Notes under the pieces: generated by a model
The model's database searches: none
Seen by the model: only the letters and a program-made list of their open reading frames with translations
What the model was told of the DNA's origin: nothing
Shown: positions 1 through 64,000 of the stretch, piece by piece
Layout of the letters: every line of letters starts with the position of its first letter
Numbering within the stretch: position 1 is the stretch's first letter
Position numbers and translations under genes: made by a program
From: Prauserella alba
GTDB lineage: Bacteria > Actinomycetota > Actinomycetes > Mycobacteriales > Pseudonocardiaceae
NCBI RefSeq assembly: GCF_024171735.1
Contig: NZ_JAMTCH010000004.1
Location: forward strand, 496,001 to 560,000
Length of the DNA stretch: 64,000 bases
Reading direction: 5' to 3'

Positions 1-866
1 CTGTCGGCGATGTTGCGCGCCCTGCGCGCACCGACGATCGCCACGTGCACACCCGGCTGCGCGAGCGTCCACGCGATGGCGAGCTGGCTGACACTCGCGT
101 TCTTCCCCGCCGCGAACTCCTTCAGTTCCTCGACCACCGCGACGTTCCGCCTCAGGTTCTCGCCCTGGAACGCCGACGACTGCGACCGCCAGTCCGACGC
201 CTCGAACGTGGCGTCGGCCGTCAGCCCGCCGGTCAACAGTCCGCTGCCGAGCGCGCTGTAGACCAGCACCCCGATGTCGTGGGATCGCGCGTACGGCAGC
301 GGATCGGTCTCGATGTCACGGCGCAGCAGGTGGTACGGCGGCTGCAGTGTCTCGACCGGCCGCGTGCGATCGAACGCCGCGAGCTGCTCGCTGTCGTAAT
401 TGGACACTCCCGCGTGGCGGATCTTGCCCTCGTCGACGAGTTCCTGCAGCGCCGACGCCGTCTCCTCGGCCGGTGTCCGCTCGTCGGGCCAGTGCACCTG
501 GTAGAGGTCGATGTGGTCGACGCCGAGGTGACGCAAGCTCTGTTCCACCCCGCTGCGCAGGTACTCCCGGGTCGCCTTCCGCGGCCGGTCGCTGCCCGGT
601 TCGATGCCGCCCTTCGTCGCGATGACGACACTGTCGCGGTCCCGGTCCAGATCGGGCCGCAACGCGGTGCCGAGCAGTTCCTCGGACGCGCCGAAGCCGT
701 ACGCCTGCGCCGTGTCGAAGAATGTCACGCCCAGTTCGCGCGCTTGCCGGATGGCCTCGATCGCGGCGTCGGAGTCGAACGAGCCCCAGTCGCCGCCGAT
801 CTGCCACGTACCGAAGCAGATGCGCGAGACGTCGAGGCCACTCCTGCCCAAGGTGATCGTCTGCAT
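1..866 (-). CDS. Aldo/keto reductase (3' end cut by window edge)
   Basis: NAD(P)H-dependent aldo/keto reductase of the broad AKR superfamily, a cytosolic TIM-barrel oxidoreductase whose substrate cannot be told from sequence. Translation from ATG at 866 begins MQTITLGRSGLDVSRICFGT and contains the family pattern: FFDTAQAYGFGASEELLG with the catalytic Asp/Tyr, IATKGG with the catalytic Lys, and QVHWPDERTP with the active-site His. The SNYDSEQL and WTLAQPGVHVAIVGARR segments are the NADP-binding C-terminal end. About 288 residues are visible and the last part lies beyond base 1. The start is preceded by GGAGGT. It is divergent from the ArsR-type regulator at 1003, with 136 bp between them. Confidence 0.9.
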   Translation of the reverse strand, partial: MQTITLGRSGLDVSRICFGTWQIGGDWGSFDSDAAIEAIRQARELGVTFFDTAQAYGFGASEELLGTALRPDLDRDRDSVVIATKGGIEPGSDRPRKATREYLRSGVEQSLRHLGVDHIDLYQVHWPDERTPAEETASALQELVDEGKIRHAGVSNYDSEQLAAFDRTRPVETLQPPYHLLRRDIETDPLPYARSHDIGVLVYSALGSGLLTGGLTADATFEASDWRSQSSAFQGENLRRNVAVVEELKEFAAGKNASVSQLAIAWTLAQPGVHVAIVGARRARNIAD

Positions 867-1002
867 ACCTCCAGGGTTACCCCGCGTCGCCTTCGTTCGC
901 ACCGTGAGGTCCTCCACCACGGCGAGGGGAATACGGCGACAACCGCCGACCCCAAAATACACGTTTGACAGTTGCGCTCGCGCCCGCGGAGACTGCCGTC
1001 TC

Positions 1003-1518
1003 GTGACCGAAGACCGCCTCGATCGCCTGCGCGTGCTCGCCCACCCACTGCGCATGCGACTGCTCTCGCTGCTGACCGGAGCGGCGATGAGCTCGGCCGA
1101 AGCCGCCCGCGAACTGGGTGAGAAACAGGCCAACGTCAGCTACCACCTGCGCCGCCTGCACACCGCCGGACTGGTGGAACCCGCAGGGGAAGTGGTGATC
1201 CGCGGTGGGCGTGCCAAACGCTACCGGCACGATCCGGCCAGCGCGGGCCCGTTTCTCGACCGGGAACCCGAGGAGGAACGCATCCTCCTCAACGCACTCG
1301 CCGACGAACTCACACGCCGGTCCGCACAGCGGAAACCGGGGGCCAAGTACTCGACCACGGACGCCGAGGTGTGGGTCGACGAGCGGGTCTGGCAACGCGC
1401 CCGCGCGCTGGCCAACGAACTCGGCAACCTGCTGCACGCCCACGCGAAGCCGCCCCGCACGCCCGGCACCCACCGGGTCAGCGCGACCGTCGCCCTGTTC
1501 CGCTTGGAGCAGCGATGA
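1003..1518 (+). CDS. ArsR-type winged-helix transcriptional regulator
   Basis: Cytosolic DNA-binding regulator of 171 residues. The N-terminal half is a winged helix of the HTH_20/ArsR type: LRVLAHPLRMRLLSLLTG, then AARELGEKQANVSYHLRRL as the recognition helix, then a GGRAKRYRH wing at about residues 60-75. The C-terminal half is a helical domain of unassigned role. No metal-binding Cys pair is seen, so a metal sensor is unlikely. GTG at 1003 was chosen because the winged-helix domain begins directly after it. Its stop overlaps the next ATG (ATGA, 1515-1518), so it is translationally coupled to the MFS transporter and probably controls it. Confidence 0.85.
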   Translation: MTEDRLDRLRVLAHPLRMRLLSLLTGAAMSSAEAARELGEKQANVSYHLRRLHTAGLVEPAGEVVIRGGRAKRYRHDPASAGPFLDREPEEERILLNALADELTRRSAQRKPGAKYSTTDAEVWVDERVWQRARALANELGNLLHAHAKPPRTPGTHRVSATVALFRLEQR

Positions 1519-2810
1519 CGGCGACACCGCCGCGCGAGCCCGCGCCGACCCCCGAAGGAATCACGGCTCCGCTCCGCCTGCCGGACTTCCGCAACCTGTT
1601 CCTCGGCCGCACGTTCGACGAGTTCGCCAACGCCATCGCGCCGGTCGCGCTGGCCTTCGCCGTCCTGGACCTCACCGGTTCACCCATCCAGCTCGGCCTC
1701 GTCGTCGGGGCGCGATCCCTGGCGAACGTCGCGTTCCTGCTGCTGGCGGGAGTCCTCGCCGACCGGTTCCCGCGCGCGGTGATCCTCCAGGGAACCGGCG
1801 CCGCGGCCGCGCTGACCCAGGCGGCCATCGCGGTCGGTGTCCTCTGTGGATTCGCGAACGTGCCGTTGCTCATCGCGCTGAGCGTCGCCAACGGAGCGGT
1901 GGCCGCGATCTCCCTGCCCGCCGCAGCGGCGCTGACCCCGCAAACCGTGCCGCCGTCACTGTTGACCCAGGCCAATGCACTCGTTCGTGCCGCGGCCAAC
2001 GCAGGGCGCATCGGCGGCGCCGCGCTCGGCGGCCTGCTCGTCGCGGCCAGCGGTCCGGGGTGGACACTCGGGGCGAACGCGGCACTGTTCGCGCTGTCGG
2101 CGGTCGCCTACCACGGGGTGCACGCCCCGGCTGCGGGCGACGGCGCACCCGGATCGCCGCTGCGCGAGCTCGCCGAAGGGTGGCGCGAGTTCACGGCACG
2201 CCGATGGGTGTGGCTCGTCGTGCTGCAGTTCATGGTGGTCAACGCCGTCATCTCCGGCGGCATCGTGGTGCTGGGCCCCGCGATCGCGGACGAAGGCATC
2301 GGCCGCGGTGGCTGGGGCTTCGTGCTCGCCGCACAGACCGCAGGTGCCTTCGCGGGCGGATTCCTGGCCGCTCGGTGGCGCCCGCGGTACGCGCTGCGCA
2401 TCGGCGTCGGGGTGATGCTCGCCGAGTGCGTCCCGCTCGTGTTCCTCGCGCACCTGCCAGAACTCGTACCCCTCATGGCGGTGATGTTCCTGGCGGGCAT
2501 GGCCGTCGAGCAGTTCACCATCGCCTGGGACGTGTCGTTGCAGGAGAACATCCCGCCCGACCGGCTCGCGCGGGTCTACTCCTACGACATGCTCGGCTCC
2601 TTCATCGCGCTGCCGGTCGGCGAGATGGCGGCGGGTCCGCTGGCCGCCGAGTTCGGCAGATCCGCGACGCTCGTCGGAGGAGCCGTACTCGTGACGGTCG
2701 CCACCCTGCTCACGCTGACCAGCAGGCAGGTGCGCACACTCCGGCGGCGTCCGGAGGCCTCGTCACACCACGGGCATGCGGGGTGTGATCAGGTTCCGGA
2801 CGGCACGTAG
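1515..2810 (+). CDS. MFS transporter (DHA3/EntS-like exporter)
   Basis: Integral membrane major-facilitator protein of 431 residues with about twelve hydrophobic segments. It begins LPDFRNLFLGRTFDEFANAIAPVALAFAVLD, the usual first helix of drug/siderophore exporters related to EntS and NreB. The loop between helices 2 and 3 carries the LADRFPR version of motif A. Substrate unknown. It overlaps the upstream ArsR-type regulator by 4 bp (ATGA), forming a regulator-transporter pair typical of self-regulated efflux. Its 3' end overlaps by 22 bp the 3' end of the convergent 2-hydroxyacid dehydrogenase gene. Confidence 0.85.
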   Translation: MTATPPREPAPTPEGITAPLRLPDFRNLFLGRTFDEFANAIAPVALAFAVLDLTGSPIQLGLVVGARSLANVAFLLLAGVLADRFPRAVILQGTGAAAALTQAAIAVGVLCGFANVPLLIALSVANGAVAAISLPAAAALTPQTVPPSLLTQANALVRAAANAGRIGGAALGGLLVAASGPGWTLGANAALFALSAVAYHGVHAPAAGDGAPGSPLRELAEGWREFTARRWVWLVVLQFMVVNAVISGGIVVLGPAIADEGIGRGGWGFVLAAQTAGAFAGGFLAARWRPRYALRIGVGVMLAECVPLVFLAHLPELVPLMAVMFLAGMAVEQFTIAWDVSLQENIPPDRLARVYSYDMLGSFIALPVGEMAAGPLAAEFGRSATLVGGAVLVTVATLLTLTSRQVRTLRRRPEASSHHGHAGCDQVPDGT

Positions 2811-3766
2811 CCCAGCTGCTTGTCCACGACGTTGCGCAACGCTTCCCCTGCGCTCCACCGGCGGAAGTTGTCCGTGAAGACACCGACGAGTTCACGCCGC
2901 CAGCCCACGACGTCACCCGACATGTGCGGGGAGATCAGCACGTTCTCCATCGTCCACAGCGGATGCTCCGCGGGCAGCGGTTCGGTGTCGAACACATCGA
3001 GCGCAGCTCCCGCGATCACTTCGGACCGCAGTGCGGCGACGAGATCGTCGGTGACGACCAGTTCGCCACGGCCGACGTTGATGAACCGCGCGGACGGCTT
3101 CATCGCCGCGAACGCGGCCGAGTCGAACATGTTCTTCGTCTGGTCGGTCAGCGGCGCGACGGCGATGACGTAATCGGCGTCGGCCACGCACTCGGCGAGG
3201 CGGTCGGTCGAGTGCACCGTCCCGAAGTCCGGGTCGCCGGAGCGCGCGCGCCTGCCCGCGCCGGACACCCGCAGACCCGCCGCGCGCAGCAGCCGCGCGA
3301 TGGCCCTGCCGATCGGCCCGGTGCCGACGACGACGGCCGAGGCCCCGCCGATCCGTTCGGTCTCGCGATGCCGCCAGCTGCGTGCGTCCTGCAGCCGCAG
3401 CGAGCGCGGCATGTCCTTGGCGAACGCGAGTACCTGGCCGAGCACGTACTCGGCGATGGAGTCGTCGAACACGCCGCGCGCGTTGGTGAGCACGACGTCG
3501 CTGGCCTGCAGTTCCGGGAACATCACAGGATCGACACCCGCGGCGGCGATGTGCAGCCACTGCAACCGGTCGGCGGCATGCCACGCCGACGGCAGCACCG
3601 TCGACAGGAAGTCGTACATGAACAGCACGTCGGCTCCGCGCAACGCATCGGCGAGCCCGGCGGCGTCGGTGTACCGAACCTCGGCCCGTTGCTCGACCGC
3701 AGTCATGTCCGGGGGCGGGGCGTCACCTGTCAGCACGGCCAGCACGGGTGTGCCGGTCTCGGTCAC
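2789..3766 (-). CDS. D-2-hydroxyacid dehydrogenase family protein
   Basis: NAD(P)-dependent D-isomer-specific 2-hydroxyacid dehydrogenase, about 325 residues. It has the Rossmann glycine motif GTGPIGRAIARLLRAAG and the three catalytic positions of the family: Arg in FINVGRGELVV, Glu in DVFDTEPLP and His in NVLISPHMSGD. The family reversibly oxidises 2-hydroxyacids to 2-oxoacids; the substrate here is unknown. The start is uncertain: in-frame GTG codons lie at 3766, 3775 and 3784 and none has a clear Shine-Dalgarno. A TTGACA within the GntR operator (3804-3815) with TAGCGT 17 bp later would give a leaderless message near 3775. It is divergent from the racemase-superfamily gene at 3926 and shares its control region. 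Confidence 0.85.
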   Translation of the reverse strand: MTETGTPVLAVLTGDAPPPDMTAVEQRAEVRYTDAAGLADALRGADVLFMYDFLSTVLPSAWHAADRLQWLHIAAAGVDPVMFPELQASDVVLTNARGVFDDSIAEYVLGQVLAFAKDMPRSLRLQDARSWRHRETERIGGASAVVVGTGPIGRAIARLLRAAGLRVSGAGRRARSGDPDFGTVHSTDRLAECVADADYVIAVAPLTDQTKNMFDSAAFAAMKPSARFINVGRGELVVTDDLVAALRSEVIAGAALDVFDTEPLPAEHPLWTMENVLISPHMSGDVVGWRRELVGVFTDNFRRWSAGEALRNVVDKQLGYVPSGT

Positions 3767-3803
3767 CGCATTCACCGTTGACACGCTAGGAGTGGGTCGT
3801 ATG

Positions 3804-3815
3804 ATTGTCAACAAT
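3804..3815. promoter_or_regulatory. Predicted GntR (FadR-type) operator, copy 1
   Basis: ATTGTCAACAAT, with 5-bp inverted arms ATTGT/ACAAT around a 2-bp centre, matches the TTGT-N2-ACAA form bound by FadR-subfamily GntR regulators. It lies between two divergent genes of the module that also encodes such a regulator (4648-5343). The same 12-mer, in the other orientation, recurs at 8923-8934. Read on the minus strand it contains TTGACA, a possible -35 of the dehydrogenase promoter. Binding by this regulator is inferred. Confidence 0.7.
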
Positions 3816-3925
3816 CCGAGGTGCGCCTCGGATCCCACCGCCGCCACGCAGGCAGCCGCCGTCACTCGGGCAGTGGCCGGCGGCCGTGTCCACCGTGGAC
3901 CCCACGGACGCCGAGGAGGTGCCTC

Positions 3926-4651
3926 GTGCCCACGATCGGTTTCATCTACCCGGATCACGCCGCGGAGGACGACTATCCACGGGCGGAGCGGATGCTCGGC
4001 GACGGCACCGCGCTGCCCGTCGAGCACATCTACGGCACCGATCTGCACGCCGTGCCCGAGCTGCTCGACCTCGGTTCGCCCGCGCGACTGTCCGGTGGCG
4101 CCGCGTTGCTGGCCAAGCACTCCCCCGACGCGGTCGTCTGGGCCTGCACCAGCGGCAGTTTCGTCTACGGCTGGGACGGAGCGGCCGAGCAGGTCGCCGG
4201 ACTGTCCGAGGCCGCTGGAGGACTCCCCGCGTCGAGCACCTCCCTGGCGTTCGTCCACTCCGCCCAGACGCTCGGGCTGCGCACGGTAGCCGTGGCGGCC
4301 AGCTATCCCGGCGACGTGGCGAAGCTGTTCGCCGACTTCCTCGGCCGCGGCGGGATCGACGTGGTGTCGGCCTCGGCCGCCGACATCGACACCGCCGCCG
4401 AGGTCGGGGACCTGCCGCCGGAGCGGGTCGTCGACCTGGCGGTGAGCCACGACCACCCGGAGGCCGATGCGGTGCTCGTGCCGGACACCGCGATGCGCAC
4501 CCTGGCGCTCGTCGACGAGATCGAACGCCGGCTCGGCAAACCGGTGCTGACCGCCAACCAGGTCACCGTGTGGGAGGGCCTGCGGATCGCAGGCGTCACC
4601 CGCACCTACGACGGGCTGGGCACGCTGCTGCGCACCGAGGGCCGCCGATGA
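3926..4651 (+). CDS. Asp/Glu racemase superfamily enzyme (maleate isomerase/arylmalonate decarboxylase-like)
   Basis: 241-residue enzyme of the superfamily containing maleate cis-trans isomerase, arylmalonate decarboxylase, EutA and Asp/Glu racemases. GTG 3926 is chosen because a perfect AGGAGGT (3914-3920) stands 5 bp before it. The first catalytic region is VVWACTSGS with Cys74. At the position of the second catalytic Cys the protein reads VLVPDTAMRT with Asp187. This is the mirror image of arylmalonate decarboxylase, which keeps the second Cys and lacks the first. Its chemistry therefore cannot be assigned by analogy; a decarboxylase, lyase or one-base isomerase is possible. It is coupled (ATGA) to the GntR regulator and divergent from the 2-hydroxyacid dehydrogenase. 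Confidence 0.8.
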   Translation: MPTIGFIYPDHAAEDDYPRAERMLGDGTALPVEHIYGTDLHAVPELLDLGSPARLSGGAALLAKHSPDAVVWACTSGSFVYGWDGAAEQVAGLSEAAGGLPASSTSLAFVHSAQTLGLRTVAVAASYPGDVAKLFADFLGRGGIDVVSASAADIDTAAEVGDLPPERVVDLAVSHDHPEADAVLVPDTAMRTLALVDEIERRLGKPVLTANQVTVWEGLRIAGVTRTYDGLGTLLRTEGRR

Positions 4652-5343
4652 TCGCGGACATCGAACCCGTCAACCGGGAGTCCACGGCCGCGATCATCGC
4701 CCGCAGGCTGCGCGAGGCGATCATGGCGGGAACACTGACGCCGGGGATGCAACTCGGCGAGGCCGAACTGGCCTCCCGGTTCGAGGTCTCCCGCGGGCCG
4801 CTGCGCGAGGCGATGCAACGGCTCGTGTCCGAGGGTCTGCTGCGCAGCGAGCGCCACCGTGGCCTGTTCGTCATCGACCTCGAACCCGGTGACATCCAGG
4901 ACATCTACACGGCGCGCTCGGCCGTGGAACGCGCCGCGGCGACACTCGTGGTGCGCGCACCCGACAGGGACGCGATCGCCGCGGTGCTGGACGAGGCCGT
5001 GGCACGAATGGCCGACGCGGACGCCGGGGGCGATCCGACCGCACTGTCCGAAGCGGACCTGCAGTTCCACGAGGCGCTCATCGACGCCTCCGGCAGTCCC
5101 CGGCTGCGCCGTATGGCCCGCACGCTGATGATCGAGACCCGCATGTGCCTGACGAAGCTGCAGCGGACCTACCCCACTGGCGAGTACGAGACCGACGAGC
5201 GCATCGCCGAGCACAACGCGATCATCGCGGCCGTCCGCGCAGGCGACGAACCGGAACTGCTGCGGCTGCTCGACGAGCACATGGCCGACGCCGTGCGCCG
5301 CCTGGCGCCCGGTTCCGGCCACGACGCGGCCGACAGCGCCTGA
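4648..5343 (+). CDS. GntR family regulator, FadR/FCD type
   Basis: 231-residue transcription factor. Residues 10-75 form the GntR winged helix (AIIARRLREAIMAGTLTPG, then ASRFEVSRGPLREAMQRLVSE). Residues about 85-220 are the all-helical FCD ligand domain, with the metal-binding acid/His residues visible in SEADLQFHEALIDASGSP, EHNAIIAAV and LDEHMADA. FCD proteins usually bind carboxylate metabolites with a metal ion. It overlaps the upstream racemase-superfamily gene by 4 bp. The two copies of a GntR-type operator (3804-3815, 8923-8934) suggest it represses both ends of the surrounding module. Confidence 0.88.
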   Translation: MIADIEPVNRESTAAIIARRLREAIMAGTLTPGMQLGEAELASRFEVSRGPLREAMQRLVSEGLLRSERHRGLFVIDLEPGDIQDIYTARSAVERAAATLVVRAPDRDAIAAVLDEAVARMADADAGGDPTALSEADLQFHEALIDASGSPRLRRMARTLMIETRMCLTKLQRTYPTGEYETDERIAEHNAIIAAVRAGDEPELLRLLDEHMADAVRRLAPGSGHDAADSA

Positions 5344-5374
5344 CCCGGCACGCCGACGCGGGCAGGCGGCCCGC

Positions 5375-5986
5375 TCAGTCGGTGCCGCGCGCTCCGCGGC
5401 ACAGGTAGGTCATCGCGGGCGGCAGGTTCCGCCACACCGGCGACTGCACCTCGACGTCCTCGAACACGGCCTCGACCTCGCTGCGAAACCGCTTCGACCC
5501 GGGGATCCGCGCGGCGTGGACGTAGGCGAACGTCGTGAACACCGCGTGCGGCGCCATGGCCGTCGAGATCTCGCGCAGGATCCGGCGCTGCAGCTCCACG
5601 GTGAACAGCGACCAGGGCAGGCCGCACAGCACCGCGTCGACGCTGGTCACACCCCGGTCGGCCAGGAGCGTGCCCAGTTGCGCGGCATCACCGTTGACGA
5701 CCTCGACGTTCGGGTGGGTGCGTTCGAGGTGGCCCGCCATGCGCTCGTCCTGTTCGACCGCGATGTAGCGGCCACCATCGGACACACGTTCGCTCGCCAC
5801 CCTCGTGAACGCACCGGTGCCCGCGCCGATCTCCACCACGGTGGGTGGCTCGGCCGTGGCCGGCACGGCCGAGGCCATCCGTGCCGCGAGCGCACGCGAA
5901 CTCGGCGCAGCCGCACCGACCGCCTTCGGGTTGCGGACGGCTGCGGAGACGAACAGCGGGACCGAGCGTTTCAAAGCATCGAGCAT
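5375..5986 (-). CDS. Class I SAM-dependent methyltransferase (phospholipid N-methyltransferase-like)
   Basis: 203-residue methyltransferase with SAM-binding motif I TVVEIGAGTGAFTRVA, the acidic motif YIAVEQDERM, and VNGDAAQL as motif III. The VLCGLPWSLF stretch occupies the position of motif IV of rRNA-dimethylase/PmtA-like enzymes. The nearest recognisable group is the short PmtA-like phospholipid N-methyltransferases; the substrate is not shown by sequence. ATG 5986 was chosen over the in-frame GTG at 5992 because it begins the conserved LKRSVPLFVSAAVRNPKAVGA block. It faces the GntR gene and is transcribed like the downstream dehydrogenases, but a 240-bp gap separates it from them, so membership in the module is uncertain. 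Confidence 0.75.
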   Translation of the reverse strand: MLDALKRSVPLFVSAAVRNPKAVGAAAPSSRALAARMASAVPATAEPPTVVEIGAGTGAFTRVASERVSDGGRYIAVEQDERMAGHLERTHPNVEVVNGDAAQLGTLLADRGVTSVDAVLCGLPWSLFTVELQRRILREISTAMAPHAVFTTFAYVHAARIPGSKRFRSEVEAVFEDVEVQSPVWRNLPPAMTYLCRGARGTD

Positions 5987-6194
5987 GACCACACCATCCG
6001 CGACAACCCCGGCCTTTCGCCTCGTGTCGAACATCACAACAGGCCCCGACCGGCTGGCTCTCGGTCGGGACGGTCCGAACGGACCGTGTCGTCGAGCATA
6101 GCGGCCGCCGGGCCACCGACGGTGCAGACGTCGGCATCCCGGCGGCCACGGACCACTCGCCGTCCCTACAGCAGCGCGTGTCCGCACCTGCTGT

Positions 6195-6234
6195 CGTCCG
6201 TGCCGGCTACAGGGCGTCCGTGCCGGCTACAGCG
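6195..6234. repeat. 20-bp tandem duplication over a stop codon
   Basis: CGTCCGTGCCGGCTACAG followed by two bases occurs twice in direct succession (6195-6214 and 6215-6234). The second copy contains the stop codon (6227-6229) of the dehydrogenase gene that ends here, and the first copy repeats that stop and its flank downstream. A recent replication-slippage duplication explains it; no function is evident. Confidence 0.8.
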
Positions 6235-7282
6235 CGTCCGCGACGGCGGATCCCACCTCGGCCGTCGTCGCATCGCCGCCGAGGTCCGGGGTGAGCGCCG
6301 CGGCGCCGGACAGCACCGACTGCACCGCACCGCGAACGGCCTCGCCCGCCGCCTTCTCGCCGAGCTGGTCGAGCATCATCGCCGCGGCGAGGATCTGGGC
6401 CACCGGGTTCGCGATCCCCTGCCCCGCGATGTCCGGCGCGCTGCCGTGCACCGCCTCGAACATCGAAGGGAACTCGCCCTCGGGATTGATGTTGCCGGAC
6501 GGGGCCATACCGAGCCCGCCGGTGATCGCCGCAGCGAGATCGCTGAGGATGTCACCGAACAGATTCGACCCGACCACGACGTCGAGCGAATCCGGCCGTT
6601 GCACCATGCGCGCCGCCAGCGCGTCGATGTGCAGCTGTTCGGCCTCGACATCCGGGTACCCGGCGGCGACCTCGGCGAAGATCTCGTCCCAGAACGGCAT
6701 CGTGTGGATGATCCCGTTCGATTTCGTCGCCGAGCACACCCTGTGCTGCCGCGTGCGCGCCAGCTCGAAGGCGTAGCGGACGATGCGTTCCACGCCGACG
6801 CGCGTGAACACCGATTCCTGCAGCGCGAACTCGCCGGGGCCGCCGGCGTTGTGCCTGCCTCCCAGTTCCGAGTACTCGCCCTCGGAGTTCTCCCTGACGA
6901 TCACCATCTCCAGCTCGTCGCCGTCGCGGCCGGCGAGCACCGAGGTCGTTCCCGGCAGCAGCCGCACCGGCCGCAGGTTGACGTACTGTGCGAACGCCCT
7001 GCGCACCGGGATCAGCAGGCCCCAGAGTGAGACGTGGTCCGGCACCCCGGGAAACCCGACCGCACCGAGCAGCACCGCGTCGAACGGCCGCAACGTCGCG
7101 ATGCCGTCGGCGGGCATCATCGAACCGGTCTCGGCGTAGCGCCGACAGCTCCAGTCGAACTCGGTCCAGTCCAGTCCGAAGCCGAATCGCTTGGCGGCGG
7201 TGTCGAGAACCACCCGGGCCTCGCGCTGGACGTCGACGCCGATGCCGTCGCCCGGGATCGACGCGATGCGGTATGTGCTCAC
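6227..7282 (-). CDS. Tartrate/D-malate dehydrogenase-like (isocitrate/isopropylmalate dehydrogenase family)
   Basis: 351-residue NAD- and metal-dependent beta-decarboxylating dehydrogenase. It begins with IASIPGDGIGVDV. It shows the family Arg block (NLRPVRLLPG, VIVRENSEGEYSE), the catalytic Lys in SATKSNGI and the metal-binding Asp cluster in VVGSNLFGDILSDLAA. GSAPDIAGQGIANP is the signature near the C-terminus. Overall it resembles TtuC/DmlA, which oxidise tartrate or D-malate and can decarboxylate; the true substrate here is unproven. GTG 7282 overlaps the stop of the upstream aldehyde dehydrogenase (GTGA, 7279-7282), so both are made from one message. Confidence 0.85.
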   Translation of the reverse strand: MSTYRIASIPGDGIGVDVQREARVVLDTAAKRFGFGLDWTEFDWSCRRYAETGSMMPADGIATLRPFDAVLLGAVGFPGVPDHVSLWGLLIPVRRAFAQYVNLRPVRLLPGTTSVLAGRDGDELEMVIVRENSEGEYSELGGRHNAGGPGEFALQESVFTRVGVERIVRYAFELARTRQHRVCSATKSNGIIHTMPFWDEIFAEVAAGYPDVEAEQLHIDALAARMVQRPDSLDVVVGSNLFGDILSDLAAAITGGLGMAPSGNINPEGEFPSMFEAVHGSAPDIAGQGIANPVAQILAAAMMLDQLGEKAAGEAVRGAVQSVLSGAAALTPDLGGDATTAEVGSAVADAL

Positions 7283-8745
7283 AGGCCACCGACCGCGATG
7301 TACTTCGTCTCCAGGAACTCGTCGATGCCGACGGTGCCGCCCTCGCGCCCGAGCCCGGACTGCTTGACGCCGCCGAACGGCGCCGCGGGGTTCGACACGA
7401 CGCCCTGGTTCAGGCCGACCATGCCGGTCTCCATCCGCTCGCTGACCCGGAGCGCCCGGGTGAGGTTCTGCGTGTAGACGTAGCCGACGAGCCCGTACTC
7501 GGTGTCGTTGGCCGCCGTGATCGCCTCGTCCTCGGTCTCGAACGTCGAGATCGGCGCCACCGGGCCGAAGATCTCCTCGGACGTCATCCGGGCCTCCTGC
7601 GGCACATTCGTCAGCACCGTCGGCTGGTAGAAGTTGCCAGGTCCGTCCACAGTGGCCCCACCGGTGAGCACCGTCGCTCCCCGCTGCGCCGCGTCACCGA
7701 CGAGCGCCGAGACCTTGTCGATCGCGGCGGAGTCGATCAGCGGACCCACCACGACGCCGTCCTCGGTGCCACGGCCGATGGGCAGGCCTTCCATGCGCTC
7801 GGTCAGCTTGCGCGAGAACTCGTCGGCCACGGCGCTGTGCACGTAGAACCGGTTCGCGGCCGTGCAGGCCTCGCCGATGTTGCGCATCTTCGCCTGCATC
7901 GCACCGTCGACCGCCGCGTCGAGGTCGGCGTCGTCGAAGACGACGAACGGCGCGTTGCCGCCCAGTTCCATCGACGTCCGCATGACGGTGCCCGCGCACT
8001 GTTCGAGGAGCTTGCGGCCGACCGCGGTCGACCCGGTGAACGACAGTTTCCGCGCGCGCCCGTCGCGGATCATCGGCTCCATCACCCCGCCGGCCTGCGT
8101 GGTCGTCACGACGTTGAGCACGCCGTCCGGCAGGCCCGCCTCCGCCAGGATCCCGGCGAGCGCCAGCATCGACAACGGCGTCTGCGCAGCGGGTTTGATG
8201 ACCATCGTGCAGCCCGCGGCGACGGCGGGGCCGATCTTCCGCGTGCCCATCGCCATGGGGAAGTTCCACGGCGTGATCAGCAGACACGGGCCGACCGGCT
8301 GGTTGGTGACGAGGAACCGCCCGCTGCCGTTTGGCGCGACCGCATAGCCCCCGTCGATCCGCACCGCTTCCTCGGCGAACCAGCGGAAGAACTCGGCCGC
8401 GTAGGCGATCTCGCCCTTGGCCTCGGCGAGCGGCTTGCCCATCTCCAGCGTCATCAGCAGCCCGAGCTCGTCCTGACGCGCCATGAGCTTCTCGTAGGCC
8501 CGCCGCAGGATCTCCCCGCGTTCCCTCGGCGGGTGCGCGGCCCAGTCGGCCTGCGCGGTGGACGCGGCCTCGAGCGCGGCGATGCCGTCCTGCGGCGAGG
8601 CGTCCGCCACGGCGCACAACGCATCACCCGTCGCCGGATCGTGGACGTCGAACGTCGCGTTTCCGGCCGCCGGGGCCCATTTGCCGCCGATGAACAGTTC
8701 CTTGTTCACCGCCGAGACGACACCGGCTTCACTGACCGTGCTCAT
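7279..8745 (-). CDS. NAD(P)-dependent succinate-semialdehyde-type aldehyde dehydrogenase
   Basis: 488-residue aldehyde dehydrogenase oxidising an aldehyde to the acid with NAD(P). Visible are the cofactor motif ITPWNFPMA (158-166), FTGSTAVGRKL, the general-base Glu260 in MELGGNAPF, and nucleophile Cys294 in NIGEACTAANRF. The C-terminal PFGGVKQSGLGREGG is typical of GabD-type succinate semialdehyde dehydrogenases, which favours that subfamily. ATG 8745 has GGGAG about ten bases upstream. It is followed by the tartrate-dehydrogenase-like gene with a 4-bp overlap. With the neighbouring aminotransferase it could form an aminotransferase/semialdehyde dehydrogenase pair like GabT/GabD. Confidence 0.87.
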   Translation of the reverse strand: MSTVSEAGVVSAVNKELFIGGKWAPAAGNATFDVHDPATGDALCAVADASPQDGIAALEAASTAQADWAAHPPRERGEILRRAYEKLMARQDELGLLMTLEMGKPLAEAKGEIAYAAEFFRWFAEEAVRIDGGYAVAPNGSGRFLVTNQPVGPCLLITPWNFPMAMGTRKIGPAVAAGCTMVIKPAAQTPLSMLALAGILAEAGLPDGVLNVVTTTQAGGVMEPMIRDGRARKLSFTGSTAVGRKLLEQCAGTVMRTSMELGGNAPFVVFDDADLDAAVDGAMQAKMRNIGEACTAANRFYVHSAVADEFSRKLTERMEGLPIGRGTEDGVVVGPLIDSAAIDKVSALVGDAAQRGATVLTGGATVDGPGNFYQPTVLTNVPQEARMTSEEIFGPVAPISTFETEDEAITAANDTEYGLVGYVYTQNLTRALRVSERMETGMVGLNQGVVSNPAAPFGGVKQSGLGREGGTVGIDEFLETKYIAVGGL

Positions 8746-9083
8746 GCCACAGCTCCCAAGTTCGTCGAAGATCCCACGTGCGATCGGGGTTCCCGGTCCG
8801 CGCACAGCCGACCCATGACCGAGTCAGGACGCCCCTCGCCGGAACACGTGCCGCGTCGCGCGGGCATCGGGTTCCTGTCGCGCGAGGTGTCATTGCGCCG
8901 CCTGCACGGCTATGCTACGAACATTGTTGACAATCTACAACCCCGTCGGCAGCGGACTCCGGACCCGGAACCGCGCCCCGACGGCGCCGGGTTCGAGCCT
9001 GGACCGGAACCACCGCGTCCGGCAACCGGTGACACCGACGTCCACCGAGGTCAGCCCCCGGAACCCGAGAAGGAGCCGCAGTC
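8746..9083. promoter_or_regulatory. Divergent control region with GntR operator copy 2
   Basis: 338-bp gap between the divergent aldehyde dehydrogenase and aminotransferase genes. ATTGTTGACAAT at 8923-8934 is the reverse complement of the operator at 3804-3815. Just upstream, TATGCT (8911-8916) with TGTCAT 17 bp before it could be the -10/-35 of the rightward promoter, placing the operator right behind it as a roadblock. AAGGAG (9070-9075) is the ribosome site for the aminotransferase. No gene is seen in the gap. Confidence 0.65.
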
Positions 9084-10337
9084 ATGGCCACGCTGTCCCC
9101 TCTGCTCAAGCAGGCGACCCCGGTCGTCGTCGACCACGGCGAAGGTGCGTATCTCTACGACACCGACGGCCGCAGGCACCTCGACTTCACCGCGGGCATC
9201 GGTGTCACCAGCACCGGGCACTGCCACCCGCGCGTCGTCGCCGCCGCACAGGAACAGGTCGGCAAACTGGTTCACGGCCAGTACACGACCGTCATGCACA
9301 AGCCGCTGCTCGAACTGTCGGAGCGACTCGGCGACGTGCTGCCCACCGGCCTCGACTCGTTGTTCTTCGCCAACTCGGGCAGCGAGGCCGTCGAGGCGGC
9401 GCTGCGGCTCGCGCGACAGGCCACCGGCAGGCCGAACGTCGTGGTGTTCCAGGGCGGATTCCACGGCCGCACCGTCGCCACCGCCACCATGACCACCTCC
9501 GGCACGCGATTCAGCGCAGGCATCTCGCCGCTGATGGGTGGCGTCCACATGGCACCGTTCCCGTTCGCCTACCACTACGGCTGGGACGAGAAGACCGCCA
9601 CCGACTTCGCTCTGCGCGAGCTCGACTACCTGTTCGCCACCGCGACCGCCCCCGGCGAGACGGCCGCGTTCTTCATCGAGCCGATGCTGGGCGAGGGCGG
9701 CTACGTCCCCGCCAATCCCGAGTTCATGGCGGGCCTGCGCGAGCGCGCCGACGAACACGGCATCCTGCTCGTGGTCGACGAGATCCAGACCGGGTTCGGC
9801 CGCACGGGCAAGTTCTGGGGTCACGATCACTTCGGCGTGCAGCCGGACGTCATCACGATCGCCAAGGGACTGGCCAGCGGCTTCCCACTGTCGGGCATCG
9901 CGGCGTCGGCCGAGTTGATGGCGAAGGCGTTCCCAGGCTCGCAAGGCGGCACCTACGGCGGCAACGCCGTGTCGTGCGCCGCGGCCGTCGCCACCCTCGA
10001 CGTCATCCGCGACGAGAACCTGGTCGCCAACGCCGCCGAACGAGGCGAGCAACTGCTCGCCGGTGCGCGCGCGGTCGCCGACAAGACTCCCGCGATCGGT
10101 GACGTGCGCGGCCTCGGCCTGCTCGTCGGCTCGGAGTTCACCACCGCCGACGGTAAGCCGGACAACACGACGGCGCAGGCGGCGCAGAAGCTGGCCGCCG
10201 AACGGGGCCTGCTGATGCTCACGTGCGGGGCCTACATGAACGTGGTGCGCATGATCCCGCCGCTGGTCGTCACGTCCGAACAGGTGGACGAGGCACTGGA
10301 GATCTGGGCCGGTGTCGTGGCCGAGGTGACGAAGTAG
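9084..10337 (+). CDS. Class III PLP-dependent aminotransferase (GabT/ArgD-like)
   Basis: 417-residue pyridoxal-phosphate enzyme of aminotransferase class III, which includes 4-aminobutyrate and acetylornithine aminotransferases. Features: substrate-side NSGSEAVEAALRLAR (97-111), ring-stacking FHGRT (126-130), VVDEIQTGFGRTG with Asp232 pairing with the PLP nitrogen, and Schiff-base Lys261 in ITIAKGLASG. The family moves an amino group to 2-oxoglutarate or pyruvate. With the adjacent semialdehyde-type dehydrogenase an omega-amino acid substrate is plausible but not proven. AAGGAG precedes ATG 9084. Control is probably by the GntR operator 150 bp upstream, and a DUF3830 gene follows after 14 bp. 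Confidence 0.87.
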   Translation: MATLSPLLKQATPVVVDHGEGAYLYDTDGRRHLDFTAGIGVTSTGHCHPRVVAAAQEQVGKLVHGQYTTVMHKPLLELSERLGDVLPTGLDSLFFANSGSEAVEAALRLARQATGRPNVVVFQGGFHGRTVATATMTTSGTRFSAGISPLMGGVHMAPFPFAYHYGWDEKTATDFALRELDYLFATATAPGETAAFFIEPMLGEGGYVPANPEFMAGLRERADEHGILLVVDEIQTGFGRTGKFWGHDHFGVQPDVITIAKGLASGFPLSGIAASAELMAKAFPGSQGGTYGGNAVSCAAAVATLDVIRDENLVANAAERGEQLLAGARAVADKTPAIGDVRGLGLLVGSEFTTADGKPDNTTAQAAQKLAAERGLLMLTCGAYMNVVRMIPPLVVTSEQVDEALEIWAGVVAEVTK

Positions 10338-10351
10338 CGGGCGGGCACGCG

Positions 10352-10849
10352 ATGAGCAGGTACATCACGATCACCCTCGACAAGCGTGGCGTGTCCTGCC
10401 GTGCGCGCCTGCTCGACGACGAGGCGCCGCGGACGTGCCGGGCCGTGTGGGACGCGCTGCCGCAGAGCGGGTCGGCGTATCACGCGAAGTACGCCAGGAA
10501 CGAGATCTACACGCTCGTGCCGCCGCTGCCCGAACCGAAGCCGGGACGGGAGAATCCGACGGTCACCCCGATTCCCGGCGACGTCTGCTACTTCGGCTTC
10601 GAACCGTGGGAGATCGGCAACCCCGCCTACGGTTACGACGACGGCAGCGAGGCGCACAGCGACCGGGGCGCCACCGACCTGGCGATCTTCTACGGCCGCA
10701 ACAACCTGCTCATCAACGGCGACGCGGGCTGGGTGCCCGGCAACGTGTTCGCCACGATCGAGGAGGGCCTCGACGCAATGGCGAGCGCGGCACAGGACAT
10801 GTGGCTGCGCGGCGTCGAGGGCGAGACGATGACGTACGCACGCGACTGA
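10352..10849 (+). CDS. DUF3830 family protein
   Basis: 165-residue soluble protein recognised as DUF3830, a family with a predicted cyclophilin-like fold and no established activity. Conserved stretches: YITITLDKRGVSCRARLLDD, CRAVWDALPQSGSAYHAKYARNE split by short loops, IPGDVCYFGFEPWEIG, and DLAIFYGRNNLLINGDAGWVPGNVFA. No signal peptide or membrane helix. ATG 10352 lies 14 bp after the aminotransferase stop, so it is probably co-transcribed, and a strong hairpin at 10867-10902 closes the unit. The gene order suggests a role in handling the small carboxylate processed by this module; that is inference. Confidence 0.8.
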   Translation: MSRYITITLDKRGVSCRARLLDDEAPRTCRAVWDALPQSGSAYHAKYARNEIYTLVPPLPEPKPGRENPTVTPIPGDVCYFGFEPWEIGNPAYGYDDGSEAHSDRGATDLAIFYGRNNLLINGDAGWVPGNVFATIEEGLDAMASAAQDMWLRGVEGETMTYARD

Positions 10850-10866
10850 CGCGCACGCGGTCACCG

Positions 10867-10902
10867 GCGGGGCGGGCACGCCGAACGGCGTTCCCGCCCC
10901 GC
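10867..10902. terminator. Strong hairpin terminator after DUF3830 gene
   Basis: GCGGGGCGGG (10867-10876) pairs with CCCGCCCCGC (10893-10902), and the inside continues as ACGCCG/CGGCGT, giving 16 base pairs with a single mismatch and a tiny loop. It starts 17 bp after the DUF3830 stop and lacks a long T-run, as is usual in high-GC actinomycetes. Confidence 0.75.
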
Positions 10903-11288
10903 TGTCGTGTCCGCACCGGGACACCCGCAGCCGATCCGGCATTCCCTCGAACGAGTGGTTCGACCGAACTCACGCGACGTGATCCGACATCACCCGACGG
11001 GGAGACGACACGCCGCGCCCGTGGTCCATGATCGTTATCACCGAGCGTCACCAGGATCGCGGTCATCACGCACCGTGATCCCGGATGCCGCGCAGCGGGC
11101 CCACGCGAAAACACGAAAGCCTTACGTGTTTAGACTGAGAAGATTTCACGTTTCACGGCGAGGGCTCCCGCGGACTTTTGACAGCAGCCGGGCGCGCTGA
11201 AAGCGTTGCCGTGCTTTCGAAAGCAACGTGTGCGTCGCGAACACACGGATGTCAACGAATCACTCCAGATACGAAGGAGCCCCTCCAA
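10903..11288. other. Gene-free region with short palindromes upstream of a mini-gene
   Basis: No credible gene is seen. Two palindromes stand out: AAACACG...CGTGTTT (11109-11131, 9-bp spacer) and the perfect GCTTTCGAAAGC (11213-11224), which is also nested in a CGTTGC...GCAACG stem (11204-11228). TTGACA occurs near 11177. They could be operator, promoter or leader structures for the small coding sequence at 11289. Confidence 0.5.
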
Positions 11289-11372
11289 ATGCAGCACTTT
11301 GCGATGCACGGTGGCGACGTCATCACCTCGGTTCTCGCCGGCCTCTCCCACCTGCTGGGCTGGCTGGTCTGA
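11289..11372 (+). CDS. 27-residue hydrophobic peptide
   Basis: Tiny open reading frame with good translation signals: GAAGGAG (11273-11279) nine bases before ATG 11289. The product starts MQHFAMHGGDVI and ends GLSHLLGWLV, so the second half is a short amphipathic or hydrophobic helix. A strong stem-loop follows at 11403-11433. The gene is isolated, with a structured 400-bp region in front. It could be a small membrane peptide, a leader peptide or a type I toxin-like product. Length alone makes it uncertain; the ribosome site plus terminator is the main support. Confidence 0.5.
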   Translation: MQHFAMHGGDVITSVLAGLSHLLGWLV

Positions 11373-11400
11373 ACCACCAGCGAGGACACCTAGAGTGACC

Positions 11401-11435
11401 GAGGGGCCGGTATCGTTGGCGCGGACCGGCCCCTT
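11401..11435. terminator. Hairpin terminator after mini-gene
   Basis: GGGGCCGG (11403-11410) pairs with CCGGCCCC (11426-11433), extended by an A/T pair on the outside and a T/A pair on the inside to 10 bp, with a 13-nt loop. It stands about 30 bp after the stop of the 27-codon gene. Confidence 0.65.
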
Positions 11436-11568
11436 CGGCTCTCTCACGCGCCGGCCCGGTGGCACCTTCACGGGCCGGCGCCCTGCTGTCGGCCGGTGAT
11501 CCACCGCGGCCCCGTGTCACAACGGCGCCGCGGCGGTAACCTGCAGGCGACTCGGAGCGGAGGTGCCC

Positions 11569-13215
11569 ATGGACGCGGATGTCATCGTCGTCGGCGCGGG
11601 ACTGGCCGGACTGGCCGCGACGGCCACGCTGGCCGATGCCGGCAAGCGCGTCATCGTCGTCGAGCAGGAGCCCCCGGCCTCCCTCGGCGGGCAGGCCTTC
11701 TGGTCGTTCGGCGGCCTTTTCCTCGTGGACAGTCCTGAGCAACGCAGGCTCGGCGTCCGCGACTCCCACGAACTCGCCTGGCAGGACTGGGTCGGCACCG
11801 CCGGTTTCGACCGCGAGGAGGACGCCTGGCCACGCCGGTGGGCCGAGGCCTACGTGGACTTCGCCGCCGGCGAGAAGCGGGCGTGGCTCGCCGCGATGGG
11901 CGTGAAATTCTTCCCGGTCGTCGGCTGGGCGGAGCGCGGCGGCTACGGCGCCATGGGCCACGGCAACTCCGTGCCCCGCTTCCACATCACCTGGGGCACC
12001 GGGCCCGGCGTGCTCGACCCGTTCGTGCGGCGCGTCCGCGAGGCCGTCGACCGCGGGCAGGTCGAGTTGCGTTTCCGGCATCGCGTCGACGAACTGACCA
12101 CCTCGGCGGGAACCGTCGACGGCGTGACCGGATCGGTGCTCGCCCCCAGCGGCGTGGCCCGCGGCGAGAGCAGTTCCCGCGAGGTCACCGGTGAGTTCGG
12201 ACTCACCGCTCAGGCCGTCCTCGTCGCCAGCGGCGGCATCGGCGGCAACCACGACCTCATCCGCCGGAACTGGCCCGCCCGCCTCGGACAGGCCCCGCGC
12301 ACGATGCTCTCCGGCGTTCCCGAGCACGTCGACGGACGCATGCTGAGCATCAGCGAGGCCGCGGGCGCGCACCTGATCAACCGCGACCGCATGTGGCACT
12401 ACGTCGAGGGCATCGACAACCACTCCCCGGTCTGGCCGCAGCACGGCATCCGCATCCTGCCGGGGCCGTCGTCACTGTGGTTCGACGCGACCGGCGAGCG
12501 ACTGCCCGTCCCGCTGCTGCCCGGGTTCGACACGCTCGGCACGCTGGCACACCTGCGCCGCACCGGGCACGACCACTCGTGGTTCGTGCTGACGCAGAAG
12601 ATCGTCGAGCGTGAGTTCGCGCTCTCGGGCTCGGAACAGAACCCCGACCTGACCGGCAAGGACCTGAAGATGACGCTGCAGCGCGTCAAGCCCGGTCCGC
12701 CCGGGCCGGTGCAGGCGTTCCTCGACAAGGGCCCCGACTTCGTCGTCGCCGACAACCTCGACGACCTCGTCCGCGGCATGAACGCCAAGACCGACGAGGA
12801 CATGTTGTCGGTCGACCAGATCCGCCGCGAGGTCGTCGCCCGCGACCGCGAGATCCGCAACGAGTTCACCAAGGACATGCAGATCACGGCATTGCGCGGG
12901 GCGCGGAAGTTCCGCGGTGACAAGCTCATCCGCGTCGCCTCGCCACATCGGATGCTCGATCCGAAGGCCGGTCCGCTCATCGCGGTGAAGCTCCACGTGC
13001 TGAGCCGGAAGACGCTCGGGGGCCTGGAGACCGACCTGGACGGCCGCGTACTCGGCGACACGGGCGAGCCGGTGCCGGGCCTGTACGCGGCGGGCGAGGC
13101 GTCGGGGTTCGGCGGTGGCGGCATGCACGGTTACCGCTCGCTGGAGGGCACTTTCCTCGGCGGCTGCTTGTTCACCGGCAGGCGCGCAGGCGAGGCGCTC
13201 GCCAGGACGAGCTGA
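11569..13215 (+). CDS. FAD-binding dehydrogenase (KstD/fumarate-reductase flavoprotein superfamily)
   Basis: 548-residue flavoprotein. The N-terminus DADVIVVGAGLAGLAATATLADAGKRVIVVEQE is the dinucleotide-binding fold. GHGNSVPRFHITWGTGPGVLDPF and the C-terminal LYAAGEASGFGGGGMHGYRSLEGTFLGGCLFTGRRAG complete the FAD site. It fits the group annotated as putative FAD-binding dehydrogenase, related to 3-ketosteroid 1-dehydrogenase and fumarate reductase flavoproteins; the substrate is unknown. ATG 11569 was chosen because GGAGG (11559-11563) lies 5 bp before it; a GTG at 11563 would overlap that site. A TPP enzyme gene follows after 33 bp and is probably co-transcribed. Confidence 0.82.
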   Translation: MDADVIVVGAGLAGLAATATLADAGKRVIVVEQEPPASLGGQAFWSFGGLFLVDSPEQRRLGVRDSHELAWQDWVGTAGFDREEDAWPRRWAEAYVDFAAGEKRAWLAAMGVKFFPVVGWAERGGYGAMGHGNSVPRFHITWGTGPGVLDPFVRRVREAVDRGQVELRFRHRVDELTTSAGTVDGVTGSVLAPSGVARGESSSREVTGEFGLTAQAVLVASGGIGGNHDLIRRNWPARLGQAPRTMLSGVPEHVDGRMLSISEAAGAHLINRDRMWHYVEGIDNHSPVWPQHGIRILPGPSSLWFDATGERLPVPLLPGFDTLGTLAHLRRTGHDHSWFVLTQKIVEREFALSGSEQNPDLTGKDLKMTLQRVKPGPPGPVQAFLDKGPDFVVADNLDDLVRGMNAKTDEDMLSVDQIRREVVARDREIRNEFTKDMQITALRGARKFRGDKLIRVASPHRMLDPKAGPLIAVKLHVLSRKTLGGLETDLDGRVLGDTGEPVPGLYAAGEASGFGGGGMHGYRSLEGTFLGGCLFTGRRAGEALARTS

Positions 13216-13248
13216 ACCCGGCGTTCCAGGAAGGGCGGCAGGACACCC

Positions 13249-14805
13249 ATGAGCGAGGGCATGACCGGAGCGCAGGCGTTGCTGGCCACGTTGGCCGGCG
13301 CGGGTGTCGAGGTGGTGTTCGCCAACCCGGGCACGTCCGAGATGCACTTCGTCGCGGCCCTGGAGGCGGACCCGCGGGTGCGGGGTGTGCTCGGGCTCGC
13401 CGAAGGCGCCGTCACCGGCGCGGCCGACGGCTACGCGCGGATCACCGGCACTCCCGGAGTGACGTTGCTGCACCTCGGACCCGGCCTCGGCAACGGCCTG
13501 GCCAACCTGCACAACGCGCGTCGCGCGCACTCTCCCGTCGTGAACGTCGTCGGCGACCACGCGACATACCACAAGCAGTACGACGCGCCGCTGGAGTCCG
13601 ACATCGACGCCGTCGCCGCAACGCTCGGGCCGGTGGTCCGGTCGACGACGCCTGCGGACGTCGGCAAGGACGCGGCGGCCGCGGTTGCCGCCGCACAGAA
13701 CGCTCCCGGCGGCGTGGCGACCCTGATCCTGCCCGCCGACGCCTCGTGGAGCGACGGCGGCGCTCCCGCACGGCCGATCACACCGGCCCGGCCCACCCCG
13801 TCGTCCACTGTGGACGATGTCGCGTCGGTGTGCCGGAGCGGCGAGCCGGCGGTGATCCTGCTCGGCGGCGACGCGTGCCGCGAACCTGCGCTGCGTGCGG
13901 CGAGCCGGATCTCCGAGGCACTGGGCGTGCGACTGTTCGTCGAGACGTTTCCCGCGCGGTTGGAGCGCGGAGCCGGCCTGCCGGCGGTGGAACGTCTCGG
14001 GTACGTACCCGAGCAGGCCGAACAGCAGCTCAGCGGTGCTCGGCACATCGTCGTCGCCGGCGCGAAGCCACCCACGACGTTCTTCGCCTACCCGGGCAAG
14101 CGCGGCGATCTCGTGCCGTCCGGCGCCGAACTGCATACCCTCGCCGCTCCGGGTCAGGACGTCACGGCAGCGCTCGAAGAACTGGCCGACCTCGTCGCGC
14201 CGGGAGCCGAACCGGCGCTCGCGCCCGCACACCGGCCGGAGCTGCCGACAGGGGAGCTGCTCGTGGCCACCTGGCCCGACGTCATCGGCGCGCTGCTGCC
14301 GGAGAACGCGATCGTCGTCGACGAGACCAACACCTCGGGCCTGCTGCTCGCCGCTGCGACGGCCGGCGCACCGCGGCACGACGTCCTGTCGCTGACCGGC
14401 GGCGCCATCGGCCAGGGCATTCCCGTCGCCACCGGCGCCGCCGTCGCGGCACCGGAACGTCCCGTGATCAATCTGCAGGCCGACGGCAGTGCCATGTACA
14501 CGATCACGGCGTTGTGGACACAGGCCCGCGAAGGGCTCAACGTGACGACGGTGATCCTCAACAACCGCGCGTACGCGATCCTCCGGATGGAGCTGCAGCG
14601 CACCGGTGCCGGCGACGTCGATCCCACCAAGACCGGCCTGTTCGATCTGTCCACACCGGACATCGATTTCACGAGGATCGCCGAGGGAATGGGCGTGCCC
14701 GCATCGGTGGCGACCACCGCGGAGGAACTCGCCGACAGTTTCCGCCGGGCGCTCGCCGAGCCAGGCCCGAACCTGGTCGACGCCCGCATCCCGCCGCTGC
14801 TGTAG
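13249..14805 (+). CDS. Acetolactate synthase large subunit-like TPP enzyme
   Basis: 518-residue thiamine-diphosphate enzyme of the acetolactate synthase/benzoylformate decarboxylase family. Catalytic Glu52 sits in GLAEGAVTGAADGYAR. The TPP/Mg motif is LQADGSAMYTITALWTQARE...VILNNRAY, ending with the usual NN. It lacks a regulatory-subunit gene nearby, and its sequence type is that of acetolactate-synthase-like proteins outside branched-chain amino acid biosynthesis, so a 2-oxoacid decarboxylase or carboligase role in catabolism is more likely. It follows the FAD dehydrogenase by 33 bp, and the pair may act in sequence. A strong terminator lies downstream at 14926-14959. Confidence 0.8.
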   Translation: MSEGMTGAQALLATLAGAGVEVVFANPGTSEMHFVAALEADPRVRGVLGLAEGAVTGAADGYARITGTPGVTLLHLGPGLGNGLANLHNARRAHSPVVNVVGDHATYHKQYDAPLESDIDAVAATLGPVVRSTTPADVGKDAAAAVAAAQNAPGGVATLILPADASWSDGGAPARPITPARPTPSSTVDDVASVCRSGEPAVILLGGDACREPALRAASRISEALGVRLFVETFPARLERGAGLPAVERLGYVPEQAEQQLSGARHIVVAGAKPPTTFFAYPGKRGDLVPSGAELHTLAAPGQDVTAALEELADLVAPGAEPALAPAHRPELPTGELLVATWPDVIGALLPENAIVVDETNTSGLLLAAATAGAPRHDVLSLTGGAIGQGIPVATGAAVAAPERPVINLQADGSAMYTITALWTQAREGLNVTTVILNNRAYAILRMELQRTGAGDVDPTKTGLFDLSTPDIDFTRIAEGMGVPASVATTAEELADSFRRALAEPGPNLVDARIPPLL

Positions 14806-14848
14806 CTCCCGCCGTGTTCTGCGCCCAGCACCGCGTGTCCCCAACCCG

Positions 14849-14927
14849 CGTGTTGCGGATCCCGGGCCTCGTGTTGCGGATTCGGGGTCCCGGAATCTGC
14901 AACACGGGCTCCCGGAACAGCAACACG
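14849..14927. repeat. Nested inverted repeat with GTGTTGCGGAT arms
   Basis: Two left arms (CGTGTTGCGGATCC at 14849 and CGTGTTGCGGATTC at 14870-14883) face two right arms (GAATCTGCAACACG at 14893-14906 and a diverged copy ending 14927). The inner pair matches 13 of 14 positions around a 9-nt loop. It lies between the convergent TPP enzyme and fadB genes, so it may be a terminator or a small repetitive element. Confidence 0.6.
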
Positions 14928-14959
14928 GCCCCGGTCGCGGGGATTCGCGACCGGGGCCG
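14926..14959. terminator. Bidirectional hairpin terminator
   Basis: CGGCCCCGGTCGCG (14926-14939) pairs perfectly with CGCGACCGGGGCCG (14946-14959) over a 6-nt loop. It is placed between the convergent TPP enzyme gene and the fadB-type gene, whose stop is at 14995-14997. Confidence 0.8.
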
Positions 14960-14994
14960 TGCCGTTCGTTCACGCCTGGCTCAGGCGAAGGCGA

Positions 14995-17166
14995 TCACTC
15001 GTAGATCTCGCCCTTCTCGGCCTTGGCGACCAGCGAGGCCGGCGGCTCGAAGTGGTTGCCGTAGCGCGCGGCGAGCTCCCTGGAGCGCGCCACGAAGCCC
15101 TGCAGACCACCCTCGTAGCCGTTGATGTACTGGATCACACCACCGGTCCACGGCGGGAAGCCGATGCCCATGATCGAGCCGATGTTGGCGTCCTCGACGG
15201 TGTTGAGCACGCCCTCGTCGAAGCACTTCACGGTCTCCAGCGCCTCGGCGAAGAGCATGCGCTCCTTGAGGTCCTCGAACGGAACGTCGCCGCTTCCGCT
15301 GTCGAAGGCCTCCCGCAGGCCCGGCCACAGCTGTGTCCGGTTGCCCTCGTCGTCGTACTCGTAGAAACCCGACCCCGTCGAACGGCCCTTGCGGTCGAAC
15401 TCGTCGATCATCCGGTCGATGATCGCCTCCGACGGGTGGGCGTCCCACGTACCGCCTGCGGCCTCGATGGCCTCCTTGGTCTCGACCCGGATCTTGCGCG
15501 GCAACGTGAGCGTCAGCTCGTCCATCAGCTGCAGCGGCGGCGCCGGGTAGCCGGCCTGCGAACCGGCCTGCTCGATGGTGGCCGGCTCGACACCCTCACC
15601 GAGCGCGGCCACGGCCTCGGCGATGAACGTGCCGATGACCCGCGAGGTGAAGAAGCCCCGGCTGTCGTTCACCACGATCGGCGTCTTCTTGATCTGCAGC
15701 GTGTAGTCGAAGACCTTCGCCAGCGTGGCGTCGGAGGTCTTCTCACCGCGGATGATCTCCACGAGCGGCATCTTGTCGACCGGCGAGAAGAAGTGGATGC
15801 CGATGAAGTCCTCCTGCCGCTGCACGCCCTCGGCCAGGCCGGTGATGGGCAGCGTGGAGGTGTTGGAGCCGAGCACGGCGTCGGGGTTGACGACGTCCTC
15901 GATCTCCTGGAACACCTTGTGCTTGAGTTCGGTGCTCTCGAACACGGCCTCGATGACGAAGTCGACGCCCTTCAGGTCGGCCGGGTCGGCCGTCGGTGTG
16001 ATGCGGCCGAGCAGCGCGTCGGACTTCTCCTGCGTGGTCTTGCCCCGCTTGAGCGCCTTCTCCTCGAGCTTGGCCGCGTAGCCCTTGCCCTTCTCGGCGT
16101 TCTCCTGCGAGACGTCCTTGAGGACCACGTCGATGCCGGCCTTCGCCGACACGTAGGCGATGGCGGCACCCATCATGCCCGCGCCGAGCACGCCGACCTT
16201 CTTGGCCTGGTACTGCTCGTGGCCGTCGGGGCGCGATTCTCCTGCATTGATGGCCTGCAGGTCGAAGAAGAACGCCTTGGTCATGTTCTTCGCGACCTGG
16301 CCGGTGACGAGGCTGACGAAGTAGCGGGTCTCGATCAGACTCGCCGTGTCGACGTCGACCTGCGCGCCCTCGACGGCGGCGGACAGGATGGCACGCGGCG
16401 CCGGCATGGGCGCGCCCTTGAGCTGCTTGCGCAGGTTCGCGGGGAACGCGGGCAGGTTGGCGGCGAACTTCGGGTTCGACGGGCTGCCGCCCGGGATCTT
16501 GAAGCCCTTCTGGTCCCACGGCTGCACGCCGCCCTCGGGGTTCTCCTTGATCCACGCCTTGGCCTTCGGCAGCAGTTCGTCCACGCTGGACACCAGCTCG
16601 TCCACGAGGCCGAGCTCCAGTGCCTTGGCGGGCCGGTGCCGCTGACCCTGCACGAGGACGTTCATGATGGCGCTCTGGATGCCGAGCAGGCGGACCGTGC
16701 GCACGATGCCGCCGCCGCCGGGCAGCAGGCCCAGCGACACCTCGGGCAGGCCGATGGCCGTGCCCTTGACATCGGCGACGATCCGGCGGTGGCAGGCCAG
16801 CGCGATCTCCAGGCCGCCGCCGAGCGCCGCACCGTTGACGGCGGCGACGACGGGCTTGCCCAGCGTCTCGAGCCGGCGCAGCTGCCCCTTCAGTTCGTTG
16901 CTCGCTTCCGTGATCTCGGCGGCGTCGTCGGGCGTCGCCTTGATCAGGTCGTTCAGGTCTCCGCCCGCGAAGAACGTCTTCTTCGCCGAGGTCAGCACGA
17001 CACCGGTGATGGAGTCCTTCTCGGACTCGAGACGGTCGAGCACGACGCCCATCGACTCGCGGTAGTCCGCGTTCATCGTGTTGGCCGACTGCTTGGGGTC
17101 GTCCATCGTCAGGGTGACGATGCCGTCGGAGTCCTGCTCCCAGCGGATGGTCTTGGCTTCAGTCAT
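14995..17166 (-). CDS. fadB: FadB-type multifunctional enoyl-CoA hydratase / 3-hydroxyacyl-CoA dehydrogenase
   Basis: 723-residue beta-oxidation protein joining two activities. Residues about 1-190 are the crotonase (hydratase) domain with FFAGGDLNDL and NGAALGGGLEIALACH oxyanion-hole and catalytic regions. From about 310 the NAD-binding GVLGAGMMGAAIAYVSAKAG begins the 3-hydroxyacyl-CoA dehydrogenase, with catalytic His in GIHFFSPVDKMPLVEI and the NDSRGFFTSRV signature. The C-terminal helical domain follows. It acts on fatty acyl-CoA in the cytosol with the thiolase encoded 16 bp upstream. ATG 17166 fits the start of the hydratase fold. Probably one operon with fadA, driven from the promoter near 18460. 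Confidence 0.92.
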   Translation of the reverse strand: MTEAKTIRWEQDSDGIVTLTMDDPKQSANTMNADYRESMGVVLDRLESEKDSITGVVLTSAKKTFFAGGDLNDLIKATPDDAAEITEASNELKGQLRRLETLGKPVVAAVNGAALGGGLEIALACHRRIVADVKGTAIGLPEVSLGLLPGGGGIVRTVRLLGIQSAIMNVLVQGQRHRPAKALELGLVDELVSSVDELLPKAKAWIKENPEGGVQPWDQKGFKIPGGSPSNPKFAANLPAFPANLRKQLKGAPMPAPRAILSAAVEGAQVDVDTASLIETRYFVSLVTGQVAKNMTKAFFFDLQAINAGESRPDGHEQYQAKKVGVLGAGMMGAAIAYVSAKAGIDVVLKDVSQENAEKGKGYAAKLEEKALKRGKTTQEKSDALLGRITPTADPADLKGVDFVIEAVFESTELKHKVFQEIEDVVNPDAVLGSNTSTLPITGLAEGVQRQEDFIGIHFFSPVDKMPLVEIIRGEKTSDATLAKVFDYTLQIKKTPIVVNDSRGFFTSRVIGTFIAEAVAALGEGVEPATIEQAGSQAGYPAPPLQLMDELTLTLPRKIRVETKEAIEAAGGTWDAHPSEAIIDRMIDEFDRKGRSTGSGFYEYDDEGNRTQLWPGLREAFDSGSGDVPFEDLKERMLFAEALETVKCFDEGVLNTVEDANIGSIMGIGFPPWTGGVIQYINGYEGGLQGFVARSRELAARYGNHFEPPASLVAKAEKGEIYE

Positions 17167-17182
17167 TGTTGTTCGCTCGCCC

Positions 17183-18394
17183 TCACACACGCTCGATGAT
17201 CGTGCCGATACCCATACCGCCGCCGATGCACAGCGACAGCAACGCGCGCCGCTCCTGGCGCCGCTCCAGCTCGTCGACCATCGTGCCGAGGATCATCGCG
17301 CCGGTGGCGCCGAGCGGGTGACCCATCGCGATGGCGCCGCCGTTGACGTTGACCTTCTCCTCGGGGAGCTTCAGGTCCTTCATCCACTTCATGACGACCG
17401 AGGCGAACGCCTCGTTCAGCTCGAACAGGTCGATGTCGTCGGTGGTCATGCCCGCCTGCGCGAGTACCTTCTCGGTGGCGGGCGTCGGACCGGTGAGCAT
17501 GATCGTCGGATCCGATCCCGTGATCGCGGCCGACACGATGCGAGCCCGCGGCGTCAGGCCGAGGTCCTTGCCGACCTGCTCGTTGCCGATCAGCACCAGC
17601 CCGGCGCCGTCGACGATGCCCGACGAGTTGCCGCCGGTGTGGACGTGGTCGATCTTCTCGACCTGGTGGTACTTCTGCAGCGCCACCGCGTCGAAACCGC
17701 CCATCTCGCCGATACCTTCGAAGGCGGGCTTGAGCTTGGCCAGGTCCTCCACCGTGGTGCCGGGCCTGCGGTGCTCGTCGTGGTCGAGGATCGTCACGCC
17801 GTTCATGTCCTTGACCGGCACGACCGACTTGGCGAAGTAGCCACCGGACCACGCCGCCTCGGCCCTGTCCTGCGAACGGACGGCGAAGCGGTCGACGTCG
17901 TCACGCGAGAAGCCCTCGAGGGTGGCGATCAGGTCGGCACCGATGCCCTGCGGCACGAAGTAGGTGTCGTAGTTCGTCGCCGGGTCGGTGAACATCGCGC
18001 CGCCGTCGGTGCCCATGGGAACCCGCGACATGGACTCGACGCCGCCTGCCAGCAGCAGGCCCTCCCAACCGGAGCGCACGCGCGCGGCGGCCTGGTTGAC
18101 GGCTTCGAGACCCGACGAGCAGAACCGGTTGAGCTGCACGCCCGCGACCGTGTCGGGCAGGCCGCCCGCCATCGCCGCGGCCCGCGCGATGTCGGCGCCC
18201 TGGTCGCCGACCGGCGAGACGACGCCGAGGACGATGTCCTCGATCCTGGCCGGGTCGAGACCCGGGTGCCTGCTCTTGAGCTCGTCGATCAGACCCGTGA
18301 CCAGGTCGACCGGCTTCGTCCCGTGCAGGGCTCCGCCCTTGTTCTTGCCACGAGGCGTGCGGATCGCCTCGTAGATGAACGCCTCTGTACTCAC
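17183..18394 (-). CDS. fadA: Acetyl-CoA acetyltransferase (beta-oxidation thiolase)
   Basis: 403-residue thiolase cleaving 3-ketoacyl-CoA with CoA in the last beta-oxidation step. Nucleophile Cys92 in [16 protein letters not shown], the [10 protein letters not shown] motif, His in [16 protein letters not shown], and proton-donating Cys389 in [12 protein letters not shown] are all present, so the enzyme looks intact. GTG 18394 has AAGGA eight bases before it. It is the first gene of the fadA-fadB operon. Its upstream region carries a motif at 18469-18487 nearly identical to one before the carboxylase operon, suggesting a shared TetR regulator. Confidence 0.93.
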
Positions 18395-18468
18395 ACCAAC
18401 GGTCCTTCCTCGCGGCTGACGGCAAGCACGCAGCCGACCTGGTCGACAGTGTCCATGCATGTAGATCC

Positions 18469-18487
18469 GGTGCTAATCGCTACTAAC
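18469..18487 (-). promoter_or_regulatory. Predicted TetR-type operator before fadA
   Basis: Read on the minus strand the site is GTTAGTAGCGATTAGCACC. It matches GTTAGTAGCCGTTAACACC before the carboxylase operon (49633-49651) at 16 of 19 positions. It lies about 75 bp before the fadA start and about 70 bp before the divergent tandem-TetR gene. Which regulator binds is unknown. Confidence 0.65.
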
Positions 18488-18557
18488 ATAATCCGCCTTA
18501 TTCCCATGGTGTCAATGGGTTGTCAGCTGAACTGGCCACGCTAAAGTTGTCTCACCT

Positions 18558-19967
18558 ATGGCACGGACAGCACCCGGCGGCAAAGGGCCCCGCGCAAGCG
18601 ACAAGCGGCCCCGCGACCGCAAGACGCAGCTCGCCGCCGTCGCGGCCGAGCTGTTCCGTGCGCGCGGCTATCACGGGGTGGGCATCAACGACATCGCCGC
18701 GGCCGCCGGCATCACGGGGCCCGCGCTGTACCGCCACTTCAAGGACAAGCAGGCGATCCTCGCGCACGTGTTGCGCGCAGGCCTGGAAGAGATCGAGGAC
18801 GCCACCGGCGCCGCATCCCTGGCAGGCGCCCACCCCTCACCGGACCAGCTCAGCACTCTGCTGGCGGAGCTCGCAGGGAAATCGGTCGACCGCAGGGACG
18901 CCGCGGCACTGTGGCGCTGGGAAGGCAGGCACCTCGACGTCGAAACCCAGCGTGACCTGCGGGAACGTTCCGGGGCAATGCTCGCGACGTGGACCAAGTT
19001 GCTGCTGCGGGTCCGACCGGAACTGCCACCCGAGGACGCCGAACTGCTGTGCTGGGCGGGACTCTCGGTGTTCGGCAGCGTGTCCGTCCACCGCACGAGC
19101 GTGCCGAAACGACGGTTCGAACAGCTGCTCGTCGACATCGCCACCCGCGTACTGAAGACCGACCTGCCTGCCGGCTCCGCACCGCCCGGCACCGACGCAC
19201 CCTCCCCCACCACGGCATTCGGCACGGCGACGGACGGCACTGTGACGCACGGCGCTGCAACGGATGACCCTGTGACATCGCAGGCGCCGACGTCGAGTGC
19301 GGCATCGGGTGTGGCGGCGCCCGGTGGCCGCGCCCTGGCCGAACCGCTCACGGCACCGTCCCGTCGAGAGCAGATCCTCACCGAGGCCACCGAGCTGTTC
19401 GCGTCCCACGGGTTCAGCGCCGTCAGCATGGACGACATCGGCCGTGCAGCCGGCATCGCGGGGCCGAGCGTGTATCGGCACTTTCCCAGCAAGGCGAGCC
19501 TGCTGGGCGCCATCGGGCGCAGGGCGGGCGACCGTCTCCTGCTCGCCGCGGAGGACGCGCTGCGTTCCGACGGCGAGTGGCCGGCGCTGCAGCGGCTCGC
19601 CGAGTCCTACGTCGCGACACTGACGGGCCAGCCGGAGTTGCTCGTGTCGTTCTCCGTCGACCGAGTGCACATCGACGAACGCGACCGCCCCGAACTACTG
19701 CGGATCCAGCGCGAGTACGTCGCCCATTGGGTCCGGCTGCTGGAAGCCGCACGCCCCGAACTCGACGCCAGGGAAGCGAAGATCACCGTGCACGCCGCAC
19801 TCACCGTGGCGAACGACCTCACCCGGACCCGCAGGGTCAATCGCAGGCCCGACCTTCCCGCCGAGCTGGTCACGCTCATGGCCACCGTGCTGGGCGGACA
19901 CACCCACGATGCGGAACGGGCCCCGCGGTCGACGGAGCCGTCCGGCCAGGTCGGACACGCCCAGTAG
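18558..19967 (+). CDS. Tandem TetR regulator (two TetR units in one chain)
   Basis: 469-residue protein made of two complete TetR-type repressors. Unit 1 (about 18-200) has the helix-turn-helix AAELFRARGYHGVGINDIAAAAGITGPALYRHFKDK, shown here as contiguous short blocks VGINDIAAAAG and ITGPALYRHFKDK. Unit 2 (about 266-450) repeats it as VSMDDIGRAAG and IAGPSVYRHFPSK. A Thr/Ala/Ser-rich linker spans 205-265. Ordinary TetR proteins work as dimers of about 200 residues, so this may act as a covalent dimer or bind two half-sites. It sits between fadA and the fadE pair and probably regulates fatty-acid oxidation. ATG 18558 is close to the promoter, with no obvious Shine-Dalgarno. Confidence 0.85.
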   Translation: MARTAPGGKGPRASDKRPRDRKTQLAAVAAELFRARGYHGVGINDIAAAAGITGPALYRHFKDKQAILAHVLRAGLEEIEDATGAASLAGAHPSPDQLSTLLAELAGKSVDRRDAAALWRWEGRHLDVETQRDLRERSGAMLATWTKLLLRVRPELPPEDAELLCWAGLSVFGSVSVHRTSVPKRRFEQLLVDIATRVLKTDLPAGSAPPGTDAPSPTTAFGTATDGTVTHGAATDDPVTSQAPTSSAASGVAAPGGRALAEPLTAPSRREQILTEATELFASHGFSAVSMDDIGRAAGIAGPSVYRHFPSKASLLGAIGRRAGDRLLLAAEDALRSDGEWPALQRLAESYVATLTGQPELLVSFSVDRVHIDERDRPELLRIQREYVAHWVRLLEAARPELDAREAKITVHAALTVANDLTRTRRVNRRPDLPAELVTLMATVLGGHTHDAERAPRSTEPSGQVGHAQ

Positions 19968-20142
19968 GACACGCCGTGCAGAGTCTCCGTCCCGACTCTC
20001 ACCTCGGCTCCGACCCTCACCCGGCCGCGACTCGCACACTCTGCCGTGACCGGCCGCGCTCGTCCCGGAAGGCCGCGCGCCATGGGAGGCGCCACCTCGG
20101 CCTCGCGCGCCCCCTACTGGCGAGTCACCGGCGTTCGCGTTA

Positions 20143-20160
20143 ACCTACTCGCGAGTAGGT
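20143..20160. promoter_or_regulatory. Perfect 18-bp palindromic operator before the fadE pair
   Basis: ACCTACTCGCGAGTAGGT is a perfect palindrome ending 17 bp before the first acyl-CoA dehydrogenase start. A diverged version, CCTACTGGCGAGTCACC, lies about 30 bp upstream (from 20113). Palindromes of this length beside beta-oxidation genes are typical TetR operators; the tandem-TetR encoded just upstream is the natural candidate. Confidence 0.75.
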
Positions 20161-20177
20161 AACCGAAGGGGATGACT

Positions 20178-21509
20178 GTGGCTCGACAGAATCCGCAGCA
20201 GGGGCGCGACGCCATGGGCCTCGGCCTCGCCGCGCTGAACCGGCTGGCAGGAAGCAAGCTGATCGACCGCGCGGGGCTGCGCAAGCCCGTGGAGGGTCTC
20301 GTCTCGTCGGCCACCCGTGCCGGCTTCCAGGCGGTGGGCGCGGCCAACCGCACGTTCAAGGCGACGACGCGGCTCGGCAAGCCGGCGCGCCTCGAAAAGG
20401 CTCCCGAGGCCTCGCTGTTCGACCTCGAACCGACCGACGAGCAGCAGATGATCGTCGAGACGGTCGACGAGTTCGCGGCGGAACAGCTGCGGCCCGCGGC
20501 GGCCGAGGCCGACGACAAGCTCGCGCCCCCGGACGGCCTGCTGGGCAGGGCCGCCGAACTCGGCGTGACGCAGATCGGCATCCCCGAGGAGCTCGGCGGT
20601 GTCGGCTCGGAGCGGTCGGTCGTCACCAACGCGCTGGTGGCCGAGTCGCTGGCCCACGGTGACATGGGGCTGGCCGTGGCGGTGCTCGCGCCGTCGGCGG
20701 TGAGCAACACGCTCGTGCAGTGGGGCGACGCCGACCAGCAGGCGACCTACGTTCCCGCGTTCGCGGGTGAGCATGTGCCGGCCGCGGCGCTGGCGCTGCA
20801 GGAGCGCACCCCGCTGTTCGATCCGTTCACCCCGAGGACCCGCGCGAAGCGCACCCCGAACGGCTACCGGCTGGACGGCGTGAAATCGCTCGTGCCGCGC
20901 GGCGCGGACGCCGAACTGTTCGTCATCTCGGCCGACCTCGAAGGCCGCGGTCCCGCATTGTTCATCGTCGAGGCGGCCACCGCGGGCGTGTCGGTGGAAG
21001 CCGAGCCGGCGATGGGCCTGCGCAGCGCCGCGACGGCGCAGCTCGTGCTCAACAACGTGACGCTGCCCGCGGGCGCGCTGCTGGGCGGCGGCAGCCGCGA
21101 GGTGTTCGCCGACGTCGTGCGCCTGTCCCGGATCGGCTGGGCGGCGCTCGCGTGCGGCACGGGCAAGGCGGTGCTCGACTACGTCGTCCCGTACGTCAAC
21201 GAGCGTGAAGCGTTCGGCGAGCCGATCAGCCACCGCCAGGGGGTGGCGTTCCAGGTGTCGGACATCGCGATCGAGCTGGAGAGCATGCGGCTGACGATGT
21301 TGCGTGCCGCCTCCCGGGCCGAGCAGGGCAGGCCCTACGCCCGCGAGGTCGCACTGGCCCGCAAACTCGCGACGGACAAGGGCATGCAGATCGGCAGCGC
21401 GGGCGTGCAGCTGCTCGGCGGGCACGGCTTCATCAAGGAGCACCCCGTGGAGCGCTGGTACCGCGACCTGCGCGCGATCGGCGCCGTCGACGGCATCGTT
21501 CTCCTGTAG
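20178..21509 (+). CDS. Acyl-CoA dehydrogenase, FadE24-like partner subunit
   Basis: 443-residue flavoprotein of the acyl-CoA dehydrogenase family with an unusual N-terminal extension of about 75 residues before the first helical domain (FDLEPTDEQQMIVETVDEFAAEQL). The middle and C-terminal domains are recognisable (ALQERTPLFDPF, FGEPISHRQGVAFQVSDIAIELE, LGGHGFIKEHPVERWYRDLR). The C-terminus stops at AIGAVDGIVLL and lacks the EGT loop carrying the usual catalytic Glu. Order, length and a second fadE directly behind resemble mycobacterial fadE24-fadE23. GTG 20178 is preferred because GAAGGGG (20165-20171) is 6 bp before it; ATG 20172 would touch that site. Confidence 0.85.
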   Translation: MARQNPQQGRDAMGLGLAALNRLAGSKLIDRAGLRKPVEGLVSSATRAGFQAVGAANRTFKATTRLGKPARLEKAPEASLFDLEPTDEQQMIVETVDEFAAEQLRPAAAEADDKLAPPDGLLGRAAELGVTQIGIPEELGGVGSERSVVTNALVAESLAHGDMGLAVAVLAPSAVSNTLVQWGDADQQATYVPAFAGEHVPAAALALQERTPLFDPFTPRTRAKRTPNGYRLDGVKSLVPRGADAELFVISADLEGRGPALFIVEAATAGVSVEAEPAMGLRSAATAQLVLNNVTLPAGALLGGGSREVFADVVRLSRIGWAALACGTGKAVLDYVVPYVNEREAFGEPISHRQGVAFQVSDIAIELESMRLTMLRAASRAEQGRPYAREVALARKLATDKGMQIGSAGVQLLGGHGFIKEHPVERWYRDLRAIGAVDGIVLL

Positions 21510-21531
21510 AGCAGCGCAGAAAGGGCTTGCT

Positions 21532-22740
21532 GTGATCAACCTCGAGATCCCCAAGAAGGCCAAGGCGCTGGTCAACCAGGCGCACCAGGCGGCAGCGGAA
21601 GTGTTCCGCCCGAATTCGCGGAAGTACGACCGTGCCGAGCACGCGTATCCTACCGAGCTGGATATGTTGGCGTCCCTGTTGGACGGTCTGAATTCGTCCG
21701 GTGAGGGCGGCGCCGGCGCCTCCGGGGTACGCAAGGACGACGGCGACGACGACAGGGGCAACCGCAACGGCGGCAACCTGTCCACCGTGCTCGGCGCGAT
21801 CGAGATGTGCTGGGGCGACGTGGCGCTGCTGCTGTCGATGCCCAGGCAGGGCCTCGGCAACGCGGCGATCGCGTCGGTGGCGAACGACGAGCAGCTCGAG
21901 CGGTTCAAGGGCAAGTGGGCCGCGATGGCGATCACGGAGCCGAGCTTCGGTTCCGACTCGGCGGCGGTGAGTGCGACCGCGGAACTCGACGGCGACGAGT
22001 ACGTCATCAACGGTGAGAAGATCTTCGTGACCGCGGGTGAGCGGGCGGACTGCGTCGTCGTGTGGGCCTCGTTGGACCGGTCGAAGGGCCGCGCGGCGAT
22101 CAAGTCGTTCGTCGTCGAGAAGGGCACGCCGGGCTTCGAAGTGGTGCGGTTGGAGCACAAACTCGGCATCCGCGCCTCGGACACGGCCGTGCTGCGGTTC
22201 GACAACTGCCGTGTTCCCAAGGAGAACCTGCTCGGCAGCCCGGAGATCGACACGAAGACGGGTTTCGCGGGGGTCATGCAGACCTTCGACAACACCCGAC
22301 CCATGGTCGCTGCGATGGCGGTCGGCGTCGCGCGGGCTGCGTTGGAGGAGACCCGGCGTGTGCTCGAGGACGCAGGCGTCGACATCGACTACGACAAGCC
22401 CGCGAACGCCCAGAGTGCCGCAGCCGCCACGTTCCTCCAGTTGGAGGCCGATTACGAAGCGGCCTACCTGCTCACCCTCGAATCGGCGTGGATGGCCGAC
22501 AACCGCAAGCCGAATTCACTGCAGGCCTCGATGGCCAAGGCCAAGGCGGGACGGTCCGGTGTGGACATCACGCTGCGGTGCGTCGAGCTCGCCGGCGTGT
22601 ACGGCTACACGGAGGAGTCGCTGCTCGAGAAATGGAGCCGTGACGCGAAGATCCTCGACATCTTCGAAGGCACCCAGCAGATCCAGCAGCTCATCATCGC
22701 CCGGCGCCTGCTCGGCAAGTCCAGCGCCGAACTGAAGTAG
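21532..22740 (+). CDS. Acyl-CoA dehydrogenase, FadE23-like
   Basis: 402-residue acyl-CoA dehydrogenase that introduces the trans-2 double bond into acyl-CoA using FAD. ITEPSFGSDSAAVSATAE and GEKIFVTAGERAD form the FAD/acyl-binding middle domain. KWSRDAKILDIFEGTQQIQQLIIARRL at the end includes the Glu found at the catalytic position in many family members. A low-complexity loop rich in Gly/Asp/Asn (about residues 57-80) replaces part of the N-terminal domain. GTG 21532 lies 22 bp after the previous gene, with AAAGGG upstream. The tight pairing suggests a mixed complex of the two FadE proteins. Confidence 0.88.
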   Translation: MINLEIPKKAKALVNQAHQAAAEVFRPNSRKYDRAEHAYPTELDMLASLLDGLNSSGEGGAGASGVRKDDGDDDRGNRNGGNLSTVLGAIEMCWGDVALLLSMPRQGLGNAAIASVANDEQLERFKGKWAAMAITEPSFGSDSAAVSATAELDGDEYVINGEKIFVTAGERADCVVVWASLDRSKGRAAIKSFVVEKGTPGFEVVRLEHKLGIRASDTAVLRFDNCRVPKENLLGSPEIDTKTGFAGVMQTFDNTRPMVAAMAVGVARAALEETRRVLEDAGVDIDYDKPANAQSAAAATFLQLEADYEAAYLLTLESAWMADNRKPNSLQASMAKAKAGRSGVDITLRCVELAGVYGYTEESLLEKWSRDAKILDIFEGTQQIQQLIIARRLLGKSSAELK

Positions 22741-22747
22741 GTTGTGG

Positions 22748-22803
22748 AACAAGGGAAACAGCCCGTCGACTGTGTTGCGCAGTGAGCGGGCGGTTTCCTT
22801 GTT
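22748..22803. terminator. Bidirectional terminator between fadE and the foreign gene
   Basis: AACAAGGGAAACAGCCCG (22748-22765) pairs with CGGGCGGTTTCCTTGTT (22787-22803) with one bulge and one mismatch. It is AT-richer than local DNA, ends in a short T stretch on one strand and starts with A on the other, and sits between convergent genes. Confidence 0.75.
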
Positions 22804-22868
22804 TGCCAACTTCCTGTGCTAGCTAGTATCGCGTGTCGTTAGTTTCTGAACAGAATAGTTGCGCCCGC

Positions 22869-24512
22869 CTACTTCGCTTTCGGTTTAGGCCCGTAGGGAA
22901 TATCAGCGAATTTTAGGTCAACATTCGGAGGCAACGCGTTGGCAAACCTTAACAGGTTGATTTGCGACATTGCGAACAGATCGCGCGCCTTCCATTTGCG
23001 CCCACCGCAGGCGAGGACTACGGTTGACGGTACCCCCTTAGGAATTATCCTACCTTTCGAACTCTGGTTCAGCTGACTAGTCAGCCATTCCATTGCAGCA
23101 GGTTCATACGTTAACGCGCTAATAGATGCTTCAGCTTGCGCAATAAGATGACTTAATGAAGACGCACTACCGAGCCATTTAACATGTACGAGTTCATGCG
23201 AGCTCGTGTAAATATCACACAACTCAATCTTTGGATTTTGCGTCGTCTTTGCAAATTTTGCGTCCAAACAGACCGCACCAAGCCTCTCGGCGGCCAGTTT
23301 ATTATAAGAATTTTCGTCACTATCCTGGCCAGACCCATTCCATAACGGAAATTCAACGTCATACTTGTTTTCAAGGAGACGACTTACTTCATCTCGAATC
23401 TGGTCAACGTAATTTTCGCCGATCTGATACCAACTGCCCGATCGGAGAATATATCGGTGGTTCCCTATGGTTTTCTCGAAGTAAAGCCACTTCAGCGCGC
23501 TCGTGGTGCCTCGCACCTTCTCCGTACCTGTGCTATCGGAATAGGCCTGGATGGAACCCGTTCGCAGCGAGTCGTAGACATCATGCTCATCCAGCCGGCC
23601 AATCCTACCTTTGATCTCCTCCAACAACTCATCTACCTTGATCAGCATCGGCCCGCTTCCCGCTAAGCGAAGGACCTTAACCGACATCAATTCGTCCGAG
23701 GATTCAGCCAACTCAAGCGGCGTCCCCTGGGCAACAGACTTGCTTGCTTTGCTCTTAAGCGAACGAACGAGAGCTGTTTGCAGTTTAGGCAGCATCGGGT
23801 GTCCCGACTTTATGGGGCGCACCGCGGTTACAGACCGCAGTGAATTGTCCGGAGTAGGACTGTCTACGACTCGTGATATAGCATCCAAATCGCTACGCAT
23901 GCCATCAAATTGGCGTGCCACCGGGACCCTTAATGAATCTAGCCCCGAGATTATCCTGTCCTTTTTTGTTTTGCGTGATTTTCCATAGGTCAAATCTGAG
24001 AGGTCCGCGCTTCCTCGAAGACGGCCGACGATTTCACCAAATCTTGCAACGCCGTACTTCCCGACATCAGCCCCACCAGGATAGGAAATTTGCGCCGTAC
24101 GCGCAGAAGAATCTAGCGAGTGCAGCGTCATGGCGCCAATGTGAAATTCATCGAGCCTTCTGATCGCAAACGCCAAGCCGAACCCCGGATCCGCACGCGT
24201 CTCCCGATCAAGCATCAAGTACCCGTCGCCCCAGGTAAGTGCGTAGACCCACTTCCCTTCATCGATTAGCAAAACCGCGAAAGGGGACATTCTCGGCAAC
24301 GAGAGCGACAGGCCGGTGAGGTCTCTTGCGTGGCTAACCCACTGCGGCTCATGCGTTTCAAGATGACCATAACGAATTAAGCACGAAACACCATCTTGTT
24401 CGAGTTCCTGGTCGCTCGAACGAACTTGGTCATCAGGCTCCAGGAGGTACTCTGCGAGTGAAAGGCCACCCTGTAAGCGATAGACAGACACCTCGCGATC
24501 GTTCGATGCCAT
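22869..24512 (-). CDS. TIGR04141/DUF6119-like sporadically distributed protein
   Basis: 547-residue protein with base composition unlike the window: sampled lines are 43-48% GC against about 70% around it, with many AT-rich codons. This indicates recent horizontal transfer. The C-terminal third contains KIELCDIYTSSHELVHVKW (428-446) followed by SSLSHLIAQAEAS, which I recognise as the hallmark of the TIGR04141/DUF6119 family of sporadically distributed proteins. No activity is established. The E/D...H-V-K spacing resembles some PD-(D/E)xK nucleases, so a DNA-acting defence role is conceivable, but this is inference. No signal peptide or membrane helix. It is a lone gene with no obvious partner. 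Confidence 0.7.
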   Translation of the reverse strand: MASNDREVSVYRLQGGLSLAEYLLEPDDQVRSSDQELEQDGVSCLIRYGHLETHEPQWVSHARDLTGLSLSLPRMSPFAVLLIDEGKWVYALTWGDGYLMLDRETRADPGFGLAFAIRRLDEFHIGAMTLHSLDSSARTAQISYPGGADVGKYGVARFGEIVGRLRGSADLSDLTYGKSRKTKKDRIISGLDSLRVPVARQFDGMRSDLDAISRVVDSPTPDNSLRSVTAVRPIKSGHPMLPKLQTALVRSLKSKASKSVAQGTPLELAESSDELMSVKVLRLAGSGPMLIKVDELLEEIKGRIGRLDEHDVYDSLRTGSIQAYSDSTGTEKVRGTTSALKWLYFEKTIGNHRYILRSGSWYQIGENYVDQIRDEVSRLLENKYDVEFPLWNGSGQDSDENSYNKLAAERLGAVCLDAKFAKTTQNPKIELCDIYTSSHELVHVKWLGSASSLSHLIAQAEASISALTYEPAAMEWLTSQLNQSSKGRIIPKGVPSTVVLACGGRKWKARDLFAMSQINLLRFANALPPNVDLKFADIPYGPKPKAK

Positions 24513-24857
24513 CAGCCGCTAGCTCCGATCTTTTGCACTGCCGAACTTGGCTCTGTGGGATCAAGGCGCGCCGCCGTCGGCGGCGCGCACGTCGGCTTCC
24601 GAGCCCGTCGCCGGGCTGCGGTCCGCACCCACCCCGGCACGCCGGGCTCCCGCTCCGCTCCGCCCGGCGACCGGTCGGTGCGGACCGCAGCGCCCGGCAC
24701 AGGTCGGCGGCCGCCAGCGGCGCGCATGTCGACGTCGACCATCAGACCCCCTCAAAGTCTCTGTCAGGGCCGTCGGCCGACTCGGACCGCTCGTTACCGT
24801 CCGCCTCTACTCCGTCACCGGATCGTGACAACGGCCGGTGACACGGCGCCAAGGGCC
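24513..24857. other. Gene-free, hairpin-rich junction beside the foreign gene
   Basis: No gene is seen. GCTGCGGTCCGCACC (24615-24629) pairs perfectly with GGTGCGGACCGCAGC (24677-24691), and GCCGGGC continues the stem after a 2-nt bulge. GTCACCGG/CCGGTGAC (24814-24842) forms a smaller hairpin. Base composition returns from about 48% to over 70% GC here. The region separates the foreign gene from a serine-hydrolase gene that loses its 3' half at 24858, so it probably marks a recombination junction. Confidence 0.5.
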
Positions 24858-25433
24858 CTACCGGCGCCACAGCGCGGTGAGAGCGAGCGCCAGCAGATTG
24901 ACCCGCACGTCGTTGTAGGCCCACTCCGAGCCCGGCGCGGCGTACGTGGCCGAACCGCCGTCGCGCAGACTCTGCACATCGGCGTAGGCCGGCTTCCCCC
25001 ACAGTTGTCCGGCCCACCCGCTGGTCTGCTGGAGCAGATGGTGCCACGTCAGTTCCGGCCCGAGGTGCAGCGGCAGGTCGACCGTGGTTTCGACCGGAGC
25101 ATGCACGTCCGGAAGCAGTCCGCGGTCGAAAGCCGCACCCGCGACGGCGGACAGCACGGTCTTGGTGACCGAGAAACACATCTCGGGCCGGTCGACGTCA
25201 CCCCACTCGGCGATGATCGCGCCCCGAAAGCTCACCAGGCCGTTCGGGCCAGCACCGGGCAGCAACGGCCCGACGACCTCGCGATGCGACCGATCGGCGA
25301 CCTGCGCGGCATGAAACGCGGCCATGTTGTCGATCCCGGCCGTAGGGCGGCGCTCGGCCCGCCCGACCGCGTCGCGAAGCGCGGGAACATTCACCACCGC
25401 TCGCTCCGGCCCCACACCACGACAACGTGCCAC
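24858..25433 (-). pseudogene. Truncated beta-lactamase-family serine hydrolase
   Basis: Remnant of a class C beta-lactamase/esterase-like serine hydrolase. The nucleophile motif SVTK (MCFSVTKTVLSAVAG) and the second motif Tyr-Asn (EWAYNDVRVNLLALALTALWRR) are intact, and PNGLVSFRGAIIAEWGD is the usual entry strand. The reading frame stops directly after ALWRR, where intact relatives continue for well over 100 residues carrying the third active-site motif, so only about half of a normal 350-400-residue protein remains. The stop coincides with the edge of the hairpin-rich junction next to the foreign gene. The N-terminal start is also uncertain. Confidence 0.7.
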
Positions 25434-25996
25434 ACGACGAAACGTGCCACACCAAGGACGACGGCGACACCACGGAACCGCCCACTACTCGCTCCGGCAC
25501 CGCCCGCTCCAGCCCCGGAGCCTAAGACACCGGAGCTTCAGACACCGACGCCCCGGAAACCGGAGCCTCAGGCGAGGACAGCCGCGCCTACTTCCCTCCT
25601 GCCACCGCCCCAGCTCCGGCTGCGCCATCTCCCGCTGGGCTACTCCCACTGCGCCGTCTCGGATCACGCCGTCTCGCACTACGCGATCTCGGATCACGCC
25701 ATCTGGGCGATTCCAACGAGCGCGTACGGCGAGGTGCAGCCCGGCGCGATCGGATGATCCCTCACCACTACAACCGCGCAACGACAGCCGCGCACCCCCG
25801 GCGACGGCACACTCGCGGTGGCCGACATGGGCGATTCCGATGTGCACCGGACACGGCTTGATCCCCCGCCCATTGATCCCCCGCCGATTGATCCCCGGCC
25901 GAAACCGTTCCGGTGCGTCGCACGTCTCCGACTCGATGGTCCCCGGCAGCGCGTCGAGGTCGAGCCTGTCGGCCTTCCGCCCGGGGAACGGCGAAG
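25434..25996. other. Gene-free region with short direct repeats
   Basis: No gene with credible codon use or start signals is seen. TCTCGGATCACGCC occurs at about 25657 and again about 31 bp later. A 15-bp unit resembling TTGATCCCCCGCC occurs three times in a row at 25858-25900. CCGGAGC(C/T)T is also repeated around 25515-25570. This could be decayed coding sequence. Confidence 0.5.
25858..25900. repeat. Three tandem copies of a 15-bp unit
   Basis: TTGATCCCCCGCC plus a two-base spacer occurs three times head to tail, the last copy with one change (CCCCGGCC). It is non-coding, with no recognised function, probably from slippage. Confidence 0.65.
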
Positions 25997-26923
25997 TCAG
26001 CTGACCGTCAGGACGAGCTTGCCGCGGACGTTGCCCGCCTGACTCACCCGCCATGCCACGGCGGCCTCGGCGAGCGGATAGGTGCGGTCGACGTGCACGC
26101 CCAGTTTGCCGGCGTCGGCCAGCCTGCCCAGTTCGGTGAGGTCCTCGGCACTCGGCCGCACCCACATGTACCGGCCGCCGTACTCGGCCACCGCCGGATC
26201 GGCGATCGATGCCACGCGGGTGCGGTCCTTCGTGACCTGCCGGGAGACGTCGACCGCTTCCTCACCGCCGACGAAATCGACGGTCGCGTCGACCCCGTCC
26301 GGCGCGAGCTCACGCACCCGGTCGGCCAGGCCCTCGCCGTAGGAGACGGGTTCAGCGCCGAGCTCGTGCAGGAACGCGTGGTTGTGTTCGCTCGCCGTGC
26401 CGATCACCCGCGCGCCGAGTGCCTTCGCCACCTGGACGCCCAGCGCCCCCACGCCGCCGGCGGCGGCGTGGAGCAGAACGGTCTCCCCCGCGCCGACGCC
26501 CAGCCTGCGCAGCGCCTGATACGCCGTGAGCCCCGCCAACGGCAGTCCGGCAGCCTGTGCCCAGTCGAGCGAGGCCGGCTTCGGAGCCAGCAGCCGCACG
26601 CCTGCCGAGACGAATTCGGCGTACGAACCGAGTTCCACGTGGTCCTTGCGGACGTAGCCGATCACCTCGTCGCCAACGGCATACTCGTCGACGTCCAGGC
26701 CGACCGCTTCGACGACACCGGCCACATCCCAGCCGGGGATCAGCGGGAAACGTGTCTCCATCAAGGGGTCGAGCCCGCCCGCGGCGAGCTTCCAGTCGAC
26801 AGGATTGACGCCGGCAGCCTTCACGCGCACCAGGACTTCCCCGGGCGCCACCTTCGGGTCGGGCTGGTCGGCCACGGTCAGCTCGTCGGGTCCGCCGTAC
26901 CGATTGAGAACGATCGCCTTCAT
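25997..26923 (-). CDS. NADP-dependent quinone/zinc-less alcohol oxidoreductase (MDR family)
   Basis: 308-residue medium-chain dehydrogenase/reductase. MKAIVLNRYGGPDELTVADQPDP opens the GroES-like domain. VKAAGVNPVDWKLAAG has the NPVDWK motif of quinone-oxidoreductase-like members and no catalytic-zinc Cys/His set. VLLHAAAGGVGALGVQVAKALGARVIGTAS is the nucleotide-binding motif. It reduces quinones or enones with NADPH; the exact substrate is unknown. ATG 26923 starts the conserved fold. It is divergent from a TetR gene at 27063, whose probable operator TGCACT-CA-AGTGCA lies between them, so it is likely under that regulator. Confidence 0.87.
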   Translation of the reverse strand: MKAIVLNRYGGPDELTVADQPDPKVAPGEVLVRVKAAGVNPVDWKLAAGGLDPLMETRFPLIPGWDVAGVVEAVGLDVDEYAVGDEVIGYVRKDHVELGSYAEFVSAGVRLLAPKPASLDWAQAAGLPLAGLTAYQALRRLGVGAGETVLLHAAAGGVGALGVQVAKALGARVIGTASEHNHAFLHELGAEPVSYGEGLADRVRELAPDGVDATVDFVGGEEAVDVSRQVTKDRTRVASIADPAVAEYGGRYMWVRPSAEDLTELGRLADAGKLGVHVDRTYPLAEAAVAWRVSQAGNVRGKLVLTVS

Positions 26924-27024
26924 ACGCCGTGCAACGAGGATGCTCCGGACGCGCATTCCCGGCCGAACCTGACCGCAGGTGTGGCCGACGCTCCTGTGTC
27001 GTCACTTACACGAGCACGGAATTT

Positions 27025-27038
27025 TGCACTCAAGTGCA
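27025..27038. promoter_or_regulatory. Predicted TetR operator in divergent promoter
   Basis: TGCACT, a CA spacer, then AGTGCA forms a short inverted repeat 25 bp before the TetR start codon at 27063 and about 100 bp before the divergent oxidoreductase. Position and form fit a TetR autoregulatory site; binding is inferred. Confidence 0.6.
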
Positions 27039-27062
27039 GAGTGTGCGCGTAGTGTGGCCCGT

Positions 27063-27674
27063 ATGCGGCAGGGAATTCGGGAGACGAAGCGCGTGCAGAC
27101 GCGACTCGCGCTGTGCCGCGCGGCCATCGATCTGGCCACCGAGGCGGGCGGTACCGAGGAGATCACTGTCGACGCGATCGCCGAGCGAGCACGGACGTCG
27201 CGGCGCACGTTCTTCAACTACTTCCCCACCAAGGACGCCGCGTTCGTCCGGCCGCTGTACGCCCTCGCGGCGGCGTTCACCCACGCCCTCACCGAACGTC
27301 CGGACGGCGAGCCCGCGTGGGAGGCCGTCCGCCACGCGCTGCACGCGGCCATGACCGCCCCGGAGGCGGACCCGGCACTCATCGCCGCCGCGGACGCCCT
27401 CGCCACGGCCTCCCCCTCGATGGTGCTCGCGACCGAGGCGCACGCGCCCGGTGAACCGAGTGCGGCCGACCTGCTCCGGCAGGGCAAAGCCCACATCGCC
27501 CGTCTCACCGGAGGCGATCCCGACCGGGACGTGTACCCCCAGCTGGTCCTGGAAACGGCGGGCGCGGCACTGCGCGTCGCGAGCCGCACCTGGGTCGCGC
27601 AGGGCGGCGACCCCGGACGGCACGTCGACACCGTCGTCGACCTGCTGCGCGACGGCATCCGCCCGCAGCACTGA
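27063..27674 (+). CDS. TetR family regulator
   Basis: 203-residue repressor. The N-terminal helix-turn-helix is ITVDAIAERARTSRRTFFNYFPTKDAAF, with the FFNYFPTK recognition end typical of regulators of efflux and oxidoreductase genes. The C-terminal domain is the variable ligand-binding part. ATG 27063 is close behind the palindrome at 27025-27038. The MFS exporter gene begins 77 bp downstream on the same strand and the quinone oxidoreductase is divergent, so it likely represses both in response to a drug or electrophile. Confidence 0.87.
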   Translation: MRQGIRETKRVQTRLALCRAAIDLATEAGGTEEITVDAIAERARTSRRTFFNYFPTKDAAFVRPLYALAAAFTHALTERPDGEPAWEAVRHALHAAMTAPEADPALIAAADALATASPSMVLATEAHAPGEPSAADLLRQGKAHIARLTGGDPDRDVYPQLVLETAGAALRVASRTWVAQGGDPGRHVDTVVDLLRDGIRPQH

Positions 27675-27751
27675 CCGTCTCCGCCCGCAGCACCGACCAC
27701 CCCCGCCCGCCGCAGGCACGGAGGAACCGACCACCGTCCGAAGGAGTCTCG

Positions 27752-29407
27752 ATGAGCCAACCCGGCGCGTCCGCCACGACGGCCGAGTCGAAACCGCAGC
27801 GCCGACAACGGCAACTCGACGAAGCGGTCGCCGAGGGCATCTCCCTCGACGTGTTCCGCAGACGCTGGATCATCGTCGCCGCGATGTGCACGAGCCTGCT
27901 GGCCGTGATGCTGGCGAACTCGAGCATGAACCTCGCGCTGCCGGGCATGACGAGCGATCTGCGCATCACCCAGGCCGAGCAGACGTGGGTCGTCGACCTG
28001 TTCTCCCTCGTGTTCGCGGCGCTGCTGTTCACCGCGGGTGCGATCGGGGACCGCTACGGCCGGAAGCTGGTTCTGCAGGTCGGCATGGTGCTGTTCACCG
28101 TGCCGTCGCTCTACGCGGGTCTCATCGCCGACAGCGGCATCGAACTGATCGTCGCGCGCGGGGTGATGGGCATCGGCGCCGCGATGGTCATGCCGTCGAC
28201 GCTGTCGATCATCAACACGACGTTCCCGCGCAGCCAGCGAGCTGGTGCGATCGCCGTGTGGACCGGTGTCGCGGGAGCCGGTGCCGGACTGGGAACCGTG
28301 TTCTCCGGCGTATTGCTGGAGTTCTGGAACTGGCGATCGGCGTTCCTGATGAGCGTCGCGTTCGGTGTCGTCGCCTTCGTCGCGAACCAGATCCTGTCCC
28401 ACGAGTCGAAGGACGAGAAGCGCACGCCGATCGACTGGTTCGGTGGACTGCTGTCGACGGTGGGCATTCTCGGTCTCGTCTACGCGATCATCGAGGGGCC
28501 GCACGACGGCTGGACCCGGCCCGGCGTGCTCGTCGCCGTCGCCGCAGCGATCGCCGGCATCGGGCTGTTCATCTGGTGGGAACGGCGCACGCCGCACCCG
28601 ATGCTCGACATGAAGTTGTTCCGCAACCCGCTGTTCTCGTCGTCGTCCGCGGCGGTGACGATCGCGTTCTTCGCGCTCGGCGGGTCGTTCTTCCTGCTGG
28701 CGCAACTGTTCCAGCTGGTGCTCGAGTACGGCGAACTGCAGTCGGCACTGGCGACGTTGCCGATCATGCTGCCGATGTTGCTGCTGTCGCCGCTGGTACC
28801 GAGGGTCGCGGCGGCGATCGGCTCGCGGTTCACCGTCGGACTCGGACTGGTGATCATCGCGACCGGCTTCCTGCTGTGCTCGACCTGGGACGGAGACACC
28901 GGCTACTGGGGCATCCTGTTGCCGCTGTTCGTGGTGATCTTCGGGATGGTGTTCGTGATGCCGCCCGCCACGAACCTGATCATCGCGTCGGTGCCGAAGA
29001 ACCGGTCAGGGATGGGCTCGGCGATGAACGACACGGTGCGTGAGCTCGGCGTCTCGATCGGCATCGCCGTCCTCGGCTCGTTGATCGCGCGGGGTTACAG
29101 CAACGGGATCGGCGAAGCGACCGGTGGACTGCCACCGGAAGCCGCCGCGGCCGCCGAGAGCAGCTTCCCCGCGGCCGTGCAGGGCGTGGCGCCCGCACTG
29201 GAGCAGCAGGCCGGCCCTGCGGTGACCGAACGGTTCGTCGACCTGGCGACCGACGCGTGGATGACCGGCATGAACTGGGCCATGCTCGCCGCGGCCGGGC
29301 TCGCCGCGGTCGCGGCGATCGGCACGCTGATCGCCATGCCGAGCAAAAGGCGCGAGCCCGAGTTCATCATCGCCCCGCAGGACACGCCGCAACCCGCACA
29401 CGTGTAG
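27752..29407 (+). CDS. MFS transporter, DHA2 (EmrB/QacA-type) drug exporter
   Basis: 551-residue membrane protein with about fourteen hydrophobic segments, the mark of the DHA2 proton/drug antiporters. Motif A appears as GAIGDRYGRKLVLQ. NSSMNLALPGM lies in the first helix, and GMGSAMNDTVRELGVSIGIAVLGSL is the familiar late-helix motif. A 45-residue N-terminal cytoplasmic stretch precedes helix 1, and the tail ends in Arg/Glu-rich residues. AAGGAG precedes ATG 27752. It probably exports a toxic hydrophobic compound under control of the TetR immediately upstream. Confidence 0.88.
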   Translation: MSQPGASATTAESKPQRRQRQLDEAVAEGISLDVFRRRWIIVAAMCTSLLAVMLANSSMNLALPGMTSDLRITQAEQTWVVDLFSLVFAALLFTAGAIGDRYGRKLVLQVGMVLFTVPSLYAGLIADSGIELIVARGVMGIGAAMVMPSTLSIINTTFPRSQRAGAIAVWTGVAGAGAGLGTVFSGVLLEFWNWRSAFLMSVAFGVVAFVANQILSHESKDEKRTPIDWFGGLLSTVGILGLVYAIIEGPHDGWTRPGVLVAVAAAIAGIGLFIWWERRTPHPMLDMKLFRNPLFSSSSAAVTIAFFALGGSFFLLAQLFQLVLEYGELQSALATLPIMLPMLLLSPLVPRVAAAIGSRFTVGLGLVIIATGFLLCSTWDGDTGYWGILLPLFVVIFGMVFVMPPATNLIIASVPKNRSGMGSAMNDTVRELGVSIGIAVLGSLIARGYSNGIGEATGGLPPEAAAAAESSFPAAVQGVAPALEQQAGPAVTERFVDLATDAWMTGMNWAMLAAAGLAAVAAIGTLIAMPSKRREPEFIIAPQDTPQPAHV

Positions 29408-29483
29408 GGCAAACGGCCCGGCACGAGGTCCCGCTCCCGGCTACGCGCCGAAGCACCGGCGCACCTCGGCCGGACCGACCACT

Positions 29484-29595
29484 GCCCCCAAGGGCACCTT
29501 GGGTGCACTCAACGCTCCTATTCTTCCCCTCGCGCGCCCCGACGAACGAGGGGAAGAAAAGTGGCGCTCAACGCACCCAAGGTGCCCTTGGGGGC
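29484..29595. repeat. Long compound inverted repeat (23-bp perfect arms)
   Basis: GCCCCCAAGGGCACCTTGGG with TGC (29484-29506) is exactly complementary to 29573-29595. Inside lies a second perfect stem, TTCTTCCCCTCG (29521-29532) with CGAGGGGAAGAA (29547-29558). CTCAACGC is repeated directly next to each outer arm. It is intergenic, 77 bp after the MFS exporter. A related element with the same arm family is at 51866-51918, so this is a dispersed repeat that may also serve as a terminator. Confidence 0.8.
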
Positions 29596-29704
29596 TTCAC
29601 ATCGCCGGGGGACGGACCGGCTCACGGGGGCGGGAATAGCGTCCGAGTCGCTGCCGTTAGGGTTATTAGTTGAACGCACAACTACCTGAGGCAGGGTGAC
29701 AGCG

Positions 29705-30811
29705 ATGCAGTTCGGGATCTTCTCCGTCGGGGACGTCACCACGGACCCGACCAACGGCACGACGCCGTCCGAGAACGAGCGGATCAAGGCGACGGTGCGG
29801 ATCGCGCGCAAGGCCGAAGAGGTCGGGCTCGACGTCTTCGCCACCGGCGAGCACCACAATCCGCCGTTCGCGGCCCCGCCGAACCCGACGGTGCTGCTGG
29901 CCCACATCGCCGCGCAGACGGAACGGATCGTCCTGTCCACGGCAACCACCCTCATCACCACCAACGACCCGGTGCGGCTCGCCGAGGACTACGCCTACCT
30001 GCAGCACCTCGCCGACGGCCGCATCGACCTGATCATGGGCCGCGGCAACACCGGCCCGGTCTACCCGTGGTTCGGCAAGGACATCCGCCAGGGCGTGCCG
30101 CTCGCCATCGAGAACTACGCCCTGCTGCACAAGCTGTGGCGCGAAGAGGTCGTCGACTGGGAAGGCAAGTTCCGCACGCCGCTGCAGAGCTTCACGTCGA
30201 CGCCGCGTCCGCTCGACGGCGTGCCACCGTTCGTCTGGCACGGTTCGATCCGCACCCCGGAGATCGCGGAACAGGCCGCCTACTACGGCGACGGCTTCTT
30301 CCACAATCACATCTTCTGGCCGTTCGAGCACACCCGCCGCATGGTCGAGTTCTACCGGCAGCGCTGGGAACACTACGGCCACGGTTCCGCCGACCGCGCC
30401 ATCGTCGGGCTCGGCGGCCAGGTGTTCATGCGCAAGAACTCGCAGGATGCCGTCAGCGAATTCCGGCCGTACTTCGACGACGCGCCGGTGTACGGCGGCG
30501 GGCCGTCCCTCGAGGAGTTCACCGAGCAGACCCCGCTGACGGTCGGCAGCCCGCAGCAGGTCATCGACCGCACCCTGACGTTCCGGGAGAACGTCGGCGA
30601 CTACCAGCGGCAGCTGTTCCTCGTCGACCACGCCGGGTTGCCGCTGAAGACCGTGCTCGAACAGCTCGACATGCTCGGCGAGGAGGTCGTGCCCGTGCTG
30701 CGCGAGGAGTTCGCCAAGAACCGTCCCGCACACGTGCCGGACGCCCCGACGCACGCCTCGCTGCTGGCCGCCGAGAACACCGAGACCGTTACTGCGGGTG
30801 AGGCCCGATGA
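29705..30811 (+). CDS. LLM-class FMN-dependent oxidoreductase (CE1758 type)
   Basis: 368-residue luciferase-like monooxygenase. MQFGIFSVGDVTTDPTNGTTPSENERIKATV and the DVFATGEHHNPPF barrel strand mark the CE1758 subgroup, which is encoded as a pair with its own flavin reductase. LIMGRGNTGPVYPWFG is an FMN-binding region. It uses reduced FMN and O2 on an unknown substrate. ATG 29705 matches the conserved start of the family; a GTG at 29696 is possible. Its stop overlaps the flavin reductase ATG by 4 bp (30808-30811), so the two are made together. It lies just before the convergent nicotinate operon but is on the other strand. Confidence 0.88.
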   Translation: MQFGIFSVGDVTTDPTNGTTPSENERIKATVRIARKAEEVGLDVFATGEHHNPPFAAPPNPTVLLAHIAAQTERIVLSTATTLITTNDPVRLAEDYAYLQHLADGRIDLIMGRGNTGPVYPWFGKDIRQGVPLAIENYALLHKLWREEVVDWEGKFRTPLQSFTSTPRPLDGVPPFVWHGSIRTPEIAEQAAYYGDGFFHNHIFWPFEHTRRMVEFYRQRWEHYGHGSADRAIVGLGGQVFMRKNSQDAVSEFRPYFDDAPVYGGGPSLEEFTEQTPLTVGSPQQVIDRTLTFRENVGDYQRQLFLVDHAGLPLKTVLEQLDMLGEEVVPVLREEFAKNRPAHVPDAPTHASLLAAENTETVTAGEAR

Positions 30812-31431
30812 AGCTCACGATCGTGTCCGGGGGCACCACGTCGCCGTCGTCGACCCGGCTGCTGGCCGACCGGATCACCGAATCGCTCACCAAGCAGCTC
30901 GGCGACGCCGGTGGCGAGGAGCCCGAGGTCCGCGTGGTCGAACTGCGCGACGTGGCCGTCGACATCGCCAAGAACATGGTGACGGGCTTTCCGAGTCCGG
31001 CGCTGCAGGCCGAGCTCGACGCCGTGACCGGCGCCGACGGCGTCATCGCCGTGACCCCGGTCTACAGCGCTTCCTACAGCGGGCTGTTCAAGTCGTTCTT
31101 CGACGTGATCGATGCCGGCGCCCTGACGGGAACACCCGTGCTCATCGGAGCCACGGGCGGTACACCCCGCCACTCACTGGCCCTCGACCACGCCCTGCGG
31201 CCGCTGCTGTCCTACCTGCGCGCCACGGTGATGCCCACCGGCGTGTACGCGGCGTCGCAGGACTGGGGCGGCGAGGACGCGAGCGAACTGCACGCCCGCA
31301 TCGACCGCGCGGCGGGCGAACTGGCGGGCGCCATGACCGGAGCGCCGAGAAGCCGCCGCGCGAGCGACGGCTTCTCGGACTTCGTCCCCTTCGAGCAGCA
31401 GCTGGCGAGCCTCGGTCAGCTCGACGTCTGA
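30808..31431 (+). CDS. NAD(P)H-dependent FMN reductase (CE1759 type)
   Basis: 207-residue flavodoxin-like FMN reductase. KLTIVSGGTTSPSSTRLLADRI is the phosphate-binding loop, DGVIAVTPVYSASYSGLFKSFFDVID the flavin-binding core, and ATGGTPRHSLALDHALRPLLSYL the third conserved block. It supplies FMNH2 to the partner LLM oxidoreductase, with which it overlaps by 4 bp. Its last 16 bases overlap the 3' end of the convergent maleate isomerase gene, so no terminator separates the two converging operons. Confidence 0.88.
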   Translation: MKLTIVSGGTTSPSSTRLLADRITESLTKQLGDAGGEEPEVRVVELRDVAVDIAKNMVTGFPSPALQAELDAVTGADGVIAVTPVYSASYSGLFKSFFDVIDAGALTGTPVLIGATGGTPRHSLALDHALRPLLSYLRATVMPTGVYAASQDWGGEDASELHARIDRAAGELAGAMTGAPRSRRASDGFSDFVPFEQQLASLGQLDV

Positions 31432-32171
31432 GCGAGCAGCCTGCCCGCACCCGGCACCGTCGCGGGCAGGCCGAGCTCGGTCAGAATGCGGTGGGTCGTC
31501 GCGGTCGCCGCCGACAACACGGGCAACCCCGCCGCGTCCTCGACCGCCTGTACCGCCGGCAAGGACGGCATCTGCACACACGCCGACACCACGAGGGCGT
31601 CTGCGTTCGACAGATCGAGCTTCTTCCAGTGCTCACGCAGGCCGGCCGGGTCCAGCCTGCCCACGGCGAGGTTGTCCGGGACTTCGAGGCTGAGCGCGTC
31701 GACGACCTCGATGCCCGCGTCCTCGATGTAGTCGGCGACCAGCTTCGTGAGCGGTTTCAGGTATGGCGTGATGATCGCGACCCGACTCGCTCCGAGTGCA
31801 CCGATGCCGTCGAGCAACGCCCCCGCGCTCGACACGACGGGAGCCTGAGCACCTTCGGCGCGCATGGCCGTGGTGATCGCGTCCTCCGCGGTGCAGTGGT
31901 AGCCCGGCCCCTGGGCCATAATCGCCACCAGGCACGCCGTGGCGACGACGTCGGGCCGCGCATCCGCCAGCTCGGCAGCCGCGCGTTCCGACTGGGCGTT
32001 CATCGCCCGCAGCTGCTCCTCGGTGACCTGCTGCATGCGCGTCCGCGCACTGTGGAACACGAAACGATCCGAGGGGTCGGCCTCCTCCCGTGCCCGCAGC
32101 ATCCGCGGGAGTTCGGTCTCCATCGTCAGGTTGGAGCTGGGAACGATGAGTCCGATGTGGTGGTCGGCCAC
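31416..32171 (-). CDS. nicE: Maleate cis-trans isomerase (last step of nicotinate degradation)
   Basis: 251-residue enzyme converting maleate to fumarate, which enters the TCA cycle. Both catalytic cysteines of the family are present: Cys80 in ATACLVAIM and Cys198 in VVSACVQMPS, and HIGLIVPSSNLTMETELPRM is the usual N-terminus. GTG 32171 is chosen because GGGAAG stands 8 bp before it; GTG 32180 is an alternative that would overlap the dioxygenase stop by 4 bp. It is the last gene of the nicotinate operon, with the dioxygenase immediately upstream. The second Cys distinguishes it from the related protein at 3926, which has Asp there. Confidence 0.9.
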   Translation of the reverse strand: MADHHIGLIVPSSNLTMETELPRMLRAREEADPSDRFVFHSARTRMQQVTEEQLRAMNAQSERAAAELADARPDVVATACLVAIMAQGPGYHCTAEDAITTAMRAEGAQAPVVSSAGALLDGIGALGASRVAIITPYLKPLTKLVADYIEDAGIEVVDALSLEVPDNLAVGRLDPAGLREHWKKLDLSNADALVVSACVQMPSLPAVQAVEDAAGLPVLSAATATTHRILTELGLPATVPGAGRLLAQTSS

Positions 32172-32176
32172 GGCGA

Positions 32177-33220
32177 TCACTTCCCGCCCGGCCGCATGTC
32201 CGAAACGACGACATCGCCGTCGACGACGATCGGCTCGTCGTCGAGGAACAGCGAGCACCCGCGCATCGGGATGTCGAAGTGACACGGGGTGTCGTTCGGC
32301 CCGCCGAGTTCGTTGTTCGGTCCGATGGAGAACATCACGTTGCCGTAGAAGCTGCGCAGCTCCATTCCCATGCCACCGGGGAACTGCGTCAACCCGTGCC
32401 ACTGTGCGCGCTCGTCGAGGCCCCATCCGACGTGCGACATGCCGTATCCGCGTGGGTCGTCGAACGACTTGATGTACGACGCGAGCAGATCCGCGTCCAG
32501 ACTCGACGCACCGTCGAGTCCGCGGATGTCGGTGATGAATCCCTTCTCGATGGTCAACTTCACCGGGTTCTGCACGTACGTGTTGAACGGCAGGAGTACG
32601 TCGCCCGGTGCGAGCACGATCGTGCCGTCGACACCGTCGTCGGCGCCTCCGGTGAACACGAAGGCGGCGGGCCAGTGGTCCCAGCGGCCGGGAGTGTCGG
32701 TGTAGCCGTACTCGGTCATCGTCGGGTAGACGCCGAGCTGGTACGTCACATCCGTCCCGTGCGGGCTCGTGATCCGCATCGTCTTGGCCTTCTTGAGGAT
32801 CTCGTCGCCGACTTCGACCCGTTCCCGCAGTTCCTTGGTCGGCATCAGCTTGGCCAGCAGCGGCGCGGGCTCGACACAGGTCAGGATCCGGGTTCCCGCG
32901 TCCTGGATCGCGAACTGTTCCTTGCTGAACAACAGGAACGTCAGGTCCACGAGCATGTCCGCCTGCTTGAGTGCGTCCACTGCAAGTGGATTGCCCGCCA
33001 GCCCTGATTCGCCGACCGCCCACGCACCCGCCGCGTCCGCCGCGTCCGGGAGCCGCATATGATAGGTGCTAGCCCCGAGCTGCTGAGCGGCGAACATGAA
33101 CGAGTCGGCGAAGTCCGCCCGTTCCGCACCGCGCGAGAGCACCGCGACGGTCTCCGCCTCGTGCACCCCGCTGAACGTGAGCTGCCGAAGGCAGATGTCG
33201 TTGAGCTGGTTCGGATTCAT
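32177..33220 (-). CDS. nicX: 2,5-dihydroxypyridine 5,6-dioxygenase
   Basis: 347-residue ring-cleaving dioxygenase with an M29 aminopeptidase-like fold, opening 2,5-dihydroxypyridine to N-formylmaleamate with O2 and Fe(II). His263 (GMSHVGW), His314 and Asp316 (TPCHFDIPM) fall where NicX of Pseudomonas has its iron ligands His265/His318/Asp320; those family positions are recalled, not computed. Identity is further supported by context: all other maleamate-pathway enzymes surround it. GGAGG lies 5 bp before ATG 33220. The gap to the upstream deformylase gene is 13 bp. Confidence 0.9.
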   Translation of the reverse strand: MNPNQLNDICLRQLTFSGVHEAETVAVLSRGAERADFADSFMFAAQQLGASTYHMRLPDAADAAGAWAVGESGLAGNPLAVDALKQADMLVDLTFLLFSKEQFAIQDAGTRILTCVEPAPLLAKLMPTKELRERVEVGDEILKKAKTMRITSPHGTDVTYQLGVYPTMTEYGYTDTPGRWDHWPAAFVFTGGADDGVDGTIVLAPGDVLLPFNTYVQNPVKLTIEKGFITDIRGLDGASSLDADLLASYIKSFDDPRGYGMSHVGWGLDERAQWHGLTQFPGGMGMELRSFYGNVMFSIGPNNELGGPNDTPCHFDIPMRGCSLFLDDEPIVVDGDVVVSDMRPGGK

Positions 33221-33233
33221 TGGTCCTCCACAT

Positions 33234-34091
33234 TCATCGCATCGTCGAACTTGCGCTGGTCATGGCTTGCAGCGCGGTACGCACCGAGCTCAGCGCGCCC
33301 TCCGGGTTGTCCCAGAACACCATGTGCCCGGCCTCCGGAATCTCGATCATTCGCGCGTCCGGATTGGACTCCGCGGCTTCACGGGCCCCGTCCGCCGTGA
33401 CGACGGGGCTGTTCGCGCCGTACATCAGCACCGGCGCGGCCGTGACCGACGGCCACGTGGCGAAGAAGTCTTCGTGTTCGAAGCCGTGGTGTGTCGCGGT
33501 GATCGCATCCGCTCCGCAGCTGGCGAGCCAGCGCGCCCGCAGTTCCTGCTCGCGCAGCGGCCACGTCGGCCACCATCCGGCCACCTCGTCGGCGTCGGTA
33601 CCGCGCTGCGCCTGTTCCAGCTGGGTCAGGAACATCGCGAGCGTGGTGGGATACGGCCCGCGGCCCGGTCCGCTCATCGGCGGATCGACCAGGAGGGCAC
33701 CGTCGACGTCCATCGTGGTCGACAGCATCGCGGCGATCCGCGCGCCCATCGAGTGCCCCAGCAGGATCGGTCGCCGCAGTCCCAGAGCGGCGGAGACGGC
33801 GGCGGTGTCGTCGGCGTAGTCACGCAACGTCGCGGAAGGCCCGTCGTCCGAAAGGCCACGGCCACGCACATCCACCACGACCGGACGGACGAGATCGGTG
33901 AGCCGCCGGGCCACGAAGTCCATGGTGATCGCCGGGCTGGTGATCCCCGGCAGGACCACGACGGGCGTGCCGTCGCCGCCGTAGTCCAGTGCGTGCAAGC
34001 GAAGACCGTCCGGTTTCACCACCCACCTGCTCGTGGCCGGTACGTCCGCGAGGTCCGCCAGGGCGGCTTGTGTGAGAAGGCGTCGGGTCAT
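33234..34091 (-). CDS. nicD: Alpha/beta hydrolase, probable N-formylmaleamate deformylase
   Basis: 285-residue alpha/beta hydrolase. The nucleophile elbow is LGHSMGARIA with Ser114. The acid is probably Asp136 in ALLVDPPMSG, as in NicD, where the Asp follows strand 6. The catalytic His is in PEAGHMVFWDNPEG near residue 261. NicD removes the formyl group from N-formylmaleamate to give maleamate and formate. General hydrolase folds are common, so the specific call rests mainly on position between the amidohydrolase and the dioxygenase genes. ATG 34091 overlaps the stop of the amidohydrolase gene (ATGA). Confidence 0.83.
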   Translation of the reverse strand: MTRRLLTQAALADLADVPATSRWVVKPDGLRLHALDYGGDGTPVVVLPGITSPAITMDFVARRLTDLVRPVVVDVRGRGLSDDGPSATLRDYADDTAAVSAALGLRRPILLGHSMGARIAAMLSTTMDVDGALLVDPPMSGPGRGPYPTTLAMFLTQLEQAQRGTDADEVAGWWPTWPLREQELRARWLASCGADAITATHHGFEHEDFFATWPSVTAAPVLMYGANSPVVTADGAREAAESNPDARMIEIPEAGHMVFWDNPEGALSSVRTALQAMTSASSTMR

Positions 34092-34741
34092 CGAGTGCTC
34101 ACCGGTTCCGGGTTCGTCAGGTAATTCAGGGCGTCGTCGAGGTCGATCACGTCGCCGTACTTGGCATGAATGTCGAACAGCGCCGCATCGTGCGGACCCG
34201 AGGCACGGTCACCGACACACTCCCGCGGCACGAGCACCGGGAAGCCGGACTGGACCGCATCGACGGCCGTGGCGCGGACACAGCCGCTCGTGGTCGCGCC
34301 GCACACCAGCACCGTGTCGCAGCCTGCTGCCACGAGCATCGCCGCGAGTGACGTTCCGAAGAAGGCCGACGCCCCTTTCTTCGTCACGAGGTGGTCCTGC
34401 TCGCCGAACGGAAGCCGGTCGTCGACCGCGGCCTCGGCGCTACCTTCCACCAGCGATCGCATGCCCGCAGCCTTGTCCAGCCACGGCAGCACGTCGCCGC
34501 GCGCCTCCGCGAGCGTGTAGGCGATCGTGGTGTACACGACCGGCACCCCGGCAGCCTTTGCGCGTTCGACGAGCGTCGCGGTGGCACCGACGACGTCGGT
34601 CAGGTCGGCACCCGTCGGATACTCGTCCCGGGTGAATCCGTTGGTCAGGTCGACCACGACGATCGCCGGTCGTGCACCACGACGGATCGGTGCGCCGAAC
34701 CCCGCACCGGAGTACGTCTCGTCGGTGTCAGCTCCGTACAC
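34088..34741 (-). CDS. nicF: Isochorismatase-family maleamate amidohydrolase
   Basis: 217-residue cysteine hydrolase of the isochorismatase/nicotinamidase superfamily. The catalytic triad is visible as Asp31 (VVVDLTNGF), Lys121/122 (VTKKGASAF) and Cys154 (GATTSGCVRATAVDA). In this pathway it hydrolyses maleamate to maleate plus ammonia. GTG 34741 is supported by AGGAGGT eight bases upstream, one of the best ribosome sites in the operon. It overlaps the CoxG-like gene by 14 bp and the deformylase by 4 bp. A nicotinamidase or other amidase role is possible by sequence alone; the neighbours favour maleamate. Confidence 0.88.
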   Translation of the reverse strand: MYGADTDETYSGAGFGAPIRRGARPAIVVVDLTNGFTRDEYPTGADLTDVVGATATLVERAKAAGVPVVYTTIAYTLAEARGDVLPWLDKAAGMRSLVEGSAEAAVDDRLPFGEQDHLVTKKGASAFFGTSLAAMLVAAGCDTVLVCGATTSGCVRATAVDAVQSGFPVLVPRECVGDRASGPHDAALFDIHAKYGDVIDLDDALNYLTNPEPVSTR

Positions 34742-35438
34742 GGCGCACCTCCTTGAGCTGCTTGGCCTGTGACCGGACGGTGGCCAACAGCCAGCCCTGG
34801 GCCAGGCCTATCGCGAACGCACCCGCCACGGGCAGATATTTCGCGAGCGGTCCGGCGACCAGTGCCAGTCCGTCCAGTTCCGACGGGGCGGATGCGGGGG
34901 TGGTGGCAGTGGGTGCCGACGACTCGGTGGCCGGGTGAGGTGTCACGCCACCCGCGGCGGCCTCCTGTACCCGCGCACCGTCGCCCGCCAGCAGCGCAGC
35001 CAGATTCACCGCGAACTGTTCGAGGATGCGGTCCGAGACCTTGTTGATCGCGCCCTTGCCGAACTGTGCGATCTTGCCGCGGATCACCAGGTCGGTCTTG
35101 AGAGACACCGTGGTGCCTCCGCCGGTGTCGATCAGTGTCACCAGCACCTCGGCTTCGGCATCACCGTTGCCGTGTGCGTCGGCGCCGCGTCCCTGCAGGC
35201 GCAGTGAGAGTGCCGTGTCGTCGACGTCCAGGAACCGGACCACGCCCGTGTACTCGGCGGAGATCGGGCCGACCTTCACCTTGACCCTGCCGCGATACGC
35301 CTCGCCACCGCCCGTCTCGGGCTCCCTGCCCTCGACCGCCGCCCCGGGCACACATCCGGCCACCCGTTCCACGTCACCGAGCAGCGTGAACACCTCATGC
35401 GGCGGTGCCGGTACCGAGATCTCGTGTTCGAGGATCAT
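34728..35438 (-). CDS. CoxG-like SRPBCC protein with C-terminal membrane anchor
   Basis: 236-residue protein. Residues 1-150 are the SRPBCC/CoxG domain (LEHEISVPAPPHEVFTLLGDVERVAGCVPGA, then VKVKVGPISAEYTGVVRF and FGKGAINKVSDRILEQFAVNLAA as consecutive conserved blocks). A Thr/Ala/Pro-rich linker follows, then a hydrophobic stretch PVAGAFAIGLAQGWLLATV that probably anchors it to the membrane, and a basic tail. CoxG proteins accompany three-subunit molybdenum hydroxylases such as CO dehydrogenase and help link them to the membrane electron chain. Here it follows the hydroxylase small subunit with an ATGA overlap, so it likely serves the nicotinate hydroxylase. Confidence 0.85.
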   Translation of the reverse strand: MILEHEISVPAPPHEVFTLLGDVERVAGCVPGAAVEGREPETGGGEAYRGRVKVKVGPISAEYTGVVRFLDVDDTALSLRLQGRGADAHGNGDAEAEVLVTLIDTGGGTTVSLKTDLVIRGKIAQFGKGAINKVSDRILEQFAVNLAALLAGDGARVQEAAAGGVTPHPATESSAPTATTPASAPSELDGLALVAGPLAKYLPVAGAFAIGLAQGWLLATVRSQAKQLKEVRRVRS

Positions 35439-35938
35439 GCGCTGGTCTCCTTCGTTTCACGCCTGCGTTCGGCGCAGTCCTGGATCGAGTCCACGATGGT
35501 CTGATACCCGGTGCAGCGGCACAGGTTCGATGAGACGACCTCCCGGATCTCCTCACGGCCTGCGTCCGGCCGTTCGGCGAGAAAGCCCTCCGCGAGCATG
35601 AGAAACCCCGGTGTACAGAATCCACATTGGAGTCCGTGGTTCGCCGAGAACGCCCGTTGCAGGTCGGACAATGTCCCGTCGTCACCGGCAAGGGATTCCA
35701 CGGTCCGGATCTCGCTGCCCTCCGCCTGCGCGGCGAACATCAGGCAGGAACGGGCGGGGTCGCCGTCGACCAACACGGTGCAGGCACCGCACACGCCGTG
35801 TTCACACGCCACGTGCGTGCCGGTCAGCTCCAGGTCGTGCCGCAACGTGTCGGCGAGGGTGCGGCGTGCCTCGACGGCCACCTCGTGGGAAGCGCCGTTG
35901 ACCTGCAGGGTCAGCAGCACCTTGTCGTGTTCGGTCAC
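35435..35938 (-). CDS. Molybdenum hydroxylase small subunit (2x[2Fe-2S])
   Basis: 167-residue iron-sulfur subunit. Cys45, Cys50, Cys53 and Cys65 (VACEHGVCGACTVLVDG...SCLMF) bind the plant-ferredoxin-type cluster. Cys105, Cys108, Cys140 and Cys142 (CGFCTPGFLM...NLCRCTGY) bind the second cluster next to the molybdenum cofactor. It passes electrons from the large subunit to the FAD subunit. It overlaps the large-subunit stop by 4 bp (GTGA) and the CoxG-like gene by 4 bp, so the subunits are translated together. Within this operon it belongs to the enzyme hydroxylating nicotinate at C6. Confidence 0.92.
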   Translation of the reverse strand: MTEHDKVLLTLQVNGASHEVAVEARRTLADTLRHDLELTGTHVACEHGVCGACTVLVDGDPARSCLMFAAQAEGSEIRTVESLAGDDGTLSDLQRAFSANHGLQCGFCTPGFLMLAEGFLAERPDAGREEIREVVSSNLCRCTGYQTIVDSIQDCAERRRETKETSA

Positions 35939-38343
35939 GGGGCGACCTCCAGTGCGCCGGTCAGCGCGTCGAATACCTGTTGCGGCGTGATCGGCGTGTC
36001 GTTCAGTTCCACACCGGTGGGACGCAGTGCGTCGTTGACGGCGTTGAGCACGGCCGCGGGCGCACCGATCGTGCCGCCCTCACCCGCTCCCTTCGCGCCG
36101 TTGTCGGTGAACAGGCACGGTGTCTCGAGGTGATGCATCGACACGTCCGGGATCTCACAGGCCGTCGGCACCTTGTAGTCGAGGAAGCTCGCGGCCGACG
36201 GCTCACCGTTGTCGTCGTAGGTGACCTTCTCGAACAGTGCACCGGCGATGCCCTGGGCGATGCCTCCCCTGGCCTGGCCGTCGACGACCTGCGGATTGAT
36301 CGCCACGCCACAGTCCTCGACGCAGACGTACCGCAGGATCTCCACCCGCCCCGTGTCACGGTGCAGCTCGACGACGACGCCGTGGCTGGCGTTGGAGAAC
36401 GTGCCGTCTCCGACGCCGTCGAAGCTCGCACTCGCCTGCAGACCCGGTTCGGTGTCCTTCGGCAGCAGATGCGACTTCAGGTAAGCAACGTCGGCTATAT
36501 CCTGATAGGACAATGCACGGGAAGGGTCGTCCCTCTGCCGCACCCCCTCGTCGGCGAGTTCGACGTTGTCTCGCTGCGTTTCGAGCAGATGTGCGCCCAG
36601 CTCGACGAGTTTTCCGCCCAGGTTTCCCGCGGCGAGCGCCACGGCAGTCCCGCCGATGGTGATCGACCGGCTGGCGAACGAACCCCATCCGTAGGTCACC
36701 CGGTCCGTGTCGCCCTGCTGGATCCTCACCTTGTCCAAGGGCAGGCCCAGCTTGTCGGCCACGATCTGCGCCATGGTCGTCTCATGACTCTGGCCGTGAC
36801 TCATCGTTCCCGTGGTGACGACCACGGAACCCGCGGTGTCCATCCGGATCTCCGAGATGTCGAAGCCCGGGACGGCCTGCATCTTGCGCTTGGCGAACGC
36901 GTCGGACCCGTATCCGGTGCGTTCGTTGAAACACGCGTACCCGATGCCGAGAAACCTTCCCTGTTCCGCGGCCGTACGCTTGGTCTCGTACCACCCCTCG
37001 TCGGTGATCACTCGCTCGCACAGGTTGAGGGATTCGAGGTAGGAACCCGGGTCGTAGGTCACGTTGTTGACACCGGTGTACGGGAACACCGTGATCAGGT
37101 TCCGGCGGCGAACCTCGAGGGGGTCCAGTCCGAGCTCCCGCGCGGCACGCTCGACGAGCCGCTCCATGACCATCACATGCTGCGGACGGGACACGCCACG
37201 ATAGGGAGCCGTCGGCGCCTTGTTCGTCGCGATGGCACGCCCGCGAACGCGGTAGGCGGGTACCCGGTACACGCCGGGCATCTCCGACGAGGCCATCAGG
37301 GGTTCGATGCCGACCGTGAACGGATAGCACGAGTACGCGCCCATGTCGCACAGCACGTCGACGTCCAGGCCGAGGATGCGCCCGGTCTCGTCGAACGCCG
37401 CACGCGCGTCGTAGCGCTGCTCACGAGCAAGAAAGGACGCCGACAGCGAGTCCTTGCGGTCCTCGATCCACTTCACGGGCCTGCGCACGCGCGTGGCCGC
37501 CGCTGCGACGGCGATCTCCTCACGGCCCACCACACACTTGATGCCGAACCCACCGCCCATGTCCGGCACGAGCACCCGCACCGCGCTCTCGGCCATGCCG
37601 AGCGAGCCGGCGAGCGCCGTGCGCACCTGGTGCGGCACCTGCGTGCACGTCTGCACCAGCAGCTGCTGCGCCCGCGGGTCCCAGCCGGCCACGACGCCCC
37701 TGGTTTCCAGCGGCAACGCGTTCTGCCTGCCCGTACTGGCCCGCACGTGCACCACACACGGAGCTTCCGCGAAGACGTCGTCGATGCCGTCGGTGGCGAA
37801 CATCGACACGTCGAGCAACACGTTGCCGGGCGCCTCGTCGTGTACGGCGTTCGCACCGGCGGCGAGCGCCTGCACCTCCGACAGCACCGGCGGCGTGACG
37901 TCGTAGGTCACCTCGGCGGCCTCGATCCCGTCCTCGGCCGCGTACGGGTCGTCGGCGAGAACCACCGCCACCGGTTCCCCGACGAAACGCACCCGCTCGC
38001 GCGCCAGGATCGGCATCGACGTCTCGGTGTGTTCCTCCGCCGGCCGGTCGAGCCGCGGCGTGATGTCACCGAGGTGCAGGTCCTCGGCCGTGAACGCGGC
38101 CACGACGCCCGGCACCTCCAGCACCCGCGACAGGTCGACCGACGTGATGCGCCCACTCGCGACCGTGCTGCGCACGAACGCCGCGTGCAGCATCCGCGGG
38201 AGATGGATGTCGTCGACGAACTGCGCGCCACCGGTCAGCAGCCGCGGATCCTCTTTACGCGTCACCGGCGCTCCGACCCAGCTGCCGTCGACCCGGAGGT
38301 CCGGTTCGCGCTCCCCGCCTTCTGTCGCCGCTCCGAACGTCAC
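35935..38343 (-). CDS. Molybdenum hydroxylase large subunit, probable nicotinate dehydrogenase
   Basis: 802-residue xanthine-oxidase-family subunit carrying the molybdopterin cofactor. The cofactor-binding regions DMGGGFGIKCVVGREE, YRGVSRPQHVMVMERL and GTMSHGQSHETTMAQIVADKLG are present, and the catalytic Glu755 lies in GAGEGGTIG. The active-site loop reads APYRGVSRP, without the Cys of the AYRCSFR loop of CO dehydrogenase, so this is not a CO-oxidising enzyme. Context with monooxygenase, dioxygenase and maleamate enzymes makes nicotinate the likely substrate. Pseudomonas uses a two-subunit NicAB instead, so the subunit plan here differs. GTG 38343 overlaps the FAD-subunit stop. Confidence 0.88.
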   Translation of the reverse strand: MTFGAATEGGEREPDLRVDGSWVGAPVTRKEDPRLLTGGAQFVDDIHLPRMLHAAFVRSTVASGRITSVDLSRVLEVPGVVAAFTAEDLHLGDITPRLDRPAEEHTETSMPILARERVRFVGEPVAVVLADDPYAAEDGIEAAEVTYDVTPPVLSEVQALAAGANAVHDEAPGNVLLDVSMFATDGIDDVFAEAPCVVHVRASTGRQNALPLETRGVVAGWDPRAQQLLVQTCTQVPHQVRTALAGSLGMAESAVRVLVPDMGGGFGIKCVVGREEIAVAAAATRVRRPVKWIEDRKDSLSASFLAREQRYDARAAFDETGRILGLDVDVLCDMGAYSCYPFTVGIEPLMASSEMPGVYRVPAYRVRGRAIATNKAPTAPYRGVSRPQHVMVMERLVERAARELGLDPLEVRRRNLITVFPYTGVNNVTYDPGSYLESLNLCERVITDEGWYETKRTAAEQGRFLGIGYACFNERTGYGSDAFAKRKMQAVPGFDISEIRMDTAGSVVVTTGTMSHGQSHETTMAQIVADKLGLPLDKVRIQQGDTDRVTYGWGSFASRSITIGGTAVALAAGNLGGKLVELGAHLLETQRDNVELADEGVRQRDDPSRALSYQDIADVAYLKSHLLPKDTEPGLQASASFDGVGDGTFSNASHGVVVELHRDTGRVEILRYVCVEDCGVAINPQVVDGQARGGIAQGIAGALFEKVTYDDNGEPSAASFLDYKVPTACEIPDVSMHHLETPCLFTDNGAKGAGEGGTIGAPAAVLNAVNDALRPTGVELNDTPITPQQVFDALTGALEVAP

Positions 38344-39194
38344 CGGGCCACCGCCTCCTCACACGCGTGGATCACGAGATTGCGCACCAGCGCCTTGCGG
38401 TACTCGGTGCCCGCATCGCCGTCTTCCGGCGGCTCGACGGCCGCTGCGGCCGCGTGGGCACACTCCTCGAACAGTTCCCTTCCCGCTCGTCCACCCGCCT
38501 GCAGCACCTGCTCGGCCTCGGGAACCCGCGTCACTGCGGGCCCGACGCCGCCGAGCGCCACCCGGCCACCCGACACCGTGCCCGCACCGAGGTCCAGGTC
38601 GACGGCCGCGGAAACGAGCGCGAAGTCGCCTTTGCGCTCGGCGAACTCCGTCACGGCGGCATGCGGAGCAGGTCTGCCGAACAAGACCTCCACGATCAAT
38701 TCGTCCTCCTCCAGCACCGTCGTGTAGAAGCCGAGGAACGCCTCGCGCGCGGCGATCGTCCGCCGCCGGCCGCCGGAACCGGCGACGACGATGTCCGCGT
38801 CGAGCAGCACGGCGAGCAGGCACCACTCGGCGGTCGCATCGGCGTGCGCGAGACTCCCGCCGACGGTTCCCCGCGCCCGGATCGGCAGGTGTCCGATCCA
38901 CCGCATGGTGTCGCGCACGACCGCGAATCCCGCGCCGAGATCCGCCGTCTCCACCGCCCGGTGGGTGCTCAACGAACCCACCCGCAGGGAGTCGGCTCGC
39001 GCGTCCACGAAGGACAGTTCGCGCAGCCGCCCGATGTCGATCAGATGTTCCGGTCGCGCGAGACGGAAGTTCATCATCGGGATCAGGCTCTGCCCGCCGG
39101 CGAGGAACTTGGCATCTTCCCCGAGCTCGGCGACCAGGTCCGCCGCGCCCTGGACATCGCGCGCCCGGTGGTAGGTGAACGGTGGTGGTTTCAT
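38340..39194 (-). CDS. Molybdenum hydroxylase medium (FAD-binding) subunit
   Basis: 284-residue FAD subunit of the CoxM/xanthine dehydrogenase type. FLAGGQSLIPMMNFRLARPEHLIDI is the first FAD-binding loop and TVGGSLAHADATAEW the second, and the C-terminal part is the CO_deh_flav_C domain. It accepts electrons from the small subunit and hands them to a quinone or other acceptor. GGGAGGAG precedes ATG 39194. It lies 22 bp after the niacin transporter gene and overlaps the large subunit gene by 4 bp, completing a medium-large-small operon order. Confidence 0.9.
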   Translation of the reverse strand: MKPPPFTYHRARDVQGAADLVAELGEDAKFLAGGQSLIPMMNFRLARPEHLIDIGRLRELSFVDARADSLRVGSLSTHRAVETADLGAGFAVVRDTMRWIGHLPIRARGTVGGSLAHADATAEWCLLAVLLDADIVVAGSGGRRRTIAAREAFLGFYTTVLEEDELIVEVLFGRPAPHAAVTEFAERKGDFALVSAAVDLDLGAGTVSGGRVALGGVGPAVTRVPEAEQVLQAGGRAGRELFEECAHAAAAAVEPPEDGDAGTEYRKALVRNLVIHACEEAVAR

Positions 39195-39216
39195 CGTGAC
39201 GCTCCTCCCTGCGCGC

Positions 39217-40602
39217 TCAGGCCGCCGGCGTGGGGTCGGGATCCTGCGCGCTCTCCTCGACCCGGTCCAGCTCCTTGCCCTTCGTCTCGGGCGCGGCAAC
39301 GGCCATCCACGCGACGGCGGCCAGCACGACCGCACCGAGCACGATGAACGTGTTCGTCAGGCCGAGAACCGGCCAGAGCATGCTGCCGAAGATGAGTGGG
39401 ATGAAACCGCTGAAGACCCGGCTCATCGAGGACGCCCAGCCGAATCCGCTGGCTCGGAGGTTGGTCGGGTACAGCTCCGAGACGTACGCGTACAGCACCG
39501 GGATGGCAAGCTGAACGACGAATCCGAAGATGCCGAGCCAAACCAGGGCCGCCGTCTCCATACCGAGAGTCAGTGAGAACGCCACCAGCATCACCGAGGC
39601 CAGCGGAGCCGACAGTCCCAGCACCCACTTACGGCCCATCCATTCGACGAGAAACACCGAGGTGATCACCCCGACGATGCCGATACCGGTCATCAGGGTC
39701 GTGTTCGCGAACGCGGCGTAGGTGTCGTAGCCCTCTTCCTTCAGGATCGACGGCATCCAGGTCAAGGCGACGTAGTAGACGGTCATGACCGTGATGAACA
39801 GTACCCAAGCCACCGAGGTGATCTTCGGATTGAAGGTCCAGATCATCCGCAACTGGCCGAGTGCGGCGCGCACGCCACCGGTGCCCTCCTTCGCGGGCTC
39901 GTCCGCGGCGACCGAGTAGGCCTGCGTCGTGGCCCCGGTCTGTGCGACGAGACTGTCGACCACGACGCGGGCATCGGCCTCCCTGCCCGCTTTCGCCAGA
40001 TACAGCGGTGACTCCGGGATCCCACGGCGGATCCAGAACAACAGCAACGCCGGCACGACCATGATCAGGAGCATCCAGCGCCAGTTACCGTCCAGCGGCG
40101 AGAGGAAGGTCGCCGACAAACCGCACAACGTGCCGCCGATCGGCCACCACAGGTCCATCGCGGCGAGCACCTTGCCGCGCACTCTGCGCGGCGAGAACTC
40201 CGCAACGAGCGCGTAGTCGACGGGGATACAGCCACCCAGTCCCACGCCTGCGAGGAACCGGAACAGCAGGAAGACCTCGTAGTTCGGCGATACGGCCCCG
40301 AGCACGGAGAACAACGCGAACAGCGCCAACGTGATGCTGAACGCCTTCTTACGGCCCATTCGGTCGGCGATCGTGCCCCACACGACCGCCCCGACCGCCA
40401 TGCCGATGAGGTTGGCCGTGGCGACCAGTCCACGCTCACCGGTGGTCAGTCCGAAGTGGTCGCCGACGAGCGGGGTGAGGAAACCGTTCAGAATGACGTC
40501 CCAGGCGTCGAACATGTACCCGAGTCCGCCGATGATGAAGATCTTTCCTTGGACGGACCACTTCCAGGGTAGGTCCTGAACGATCTGCTCGGCCGTTTTC
40601 AT
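39217..40602 (-). CDS. MFS importer, probable nicotinate transporter (NiaP/AAHS-like)
   Basis: 461-residue MFS protein with twelve predicted helices. KIFIIGGLGYMFDAWDVILNGFLTP contains the Asp-rich first helix of aromatic-acid:H+ symporters and NiaP. Motif A is GTIADRMGRKKAFS, repeated in the second half as VEWMGRKWVLG. GGCIPVDYALVAEFSPRRVRGK and PETKGKELD are sugar-porter-like signatures shared by NiaP. Placement between 6-hydroxynicotinate monooxygenase and nicotinate hydroxylase genes makes niacin uptake likely. The 90-bp gap before it is the longest inside the operon. Confidence 0.87.
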   Translation of the reverse strand: MKTAEQIVQDLPWKWSVQGKIFIIGGLGYMFDAWDVILNGFLTPLVGDHFGLTTGERGLVATANLIGMAVGAVVWGTIADRMGRKKAFSITLALFALFSVLGAVSPNYEVFLLFRFLAGVGLGGCIPVDYALVAEFSPRRVRGKVLAAMDLWWPIGGTLCGLSATFLSPLDGNWRWMLLIMVVPALLLFWIRRGIPESPLYLAKAGREADARVVVDSLVAQTGATTQAYSVAADEPAKEGTGGVRAALGQLRMIWTFNPKITSVAWVLFITVMTVYYVALTWMPSILKEEGYDTYAAFANTTLMTGIGIVGVITSVFLVEWMGRKWVLGLSAPLASVMLVAFSLTLGMETAALVWLGIFGFVVQLAIPVLYAYVSELYPTNLRASGFGWASSMSRVFSGFIPLIFGSMLWPVLGLTNTFIVLGAVVLAAVAWMAVAAPETKGKELDRVEESAQDPDPTPAA

Positions 40603-40692
40603 TGCAGACCTGCCTTTTCTTCCGTGGGTGGGGACGGGAAGTGCGCATCGGTGCCGCTCGTCACCGGCAGTACGTTCCTCAGGGCAAGCAGC

Positions 40693-41961
40693 TCATCGGG
40701 GGAATTGGTAGGCGAACGATTCGTCGTCCGGGTCGTTCAACGGCGTTCCGCTCCACAACCATTCGTAGGAAACATGGGACTCACCGGTGAAGTTCTTCAG
40801 CTTCGCGTCCCGCTCCCGCTGCTCCGGACCATCGGACAGGTGGTAGAACCGCTTGTTCTCGAGTGAAGCGTCCTGCACCATGCCCGCGTGTTTCGCGCGC
40901 CGCGACACATAACGGGTGAGCGCCCCCTCGACACCGCTGACCGGCACCGACCCGAGCTCCTCGGCCAGCACGGCTGCGTCCTCCATCGCCTGCGAGGCGC
41001 CCTGGGCCTGATACGGAAGCATGGCGTGGCAGGCATCACCCAACAACGCGACGTGGCCGTCCATCCACACGGGATCCGGCCTGCGGTAGTACAGCGCGAA
41101 CGCCATCGCGTCACCTTCCGCCTTGGACAACATCGCCGGCACTCGGTCGTCCCAACCCGGGAACGCGTTCACGAGCTCATCCGATCCGACGGGTGCGCTC
41201 CATTTCTCGGCGACCTCGTCGCTACACGGCACGAGTGCCACGACATTGAGATACTCGCCGCCGCGGATCATGTAGTGCACGAGATGTCTTCCGGGGCCGT
41301 ACCAGATGGTGCTCTGGAAGCGGTCCACCAGCCATCGTGTCGCCGGGTCGGCGGCGATCTTGTCGCCGGGAATCAGCACACGGTAGGCCATCTCGCCGGA
41401 GAACTCGAGGGTGTCGCGCATGCCGATCAGATCCCGCACCGCCGACCGGATACCGTCCGCGCCGACCACGACGTCGCTTTCGTACCGCTCACCGGATTCG
41501 GTCAGCACGACGGGCCGAATCCGGCTCGCCGTGTCCACTGTGGTCACCCGGCTTCCGGTGTGCACTGCGACCACGGGCCCCGGCCGTTGCTGGTCGAGGC
41601 AGGCGTCGAGCAGGACCTTGTGCAGATCCGCACGGTGGTAGTGCCAGTACGGAGCGTTGTAGGTCCGCTTGCAGTGCTCGCCCAGCGAGGTCAGGCCGAT
41701 GACGCTGCCGTCCTGCCAGCGACGGCGCACCTGATCGAGTGGCTCGGTGTGGATCGCCTCCAGCTGCCTGCGCAACCCCAGACCCGTAAGTACCCGGCTG
41801 GCGTTGGGCGCAGTCTGGATTCCCGCACCGACCTCGCCGAGCTGCGGCGCCTGCTCGAGCACCGTCACCCGAAGGCCCTTCTGCCGCAGAGCGAGTGCGG
41901 CCGTCAAGCCACCGAGACCGCCGCCGACAATCGTGACCTCATAGGACTGACTAGCGTGCAC
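40693..41961 (-). CDS. nicC: FAD-dependent monooxygenase, probable 6-hydroxynicotinate 3-monooxygenase
   Basis: 422-residue class A flavoprotein hydroxylase. VTIVGGGLGGLTAALALRQKGLRVTVLEQA is the FAD-binding fold. DVVVGADGIRSAVRDLIG is the DG motif that binds FAD and NAD(P)H. GHVALLGDACHAMLPYQAQGASQAMEDAAVL is the GD motif near FAD ribityl. The family decarboxylates and hydroxylates ring carboxylates; within this operon it would turn 6-hydroxynicotinate into 2,5-dihydroxypyridine with NADH and O2. By sequence alone salicylate hydroxylase is the main alternative. GGAGG is 4 bp before GTG 41961. It is the first enzyme gene behind the presumed operator at 42003-42037. Confidence 0.87.
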   Translation of the reverse strand: MHASQSYEVTIVGGGLGGLTAALALRQKGLRVTVLEQAPQLGEVGAGIQTAPNASRVLTGLGLRRQLEAIHTEPLDQVRRRWQDGSVIGLTSLGEHCKRTYNAPYWHYHRADLHKVLLDACLDQQRPGPVVAVHTGSRVTTVDTASRIRPVVLTESGERYESDVVVGADGIRSAVRDLIGMRDTLEFSGEMAYRVLIPGDKIAADPATRWLVDRFQSTIWYGPGRHLVHYMIRGGEYLNVVALVPCSDEVAEKWSAPVGSDELVNAFPGWDDRVPAMLSKAEGDAMAFALYYRRPDPVWMDGHVALLGDACHAMLPYQAQGASQAMEDAAVLAEELGSVPVSGVEGALTRYVSRRAKHAGMVQDASLENKRFYHLSDGPEQRERDAKLKNFTGESHVSYEWLWSGTPLNDPDDESFAYQFPR

Positions 41962-42002
41962 AACGCCTCCACATCGCCGTGGTCACACGGCCGGAAAAAT
42001 CC

Positions 42003-42037
42003 GTCCGCGTTCGGACTGATTTGATCCGAACACGGAC
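42003..42037. promoter_or_regulatory. Predicted operator for the nicotinate operon
   Basis: GTCCGCGTTCGGA (42003-42015) faces TCCGAACACGGAC (42025-42037) across a 9-bp spacer; 12 of 13 arm positions match. It lies 42 bp before the monooxygenase start, where a repressor would block the operon promoter. A MarR-type regulator gene is immediately upstream. The rest of the 283-bp gap holds no gene. Confidence 0.7.
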
Positions 42038-42244
42038 TAACTTCCGAAGTCAATAGGAGGACTCAGGTTTAATGCGCGGGAAACAGGCCGGTATCAGGCG
42101 GTTCCCGCGGCCAGGTGCGCGAGGCCGGTGCAGCGTCGTAGGCCGGTGCAGCACACCGGTCACGACGCACCGGGCACGACGCACCGGGCAGGCGGAGCCG
42201 ATTCCGACCGACGTCGGCCGAAACCGCAGCGAAAGGCCGAAGAA

Positions 42245-42727
42245 TCAGTCCTCGACCAGGGACTCCCAGTGCTCGGCAAGAGCGTTGAGCTCGGCCAGCC
42301 ATTGCTTGGTGACGGTGACGTCGTTACCCTCGACGAGCTTCTCGTCCAGGTCACGAGCGCGCCGGTTCACGCCTTCCAGCTGCTCCCGGCCCTCATCGGT
42401 CAGGTACAGGAGCTTGCGGCGCGCGTCGTTCTCGGCCGTTTCCCGCGCGATGAGCCCACGCACTTCGAGGCGGCGCACGACGTCTGCCATCGTCGACCGG
42501 TCCAGCGCGGCGACGTGCGCCAACGATCCCTGGTCCTCACCCGGATAATCGTCGACCGCGACGAGCACGGCGAACTGGGGACCCGTGATACTCGCGTCGA
42601 CCATACGCACCCACGCCGCGAGGTATGCCTGGTACAACCTGCGCGCGACATACCCGGGTGCGTCGAGCAGCTCCTGCGGAATCGGCAGTTCGTCATCGGC
42701 CACCACGGCCCTCTTGCCGTTCGCCAC
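42245..42727 (-). CDS. nicR: MarR family regulator, probable nicotinate-operon repressor
   Basis: 160-residue winged-helix regulator. SLAHVAALDRSTMADVVRRLEVRGLIARETAENDARRKLLYLTDEG shows, block by block, the recognition helix (DRSTMADVVRRL) and the wing with the DARRK beta-hairpin conserved in MarR proteins. In known nicotinate degraders a MarR protein, NicR, represses the genes and responds to 6-hydroxynicotinate. This gene is transcribed ahead of the nic operon, separated by 283 bp containing a strong inverted repeat, which supports that role. GTG 42727 has GGGTGGA upstream. Confidence 0.82.
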   Translation of the reverse strand: MANGKRAVVADDELPIPQELLDAPGYVARRLYQAYLAAWVRMVDASITGPQFAVLVAVDDYPGEDQGSLAHVAALDRSTMADVVRRLEVRGLIARETAENDARRKLLYLTDEGREQLEGVNRRARDLDEKLVEGNDVTVTKQWLAELNALAEHWESLVED

Positions 42728-42826
42728 GGCTCCACCCTTTCCCGTCGGCAGCCTCGACCCGAAACCTTCCGTACCCGGACCATTCGCACCATACCCGGCC
42801 GCCGAATGCCGGAGTGACGGTTCGCC

Positions 42827-43888
42827 CTACCGAGGACTCGCGTGCTCGTCGACGAACTCGTCGACGTGGCGCCAGGTCGTGCTGCGTGCGCCTCGCCCGG
42901 TGAGCACACCGAGATGCCCGCCGGGCGCGAGACGGTAGCGCACCTCCGGCGCGTTCTCGAGCAGGCCGACCAGCCGCTCCACCGCACGGCGCGGCGCGAT
43001 GCTGTCGTTCTCACCTGCGATGACGAGCGTCGGGACGTCCAGTTTCGCCAGTGAGATCGTACGGCCGTCGAGTGCGAAGGTTCCTGCCGACAGGTCGTTG
43101 GCGCGGAAGAACCGGTGGTAGATCTGCCCGAACGTGCGGCCCGGATAGGCGAGCATGTTGGCCATGAAGTGGTCGACCGCCTCGATCTGCGCCAGGTAGT
43201 CACGATCGTCGAGATTGCGCAAAATGGCGAGCGGCTTCGTGACCTCCTTGTCGATCCCGGTCGCGCGGAACACCTGCGTCACCACGGCCGACGGCGCGCC
43301 GCCGAGCAGCCGGTAGAACGGCGTCAGGATGTGCCCGCCGGTGAACTCCACGAGCGGCCGGAACGGCGCGACCAGCGGGATCGCGGTGTAGTCGAACGGC
43401 GAGGCGATCGTGGTCAGCGACGCGATCGGCAGTTCCGGCCGGTCGGCGGCGGTCAGCACGGAGAAGATGCCACCGAGGCACCAGGCGACGACGTGCACGG
43501 GCCGCCCGCCCGCATCGTCGCTGACCTTGCGGATCGTGCGCGGAAGCACGTCGTCGATCCAGTGCTCGATGCCCAGGTTGCGGTCGGCGAACGCGACGCT
43601 TCCGTAGTCGACGAGGTAGGTGCGCCTGCCCCCGTCCGTGAGGTGCTCGGCGAGGCTGCAGCCGCGGCGCAGGTCGAAGCACAGCGCGGGCGCGGCCAGC
43701 GGCGGCACGAGCAGCACCGGGTCACCCGACGCGGGCGGCTGCTGGCCGGTCATCCGGTAGACCGACCGGTTCGGACCGCGGTCGATCAGCACCCGCGGCA
43801 CGGGCCGGAGGTCGGCCACGCCGCCCTTGGCGACCTTGTCGGCGACGTTGGACACCGCGGACGCCAGCTGCGACGGAATCGCGATCAC
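42827..43888 (-). CDS. PhaC-like alpha/beta hydrolase with Cys nucleophile
   Basis: 353-residue alpha/beta hydrolase related to class III polyhydroxyalkanoate synthase. The nucleophile elbow reads VVAWCLGGIFS with Cys137 in place of Ser, as in PhaC. The Asp is in IAGENDSIAPRRAV and the His in GGHLGVLTGRG. VLLVPPLAAPALCFDLRRGCSLAEHL opens the core and YLVDYG follows. No phaE, phasin or phaA/B genes are nearby, so polymer synthesis is uncertain; an acyltransferase or thioesterase role is possible. GGAGGT precedes GTG 43888. It lies 23 bp after the methionine aminopeptidase gene and may be co-transcribed. Confidence 0.75.
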   Translation of the reverse strand: MIAIPSQLASAVSNVADKVAKGGVADLRPVPRVLIDRGPNRSVYRMTGQQPPASGDPVLLVPPLAAPALCFDLRRGCSLAEHLTDGGRRTYLVDYGSVAFADRNLGIEHWIDDVLPRTIRKVSDDAGGRPVHVVAWCLGGIFSVLTAADRPELPIASLTTIASPFDYTAIPLVAPFRPLVEFTGGHILTPFYRLLGGAPSAVVTQVFRATGIDKEVTKPLAILRNLDDRDYLAQIEAVDHFMANMLAYPGRTFGQIYHRFFRANDLSAGTFALDGRTISLAKLDVPTLVIAGENDSIAPRRAVERLVGLLENAPEVRYRLAPGGHLGVLTGRGARSTTWRHVDEFVDEHASPR

Positions 43889-43911
43889 CGGGACCTCCAG
43901 CCGGCTCGGGT

Positions 43912-44694
43912 TCAGCTCCTGAGCGTCAGGATACGCGGCCCGTCCTCGGTGACGGCGATCGTGTGCTCGCTGTGCGCGGTGCGCGAGCCGTCGGCCGACC
44001 GGATCGTCCAGCCGTCGGGGTCGTAGACGATGCGGTCGGTGCCCGCGGCGAACCACGGCTCGATCGCGATGGTCAGCCCCGCTCGCAGCGGCATCCCGCG
44101 ACCGGGGCGCCCAGCATTGGGCACATGCGGGTCCTCGTGCATGGTGCGGCCGAGACCGTGCCCGCCAAACTCGGTGTTGACCGGGTAGCCGTAGCGCGAC
44201 GCGACCTCGCCGACGGCCGCCGAGATGTCACCGAGCCGATTCCCCGGCCGCGCGACCGCGATCGCCTCGTCCAGCGCGCGTTCGGTCGCCTCGACGAGCC
44301 GCACGTCGTCGCGCCCCGCGTCCCCGGGTCGCGGGGTGCCCACGATCACGGTGCGCGCCGAGTCGGCCACCCAGCCGTCGATCGACACCGCCAGATCCAT
44401 GGTCAGCACGTCGCCGTCGCGCAGGTCGTAATCGTGGGGCAGGCCGTGCAGCACCGCGTCGTTGACCGCGAGGCAGATCACGTTGCGGAACGGTCCCTCG
44501 CCGAACGACGGCGCGTAGTCCCAGTAGCAGGACGTCGCGCCGCGGTGTTTGATCATGTCGCGCGCTCGATGTTCGAGGTCGAGCAGGTTGACACCGGGTT
44601 CGGCACGCTGCGCCAGGTCACCGAGGACCTCGGCGACGAACGTGCCGGTCACGCTCATCGCCTCGATCTCGCCGGGCGTCTTCAGCTCCACCAT
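43912..44694 (-). CDS. map: Type I methionine aminopeptidase
   Basis: 260-residue metallopeptidase removing the initiator methionine from new proteins. The five metal ligands are visible: Asp100 (VLTMDLAVSIDG), Asp111 (WVADSART), His179 (EFGGHGLG), Glu212 (IAIEPWF) and the Glu of HSEHTIAV. His83 in VLHGLPHDYD helps catalysis. Length fits the short type I form without an N-terminal SH3 extension. Upstream (44746-44755) ATACCGGTAT forms a perfect palindrome overlapping a possible TATAAG -10 on the minus strand. As actinomycetes often carry more than one map, this may be a secondary copy. Confidence 0.9.
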   Translation of the reverse strand: MVELKTPGEIEAMSVTGTFVAEVLGDLAQRAEPGVNLLDLEHRARDMIKHRGATSCYWDYAPSFGEGPFRNVICLAVNDAVLHGLPHDYDLRDGDVLTMDLAVSIDGWVADSARTVIVGTPRPGDAGRDDVRLVEATERALDEAIAVARPGNRLGDISAAVGEVASRYGYPVNTEFGGHGLGRTMHEDPHVPNAGRPGRGMPLRAGLTIAIEPWFAAGTDRIVYDPDGWTIRSADGSRTAHSEHTIAVTEDGPRILTLRS

Positions 44695-44745
44695 CGCCTA
44701 CATCCTCCACCACGGACCGCACGCCCGCCGCCAACCCGAATACTT

Positions 44746-44755
44746 ATACCGGTAT
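44746..44755. promoter_or_regulatory. Palindrome in the map promoter
   Basis: ATACCGGTAT is perfectly palindromic, with AATAC/GTATT arms also overlapping it. It is the only AT-rich stretch in the 163-bp gap and lies about 50 bp before the map start, so it probably contains the -10 region or a repressor site. Confidence 0.5.
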
Positions 44756-44857
44756 TTCTATCACGTCTATCGGCCGCGAAGACACTCCCCCGACGCAACT
44801 CCCGCGACGACGATCCCGCCGCCGACGATCCCGGAGCGGCCGACGCGCGATCCGGCG

Positions 44858-46015
44858 TCACTCCAGGCCGAGCTCACGCGCGATCAGCATCCGCTGCACC
44901 TCGCTCGTCCCCTCACCGACCTCGAGGATCTTGGCGTCCCGGTAGAATCGGCCGACCGGAAACTCGTTCATGAACCCGTAGCCACCGAAGATCTGCGTGG
45001 CGTCACGGGAATTGTCCATCGCGGCGTTCGACGAGGCCAGCTTGGCGATCGCCGCCTCCTTCTTGAACCGTTCCCCGCGCAACATCTTCGCCGCCGCCTG
45101 GTAGTAGGCCAACCGTGCGGAGTGCACCCGCGCCTCCATGTCGGCGATCTTGAACTGGATCGCCTGGTAGGCGCCGATCTTGCTGCCGAACGCCTCCCGC
45201 TCACCCACGTACCGCAGACACTCGTCGACGCAGCCCTGCGCGAGACCGACGCTCAGCGCCGCGATCGCGATCCGCCCCTCGTCGAGAATGCGCAGGAACT
45301 GGGCATATCCGCGGCCCCGCTCCCCGAGGAGATTCTCCACCGGAACGCGGCAGTCGTCGAACGCCAGCTCGTGCGTGTCCGACGCGTTCCAGCCGACCTT
45401 CGAGTACTTCGGGGCCACCGTGAACCCCGGCGTGCCCGACGGCACGAGAATCGCCGAGATCTCCTTGCCGCCGTCCGGTTTCGTGCCTGTGACGGCGGTG
45501 ACGGTGACGACGCTGGTGATGTCCGTGCCGGAGTTGGTGATGAACGACTTGCTGCCGTTGATGACCCAATCTCCCCCGTCGTCGATGACGGCGCGGGTCT
45601 TCGTCGCCCCGGCGTCCGACCCGCCGCCCGGCTCGGTCAGGCCGAACGCACCGAGCGCCTCACCGGTGCACAGCGACGGCAGCCACCGTCGCTTCTGCTC
45701 CTCGGTGCCGAACCGGTAGATCGGCATGGCGCCCAGCGACACGCCCGCCTCGACCGTCACCGCGACCGACGAATCCACCCTGGCGAGCTCTTCGAGCGCG
45801 AGGCACAGTGCGAAGTAGTCCCCGCCCATACCGCCGTACTCCTCGGCGATCGGCAGGCCGAACAGGCCCATCTCGCCCATCTTCGCGACGATCTCGTACG
45901 GGAACTCCTCCCGGATGTAGAAGTCCCCGATCACCGGCTTCACCTCGGACTGGGCGAAGTCGTGAACGGTCTTGCGCAGTGCTTCGTACTCGTCGCCGAG
46001 CCGGAAGTCGATCAT
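44858..46015 (-). CDS. Acyl-CoA dehydrogenase (isovaleryl-CoA/FadE19-like)
   Basis: 385-residue flavoprotein. [23 protein letters not shown] and [16 protein letters not shown] are the FAD/acyl-CoA middle-domain signatures. [46 protein letters not shown] closes the protein with the family C-terminal motif. It oxidises a short branched acyl-CoA, most likely isovaleryl-CoA in leucine breakdown, because the genes directly upstream encode the methylcrotonyl-CoA carboxylase that uses its product. The order matches mycobacterial fadE19-accA1-accD1. ATG 46015 overlaps the carboxylase alpha stop (ATGA). Confidence 0.88.
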
Positions 46016-47985
46016 GATGTCTGCTCCTGAGGGGTGACCAGTGCAAGCTTCTCGTCGAGCGCGACCTGTTGGCCCGCCCGCACGGGGAGTTCGGTGACGA
46101 CGCCGTCGACCGGCGCGGTGATCGTGTGCTCCATCTTCATGGCCTCGACGACCAGCAACGGTGTACCGGCCGTGACCTCGTCCCCCTGCGCGGCCTTGAC
46201 GACCAGCACGGTGCCGGGCATGGGGCTCGTCACCGGGCCCGCGTCGACGTCATCTGCGCGCGCGGCGAGCAGATTCGGCCGTTCACCGATCGCCACCGCG
46301 ACGCCGTCGCAGCTCAACCACACGGTGCCGTCGGCGGCCTCGGCGCGCGTGTACCGCCGATATCGCGATCCACAGTGGACGTCGAGAGCGCGGGAGGACC
46401 CGCTCGCCGATGCCGCGACCGGTTCGGCGTCGCCGACCGTCACGAGCGCGCCCGAGGCGGGCCCTTCGACTCGTACCAGCCGTTCGGTATCGCCCGCACG
46501 CAGCAGGAAGGTCACACCCGCGGCCGCACCCATGCGCCATCCGCTGGGCACGTCCCACGGATCGATCACGGGGCCTGCCGGTTCCAGTGCGAGCAGCCGG
46601 TCGAGCGCGGCGGCCACGAAGAACTCCTCCGGCACGCCGGAACCGGTGAGATCCTCGAGGTTGCGCTCCACCAGGCCCGTGTCGAGGTTCCCGGAACGCA
46701 CGTCCTCGTCGGACACCAGGCGGCGCAGGAACTCCACATTGGTCTGCAGCCCGAGGACCGCGGTGCCGGCCAGCGCCCGGTCGAGCCGGTGCAGCGCGGC
46801 CGACCGATCGGGGCCCCACGCGATGACCTTCGCCAGCATCGGGTCGTAGTCGGACCCGACCCGCGTGCCCTCCGCGACGCCGGAGTCGACGCGCACATAC
46901 GGACCCGTGGCCTCGGCGAGCCCCAGCACGGTGCCACCGGTGGGGATGAACCCGCGGGCGGGATCCTCGGCGTAGACCCGTGCCTCGACGGCGTGCCCGT
47001 CGAGGCGTACGTCGTCCTGGCCGATCGTGAGCGGCTCCCCCGCAGCCACCCGCACCTGCCATTCGACCAGGTCGATACCGGTGACCTCCTCGGTCACCGG
47101 GTGCTCCACCTGCAGCCGCGTGTTCATCTCCATGAAGAAGAACTCGTCGGGATTGGTCGCCGAGACGATGAACTCGACCGTGCCCGCGCCGACGTAGCCG
47201 ACCGACCGGGCCGCCTCGGCCGCGGACGCGCCCATACGGGCACGGGCGTCGGCGTCCAGCAGTGGCGACGGCGCCTCCTCGATGATCTTCTGGTGCCTGC
47301 GTTGCAGACTGCACTCGCGCTCGCCGAGATGCAGCACCGTGCCGTGGGCGTCGGCCAGCACCTGGATCTCGATGTGACGCGGCGTGTCGACAAAGCGCTC
47401 CATCAACAGCCGGTCGTCACCGAAAGCGCCGCGCGCCTCCCGCTGCGCCGCCTCGACCGCGCTCGCCAGCTCGCCCGGCTCGGTGACCAGCCGCATGCCC
47501 TTCCCGCCACCACCGGCGGACGGCTTGAGCAACACCGGATAGCCGACCTCGTCGGCAGCCGCCGCGTAATCCACCACGTCGGACTTGCCGGGGACGACGG
47601 GGACCCCGGCCGCGGACACGGTGGCCTTCGCGCGGATCTTGTCCCCCATGGCATCGATCGCCGAGGTCGGCGGGCCGATGAACACGATCCCCGCCTCGGC
47701 GCAGGCCGCCGCGAACTCGGCGTTCTCCGCGAGGAACCCGTAGCCGGGATGCACCGCCTGCGCCCCGGTGGCGACCGCGGCCTGCACGACATCAGGAACG
47801 GACAGGTAGCTACGGGCCGCCTCGGCAGGGCCGAGGCGCACGGCCACGTCGGCCTCACGGGTGTGCCGGGCGTCGGCGTCGGCGTCGCTGTAGACCGCCA
47901 CCGACCGGATCCCCATGCTCCGCAGCGTGGCGATGACGCGGACGGCGATCTCGCCGCGGTTGGCCACCAGAACCGTATCGAACAT
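46012..47985 (-). CDS. Acyl-CoA carboxylase alpha subunit (biotin carboxylase + BCCP), methylcrotonyl-CoA type
   Basis: 657-residue subunit. [17 protein letters not shown] starts the biotin carboxylase domain. The ATP-grasp loop is [14 protein letters not shown], the catalytic Glu/Arg region is [39 protein letters not shown] in successive conserved pieces, and the C-terminal biotinyl domain carries Lys617 in VEAMKMEH. It carboxylates its own biotin with ATP and bicarbonate for transfer by the beta subunit encoded just upstream. It overlaps the dehydrogenase gene by 4 bp and follows the beta subunit by 20 bp. Substrate choice rests on the beta subunit and gene order. Confidence 0.9.
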
Positions 47986-48005
47986 GCCTGTCGAACCGTC
48001 CTCTC

Positions 48006-49619
48006 TCACATCCGGAAGACGCCGTAGCCGACCGGCTCCAGCGGCGCGTTCGCCGACGCGGACAGCGCCAGCCCCAGCACCGTCCTGGTGTCGGCTGGGT
48101 CGATGACACCGTCGTCCCACAACCGCGCCGTCGAGTAGTACGGGTTCCCCTGCTCCTCGTACTGCTGCCGGATCGGTTCCTTGAACGACTCCTCGTCGTC
48201 GGCGGACCATTCGCCGCCGCGCGATTCGATCGCGTCCCTCCGGACGGTCGAGAGCACCGACGCCGCCTGCTCGCCGCCCATCACCGAGATCCGCGCGTTC
48301 GGCCACATCCACAGGAACCGCGGCGAGTACGCGCGGCCGCACATCGAATAGTTGCCGGCCCCGAACGAGCCCCCGATGATCACGGTGAACTTCGGCACCC
48401 TGGCGCAGGCCACGGCCGTGACCATCTTCGCGCCGTGTTTGGCGATTCCGCCGGCCTCGTAGTCCTTTCCGACCATGAAGCCCGTGATGTTCTGCAGGAA
48501 CACGAGCGGAATCGAGCGCTTGTCGCACAGCTCGATGAAATGGGCGCCCTTCATGGCGGATTCGGCGAACAGCACACCGTTGTTGGCGATGATCCCGACC
48601 GGATGACCGTGGATCCGGGCGAATCCGGTGACGAGCGTCGTGCCGTACTCCTTCTTGAACTCGGCGAACCTGCTGCCGTCGACGACGCGGGCGATCACCT
48701 CGCGCACGTCGTACGGCGTTCGCGAGTCGGTGGGCACGACGCCGTAGAGCTCGCGCGGGTCGGCGGCCGGTTCGCAGGCGGGCTCGACGTCCCACGGCTT
48801 CGGTTCCCGCGGTCCGAGGGTCGAGACGATCGAGCGCACGATGCGCAGTGCGTCGGCGTCGTCGGTGGCGAGATGGTCGGTGACCCCCGACTGTCGCGAA
48901 TGGACGTCGCCACCGCCGAGCTCCTCGGCCGTGACGACCTCACCGGTCGCGGCCTTCACCAGCGGCGGCCCGCCGAGGAAGATCGTGCCCTGGCTGCGCA
49001 CGATCACCGCTTCGTCGCTCATCGCCGGCACGTAGGCACCGCCTGCCGTGCAGGAGCCGAGGACGGCGGCGATCTGCGGGATGCCTCGGGCCGACATGGT
49101 CGCCTGGTTGTAGAAGATGCGGCCGAAGTGTTCCCGATCGGGGAACACCTCGTCCTGCCGCGGCAGGAACGCCCCGCCGGAGTCCACCAGGTAGATGCAC
49201 GGCAGGTTGTTGTCCAGAGCCACTTCCTGCGCGCGCAGGTGCTTCTTCACCGTCATCGGGTAGTACGTTCCGCCCTTGACGGTGGCGTCGTTGGCGACGA
49301 TCACGCATTCACGGCCGGAGACACGGCCGATGCCGGTGATGATGCCCGCGGCGGGAGCCTCGTCGTCGTAGAGCCCGGTCGCCGCGAGCGGCGACAGTTC
49401 GAGGAACGCCGATCCCGGGTCCAGCAATGCGTCGACCCGGTCCCGCGGCAGCAGCTTGCCGCGTTCCACATGCCGGGCACGCGTCTTCTCCGGACCACCC
49501 AATCGGGCGACGGCAAGCCGCTTACGCAGATCTTCGACCAACTCACCGTGCCCTGCGACATTGCGGGAGTACGCCTCGCTGTTCGGGTCAGCGTGGCTGG
49601 CGAGCGCCGGACCGTCCAT
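48006..49619 (-). CDS. Acyl-CoA carboxylase beta subunit (methylcrotonyl-CoA carboxyltransferase-like)
   Basis: 537-residue carboxyltransferase. [32 protein letters not shown] is, piecewise, the MCC-beta-specific N-lobe segment, and [31 protein letters not shown] and [16 protein letters not shown] form the acyl-CoA/biotin oxyanion sites of the C-lobe. It moves CO2 from biotin to 3-methylcrotonyl-CoA in leucine catabolism. It is the first gene of the operon, and a 23-bp-arm inverted repeat begins 7 bp before its ATG at 49619, so it is tightly controlled. Confidence 0.9.
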
Positions 49620-49625
49620 GACACA

Positions 49626-49683
49626 CCTCAGGGTTAGTAGCCGTTAACACCAGGTCCGATGTTAGCGGCTACTAACCCTGAGG
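49626..49683. promoter_or_regulatory. Large inverted-repeat operator before the carboxylase operon
   Basis: Arm 1 (49626-49648) and arm 2 (49661-49683) are complementary at 22 of 23 positions, with a 12-bp spacer. Each arm contains a TetR-like site (GTTAGTAGCCGTTAAC and GTTAGCGGCTACTAAC). The first is nearly identical to the site before fadA (18469-18487), and the second shares GTTAGCG...CTAAC with the palindrome of the nearby TetR gene (50628-50661). It probably combines promoter and double operator. Confidence 0.75.
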
Positions 49684-49721
49684 TCCAGGCGTTCGACGGG
49701 AAAACCCGTCCGGAATCGACG

Positions 49722-50519
49722 TCAGCCGGCCGCACCCTCCAGTGCGGCCAAGTAGCCGTGGGACTGACCGGCGGCATTCGGGTGGTACGACTCGTCGACC
49801 GGCCACGTCACGCTGTGCAGCCACCAGTCGTCGGAACAGATCTCGTGACCGGTGAACTCGTCCCGGACGTCCACGAACGTGAAACCGGCGGCCGCGGCGC
49901 GCTCGGACGTGGTCTCCGCCAGCGCGTCGGCACCCGAGTTGATGGCCGCCCGCTTGGTGTCGCTCAGCCCGGCGTTGCAGGAACCTCCGATCTCGTAGAA
50001 GCGCGGGTAGCCGAGGACGAACACCTCGGCGTTCGGCGCGTTGGCCCTGATCTCGTCGTACACGCCGTCCAGCAGGCCCGGCAGCGTGGTGTCGACGTAC
50101 TCCTTGGCCTCGTCGACCCGGTCGATACAACCCTGGTCGAAGCTCGTCGTGCAATCGATCATGACGTCGACGAACCCGGCGTCGTTGCCGCCGACCGACA
50201 CCGTGACGACATCGGTGTCCGCGGAGAGCGCATCGGCCTGCGCGAGCACGTCGCCGGTGCGCGCCCCCAGGCAGGCCTCGAACTGGAAGTCGTTGATGCC
50301 ATTGGCGTCGGCGTAGAGCTGCGGGTGGGCGTTCGCGCTGCGCTTGCAGCCGCCCGAATCGCCGTAGTCACCTGCGCCGGCGCCACTGGAGTAGGAGTCG
50401 CCGAGGGCGACGTAACTGTCGTAGGCGGTCGCTTCCGCCGCACCCGCGGTGGTCGCACCACCGACCAGCGCCAGCGCCGCGATCGCCGCCGCGGCGGCGA
50501 TACGGGAACCTTTGACCAT
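49722..50519 (-). CDS. Secreted SGNH/GDSL esterase
   Basis: 265-residue secreted hydrolase. It has a signal peptide (VKGSRIAAAAAIAALALVGG, cleavage likely after AGAAEA). Block I is YVALGDSYSSGAGAG with the nucleophile Ser, block III VSVGGNDAGF with the oxyanion Asn, and block V DESYHPNAAGQ with the His. Six or so cysteines outside the signal (GGCKRS, FEACLGA, IDCTTSFDQGC, GGSCNAG, HEICSDD) would form disulfides, as in the Streptomyces lipase/esterase group. It lies between the carboxylase operator and the divergent TetR gene, but its role in that context is unclear. Confidence 0.88.
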   Translation of the reverse strand: MVKGSRIAAAAAIAALALVGGATTAGAAEATAYDSYVALGDSYSSGAGAGDYGDSGGCKRSANAHPQLYADANGINDFQFEACLGARTGDVLAQADALSADTDVVTVSVGGNDAGFVDVMIDCTTSFDQGCIDRVDEAKEYVDTTLPGLLDGVYDEIRANAPNAEVFVLGYPRFYEIGGSCNAGLSDTKRAAINSGADALAETTSERAAAAGFTFVDVRDEFTGHEICSDDWWLHSVTWPVDESYHPNAAGQSHGYLAALEGAAG

Positions 50520-50627
50520 CTGGGGCCGCCTTTCCGTTTGCCGTTGGCCGGTAGACGAATACCAGCGGAAACGGTCCGGAAAGGAGGGAAAGCGCCAGAG
50601 TTACCCCGCACGGTTCATATCGGAAGT

Positions 50628-50661
50628 CGGGATGAAGTTAGCGCTCGCTAACTTCATCCCG
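50628..50661. promoter_or_regulatory. 34-bp palindromic operator of the TetR gene
   Basis: CGGGATGAAGTTAGCG (50628-50643) and CGCTAACTTCATCCCG (50646-50661) are perfectly complementary around a CT centre. It ends 12 bp before the TetR start codon, so it covers the promoter and start region. The core GTTAGCG..CGCTAAC resembles the site in the carboxylase operator, pointing to one regulator for both. Confidence 0.82.
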
Positions 50662-50673
50662 TACAGTGACATC

Positions 50674-51285
50674 ATGATCCCCAGTGCAGCGACCTCTCCC
50701 GGCGGCGGGACGATACCGCCCGGCGGCGGGAAGCCGTCCCGGCGGGACCAGATCCTGACCGCCGCGGCGGAGCTGTTCGCTCAGCACGGATTCCGCGGCG
50801 TCGGAATCGACGACATCGGCGCCGCCGTCGGAATCACCGGCCCGGCACTATACCGCCACTTCCGCAGCAAGGATGCGATGTTGGGCGAAATGCTCACGGG
50901 CATCAGTGAATACCTGCTCGCGGGCGGCACCGAACGCGTCCGCCGATCCGGTGACGTCGATGCGATCCTCGCCGGTCTCGTGCGGTTCCACGTCGACTTC
51001 GCGTTGCAGCAACCCGCGCTGATCACCGTCCACGAACGCAGTCTCGCGAGCCTCGCCGACGAGGACCGCAGGCGCGTCCGCAGGCTGCAACGCCAGTACG
51101 TCGAGGTGTGGGTCACGGCACTGCGCGCGGCCGTCCCGCGCTTGGATGAACCCCACGCCCGCTCCGCGGCACACGCCGTGTTCGGCCTCATCAACTCCAC
51201 ACCGCACAACCGGCACCTGCCCCACGAGGACCTGGCCGAACTGCTCACCCGGCTCGCTCTCGGCGCGCTCTACGCGGCGAAATAG
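50674..51285 (+). CDS. TetR family regulator, probable controller of the leucine-catabolism operon
   Basis: 203-residue repressor. HTH residues about 24-68: ILTAAAELFAQHGFRGVGIDDIGAAVG, then ITGPALYRHFRSK. The first half closely resembles the first unit of the tandem-TetR at 18558 (VGINDIAAAAGITGPALYRHF). Mycobacteria keep a TetR gene beside accD1-accA1-fadE19 (Rv2506), and this gene lies close to the equivalent operon. ATG 50674 is preferred over in-frame ATG 50632, which lies inside the palindrome. The 34-bp palindrome directly before it indicates autoregulation. Confidence 0.87.
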   Translation: MIPSAATSPGGGTIPPGGGKPSRRDQILTAAAELFAQHGFRGVGIDDIGAAVGITGPALYRHFRSKDAMLGEMLTGISEYLLAGGTERVRRSGDVDAILAGLVRFHVDFALQQPALITVHERSLASLADEDRRRVRRLQRQYVEVWVTALRAAVPRLDEPHARSAAHAVFGLINSTPHNRHLPHEDLAELLTRLALGALYAAK

Positions 51286-51357
51286 ACCCCTCGTAGCTGC
51301 GCCGCGACGATGATCACCCCTGCGGGCGCACGACGATCACGGCGCTTCTGGTGTTTG

Positions 51358-51846
51358 ATGACACCCGTGCACGAGGAAGGAACGCCGTCGCGGCTCGTCG
51401 AAACCGCCCAGCGGGCGCTGCTCGCCATGCGGCTCGGCGACGACGCCGCTGCGATCGAAGCGGCAGCGCTCGAAGCGCTCGCCACCGACGACACGCGCGC
51501 GCTCATGCTGCTGTTGTTCGGCACCTGCAGCGAGATGGTCGCGACCCTCGGTGACGGGGGCGCCGCACCCGTCAAGGTGCAGGTCTTCGACTCCGAGGGC
51601 GAAGAGGTCGCGATCGACGACGCCGAGCCGCCCGTGCGCACCGCTGTCCGCACGCTGCTTGCCGAGGTCCACGGCAACACCGACGACGCCAGCCAGCAGC
51701 TGGAGATCGCACTCGCCAACGCCTCGCCGGACGAGGTGGAGAGCCTCATCGTGCAGGCACTGCGCTGGACCATGCGGCTGTCGACCGCGTGCCTGGAACG
51801 CGACCTGCCCGTCGAACCGTGGATCGCCGAGGCGCTGCTCGACTGA
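51358..51846 (+). CDS. Conserved helical protein of unknown function
   Basis: 162-residue acidic, mostly helical protein; I do not recognise a family. It is rich in Ala/Leu/Glu/Asp with no Cys motif, signal peptide or membrane helix. Segments such as LVETAQRALLAMRLGDDAAAIEAAALEALA and SLIVQALRWTMRLSTACLERDLPVEPWIAEALLD suggest a small TPR-like or helix-bundle fold. ATG 51358 has no clear Shine-Dalgarno; GTG 51367 is an alternative. It stands alone between a TetR gene and a PucR gene, with a hairpin repeat 20 bp after its stop. Confidence 0.6.
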   Translation: MTPVHEEGTPSRLVETAQRALLAMRLGDDAAAIEAAALEALATDDTRALMLLLFGTCSEMVATLGDGGAAPVKVQVFDSEGEEVAIDDAEPPVRTAVRTLLAEVHGNTDDASQQLEIALANASPDEVESLIVQALRWTMRLSTACLERDLPVEPWIAEALLD

Positions 51847-51865
51847 GTTCCTGGCGCGTCCTCAT

Positions 51866-51918
51866 GCCCCCAGGGGCACTTTGGTTGCACTGAATGCAAC
51901 CAACGTGCCCCTGGGGGC
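51866..51918. repeat. Long hairpin repeat related to the one at 29484
   Basis: GCCCCCAGGGGCAC-T-TTGGTTGCA pairs with TGCAACCAA-C-GTGCCCCTGGGGGC over a 5-nt loop: 23 pairs with one mismatch. The arms resemble GCCCCCAAGGGCAC.TTGGGTGCAC at 29484-29508. It is placed 20 bp after a stop codon and 40 bp before the next gene, so it may act as a terminator. Confidence 0.8.
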
Positions 51919-51958
51919 TCCACATAGATCGACACAGGCATCGGGTGCCTCCGGCGGT

Positions 51959-53560
51959 ATGCTCGCCGTCCATGATGAGCAGCAGGTCCGCGAGCCGATG
52001 ATCGCCGTCCGCACGGTCGTCGACCGCGTCGGGCCGACGTTGCTCCACGCGCTGCACCTGCCGGACGAGTCTGCCGCGGTCGCCGACGTCGTCATCGCCG
52101 AACCCGCCGCCGCGACGAACCCGGGGGCCGGCGACCTCGTCCTCGGCGTCGCCGTGCCGGACGCGACCGCCGCCGTGACGCTGTTGAAGGACTCCGCAGG
52201 TCGCGAGGCGACGGCGGTGCTGGTCAAAGCACCGATCGCGCAGCAGTCCGCCGTACGCGGGGCGGCGCGGCGCGCCGGCATCGGGTTGATCGAGGTGCAC
52301 GAGGCCACCGCGTGGGCCCAGCTCGTCTGGCTGCTGCGCACCGTGCTGGACGCCGAGGCCGACGAGTCCGAGACCCTCGAGGCGGACCCGGCGGCGGGCG
52401 ACCTGTTCCGGCTGGCCGACGCCGTGGCCTCGGTCGTCGACGCGCCCGTGACGATCGAGGACACGAACTCCCGCGTGCTGGCGTACTCGGCGCGGCAGGA
52501 CCTCACCGACCCCGCGCGCGTGGCCACCATCGTCGGCAGGCGCATCCCCGACGACGTGCTGGCCCGCTTCCGGTCCCGCGGCGTTTTCCGTGACCTCACC
52601 CGCGGCAGGCAGACGATCTTCGTGCCGGGGCAGAAGGACGGCACGCTGCCACGTCTCATCGCGCCGGTGCGCATGGGCGGTGAGCTGCTCGGATCGATGT
52701 GGGCCGTCGTCGACGGCCCGGTACCGGACGAACGCGCCGCTGCCTTCGCCGACACCGCCCCGGTCGTGGCGCTGCACCTGTTGCGGCGCCGGGCACACGC
52801 CGACGTCCGCCGCCGCGCCTACGCCGAGGTGCTGCGGGAACTCCTGCACGGCGAGGCAGGACCGCGCAAGGCCGTCGCCGAGCTGGGCCTGACCGAGCAG
52901 CCGCACCGCGTCGTGGTCATCGACACTCCCGGCGGCGACACGCTCGACGGCGAAGGCATGCGGCTGGCGCTGCTCGAACGGCTGTCCCAGGGCATCGGCC
53001 GCCAGCCCGTCGCAGCCGAACACGCGGGCCTGCTGTACGCGGTCGTGCCGGAACACGGGGGCGCGGGCACCTGGCCGCAACTGCGGACGGCGCTCGACGA
53101 CATGCAGGCGGGCCCGAAGGCGGGGGAACTCCACGCGGCCGCAGGCGGCGCCTACGAGCTCGGCGACATGCCGGCGTCGCGGGCCGAGGCCGACGAAGCG
53201 CTGGGCCTGCTGCGGTCCGGCGTCGTGCCGGGACGCACCGTCACGTTCGACGAGGTGTGGACCCCGCTCACGCTGCACCGCACCGCCACCGCAGCCCGGG
53301 CGGCCAACGTGACGGGCCTCGGCCCGCTCCGCATCCTCCTCGACCACGATCAGGCGCAGGGCACCGAGTACGTCGACACGCTCTACCACTGGCTGCGTCA
53401 TCCCGGTGATCCGCGCAGTGCGGCCGCCGCGCTGCAGGTGCACCCCAACACGCTGCGATACCGCATGCGCAAACTGCTCGACCTCGCCGGTCTCGACCTC
53501 GACGATCCCGACGTGCGGCTGGCGCTCGTCGCACAGCTGCTCACCCTGCGCTGGTCGTGA
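51959..53560 (+). CDS. PucR-type transcriptional regulator
   Basis: 533-residue regulator. The N-terminal part (about 1-130) is a PucR/GGDEF-associated sensory domain, the middle (about 145-280) a GAF-like region (DAVASVVDAPVTIEDTNSRVLAYS), and the C-terminus the PucR helix-turn-helix (YHWLRHPGDPRSAAAALQVHPNTLRYRMRKLLDLAGLDLDDP, read as consecutive short pieces). Such proteins control purine, amine or alcohol catabolism. ATG 51959 was used; ATG 51998 in frame is a reasonable shorter start. No target operon is next to it: the downstream oxidoreductase is convergent. Confidence 0.85.
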   Translation: MLAVHDEQQVREPMIAVRTVVDRVGPTLLHALHLPDESAAVADVVIAEPAAATNPGAGDLVLGVAVPDATAAVTLLKDSAGREATAVLVKAPIAQQSAVRGAARRAGIGLIEVHEATAWAQLVWLLRTVLDAEADESETLEADPAAGDLFRLADAVASVVDAPVTIEDTNSRVLAYSARQDLTDPARVATIVGRRIPDDVLARFRSRGVFRDLTRGRQTIFVPGQKDGTLPRLIAPVRMGGELLGSMWAVVDGPVPDERAAAFADTAPVVALHLLRRRAHADVRRRAYAEVLRELLHGEAGPRKAVAELGLTEQPHRVVVIDTPGGDTLDGEGMRLALLERLSQGIGRQPVAAEHAGLLYAVVPEHGGAGTWPQLRTALDDMQAGPKAGELHAAAGGAYELGDMPASRAEADEALGLLRSGVVPGRTVTFDEVWTPLTLHRTATAARAANVTGLGPLRILLDHDQAQGTEYVDTLYHWLRHPGDPRSAAAALQVHPNTLRYRMRKLLDLAGLDLDDPDVRLALVAQLLTLRWS

Positions 53561-53587
53561 CCGCCACGACCGGGCGCGGGCCCGCCG

Positions 53588-54547
53588 TCACGGGTTCACG
53601 GCGAGCAGGGTCTTTCCCGCCACGGTGCGCGCATCGATGGCCGCGTGCGCGTCGGCCGCGCGTTCCAGCGGGTGGATCGCACCGATCCGGGGCCGCAGCC
53701 GCCCCGCCGCCACCTCCGCGAGGGCGTCTCGTGCGCACGTGTGCAGCGTCTCCGGGGTGGCGTCGAGTCCGCCGGTGACGGTGACGCCCCGCGTCTCCGC
53801 CTCCTCGGGAGAGATGCCGGTCGTGACTCCACTCGCCGCGCCGTGGACGATCATCCGGCCACCGGGTGCGAGCAGGCCGAACGCCGCGCGCCCGATGTCG
53901 CCCCCGACCCCGTCGTAGACGACATCCACGCCGCCCGGCCCTTCCCGGACCTCGTCCGTCCAGTGTGGATCGAGATAGTCGACGGCGTATGACGCGCCCG
54001 CGTCCAGCGCGAGCCGGCGTTTCCGCTCCCCACCCGCGGCGGCGACCACGACCGCCCCGGCTCCGACCGCGAGCTGCACGAGCAGGCCGCCCACTCCGCC
54101 CGAGGCCGCCTCGACGAGCACCCGCTCGCCGGGGCCGGGGGCCGCGCCGCGGTGCAGGAGCATCGCGGTGCGCCCGTCGGCGAGCACCGCGACGGCCTCC
54201 GGCATCGACACGCCGCCCGGCACGGGAAGGAGCCGATCCGCGGCGGCGACAGCGTGCTCGGCGTAGCCGCCACTGCCCGAGAGCCCGCTCACCACGCGGG
54301 CACCGACGAGCGCATGGTCGACCCCGCCGCCCGTCCGGGACACCACGCCCCCGACACCGTTACCGGGAACGAGCGGCGGCTCCCACGCGATCGGCCCACG
54401 GCCGGCACGCAGCTGCGTCTCGACGAACGTGATGCCCGCGTACTCGACGTCGATCAGCACCTCACCGCGTCCGGGTTCCGGCGTTTCCGCCTCTCCCGGT
54501 TGCAGCACCTCCGGTCCGCCCTGCTTCGTCCACCACACCGCTCGCAT
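53588..54547 (-). CDS. Quinone oxidoreductase-like MDR protein
   Basis: 319-residue medium-chain reductase. MRAVWWTKQGGPEVLQPGEAETPEP opens the GroES-like domain. VEYAGITFVETQLRAGRG replaces the zinc-binding region of alcohol dehydrogenases, and VLVEAASGGVGGLLVQLAVGAGAVVVAAAGG is the NADPH-binding Rossmann motif. No zinc ligands are seen, so it is a zeta-crystallin-like quinone or enone reductase with unknown substrate. AAGGTGG precedes ATG 54547. It is divergent from the alanine dehydrogenase gene across 250 bp containing short repeats. Confidence 0.87.
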   Translation of the reverse strand: MRAVWWTKQGGPEVLQPGEAETPEPGRGEVLIDVEYAGITFVETQLRAGRGPIAWEPPLVPGNGVGGVVSRTGGGVDHALVGARVVSGLSGSGGYAEHAVAAADRLLPVPGGVSMPEAVAVLADGRTAMLLHRGAAPGPGERVLVEAASGGVGGLLVQLAVGAGAVVVAAAGGERKRRLALDAGASYAVDYLDPHWTDEVREGPGGVDVVYDGVGGDIGRAAFGLLAPGGRMIVHGAASGVTTGISPEEAETRGVTVTGGLDATPETLHTCARDALAEVAAGRLRPRIGAIHPLERAADAHAAIDARTVAGKTLLAVNP

Positions 54548-54687
54548 GCCGACCACCTTGCGATCTCGAGTGAACTAGAGGTCAACGTGTTGTCATCCTA
54601 GAACCACAGCGTGAGCCGATAATTGTTCTTGCAGCACGATGACACCGCCGTCCGGGTGGTTCACCGTGGTCGGAGACACCATTCCAA

Positions 54688-54736
54688 CAAGACTCCATTC
54701 CCACCAGGCCCGTTCCCACAAGACCCCGTTCTCACA
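54688..54736. repeat. Three imperfect 16-bp direct repeats upstream of ald
   Basis: The unit AAGAC(T/C)CC(A/G)TTCCCAC occurs three times in succession, with the middle copy diverged (AGGCCCGTTCCCAC). The array ends about 60 bp before the alanine dehydrogenase start. In several actinobacteria an Lrp/AldR regulator binds repeated sites before ald; whether these repeats do that job is unknown. Confidence 0.5.
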
Positions 54737-54798
54737 AGGAAACGGAACCGACGTGCGCCGGCCCGACCGGACTGGCGCCCGCCACCGAGGAGGAAGCC

Positions 54799-55905
54799 GT
54801 GCGCATCGCCGTCCCGAAGGAAGTCAAGAAGCACGAGTACCGGGTTGCCCTGACCCCGGCGGGAGCACACGAGCTGACCGCGCGTGGCCATCAGGTCTAC
54901 GTGGAGGCGGGCGCCGGACTCGGTTCGGCGGTCCGGGACGAGGAGTACGTGTCGGCGGGCGCGAAGATCCTGCCCACCGCCGACGACGCGTGGTCCGAGG
55001 GTGACGTCGTGCTGAAGGTCAAGGAGCCGATCAGCGAGGAGTACGGCAGGCTGCGCTCGAACCAGGTGCTGTTCACCTACCTGCACCTGGCCGCGGACCG
55101 GGCGCTGACGGAGGCACTGATGGCCGCGGGCACGACCTCGATCGCGTACGAGACGGTGCAGCTGCCCAACGGGACACTGCCGCTGCTGGCGCCGATGTCG
55201 GAGGTCGCGGGCAGGTTGGCTCCGCAGGTGGGCGCGTACTCGCTGATGCAGCCCGGCGGGGGCCGCGGCGTGTTGATCGGCGGCGTCCCCGGTGTGCACC
55301 CGGCGCGGGTGGTCGTGATCGGCGGCGGCGTGGCGGGCCTGAACGCCGCGCGCATCGCGCTGGGGCTCGGTGCCGATGTCGAGGTCCTGGACACGAACGT
55401 CGACCGGCTGCGCCAGATCGACAGCGACTTCGGCGGGCGGATCCGCACGGTGACGTCCAACGCGTTCTCGCTCGAACAGGCCGTGCTGGAGGCCGACCTG
55501 GTGGTCGGCGCCGTGCTCGTGGCCGGAGCGAAGGCTCCGAAGCTCGTCTCGAACGACCTCGTGGCACGGATGAAGCCGGGCAGTGTGCTGGTGGACATCT
55601 CGATCGACCAGGGCGGCTGCTTCGCCGATTCCCGTCCGACGACGCACGACGAGCCGACCTACCGGGTCCACGACTCCGTGTTCTACTGCGTGGCCAACAT
55701 GCCGGGCGCGGTGCCGAGGACGTCCACCTACGGCCTGACGAACGTGACGCTGCCGTACGTGCTGCGGCTCGCCGAGGACGGCTGGGAGGGTGCGCTGCGT
55801 GCGGACCCGAACCTCGCCAAGGGGCTCAACACACACGCGGGCGCACTGACGAACGAACCGGTGGCGACGGCCCACGACCTCACCTACACGCCCGCCGACC
55901 TGTGA
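54799..55905 (+). CDS. ald: Alanine dehydrogenase
   Basis: 368-residue enzyme reversibly converting L-alanine to pyruvate and ammonia with NAD. RIAVPKEVKKHEYRVALTP binds substrate with its Arg. Catalytic Lys (VVLKVKEP) and His (TYLHLAAD) are present. VVVIGGGVAGLNAARIALGLGADVEVLD is the NAD-binding motif. DQGGCFADSRPTTHDEPTY and YCVANMPGAVPRTST are the family signatures. Length is normal. GTG 54799 has GAGGAGGA in front. A hairpin terminator follows at 55952-55989. Confidence 0.95.
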   Translation: MRIAVPKEVKKHEYRVALTPAGAHELTARGHQVYVEAGAGLGSAVRDEEYVSAGAKILPTADDAWSEGDVVLKVKEPISEEYGRLRSNQVLFTYLHLAADRALTEALMAAGTTSIAYETVQLPNGTLPLLAPMSEVAGRLAPQVGAYSLMQPGGGRGVLIGGVPGVHPARVVVIGGGVAGLNAARIALGLGADVEVLDTNVDRLRQIDSDFGGRIRTVTSNAFSLEQAVLEADLVVGAVLVAGAKAPKLVSNDLVARMKPGSVLVDISIDQGGCFADSRPTTHDEPTYRVHDSVFYCVANMPGAVPRTSTYGLTNVTLPYVLRLAEDGWEGALRADPNLAKGLNTHAGALTNEPVATAHDLTYTPADL

Positions 55906-55951
55906 CCAGGCCATCCAGTGACGCGGTGACCCGGCCATTCGGTGATCCGGC

Positions 55952-55989
55952 GCCGTGGGCCGGTGTTCGCCCGGACGCCGGCCCACGGC
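55952..55989. terminator. Hairpin terminator after ald
   Basis: GCCGTGGGCCGG (55952-55963) pairs perfectly with CCGGCCCACGGC (55978-55989) over a 14-nt loop, 46 bp after the alanine dehydrogenase stop. Confidence 0.8.
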
Positions 55990-56145
55990 CGTACCGAACC
56001 ACCGGATACCGGCTGCGATCACACAGGGTGTGCAGCTGAGTCCGAGGTCTGCCGGCGAAGCCCTCCGGCGTGGGCCGCGATCGACCCCGGCGAACCGAGG
56101 CCGTGCGGCAGGGCAAAGGTGACTGCGCAGCGTCACACGACTAGG

Positions 56146-56190
56146 GGCGGCCCGCTCAACCAGCCTGGGGGTCACCGGGAGCGGGCCGCC
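56146..56190. other. Isolated 12-bp perfect hairpin in a gene-free gap
   Basis: GGCGGCCCGCTC (56146-56157) pairs with GAGCGGGCCGCC (56179-56190) across 21 nt. It lies in the 657-bp gap between ald and the ABC ATPase gene, far from both ends. A poly-T run (TTTTTTG near 56250) follows about 60 bp later. The remainder of the gap shows no convincing gene. Confidence 0.5.
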
Positions 56191-56562
56191 ACGTACCAGC
56201 TTAGGTCGTCGGTCGACGCTTCGCCGCCCCGGGGTCGGCAAGTCTTCAGGTTTTTTGTTCACAAGCCCCACCAGTGTCCCGTCAAGGCTTGACTTGACGC
56301 ACGGTGAATGCCGACAGGAACACCCAGAGTAACCGTTTCCGGGCACCGCTCCGGGATTTCAACCGCGAATCACCCAACCTCCCCACCTGCAGCACAGGGC
56401 ATGCGGCAGGATGGCGACCGCCACCGTGACGGGGCGCCCGTTCGCGAGCGCCGCGGACGCCCTCGCCCGCCAGACGGACGAGGGGCGCGCATCACCGTCA
56501 CGCGGCGCGACCGCACGCCAGGCGCGGTCGCAGGGGCCACAGCGCACCAAAGGGGATGGACA

Positions 56563-57642
56563 ATGCACGACGGCAGTGGCCGCATCGCGGTGCAGAACCT
56601 CACCAAACAGTTCGGGGCCGTGACGGCGGTCCAGAACCTGAGCTTCACCGTGGAACCGGGTTCGGTCACGGGGTTCCTCGGACCGAACGGCGCGGGGAAA
56701 ACGACGACCCTGCGCATGTTGCTCGGACTGGTGACACCGACATCGGGTGCGGCGACGATCAACGGACGCCCGTACACCCAGCTCGGCAACCCGGCGCGGG
56801 TCGTCGGGTCGGTACTGGAGAACGAGGGCTTCCACCCGAAGCGCACGGCGCGGAACCACCTGCGGGTGTACGCGGCCGCGATCGGCGTTCCGGATCAGCG
56901 CGTGGACGAGATGCTGGGGATGGTCGGACTCACCCCCGCGGCGGACCGTCCTGCGGGCGGCTACTCGCTCGGCATGCGGCAGCGACTGTCACTCGCGACC
57001 GCGCTCCTCGGGGATCCGCAGGTGCTGGTGCTGGACGAGCCGTCCAACGGCCTCGACCCGGAGGGCATCGCGTGGCTGCGCGGATTCCTGCAGTCGTTCG
57101 CCAAGCAGGGCCGCACGGTGCTGGTGTCGAGCCACCTGCTTTCCGAGGTTGAGCAGATGATCGACCAGGTCGTCATCGTCAGCGCGGGCATGACGCGCTA
57201 CTACGGCCCGCTGGAGCAGCTGCGCGCCTCGCAGCGTTCCCGCGTGCTGGTGCAGCCCGCGGACGCTAACGCGCTCGTGACGGCGCTGCGCGAGGCGGGT
57301 ATCGGCGAGGTGCAGCCCGCCCACGACGGCCGGGTGGCCGTGACGAACGCGGGCGTGCAGCAGATCGGTGACGTCGCTGCGAAGGCGGGGGTGGCCGTCT
57401 ACGGCATGGAAGAGGAGAAGGCCGACCTCGAGCAGCTGTTCTTCCAGATGACGAGCCCGCAGTACGCCGGGGGCCCGCCGCCGAACGGGCAACCGCCCCA
57501 GCAACCACCACAGCCACCGCAGCAACCGCCGGGGCCGCCACCCGGCTTCCCGCCGGGGCCGCAGGCCGGCCCGCCGCAGAATCCGTATCAGGCACCGGGC
57601 TACCAGCAGCCGGGCCAGCAAGGCTGGGGAGGTGGCCAGTGA
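56563..57642 (+). CDS. ABC transporter ATP-binding protein with Pro/Gln-rich tail
   Basis: 359-residue ATPase. Walker A is GPNGAGKTT, the signature YSLGMRQRLSLA, Walker B VLVLDEPSNGLDPEG, and the switch His is in SSHLLSEVEQ. About residues 1-300 match DrrA/BcrA-type ATPases. The last 55 residues are a low-complexity tail of Pro, Gln and Gly (PPNGQPPQQPPQPPQQPPGP and similar), unusual for an ABC ATPase. ATG 56563 has AAAGGGG about 8 bp upstream. Its stop overlaps the permease start region, so the two form a two-gene exporter, perhaps for a peptide or antibiotic; substrate unknown. Confidence 0.88.
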   Translation: MHDGSGRIAVQNLTKQFGAVTAVQNLSFTVEPGSVTGFLGPNGAGKTTTLRMLLGLVTPTSGAATINGRPYTQLGNPARVVGSVLENEGFHPKRTARNHLRVYAAAIGVPDQRVDEMLGMVGLTPAADRPAGGYSLGMRQRLSLATALLGDPQVLVLDEPSNGLDPEGIAWLRGFLQSFAKQGRTVLVSSHLLSEVEQMIDQVVIVSAGMTRYYGPLEQLRASQRSRVLVQPADANALVTALREAGIGEVQPAHDGRVAVTNAGVQQIGDVAAKAGVAVYGMEEEKADLEQLFFQMTSPQYAGGPPPNGQPPQQPPQPPQQPPGPPPGFPPGPQAGPPQNPYQAPGYQQPGQQGWGGGQ

Positions 57643-58529
57643 TGGGTAACCTGATCAAGGCCGAGATGCGCAAGATCCTCACCACGAAGAGCTGGTGGGG
57701 CCTGCTCATCCCGACGATGGTGCTCGCCCTGCTGTTCGCACTGGGCTGGGGCGCGATCACCAACGACATCAACGACTACCTCGGCAGCAGCGACGCGCAG
57801 GAACTCGGGCGTGCGGCCGGCGTGGAGGTCACGACGCTGCCCGTCGGCCTGCTGGCGCTCGCCCACGGGATCAACATCGGACTGCTGTTCCCGCTGATCC
57901 TCGGGATCCTCGCGATCGCGGGCGAGTACGGCAAGAAGACGATCACGACGACGTTCCTCACGGCGCCGAACCGCGTCTCCGCCCTCAGCGCGAAGATGAT
58001 CACCTACATCCTGTGGGGCGCCATCTACGGTGTGGTCATCGTCGGGTTCGCCAGCCTCGGCACGGTGATCACGGTCGACTCGCCGGGAATTCCCGACGCC
58101 GGTTACTGGATGGGCATCCTCGGCGCGGGTGTACTGGCTTCGATCCTGGCGACGCTGTTCGGTGTGGGCCTCGGCGCGCTGTGGAACAGCACCATCGGCG
58201 CGACGGTGACGTCCATCATCTGGATCCTGATCGTCGAGAACCTCCTCGTGCTCGTCATGTGGGGCTGGGGCGGCATATCGTGGCTCGGGGGTGTCCTGCC
58301 CAACGGCACGCTGAACGGCATCGTCGGTGCGATCGGCGCCGAGGCCTTCGGCGCCGCCGGTGCGGCCGTGCCCGACACGATCGACGACGAAGCGGTGTGG
58401 CTCATGCAGTACACCGCGGGCGCACCGGGTGCGTTCTCGTGGTGGGCCTCCGCGCTGATCTTCATCGCCTGGGCCATGCTGCTGTTCGGCGGAGGCTGGG
58501 CGGCCAACCAGAAGCGCGACATCACATAG
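57642..58529 (+). CDS. ABC-2 type permease
   Basis: 295-residue membrane protein with six hydrophobic segments and a large extracellular loop after the first one, the form of ABC-2 permeases (GNLIKAEMRKILTTKSWWGLLIPTM opens it). EYGKKTITTTFLTAPNRVSALSAKMITY is the cytoplasmic coupling region. It pairs with the ATPase encoded immediately upstream. ATG 57642 and GTG 57639 share the ribosome site GGAGG (57628-57632); ATG is used here. The fused ABC exporter gene begins 27 bp later and may be in the same operon. Confidence 0.87.
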   Translation: MGNLIKAEMRKILTTKSWWGLLIPTMVLALLFALGWGAITNDINDYLGSSDAQELGRAAGVEVTTLPVGLLALAHGINIGLLFPLILGILAIAGEYGKKTITTTFLTAPNRVSALSAKMITYILWGAIYGVVIVGFASLGTVITVDSPGIPDAGYWMGILGAGVLASILATLFGVGLGALWNSTIGATVTSIIWILIVENLLVLVMWGWGGISWLGGVLPNGTLNGIVGAIGAEAFGAAGAAVPDTIDDEAVWLMQYTAGAPGAFSWWASALIFIAWAMLLFGGGWAANQKRDIT

Positions 58530-58556
58530 CAGGAAGTCGACGAGGAGGAGCCGGGA

Positions 58557-61500
58557 GTGTCGGGGCGGATCGGCAGCGCGGAGAGCGACACCGCGAACGA
58601 AACCGATCCGCCCGGAACCTCCGGCCCGGCCGGCCGCCGCGGCGGCTGGGTGCGCCGGGTCGCCGCCGCGTGCTGGCGGCACCCGGCGCTCGTCGTCCTC
58701 GCGTTCGGGGCCGCGGTTCTCGGCGTCGGTGTGCAGGCGGCAAGTCCGCTGCTCATCCGCGAGGGTGTCGACGGCGCCGTCGCGGGCTCGACCGCCGATC
58801 TCCCGTGGCTGGCGGCCGCGCTGCTCGCGTTGCACCTGTTGGCGTTCGGTGCGGCGTTCGGCAGACGCTACGTCGGTGGCAGGCTCGCCCTCGACGTCCA
58901 GCACGACCTGCGGCAGTCGGTGTTCGCCGCGGTGTCACGGCTGGACGGCGGCAAACAGGACTCGCTGCGCACCGGGCAGATCGTCTCGCGCGCCATCACC
59001 GATCTACAGCTCGTGACCGGGTTCCTGATGCAGGTGCCGCTGTCGGCGGGTTCGGTGGTGTTCGCGGTCCTGGCCCTCGGTGCGATGCTGTGGATGTCGC
59101 CCCTGTTGACGGTGATCGCGCTGGTCGTCGGCCCCGCGGTGGCGATCGTCCTCGCGGTCAGCAGGCGCAAGCTGTTCCCCGCGACGTGGTCGGCCCAGCA
59201 GCGCGCCGCCGAGATCGCGCAGCACGTCGAGGAGACCGTCACGGGCGTGCGCGTGGTCAAGGGCTTCGGCCAGGAGCAGCGCGAGACGGCGGAGCTGTCC
59301 CGGTCGGCGCGCACGCTGTTCGCCGAGCGCCTCCGCGCCGCCAAGTTGTCGGCCGTTCCGACGGCGACGACCGGCGCACTCCCCGCTGCGGGCCAGATCG
59401 CCGTGCTGGCGGTCGGCGGCATCCTCGCGCTGCGCGGCCAGATCAGCCTCGGCACGTTCCTGGCGTTCGCCACGTACGTCTCGTCGCTCACCGGGCCGGC
59501 GCGCATGCTCGCGAGCCTCGTCGTGCAGGCCCAGCTGACGCGCGCGGGTGCCGAACGCGTGCACGAGCTCATCGATGCCCAGCCCGAGGTACGTGAACCT
59601 GCCGATCCGGAACCGGTTCCCGGTGGTCCGCTGGACGTCGAGCTCGCGGACGTGCGGTTCGGTTACACCCTGTCCGAACCTGTACTGGACGGCATGTCCC
59701 TGCGCGCCCGGCCCGGTGAGACCCTCGCACTCGTCGGCACCGCCGGTTCCGGCAAATCGACGATCTCGCTGCTGCTGCCCCGCTTCTACGACGTCCACGA
59801 GGGCACGGTGCGCGTCGGCGGGACCGACGTCCGCGATCTCGGCCTGACCGAACTGCGGCGCACCGTCGGCGTCGTGTTCGAGGAGGCGTTCCTGTTCTCG
59901 ACGTCCGTGCGGGACAACATCGCCTACGGCAGGCCCGACGCGTCCGACGACGAGGTGATCGCCGCCGCGAAGGCCGCCGAGGCGCACGAGTTCATCTCCG
60001 CACTGCCCGAGGGCTACGACACGCAGGTGGGCGAGCGCGGGCTCACCCTCTCCGGCGGTCAGCGGCAGCGCCTCGGCCTGGCTCGTGCGCTGCTGACCGA
60101 CCCGCGCGTACTCGTCCTCGACGACGCCACCTCCGCGGTCGACACCGCCACGGAGGCCGCCATTCACGACACACTGCGCGAGGTGATGCGCGAGCGCACC
60201 ACGCTCCTGATCGCACACCGTCGCTCCACGCTGGCGCTGGCCGACCGCATCGCGGTGCTCGACGCGGGCCGCGTGGTCGACGTCGGCACCGCCGGCGAGC
60301 TCGAGACACGCTGCCGGCTGTACCGCGAGCTCGTGTCCGGCCCCGGCGACGACGTCGACGAGCCCGGCCACCGTGTGCCCGCCGAGCCCGCCCCCGGAGG
60401 TGTCACTCCGGCGCTGTGGCCGCACGGCGGTACCGGCGGCGCGGAGCACGACGGCACTGCGGCTACCGCCACGGCCACGGCCGACTCGTCGAGACCATCG
60501 GTATCGACGAGTCGTGCTGCCGCAGCCACCGGGCGTGGCGGTGGCCCCGGCGGCCACGCATCGCTCGACCTGCCGCCGACCCCCGAACTGCTCGACCGGG
60601 TCCGCGCGCTTCCACCCGCCACCGACCGGCCCGACCTCGGCGATCTCGATCCGACGGCGCCCGACCCGCGGTTCCGGCTCGCGAGCCTGCTGCACCCGGT
60701 CCGGGGCCTGCTGGCCGCGGTCATCGCGTTCGTGGCGATCGACGCACTGGCGACGATCGCCATACCCGCCCTCTACCAGCGCGGGGTCGACCACGGCGTG
60801 CAGACCGGCGCCGAATCCGTCGTGCTCATCGCGGCCGCGGCCGGGCTCGTGGTGATCGCGCTCGACTGGCTCGCGATCGCGCTGCAGACCCGGCTGACCG
60901 CCCGCACCGGCGAATCCGTGCTGTACCTGCTGCGGGTCCGCAGCTACGCCCACCTCCAGCGACTCGGGCTCGACTACTACGAGCGCGAACTGTCCGGGCG
61001 GATCATGACGCGGATGACCACCGACGTCGACGCACTGTCGTCGTTCCTCCAGACCGGCCTCGCCACGGCGGTCGTCAGCGTCCTGACCCTCGTGGGCATC
61101 GGTGTCGCGCTCATCGTCACCGCTCCAGGACTGTCGCTGTACGTGTTCGCGGTACTGCCGGTCCTGATCGTCGCGACGGTGCTGTTCCGCAGGCGTGCCT
61201 CGGCCGCCTACACCGAGGCGCGCGAACGGGTCAGCGCCGTGAACGCCGACATGCAGGAGAACGTCAGCGGGCTTCGTGTCGCACAGGCCTACACCCGCGA
61301 GGAGCGGTCCGCCCGCGATTTCGCCTCCCGCAGCGACGACTACCGCCGCTCCCGCCTGCGCGCACAGCGCTATGTGGCGACGTACTTCCCGTTCGTGACG
61401 CTGCTGTCGGGGGTGGCCGAGGTGCTGGTGCTCACGGCCGGGGCGACCGGAGTGGCAGGCGGTGAGCTCTCGCCCGGCGTGCTGATGGCGTTCCTGCTGT

Positions 61501-62444
61501 ACCTCGGGCTGTTCTTCTCGCCGGTGCAGCAGCTCTCGACGGTGTTCGACGGCTACCAGCAGGCGAAAGTGGGCCTGCGCCGGATCGGTGACCTGTTGCG
61601 GACGCCGACCTCGGTACCGCCGCCCGAACACCCGGTCGCCGTTCCCGAACGGCTGCGGGGCGAGATCGAACTCGACGACGTCGACTTCCACTACCCGGGC
61701 GCCGACACGCCCGCGCTCGCCGACGTCTCGCTCGACGTCCCCGCGGGCACGACCGTCGCGTTCGTCGGCGCGACCGGCGCGGGCAAGTCGACGGCCGTCA
61801 AACTGCTCGCACGGTTCTACGACGCCACGGCCGGCGTGGTGCGGATCGACGGCGTCGACGTGCGCGACTACGACCTCGCGCAGCTGCGCAGCCGCGTTGG
61901 TGTCGTGCCGCAGGAGCCGCACCTGTTCGTGGGGTCGGTCGCCGACAACGTCCGGTACGGACGCCCCTCGGCGACCGACGCCGAGGTGGAGGCCGCCGTC
62001 CGCGCGGTGGGTGCGCTCGACGGCGTCGCCGCGCTGCCCGACGGATTCGCCCAGCAGGTCGGCGAACGCGGGCGCGCGCTGTCGGCGGGCCAGCGGCAGC
62101 TCGTCGCGCTCGCCAGGGCCGAACTCGTCGACCCCGACGTGCTGCTCCTCGACGAGGCGACCGCCGCACTCGACCCCGCCACCGAGGACGCCGTGCTGCG
62201 GGCCACCGACCGGCTCGCGGCCACCCGCACGACGTTCGTCGTGGCCCACCGGCTCGCGACGGCCGCGCGCGCCGACCGGATCGTCGTGCTCGACCACGGG
62301 CGGGTCGTCGAGGAGGGATCCCACGCCGAGCTGCTCACCGCCGACGGGGCGTACGCCCGGCTGTGGCGCCTCGGTGACGGGGCCGCGGCGGCGCGACCTC
62401 CCGCAGCCGGACCCCCACTGGCCGGTGCGCCCGCCACCGAGTGA
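58557..62444 (+). CDS. Fused double ABC exporter (TMD-NBD-TMD-NBD)
   Basis: 1295-residue protein containing two complete type-IV ABC half-exporters in one chain, like mycobacterial Rv0194. Half 1: membrane domain about 40-330, Walker [10 protein letters not shown] near 395, signature LSGGQRQRL near 497, Walker [12 protein letters not shown] near 519. Half 2: membrane domain about 700-1000, Walker [10 protein letters not shown] near 1070, LSAGQRQL, Walker [12 protein letters not shown] near 1196. The catalytic Glu of half 1 is replaced by Asp, so one ATP site is probably degenerate, as in heterodimeric exporters. A Thr/Ala/Gly-rich linker (about 600-680) joins the halves. Drug or lipid export is likely; substrate unknown. 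Confidence 0.9.
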
Positions 62445-62480
62445 TCGCCCCGCCGGAGCCGGCACGCCCGGAGCCGACAT

Positions 62481-62518
62481 GACTCCGGTCACGAAGACCG
62501 GCGGCTGCCTCCGGAGTC
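62481..62518. terminator. Possible terminator after the fused exporter
   Basis: GACTCCGG (62481-62488) pairs with CCGGAGTC (62511-62518), with a small internal GGTC/GACC stem. It lies 37 bp after the exporter stop. No gene is seen in the 250-bp gap to the next start. Confidence 0.5.
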
Positions 62519-62694
62519 GACGAGTCTCGGGTGTACGCCCAGCGACCGGTATCGATTCAGTGAGAAATCCGGGTTGCCCCGAGCCTGCGGATCCGGTCAC
62601 CAAGTGCGAGTTCGGTGACCGTCCCGGCGGCACGGGGGTTAGCCTGGTACGCGCGTAATTGGCACATCGAGACAGATAGAGGCGAGTCCCAGCC

Positions 62695-64000
62695 GTGTCC
62701 AGCAGCAGCCCTGCGTCACAGTTCGGCCCCAACGAATGGCTCGTCGAGGAAATGTACGACCAGTTCCTCGCCGACCCTTCTTCCGTCGACTCCGCGTGGC
62801 ATGAGTTCTTCGCAGACTTCTCCCCCACGCAAGAGCGAAAGCCGGACACCACGGCGGCCGACCCGTCGGCCAACGGCCGGGCGCAGGCTCCGGCGCAGGC
62901 ACAGGGCAACGGCAGGCCCACCCCGTCGCAGGCCCCGAAGTCCGCGACTTCTTCGCAGCCCACTCCGGCGCAATCCACCGAGGCCCAATCCACCTCGGCC
63001 CAGTCCACGTCGGCCCAAGCCACCCCGGCCCGGTCCGACTCCGCCAAGCAGGCCCCCGCGGCTCAGGCTCCGGCGACCGGCGAGAAGAAGGCCGCCGCCG
63101 ACGGGACGAAGAGCGACAAGGCCGCGACCAAGGCGGACAAGCCCGAGAAGAGCGAGCCCGAGTCGAAGGTCCTCCGTGGTCCGGCCGCGGCGATCGCGAA
63201 GAACATGGACGCCTCGTTGAGCGTCCCGACGGCGACCAGTGTGCGTGCGGTGCCGGCGAAGCTGATGGCCGACAACCGCATCGTCATCAACAACCACCTG
63301 AAGCGTTCGCGCGGCGGGAAGATCTCGTTCACGCACCTCATCGGCTACGCGATGATCCGCGGGCTGCACGAGTACCCGAACATGAACCGGCACTACAAGG
63401 TCGTCGACGGCAAGCCGCACGCCGTCACGCCGGAGCACGTCAACATCGGCCTGGCGATCGACATGCCGGGCAAGGACGGTGCCCGCAACCTCGTCGTGGC
63501 GTCCATCAAGAACTGCGAGAACATGACGTTCCTGCAGTTCTGGCAGGCCTACGAGGACATCGTCCGCAAGGCGCGCAACAACAAGCTCACCGCCGACGAC
63601 TTCGCGGGCACCACGATCTCGCTGACGAACCCGGGCGGCATCGGCACGAACCACTCGGTGCCGCGGCTGCAGTCGGGCCAGGGCACGATCATCGGCGTGG
63701 GTGCGATGCAGTACCCGGCGCACTTCGAGGGCACCAGCGAGAAGACCCTCATCGACCTGGGCGTCAGCAAGATCATGACGCTCACGTCGACCTACGACCA
63801 CCGCATCATCCAGGGTGCCGAATCGGGCGAGTACCTCAAGCGCATCCATGAGCTGCTGCTCGGCGCAGACGGGTTCTACGACGACATCTTCACGTCGCTG
63901 CGGATCCCGTACGAGCCGGTGCGCTGGGTCTCGGACATCCCCGAGGGCGAGATCGACAAGACCGCCCGGGTGCTCGAGCTCATCGAGAGCTACCGCATGC
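62695..64000 (+). CDS. kgd: Multifunctional 2-oxoglutarate decarboxylase/dehydrogenase (5' part only)
   Basis: First 435 residues of the actinobacterial Kgd/SucA protein, which joins an E2-like acyltransferase domain to a thiamine-dependent E1 domain; the gene runs off the window. The start [30 protein letters not shown] is the conserved N-terminal helix. A low-complexity linker (about 45-165) follows, rich in Ala, Gln, Ser, Thr, then Lys. The acyltransferase domain covers about 170-410, with the active-site motif [13 protein letters not shown] near 365. It acts in the TCA cycle at 2-oxoglutarate. GTG 62695 begins the conserved helix; GAGGCGAG lies about 12 bp upstream. Confidence 0.93.

Follow-up and report, generated by a model that had tools for sequence, protein, structure and literature searches.

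What is the function of a solitary gene with foreign codon use that lies between metabolic genes of an actinobacterial chromosome? The question is posed by a minus-strand gene at 22869..24512 of the window, i.e. the whole stretch of 64,000 nt of Prauserella alba DNA analysed here. A first-pass annotation had called the gene TIGR04141/DUF6119-like, counted 547 residues and suggested an uncharacterised defence gene. Read from the sequence, the frame is indeed intact, starts with ATG and encodes 547 aa; a possible Shine-Dalgarno sequence (GGAG, 24523..24526, minus strand) can be read directly ~10 nt upstream. The family assignment holds over the full length. The protein scores 297 bits against DUF6119 (PF19614; Pfam scan, E 2.8e-88, curated cut-off 27) and 301 bits against TIGR04141 (E 9.3e-90, curated cut-off 35), with both matches spanning residues 8-527 and nearly the whole profile. 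Judged by both curated models it is thus a full-length DUF6119/TIGR04141 member, and since the scores lie far above both cut-offs the frame is not a chance ORF.

To our knowledge the family carries no assigned function, TIGR04141 being described as a 'sporadically distributed protein'. In the literature searched TIGR04141 is named in no paper and DUF6119 only in a plant paper. Besides DUF6119 the Pfam scan returned only a sub-threshold RecA_C match. Moreover no PADLOC-DB entry matched the window protein at E up to 1, and the DUF6119 family has no model in this database. The closest relative found is only ~29% identical to the window protein, which forms a deep branch inside an actinobacterial clade (support 0.99); a database scan with the window protein as sole query gave no matches, and in two broad alignments no segment was sufficiently conserved to be used in such scans.

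Family members were detected in 12/396 sampled genomes of the host phylum and in 23/395 of the host class (~3-6%). They also occur in Pseudomonadota, Planctomycetota, Bacteroidales and others as well as on plasmids of Streptomyces, Vibrio, Paracoccus, Enterococcus and others, some of which are conjugative. None was found in 50,697 phage records, and a pattern scan of viral data yielded one IMG/VR contig. By this distribution the family is sporadic, as had been stated before, and horizontally moved. Two loci (L049 1393-2907, L051 1396-2922) hold a second, diverged subfamily of ~505 aa, in which the C-terminus is shorter and the motif shifted (VE-x-WD ... YAVK ... DQA).

The composition of the window gene is clearly anomalous, as its GC3 is 0.546 compared to 0.85-0.93 in the neighbouring genes. 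The GC content in the 40s given by the first-pass annotation does not hold as an average, which is 51.6%, with only some 100-bp stretches in the 30s or 40s. Host metabolic genes are located on both flanks, in line with that annotation: an acyl-CoA dehydrogenase gene on the left (21304..22740, plus strand; the ORF as listed, with the true start probably further in) and a truncated serine hydrolase (beta-lactamase-like) gene on the right (24861..25484, minus strand), followed by an oxidoreductase gene. The acyl-CoA dehydrogenase gene is kept in 7/7 genomes of the genus, whereas the DUF6119 gene is present in the window genome only (1/7) and absent in 6/6 relatives. Two of these (L025 and L027) carry a complete serine hydrolase gene directly after the acyl-CoA dehydrogenase gene. 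Identity to them ends at 22740 and returns at 24861-24865, and the serine hydrolase frame of the window ends at LTALWRR, so that compared to the complete frames ~157 C-terminal residues are gone. An insertion of ~2.1 kb (22741..24860) with loss of ~0.62-0.66 kb of the ancestral site has brought the gene and truncated the serine hydrolase gene. At the insertion site we observed neither an integrase or tRNA nor a clear target duplication.

Two other relatives (L024 and L026) hold unrelated genes in place of the serine hydrolase gene, namely a short-chain dehydrogenase or a flavin amine oxidase followed by pyruvate-oxidase-like and SAICAR-synthetase-like genes, hence the site after the acyl-CoA dehydrogenase gene is variable. 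Within the foreign segment, just upstream of the DUF6119 gene, a stretch of up to 84% GC (24566-24725) contains 19-bp inverted repeats. Its origin from a repeat family was dismissed, as matches elsewhere in the genus extend over only 25-58 bp.

The full-length AlphaFold model of the window protein was built from 59 sequences (pLDDT 89, pTM 0.83) and served for the fold comparison of the N-terminal domain. Structural matches derive from a VIA search, which re-aligned Foldseek candidates only, and every Z given below is <8, a range where according to the tool a resemblance may be of a general kind. Residues 5-221 of the model match RdgC (Z 5.5 and 5.3), Iml3 (5.0), CENP-N/Chl4 (3.5-3.9) and RexA (3.4); Foldseek gives a probability of 0.99 for RdgC and of 0.93-1.0 for phage RdgC models. 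These proteins have been grouped as a single DNA-binding fold in the RexA crystal structure paper (PMC11077077). The N-terminal domain (residues 1-221, 23850..24512, minus strand) is predicted to share the centre and base domain of RdgC/RexA, which suggests a clamp-like DNA-binding fold of the RdgC/RexA/Iml3 type at the level of fold only. At the sequence level there is no Pfam RdgC match, the profile comparison yields a probability of 0.1-0.2%, and no sequence-profile link to RdgC or RexA was found. The domain is net acidic in 53/59 homologues; E. coli RdgC is net negative as well. Sliding-clamp matches of the full model had the top Foldseek E-value, yet they were discarded as noise (TM 0.07-0.10, rmsd ~20 A). 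In the middle region (residues 222-365, 23418..23849, minus strand) L244, P265 and W361 are invariant; no solved match was singled out for it.

The C-terminal domain (residues 366-547, 22872..23417, minus strand) was modelled alone with a pLDDT of 93. Its best 12 solved matches are FokI (two entries), OkrAI, R.BspD6I2, two CdiA-CT, EcoT38I, SduA (two), HamA, BglII and Can2, all of which we take to be of the PD-(D/E)xK type. FokI reaches Z 7.0 over 123 residues at 3.5 A, the other rows of the best 12 range from 5.2 to 6.1, and unrelated rows are at ~4; among the latter, matches to PLP decarboxylases were dismissed as general alpha/beta resemblance. The best solved match of the whole model is HamA (Z 5.8). 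The order of elements in the model also follows the alpha-beta-beta-beta-alpha-beta core of the superfamily. These results suggest a PD-(D/E)xK-like nuclease domain, though as a prediction only. Neither a sequence-profile link of the domain to HamA nor a match of the family profile in a PDB sequence search was found.

The putative active site lies in residues 400-459 (23136..23315, minus strand). E400, D417, E430, D433, K445, S454, H455 and Q459 are invariant in 59/59 aligned homologues, whereby the invariance of S454, H455 and Q459 is biased because LSHLFSQ was the search pattern that gathered the sequences. In an independently gathered set of 27 sequences E400, D417, E430, D433 and Q459 are likewise invariant; the conservation of K445 and H455 is almost complete. 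In the model, conserved acidic residues and the lysine are predicted to fall on adjacent core strands. The canonical (D/E)-x-K letters are not present: position 443, two before K445, is H in 36, L in 19 and M in 4 of the 59 homologues instead of a carboxylate. Variants of these letters are known in the PD-(D/E)xK superfamily. Given the non-canonical motif and such variants, the domain is filed as PD-(D/E)xK-like. The window copy itself departs from the near-invariant positions S450, F457, F515 and G530.

The first-pass annotation had pointed to a nuclease-like site in this region with letters and numbers that prove correct (E430-L-C-D433 ... H-V-K445 ... L-S-H-L). This proposal gains from the invariance of D433 and K445 and from a comparison that retrieved nucleases of the PD-(D/E)xK type in 12/12 of the best solved matches, not a fold unrelated to nucleases. 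Its account of the protein was incomplete in that the RdgC/RexA-like N-terminal half had been overlooked. The combination of a clamp-like front half with a PD-(D/E)xK-like back half would, as the models suggest, represent an unreported architecture.

The genomic surroundings of the relatives offer a further clue. We sampled 80 genome loci with one conserved pattern, heavy in Streptomyces and Pseudomonas; neighbour counts are approximate, as the simple ORF caller used tends to overlook genes rather than to report false ones. A type I subunit or type III methylase lies within 6 kb of DUF6119 in 34 of 65 non-redundant loci; about half of the loci have no restriction gene in this range. An N6 methylase is found near DUF6119 in 20/32 actinomycete loci compared to ~0.3% expected, an excess of nearly 200-fold, the expectation per 13-kb neighbourhood being a rough estimate from ~0.25 N6 methylases per Mb in the class; the nominal probability of this excess overstates its significance because of the relatedness among the loci. 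PADLOC scans of the neighbours agree with the restriction linkage. In several alphaproteobacteria DUF6119 lies between hsdS and hsdR, with 4-bp ATGA overlaps at both junctions in two loci (L128, L133) and at the hsdR junction in two more (L118, L119). In Neisseria it is flanked by an SNF2-type helicase on one side and by a DNA methylase of the type III kind on the other. In Streptomyces a divergent N6 methylase is located at a distance of 130-380 bp, in many cases accompanied by a UvrD helicase or by the remaining genes of a type I system. Annotated plasmid records show DUF6119 adjoining hsdM-hsdS-hsdR, AAA ATPases and an NB-ARC protein, others show it near an ATP-binding protein and an S8 peptidase. 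Taken together, the neighbourhoods strongly suggest an association of the family with restriction-modification loci. Enrichment at defence loci, an idea already raised by the first-pass annotation, is thereby substantiated for restriction-modification, and this linkage together with the absence from PADLOC-DB supports its label of an uncharacterised defence gene; a protection against phages is presumed.

The description as a 'lone' gene applies to the window copy but not to the family, whose members are often embedded in type I restriction operons. Within the window the copy has no restriction neighbour and lies outside any hsd operon, and a PADLOC scan of 38 other window genes returned 3 generic families only.

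Several further genes were seen around the relatives. Neighbours of 446-733 aa without Pfam match (L074 11856-13277, L122 8448-9785, L107 12021-14219, L095 11495-12928) are candidates for partners of DUF6119; one of them recurs in ten Streptomyces loci and one lies directly upstream of DUF6119 in alphaproteobacteria with a 4-bp overlap. A gene of ~250 aa resembling M48/YgjP-type metalloproteases is located 3' of hsdR in six alphaproteobacterial operons (L118, L119, L122, L126, L128, L131). On one contig (C23 of genome G409) HamA (16290-16964) and DUF6119 (31534-33060) are ~15 kb apart, suggesting a shared defence island.

We consider it fairly probable that DUF6119 is a single-protein, metal-dependent, clamp-gated DNase that serves behind restriction as a second line of defence against phages or other foreign DNA. 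The RdgC/RexA-like domain would probably dimerise and hold DNA as a clamp, and the C-terminal domain with E400, E430, D433 and K445 would cut once the clamp is engaged or freed from inhibition. Carried in many lineages within or next to restriction-modification loci, mainly of type I, DUF6119 would back up restriction against phages that evade or block it. The window copy moved alone into the actinobacterial chromosome and would, if active, work either by itself or together with restriction proteins from other parts of the genome; it is probably an anti-virus DNA cutter. While the analysis shows to which family the gene belongs, that it arrived from elsewhere, which folds are predicted, which residues are conserved and that the family is associated with restriction loci, we infer DNA binding, cutting, metal use, trigger and defence role.

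The location between hsdS and hsdR, where codons overlap, and the methylase adjoining DUF6119 in Streptomyces could also be expected of an accessory restriction-modification subunit, i.e. a regulator, an alternative cutter or a partner of HsdMSR that is inert alone. The window copy would then be a stranded remnant or use unlinked hsdRSM genes. Such genes do exist: a complete hsdRSM is encoded on contig C3 of the window genome, apart from the contig of the DUF6119 gene, and a methylase 113 kb from the latter gene shares 37% identity with the one adjoining DUF6119 in Streptomyces. However, close homologues of this methylase occur in two genus relatives that lack DUF6119, for which reason a joint arrival of the two genes was rejected. 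Moreover, the many loci without a restriction gene within 6 kb and the alternation of type I, type III or no such neighbours do not point to a single conserved partner, and we regard this explanation as unlikely. The same operon slot is occupied by PrrC, a latent anticodon nuclease. By analogy DUF6119 could be a latent suicide effector: the restriction complex would restrain an indiscriminate DNase (or RNase), which is freed when a phage blocks restriction and kills the cell in a PrrC-like abortive infection. The toxin DNases of the CdiA-CT type among the fold matches of the C-terminal domain fit this idea, as does the cytotoxicity of the RexA-like Gp30 of phage Butters (PMC12894663). Solo copies as in the window would however have no keeper, and no antitoxin-like small gene adjoins the window copy, making this variant quite improbable. 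Finally, RdgC acts in recombination and UvrD-like helicase genes are located near several Streptomyces members, as might be expected of a nuclease for DNA repair or recombination instead of defence. A restriction-linked gene present in ~3-6% of genomes and in one of seven in the genus is ill-suited to housekeeping, and we hold this for very improbable.

Tentatively, DUF6119 may even constitute a new defence nuclease class that joins a RexA/RdgC-type DNA clamp to a PD-(D/E)xK-like cutter; in operons it would be under the control of type I restriction or complement it. If so, phages able to block or evade restriction would meet a second nuclease, and the Rex exclusion protein, long unexplained, would be linked through its fold to a nuclease effector. 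A defence nuclease missing from PADLOC-DB would be added and the RexA/RdgC clamp fold extended to nuclease effectors. In any case a family without assigned function is turned into a specific hypothesis, that of a DNase which combines clamp and cutter, for which individual residues can be named and which is widespread but sporadic in bacteria and repeatedly found in restriction operons.

Among known systems, Hachiman HamA resembles the C-terminal domain in fold (Z 5.8 and 5.4 to 8vxy). In contrast to DUF6119 with its H/L/M-x-K, HamA keeps E-x-K; the HamA profile (PF08878) matches neither the window protein nor anything else in the window genome, and no HamB helicase partner lies beside the window gene. 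Lambda RexA and E. coli RdgC share the predicted N-terminal fold, but neither has a nuclease domain and there is no sequence-profile similarity. The plan as a whole is closest to that of Shedu SduA, a single protein whose N-terminal clamp binds DNA ends and whose PD-(D/E)xK domain nicks nearby (PMC12904381). The window protein is likewise predicted to combine a clamp-like N-terminal with a PD-(D/E)xK-type C-terminal half (Z 5.5 to 8ps5), whereas its N-terminal half is RdgC/RexA-like and the DUF4263 profile of Shedu does not match in the Pfam scan. With regard to position, relatives of the window gene sit in the same slot inside hsd operons as TgvAB and PrrC. The window copy is not embedded in this way, and the domains differ, TgvAB being a DUF262/DUF1524 His-Me nuclease and PrrC an anticodon nuclease. 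It is this SduA-like plan combined with the operon position of TgvAB and PrrC that leads us to favour a second-line, clamp-gated DNase, and for TgvAB, embedded in type I restriction operons, a complementary phage defence is proven (PMC11411939).
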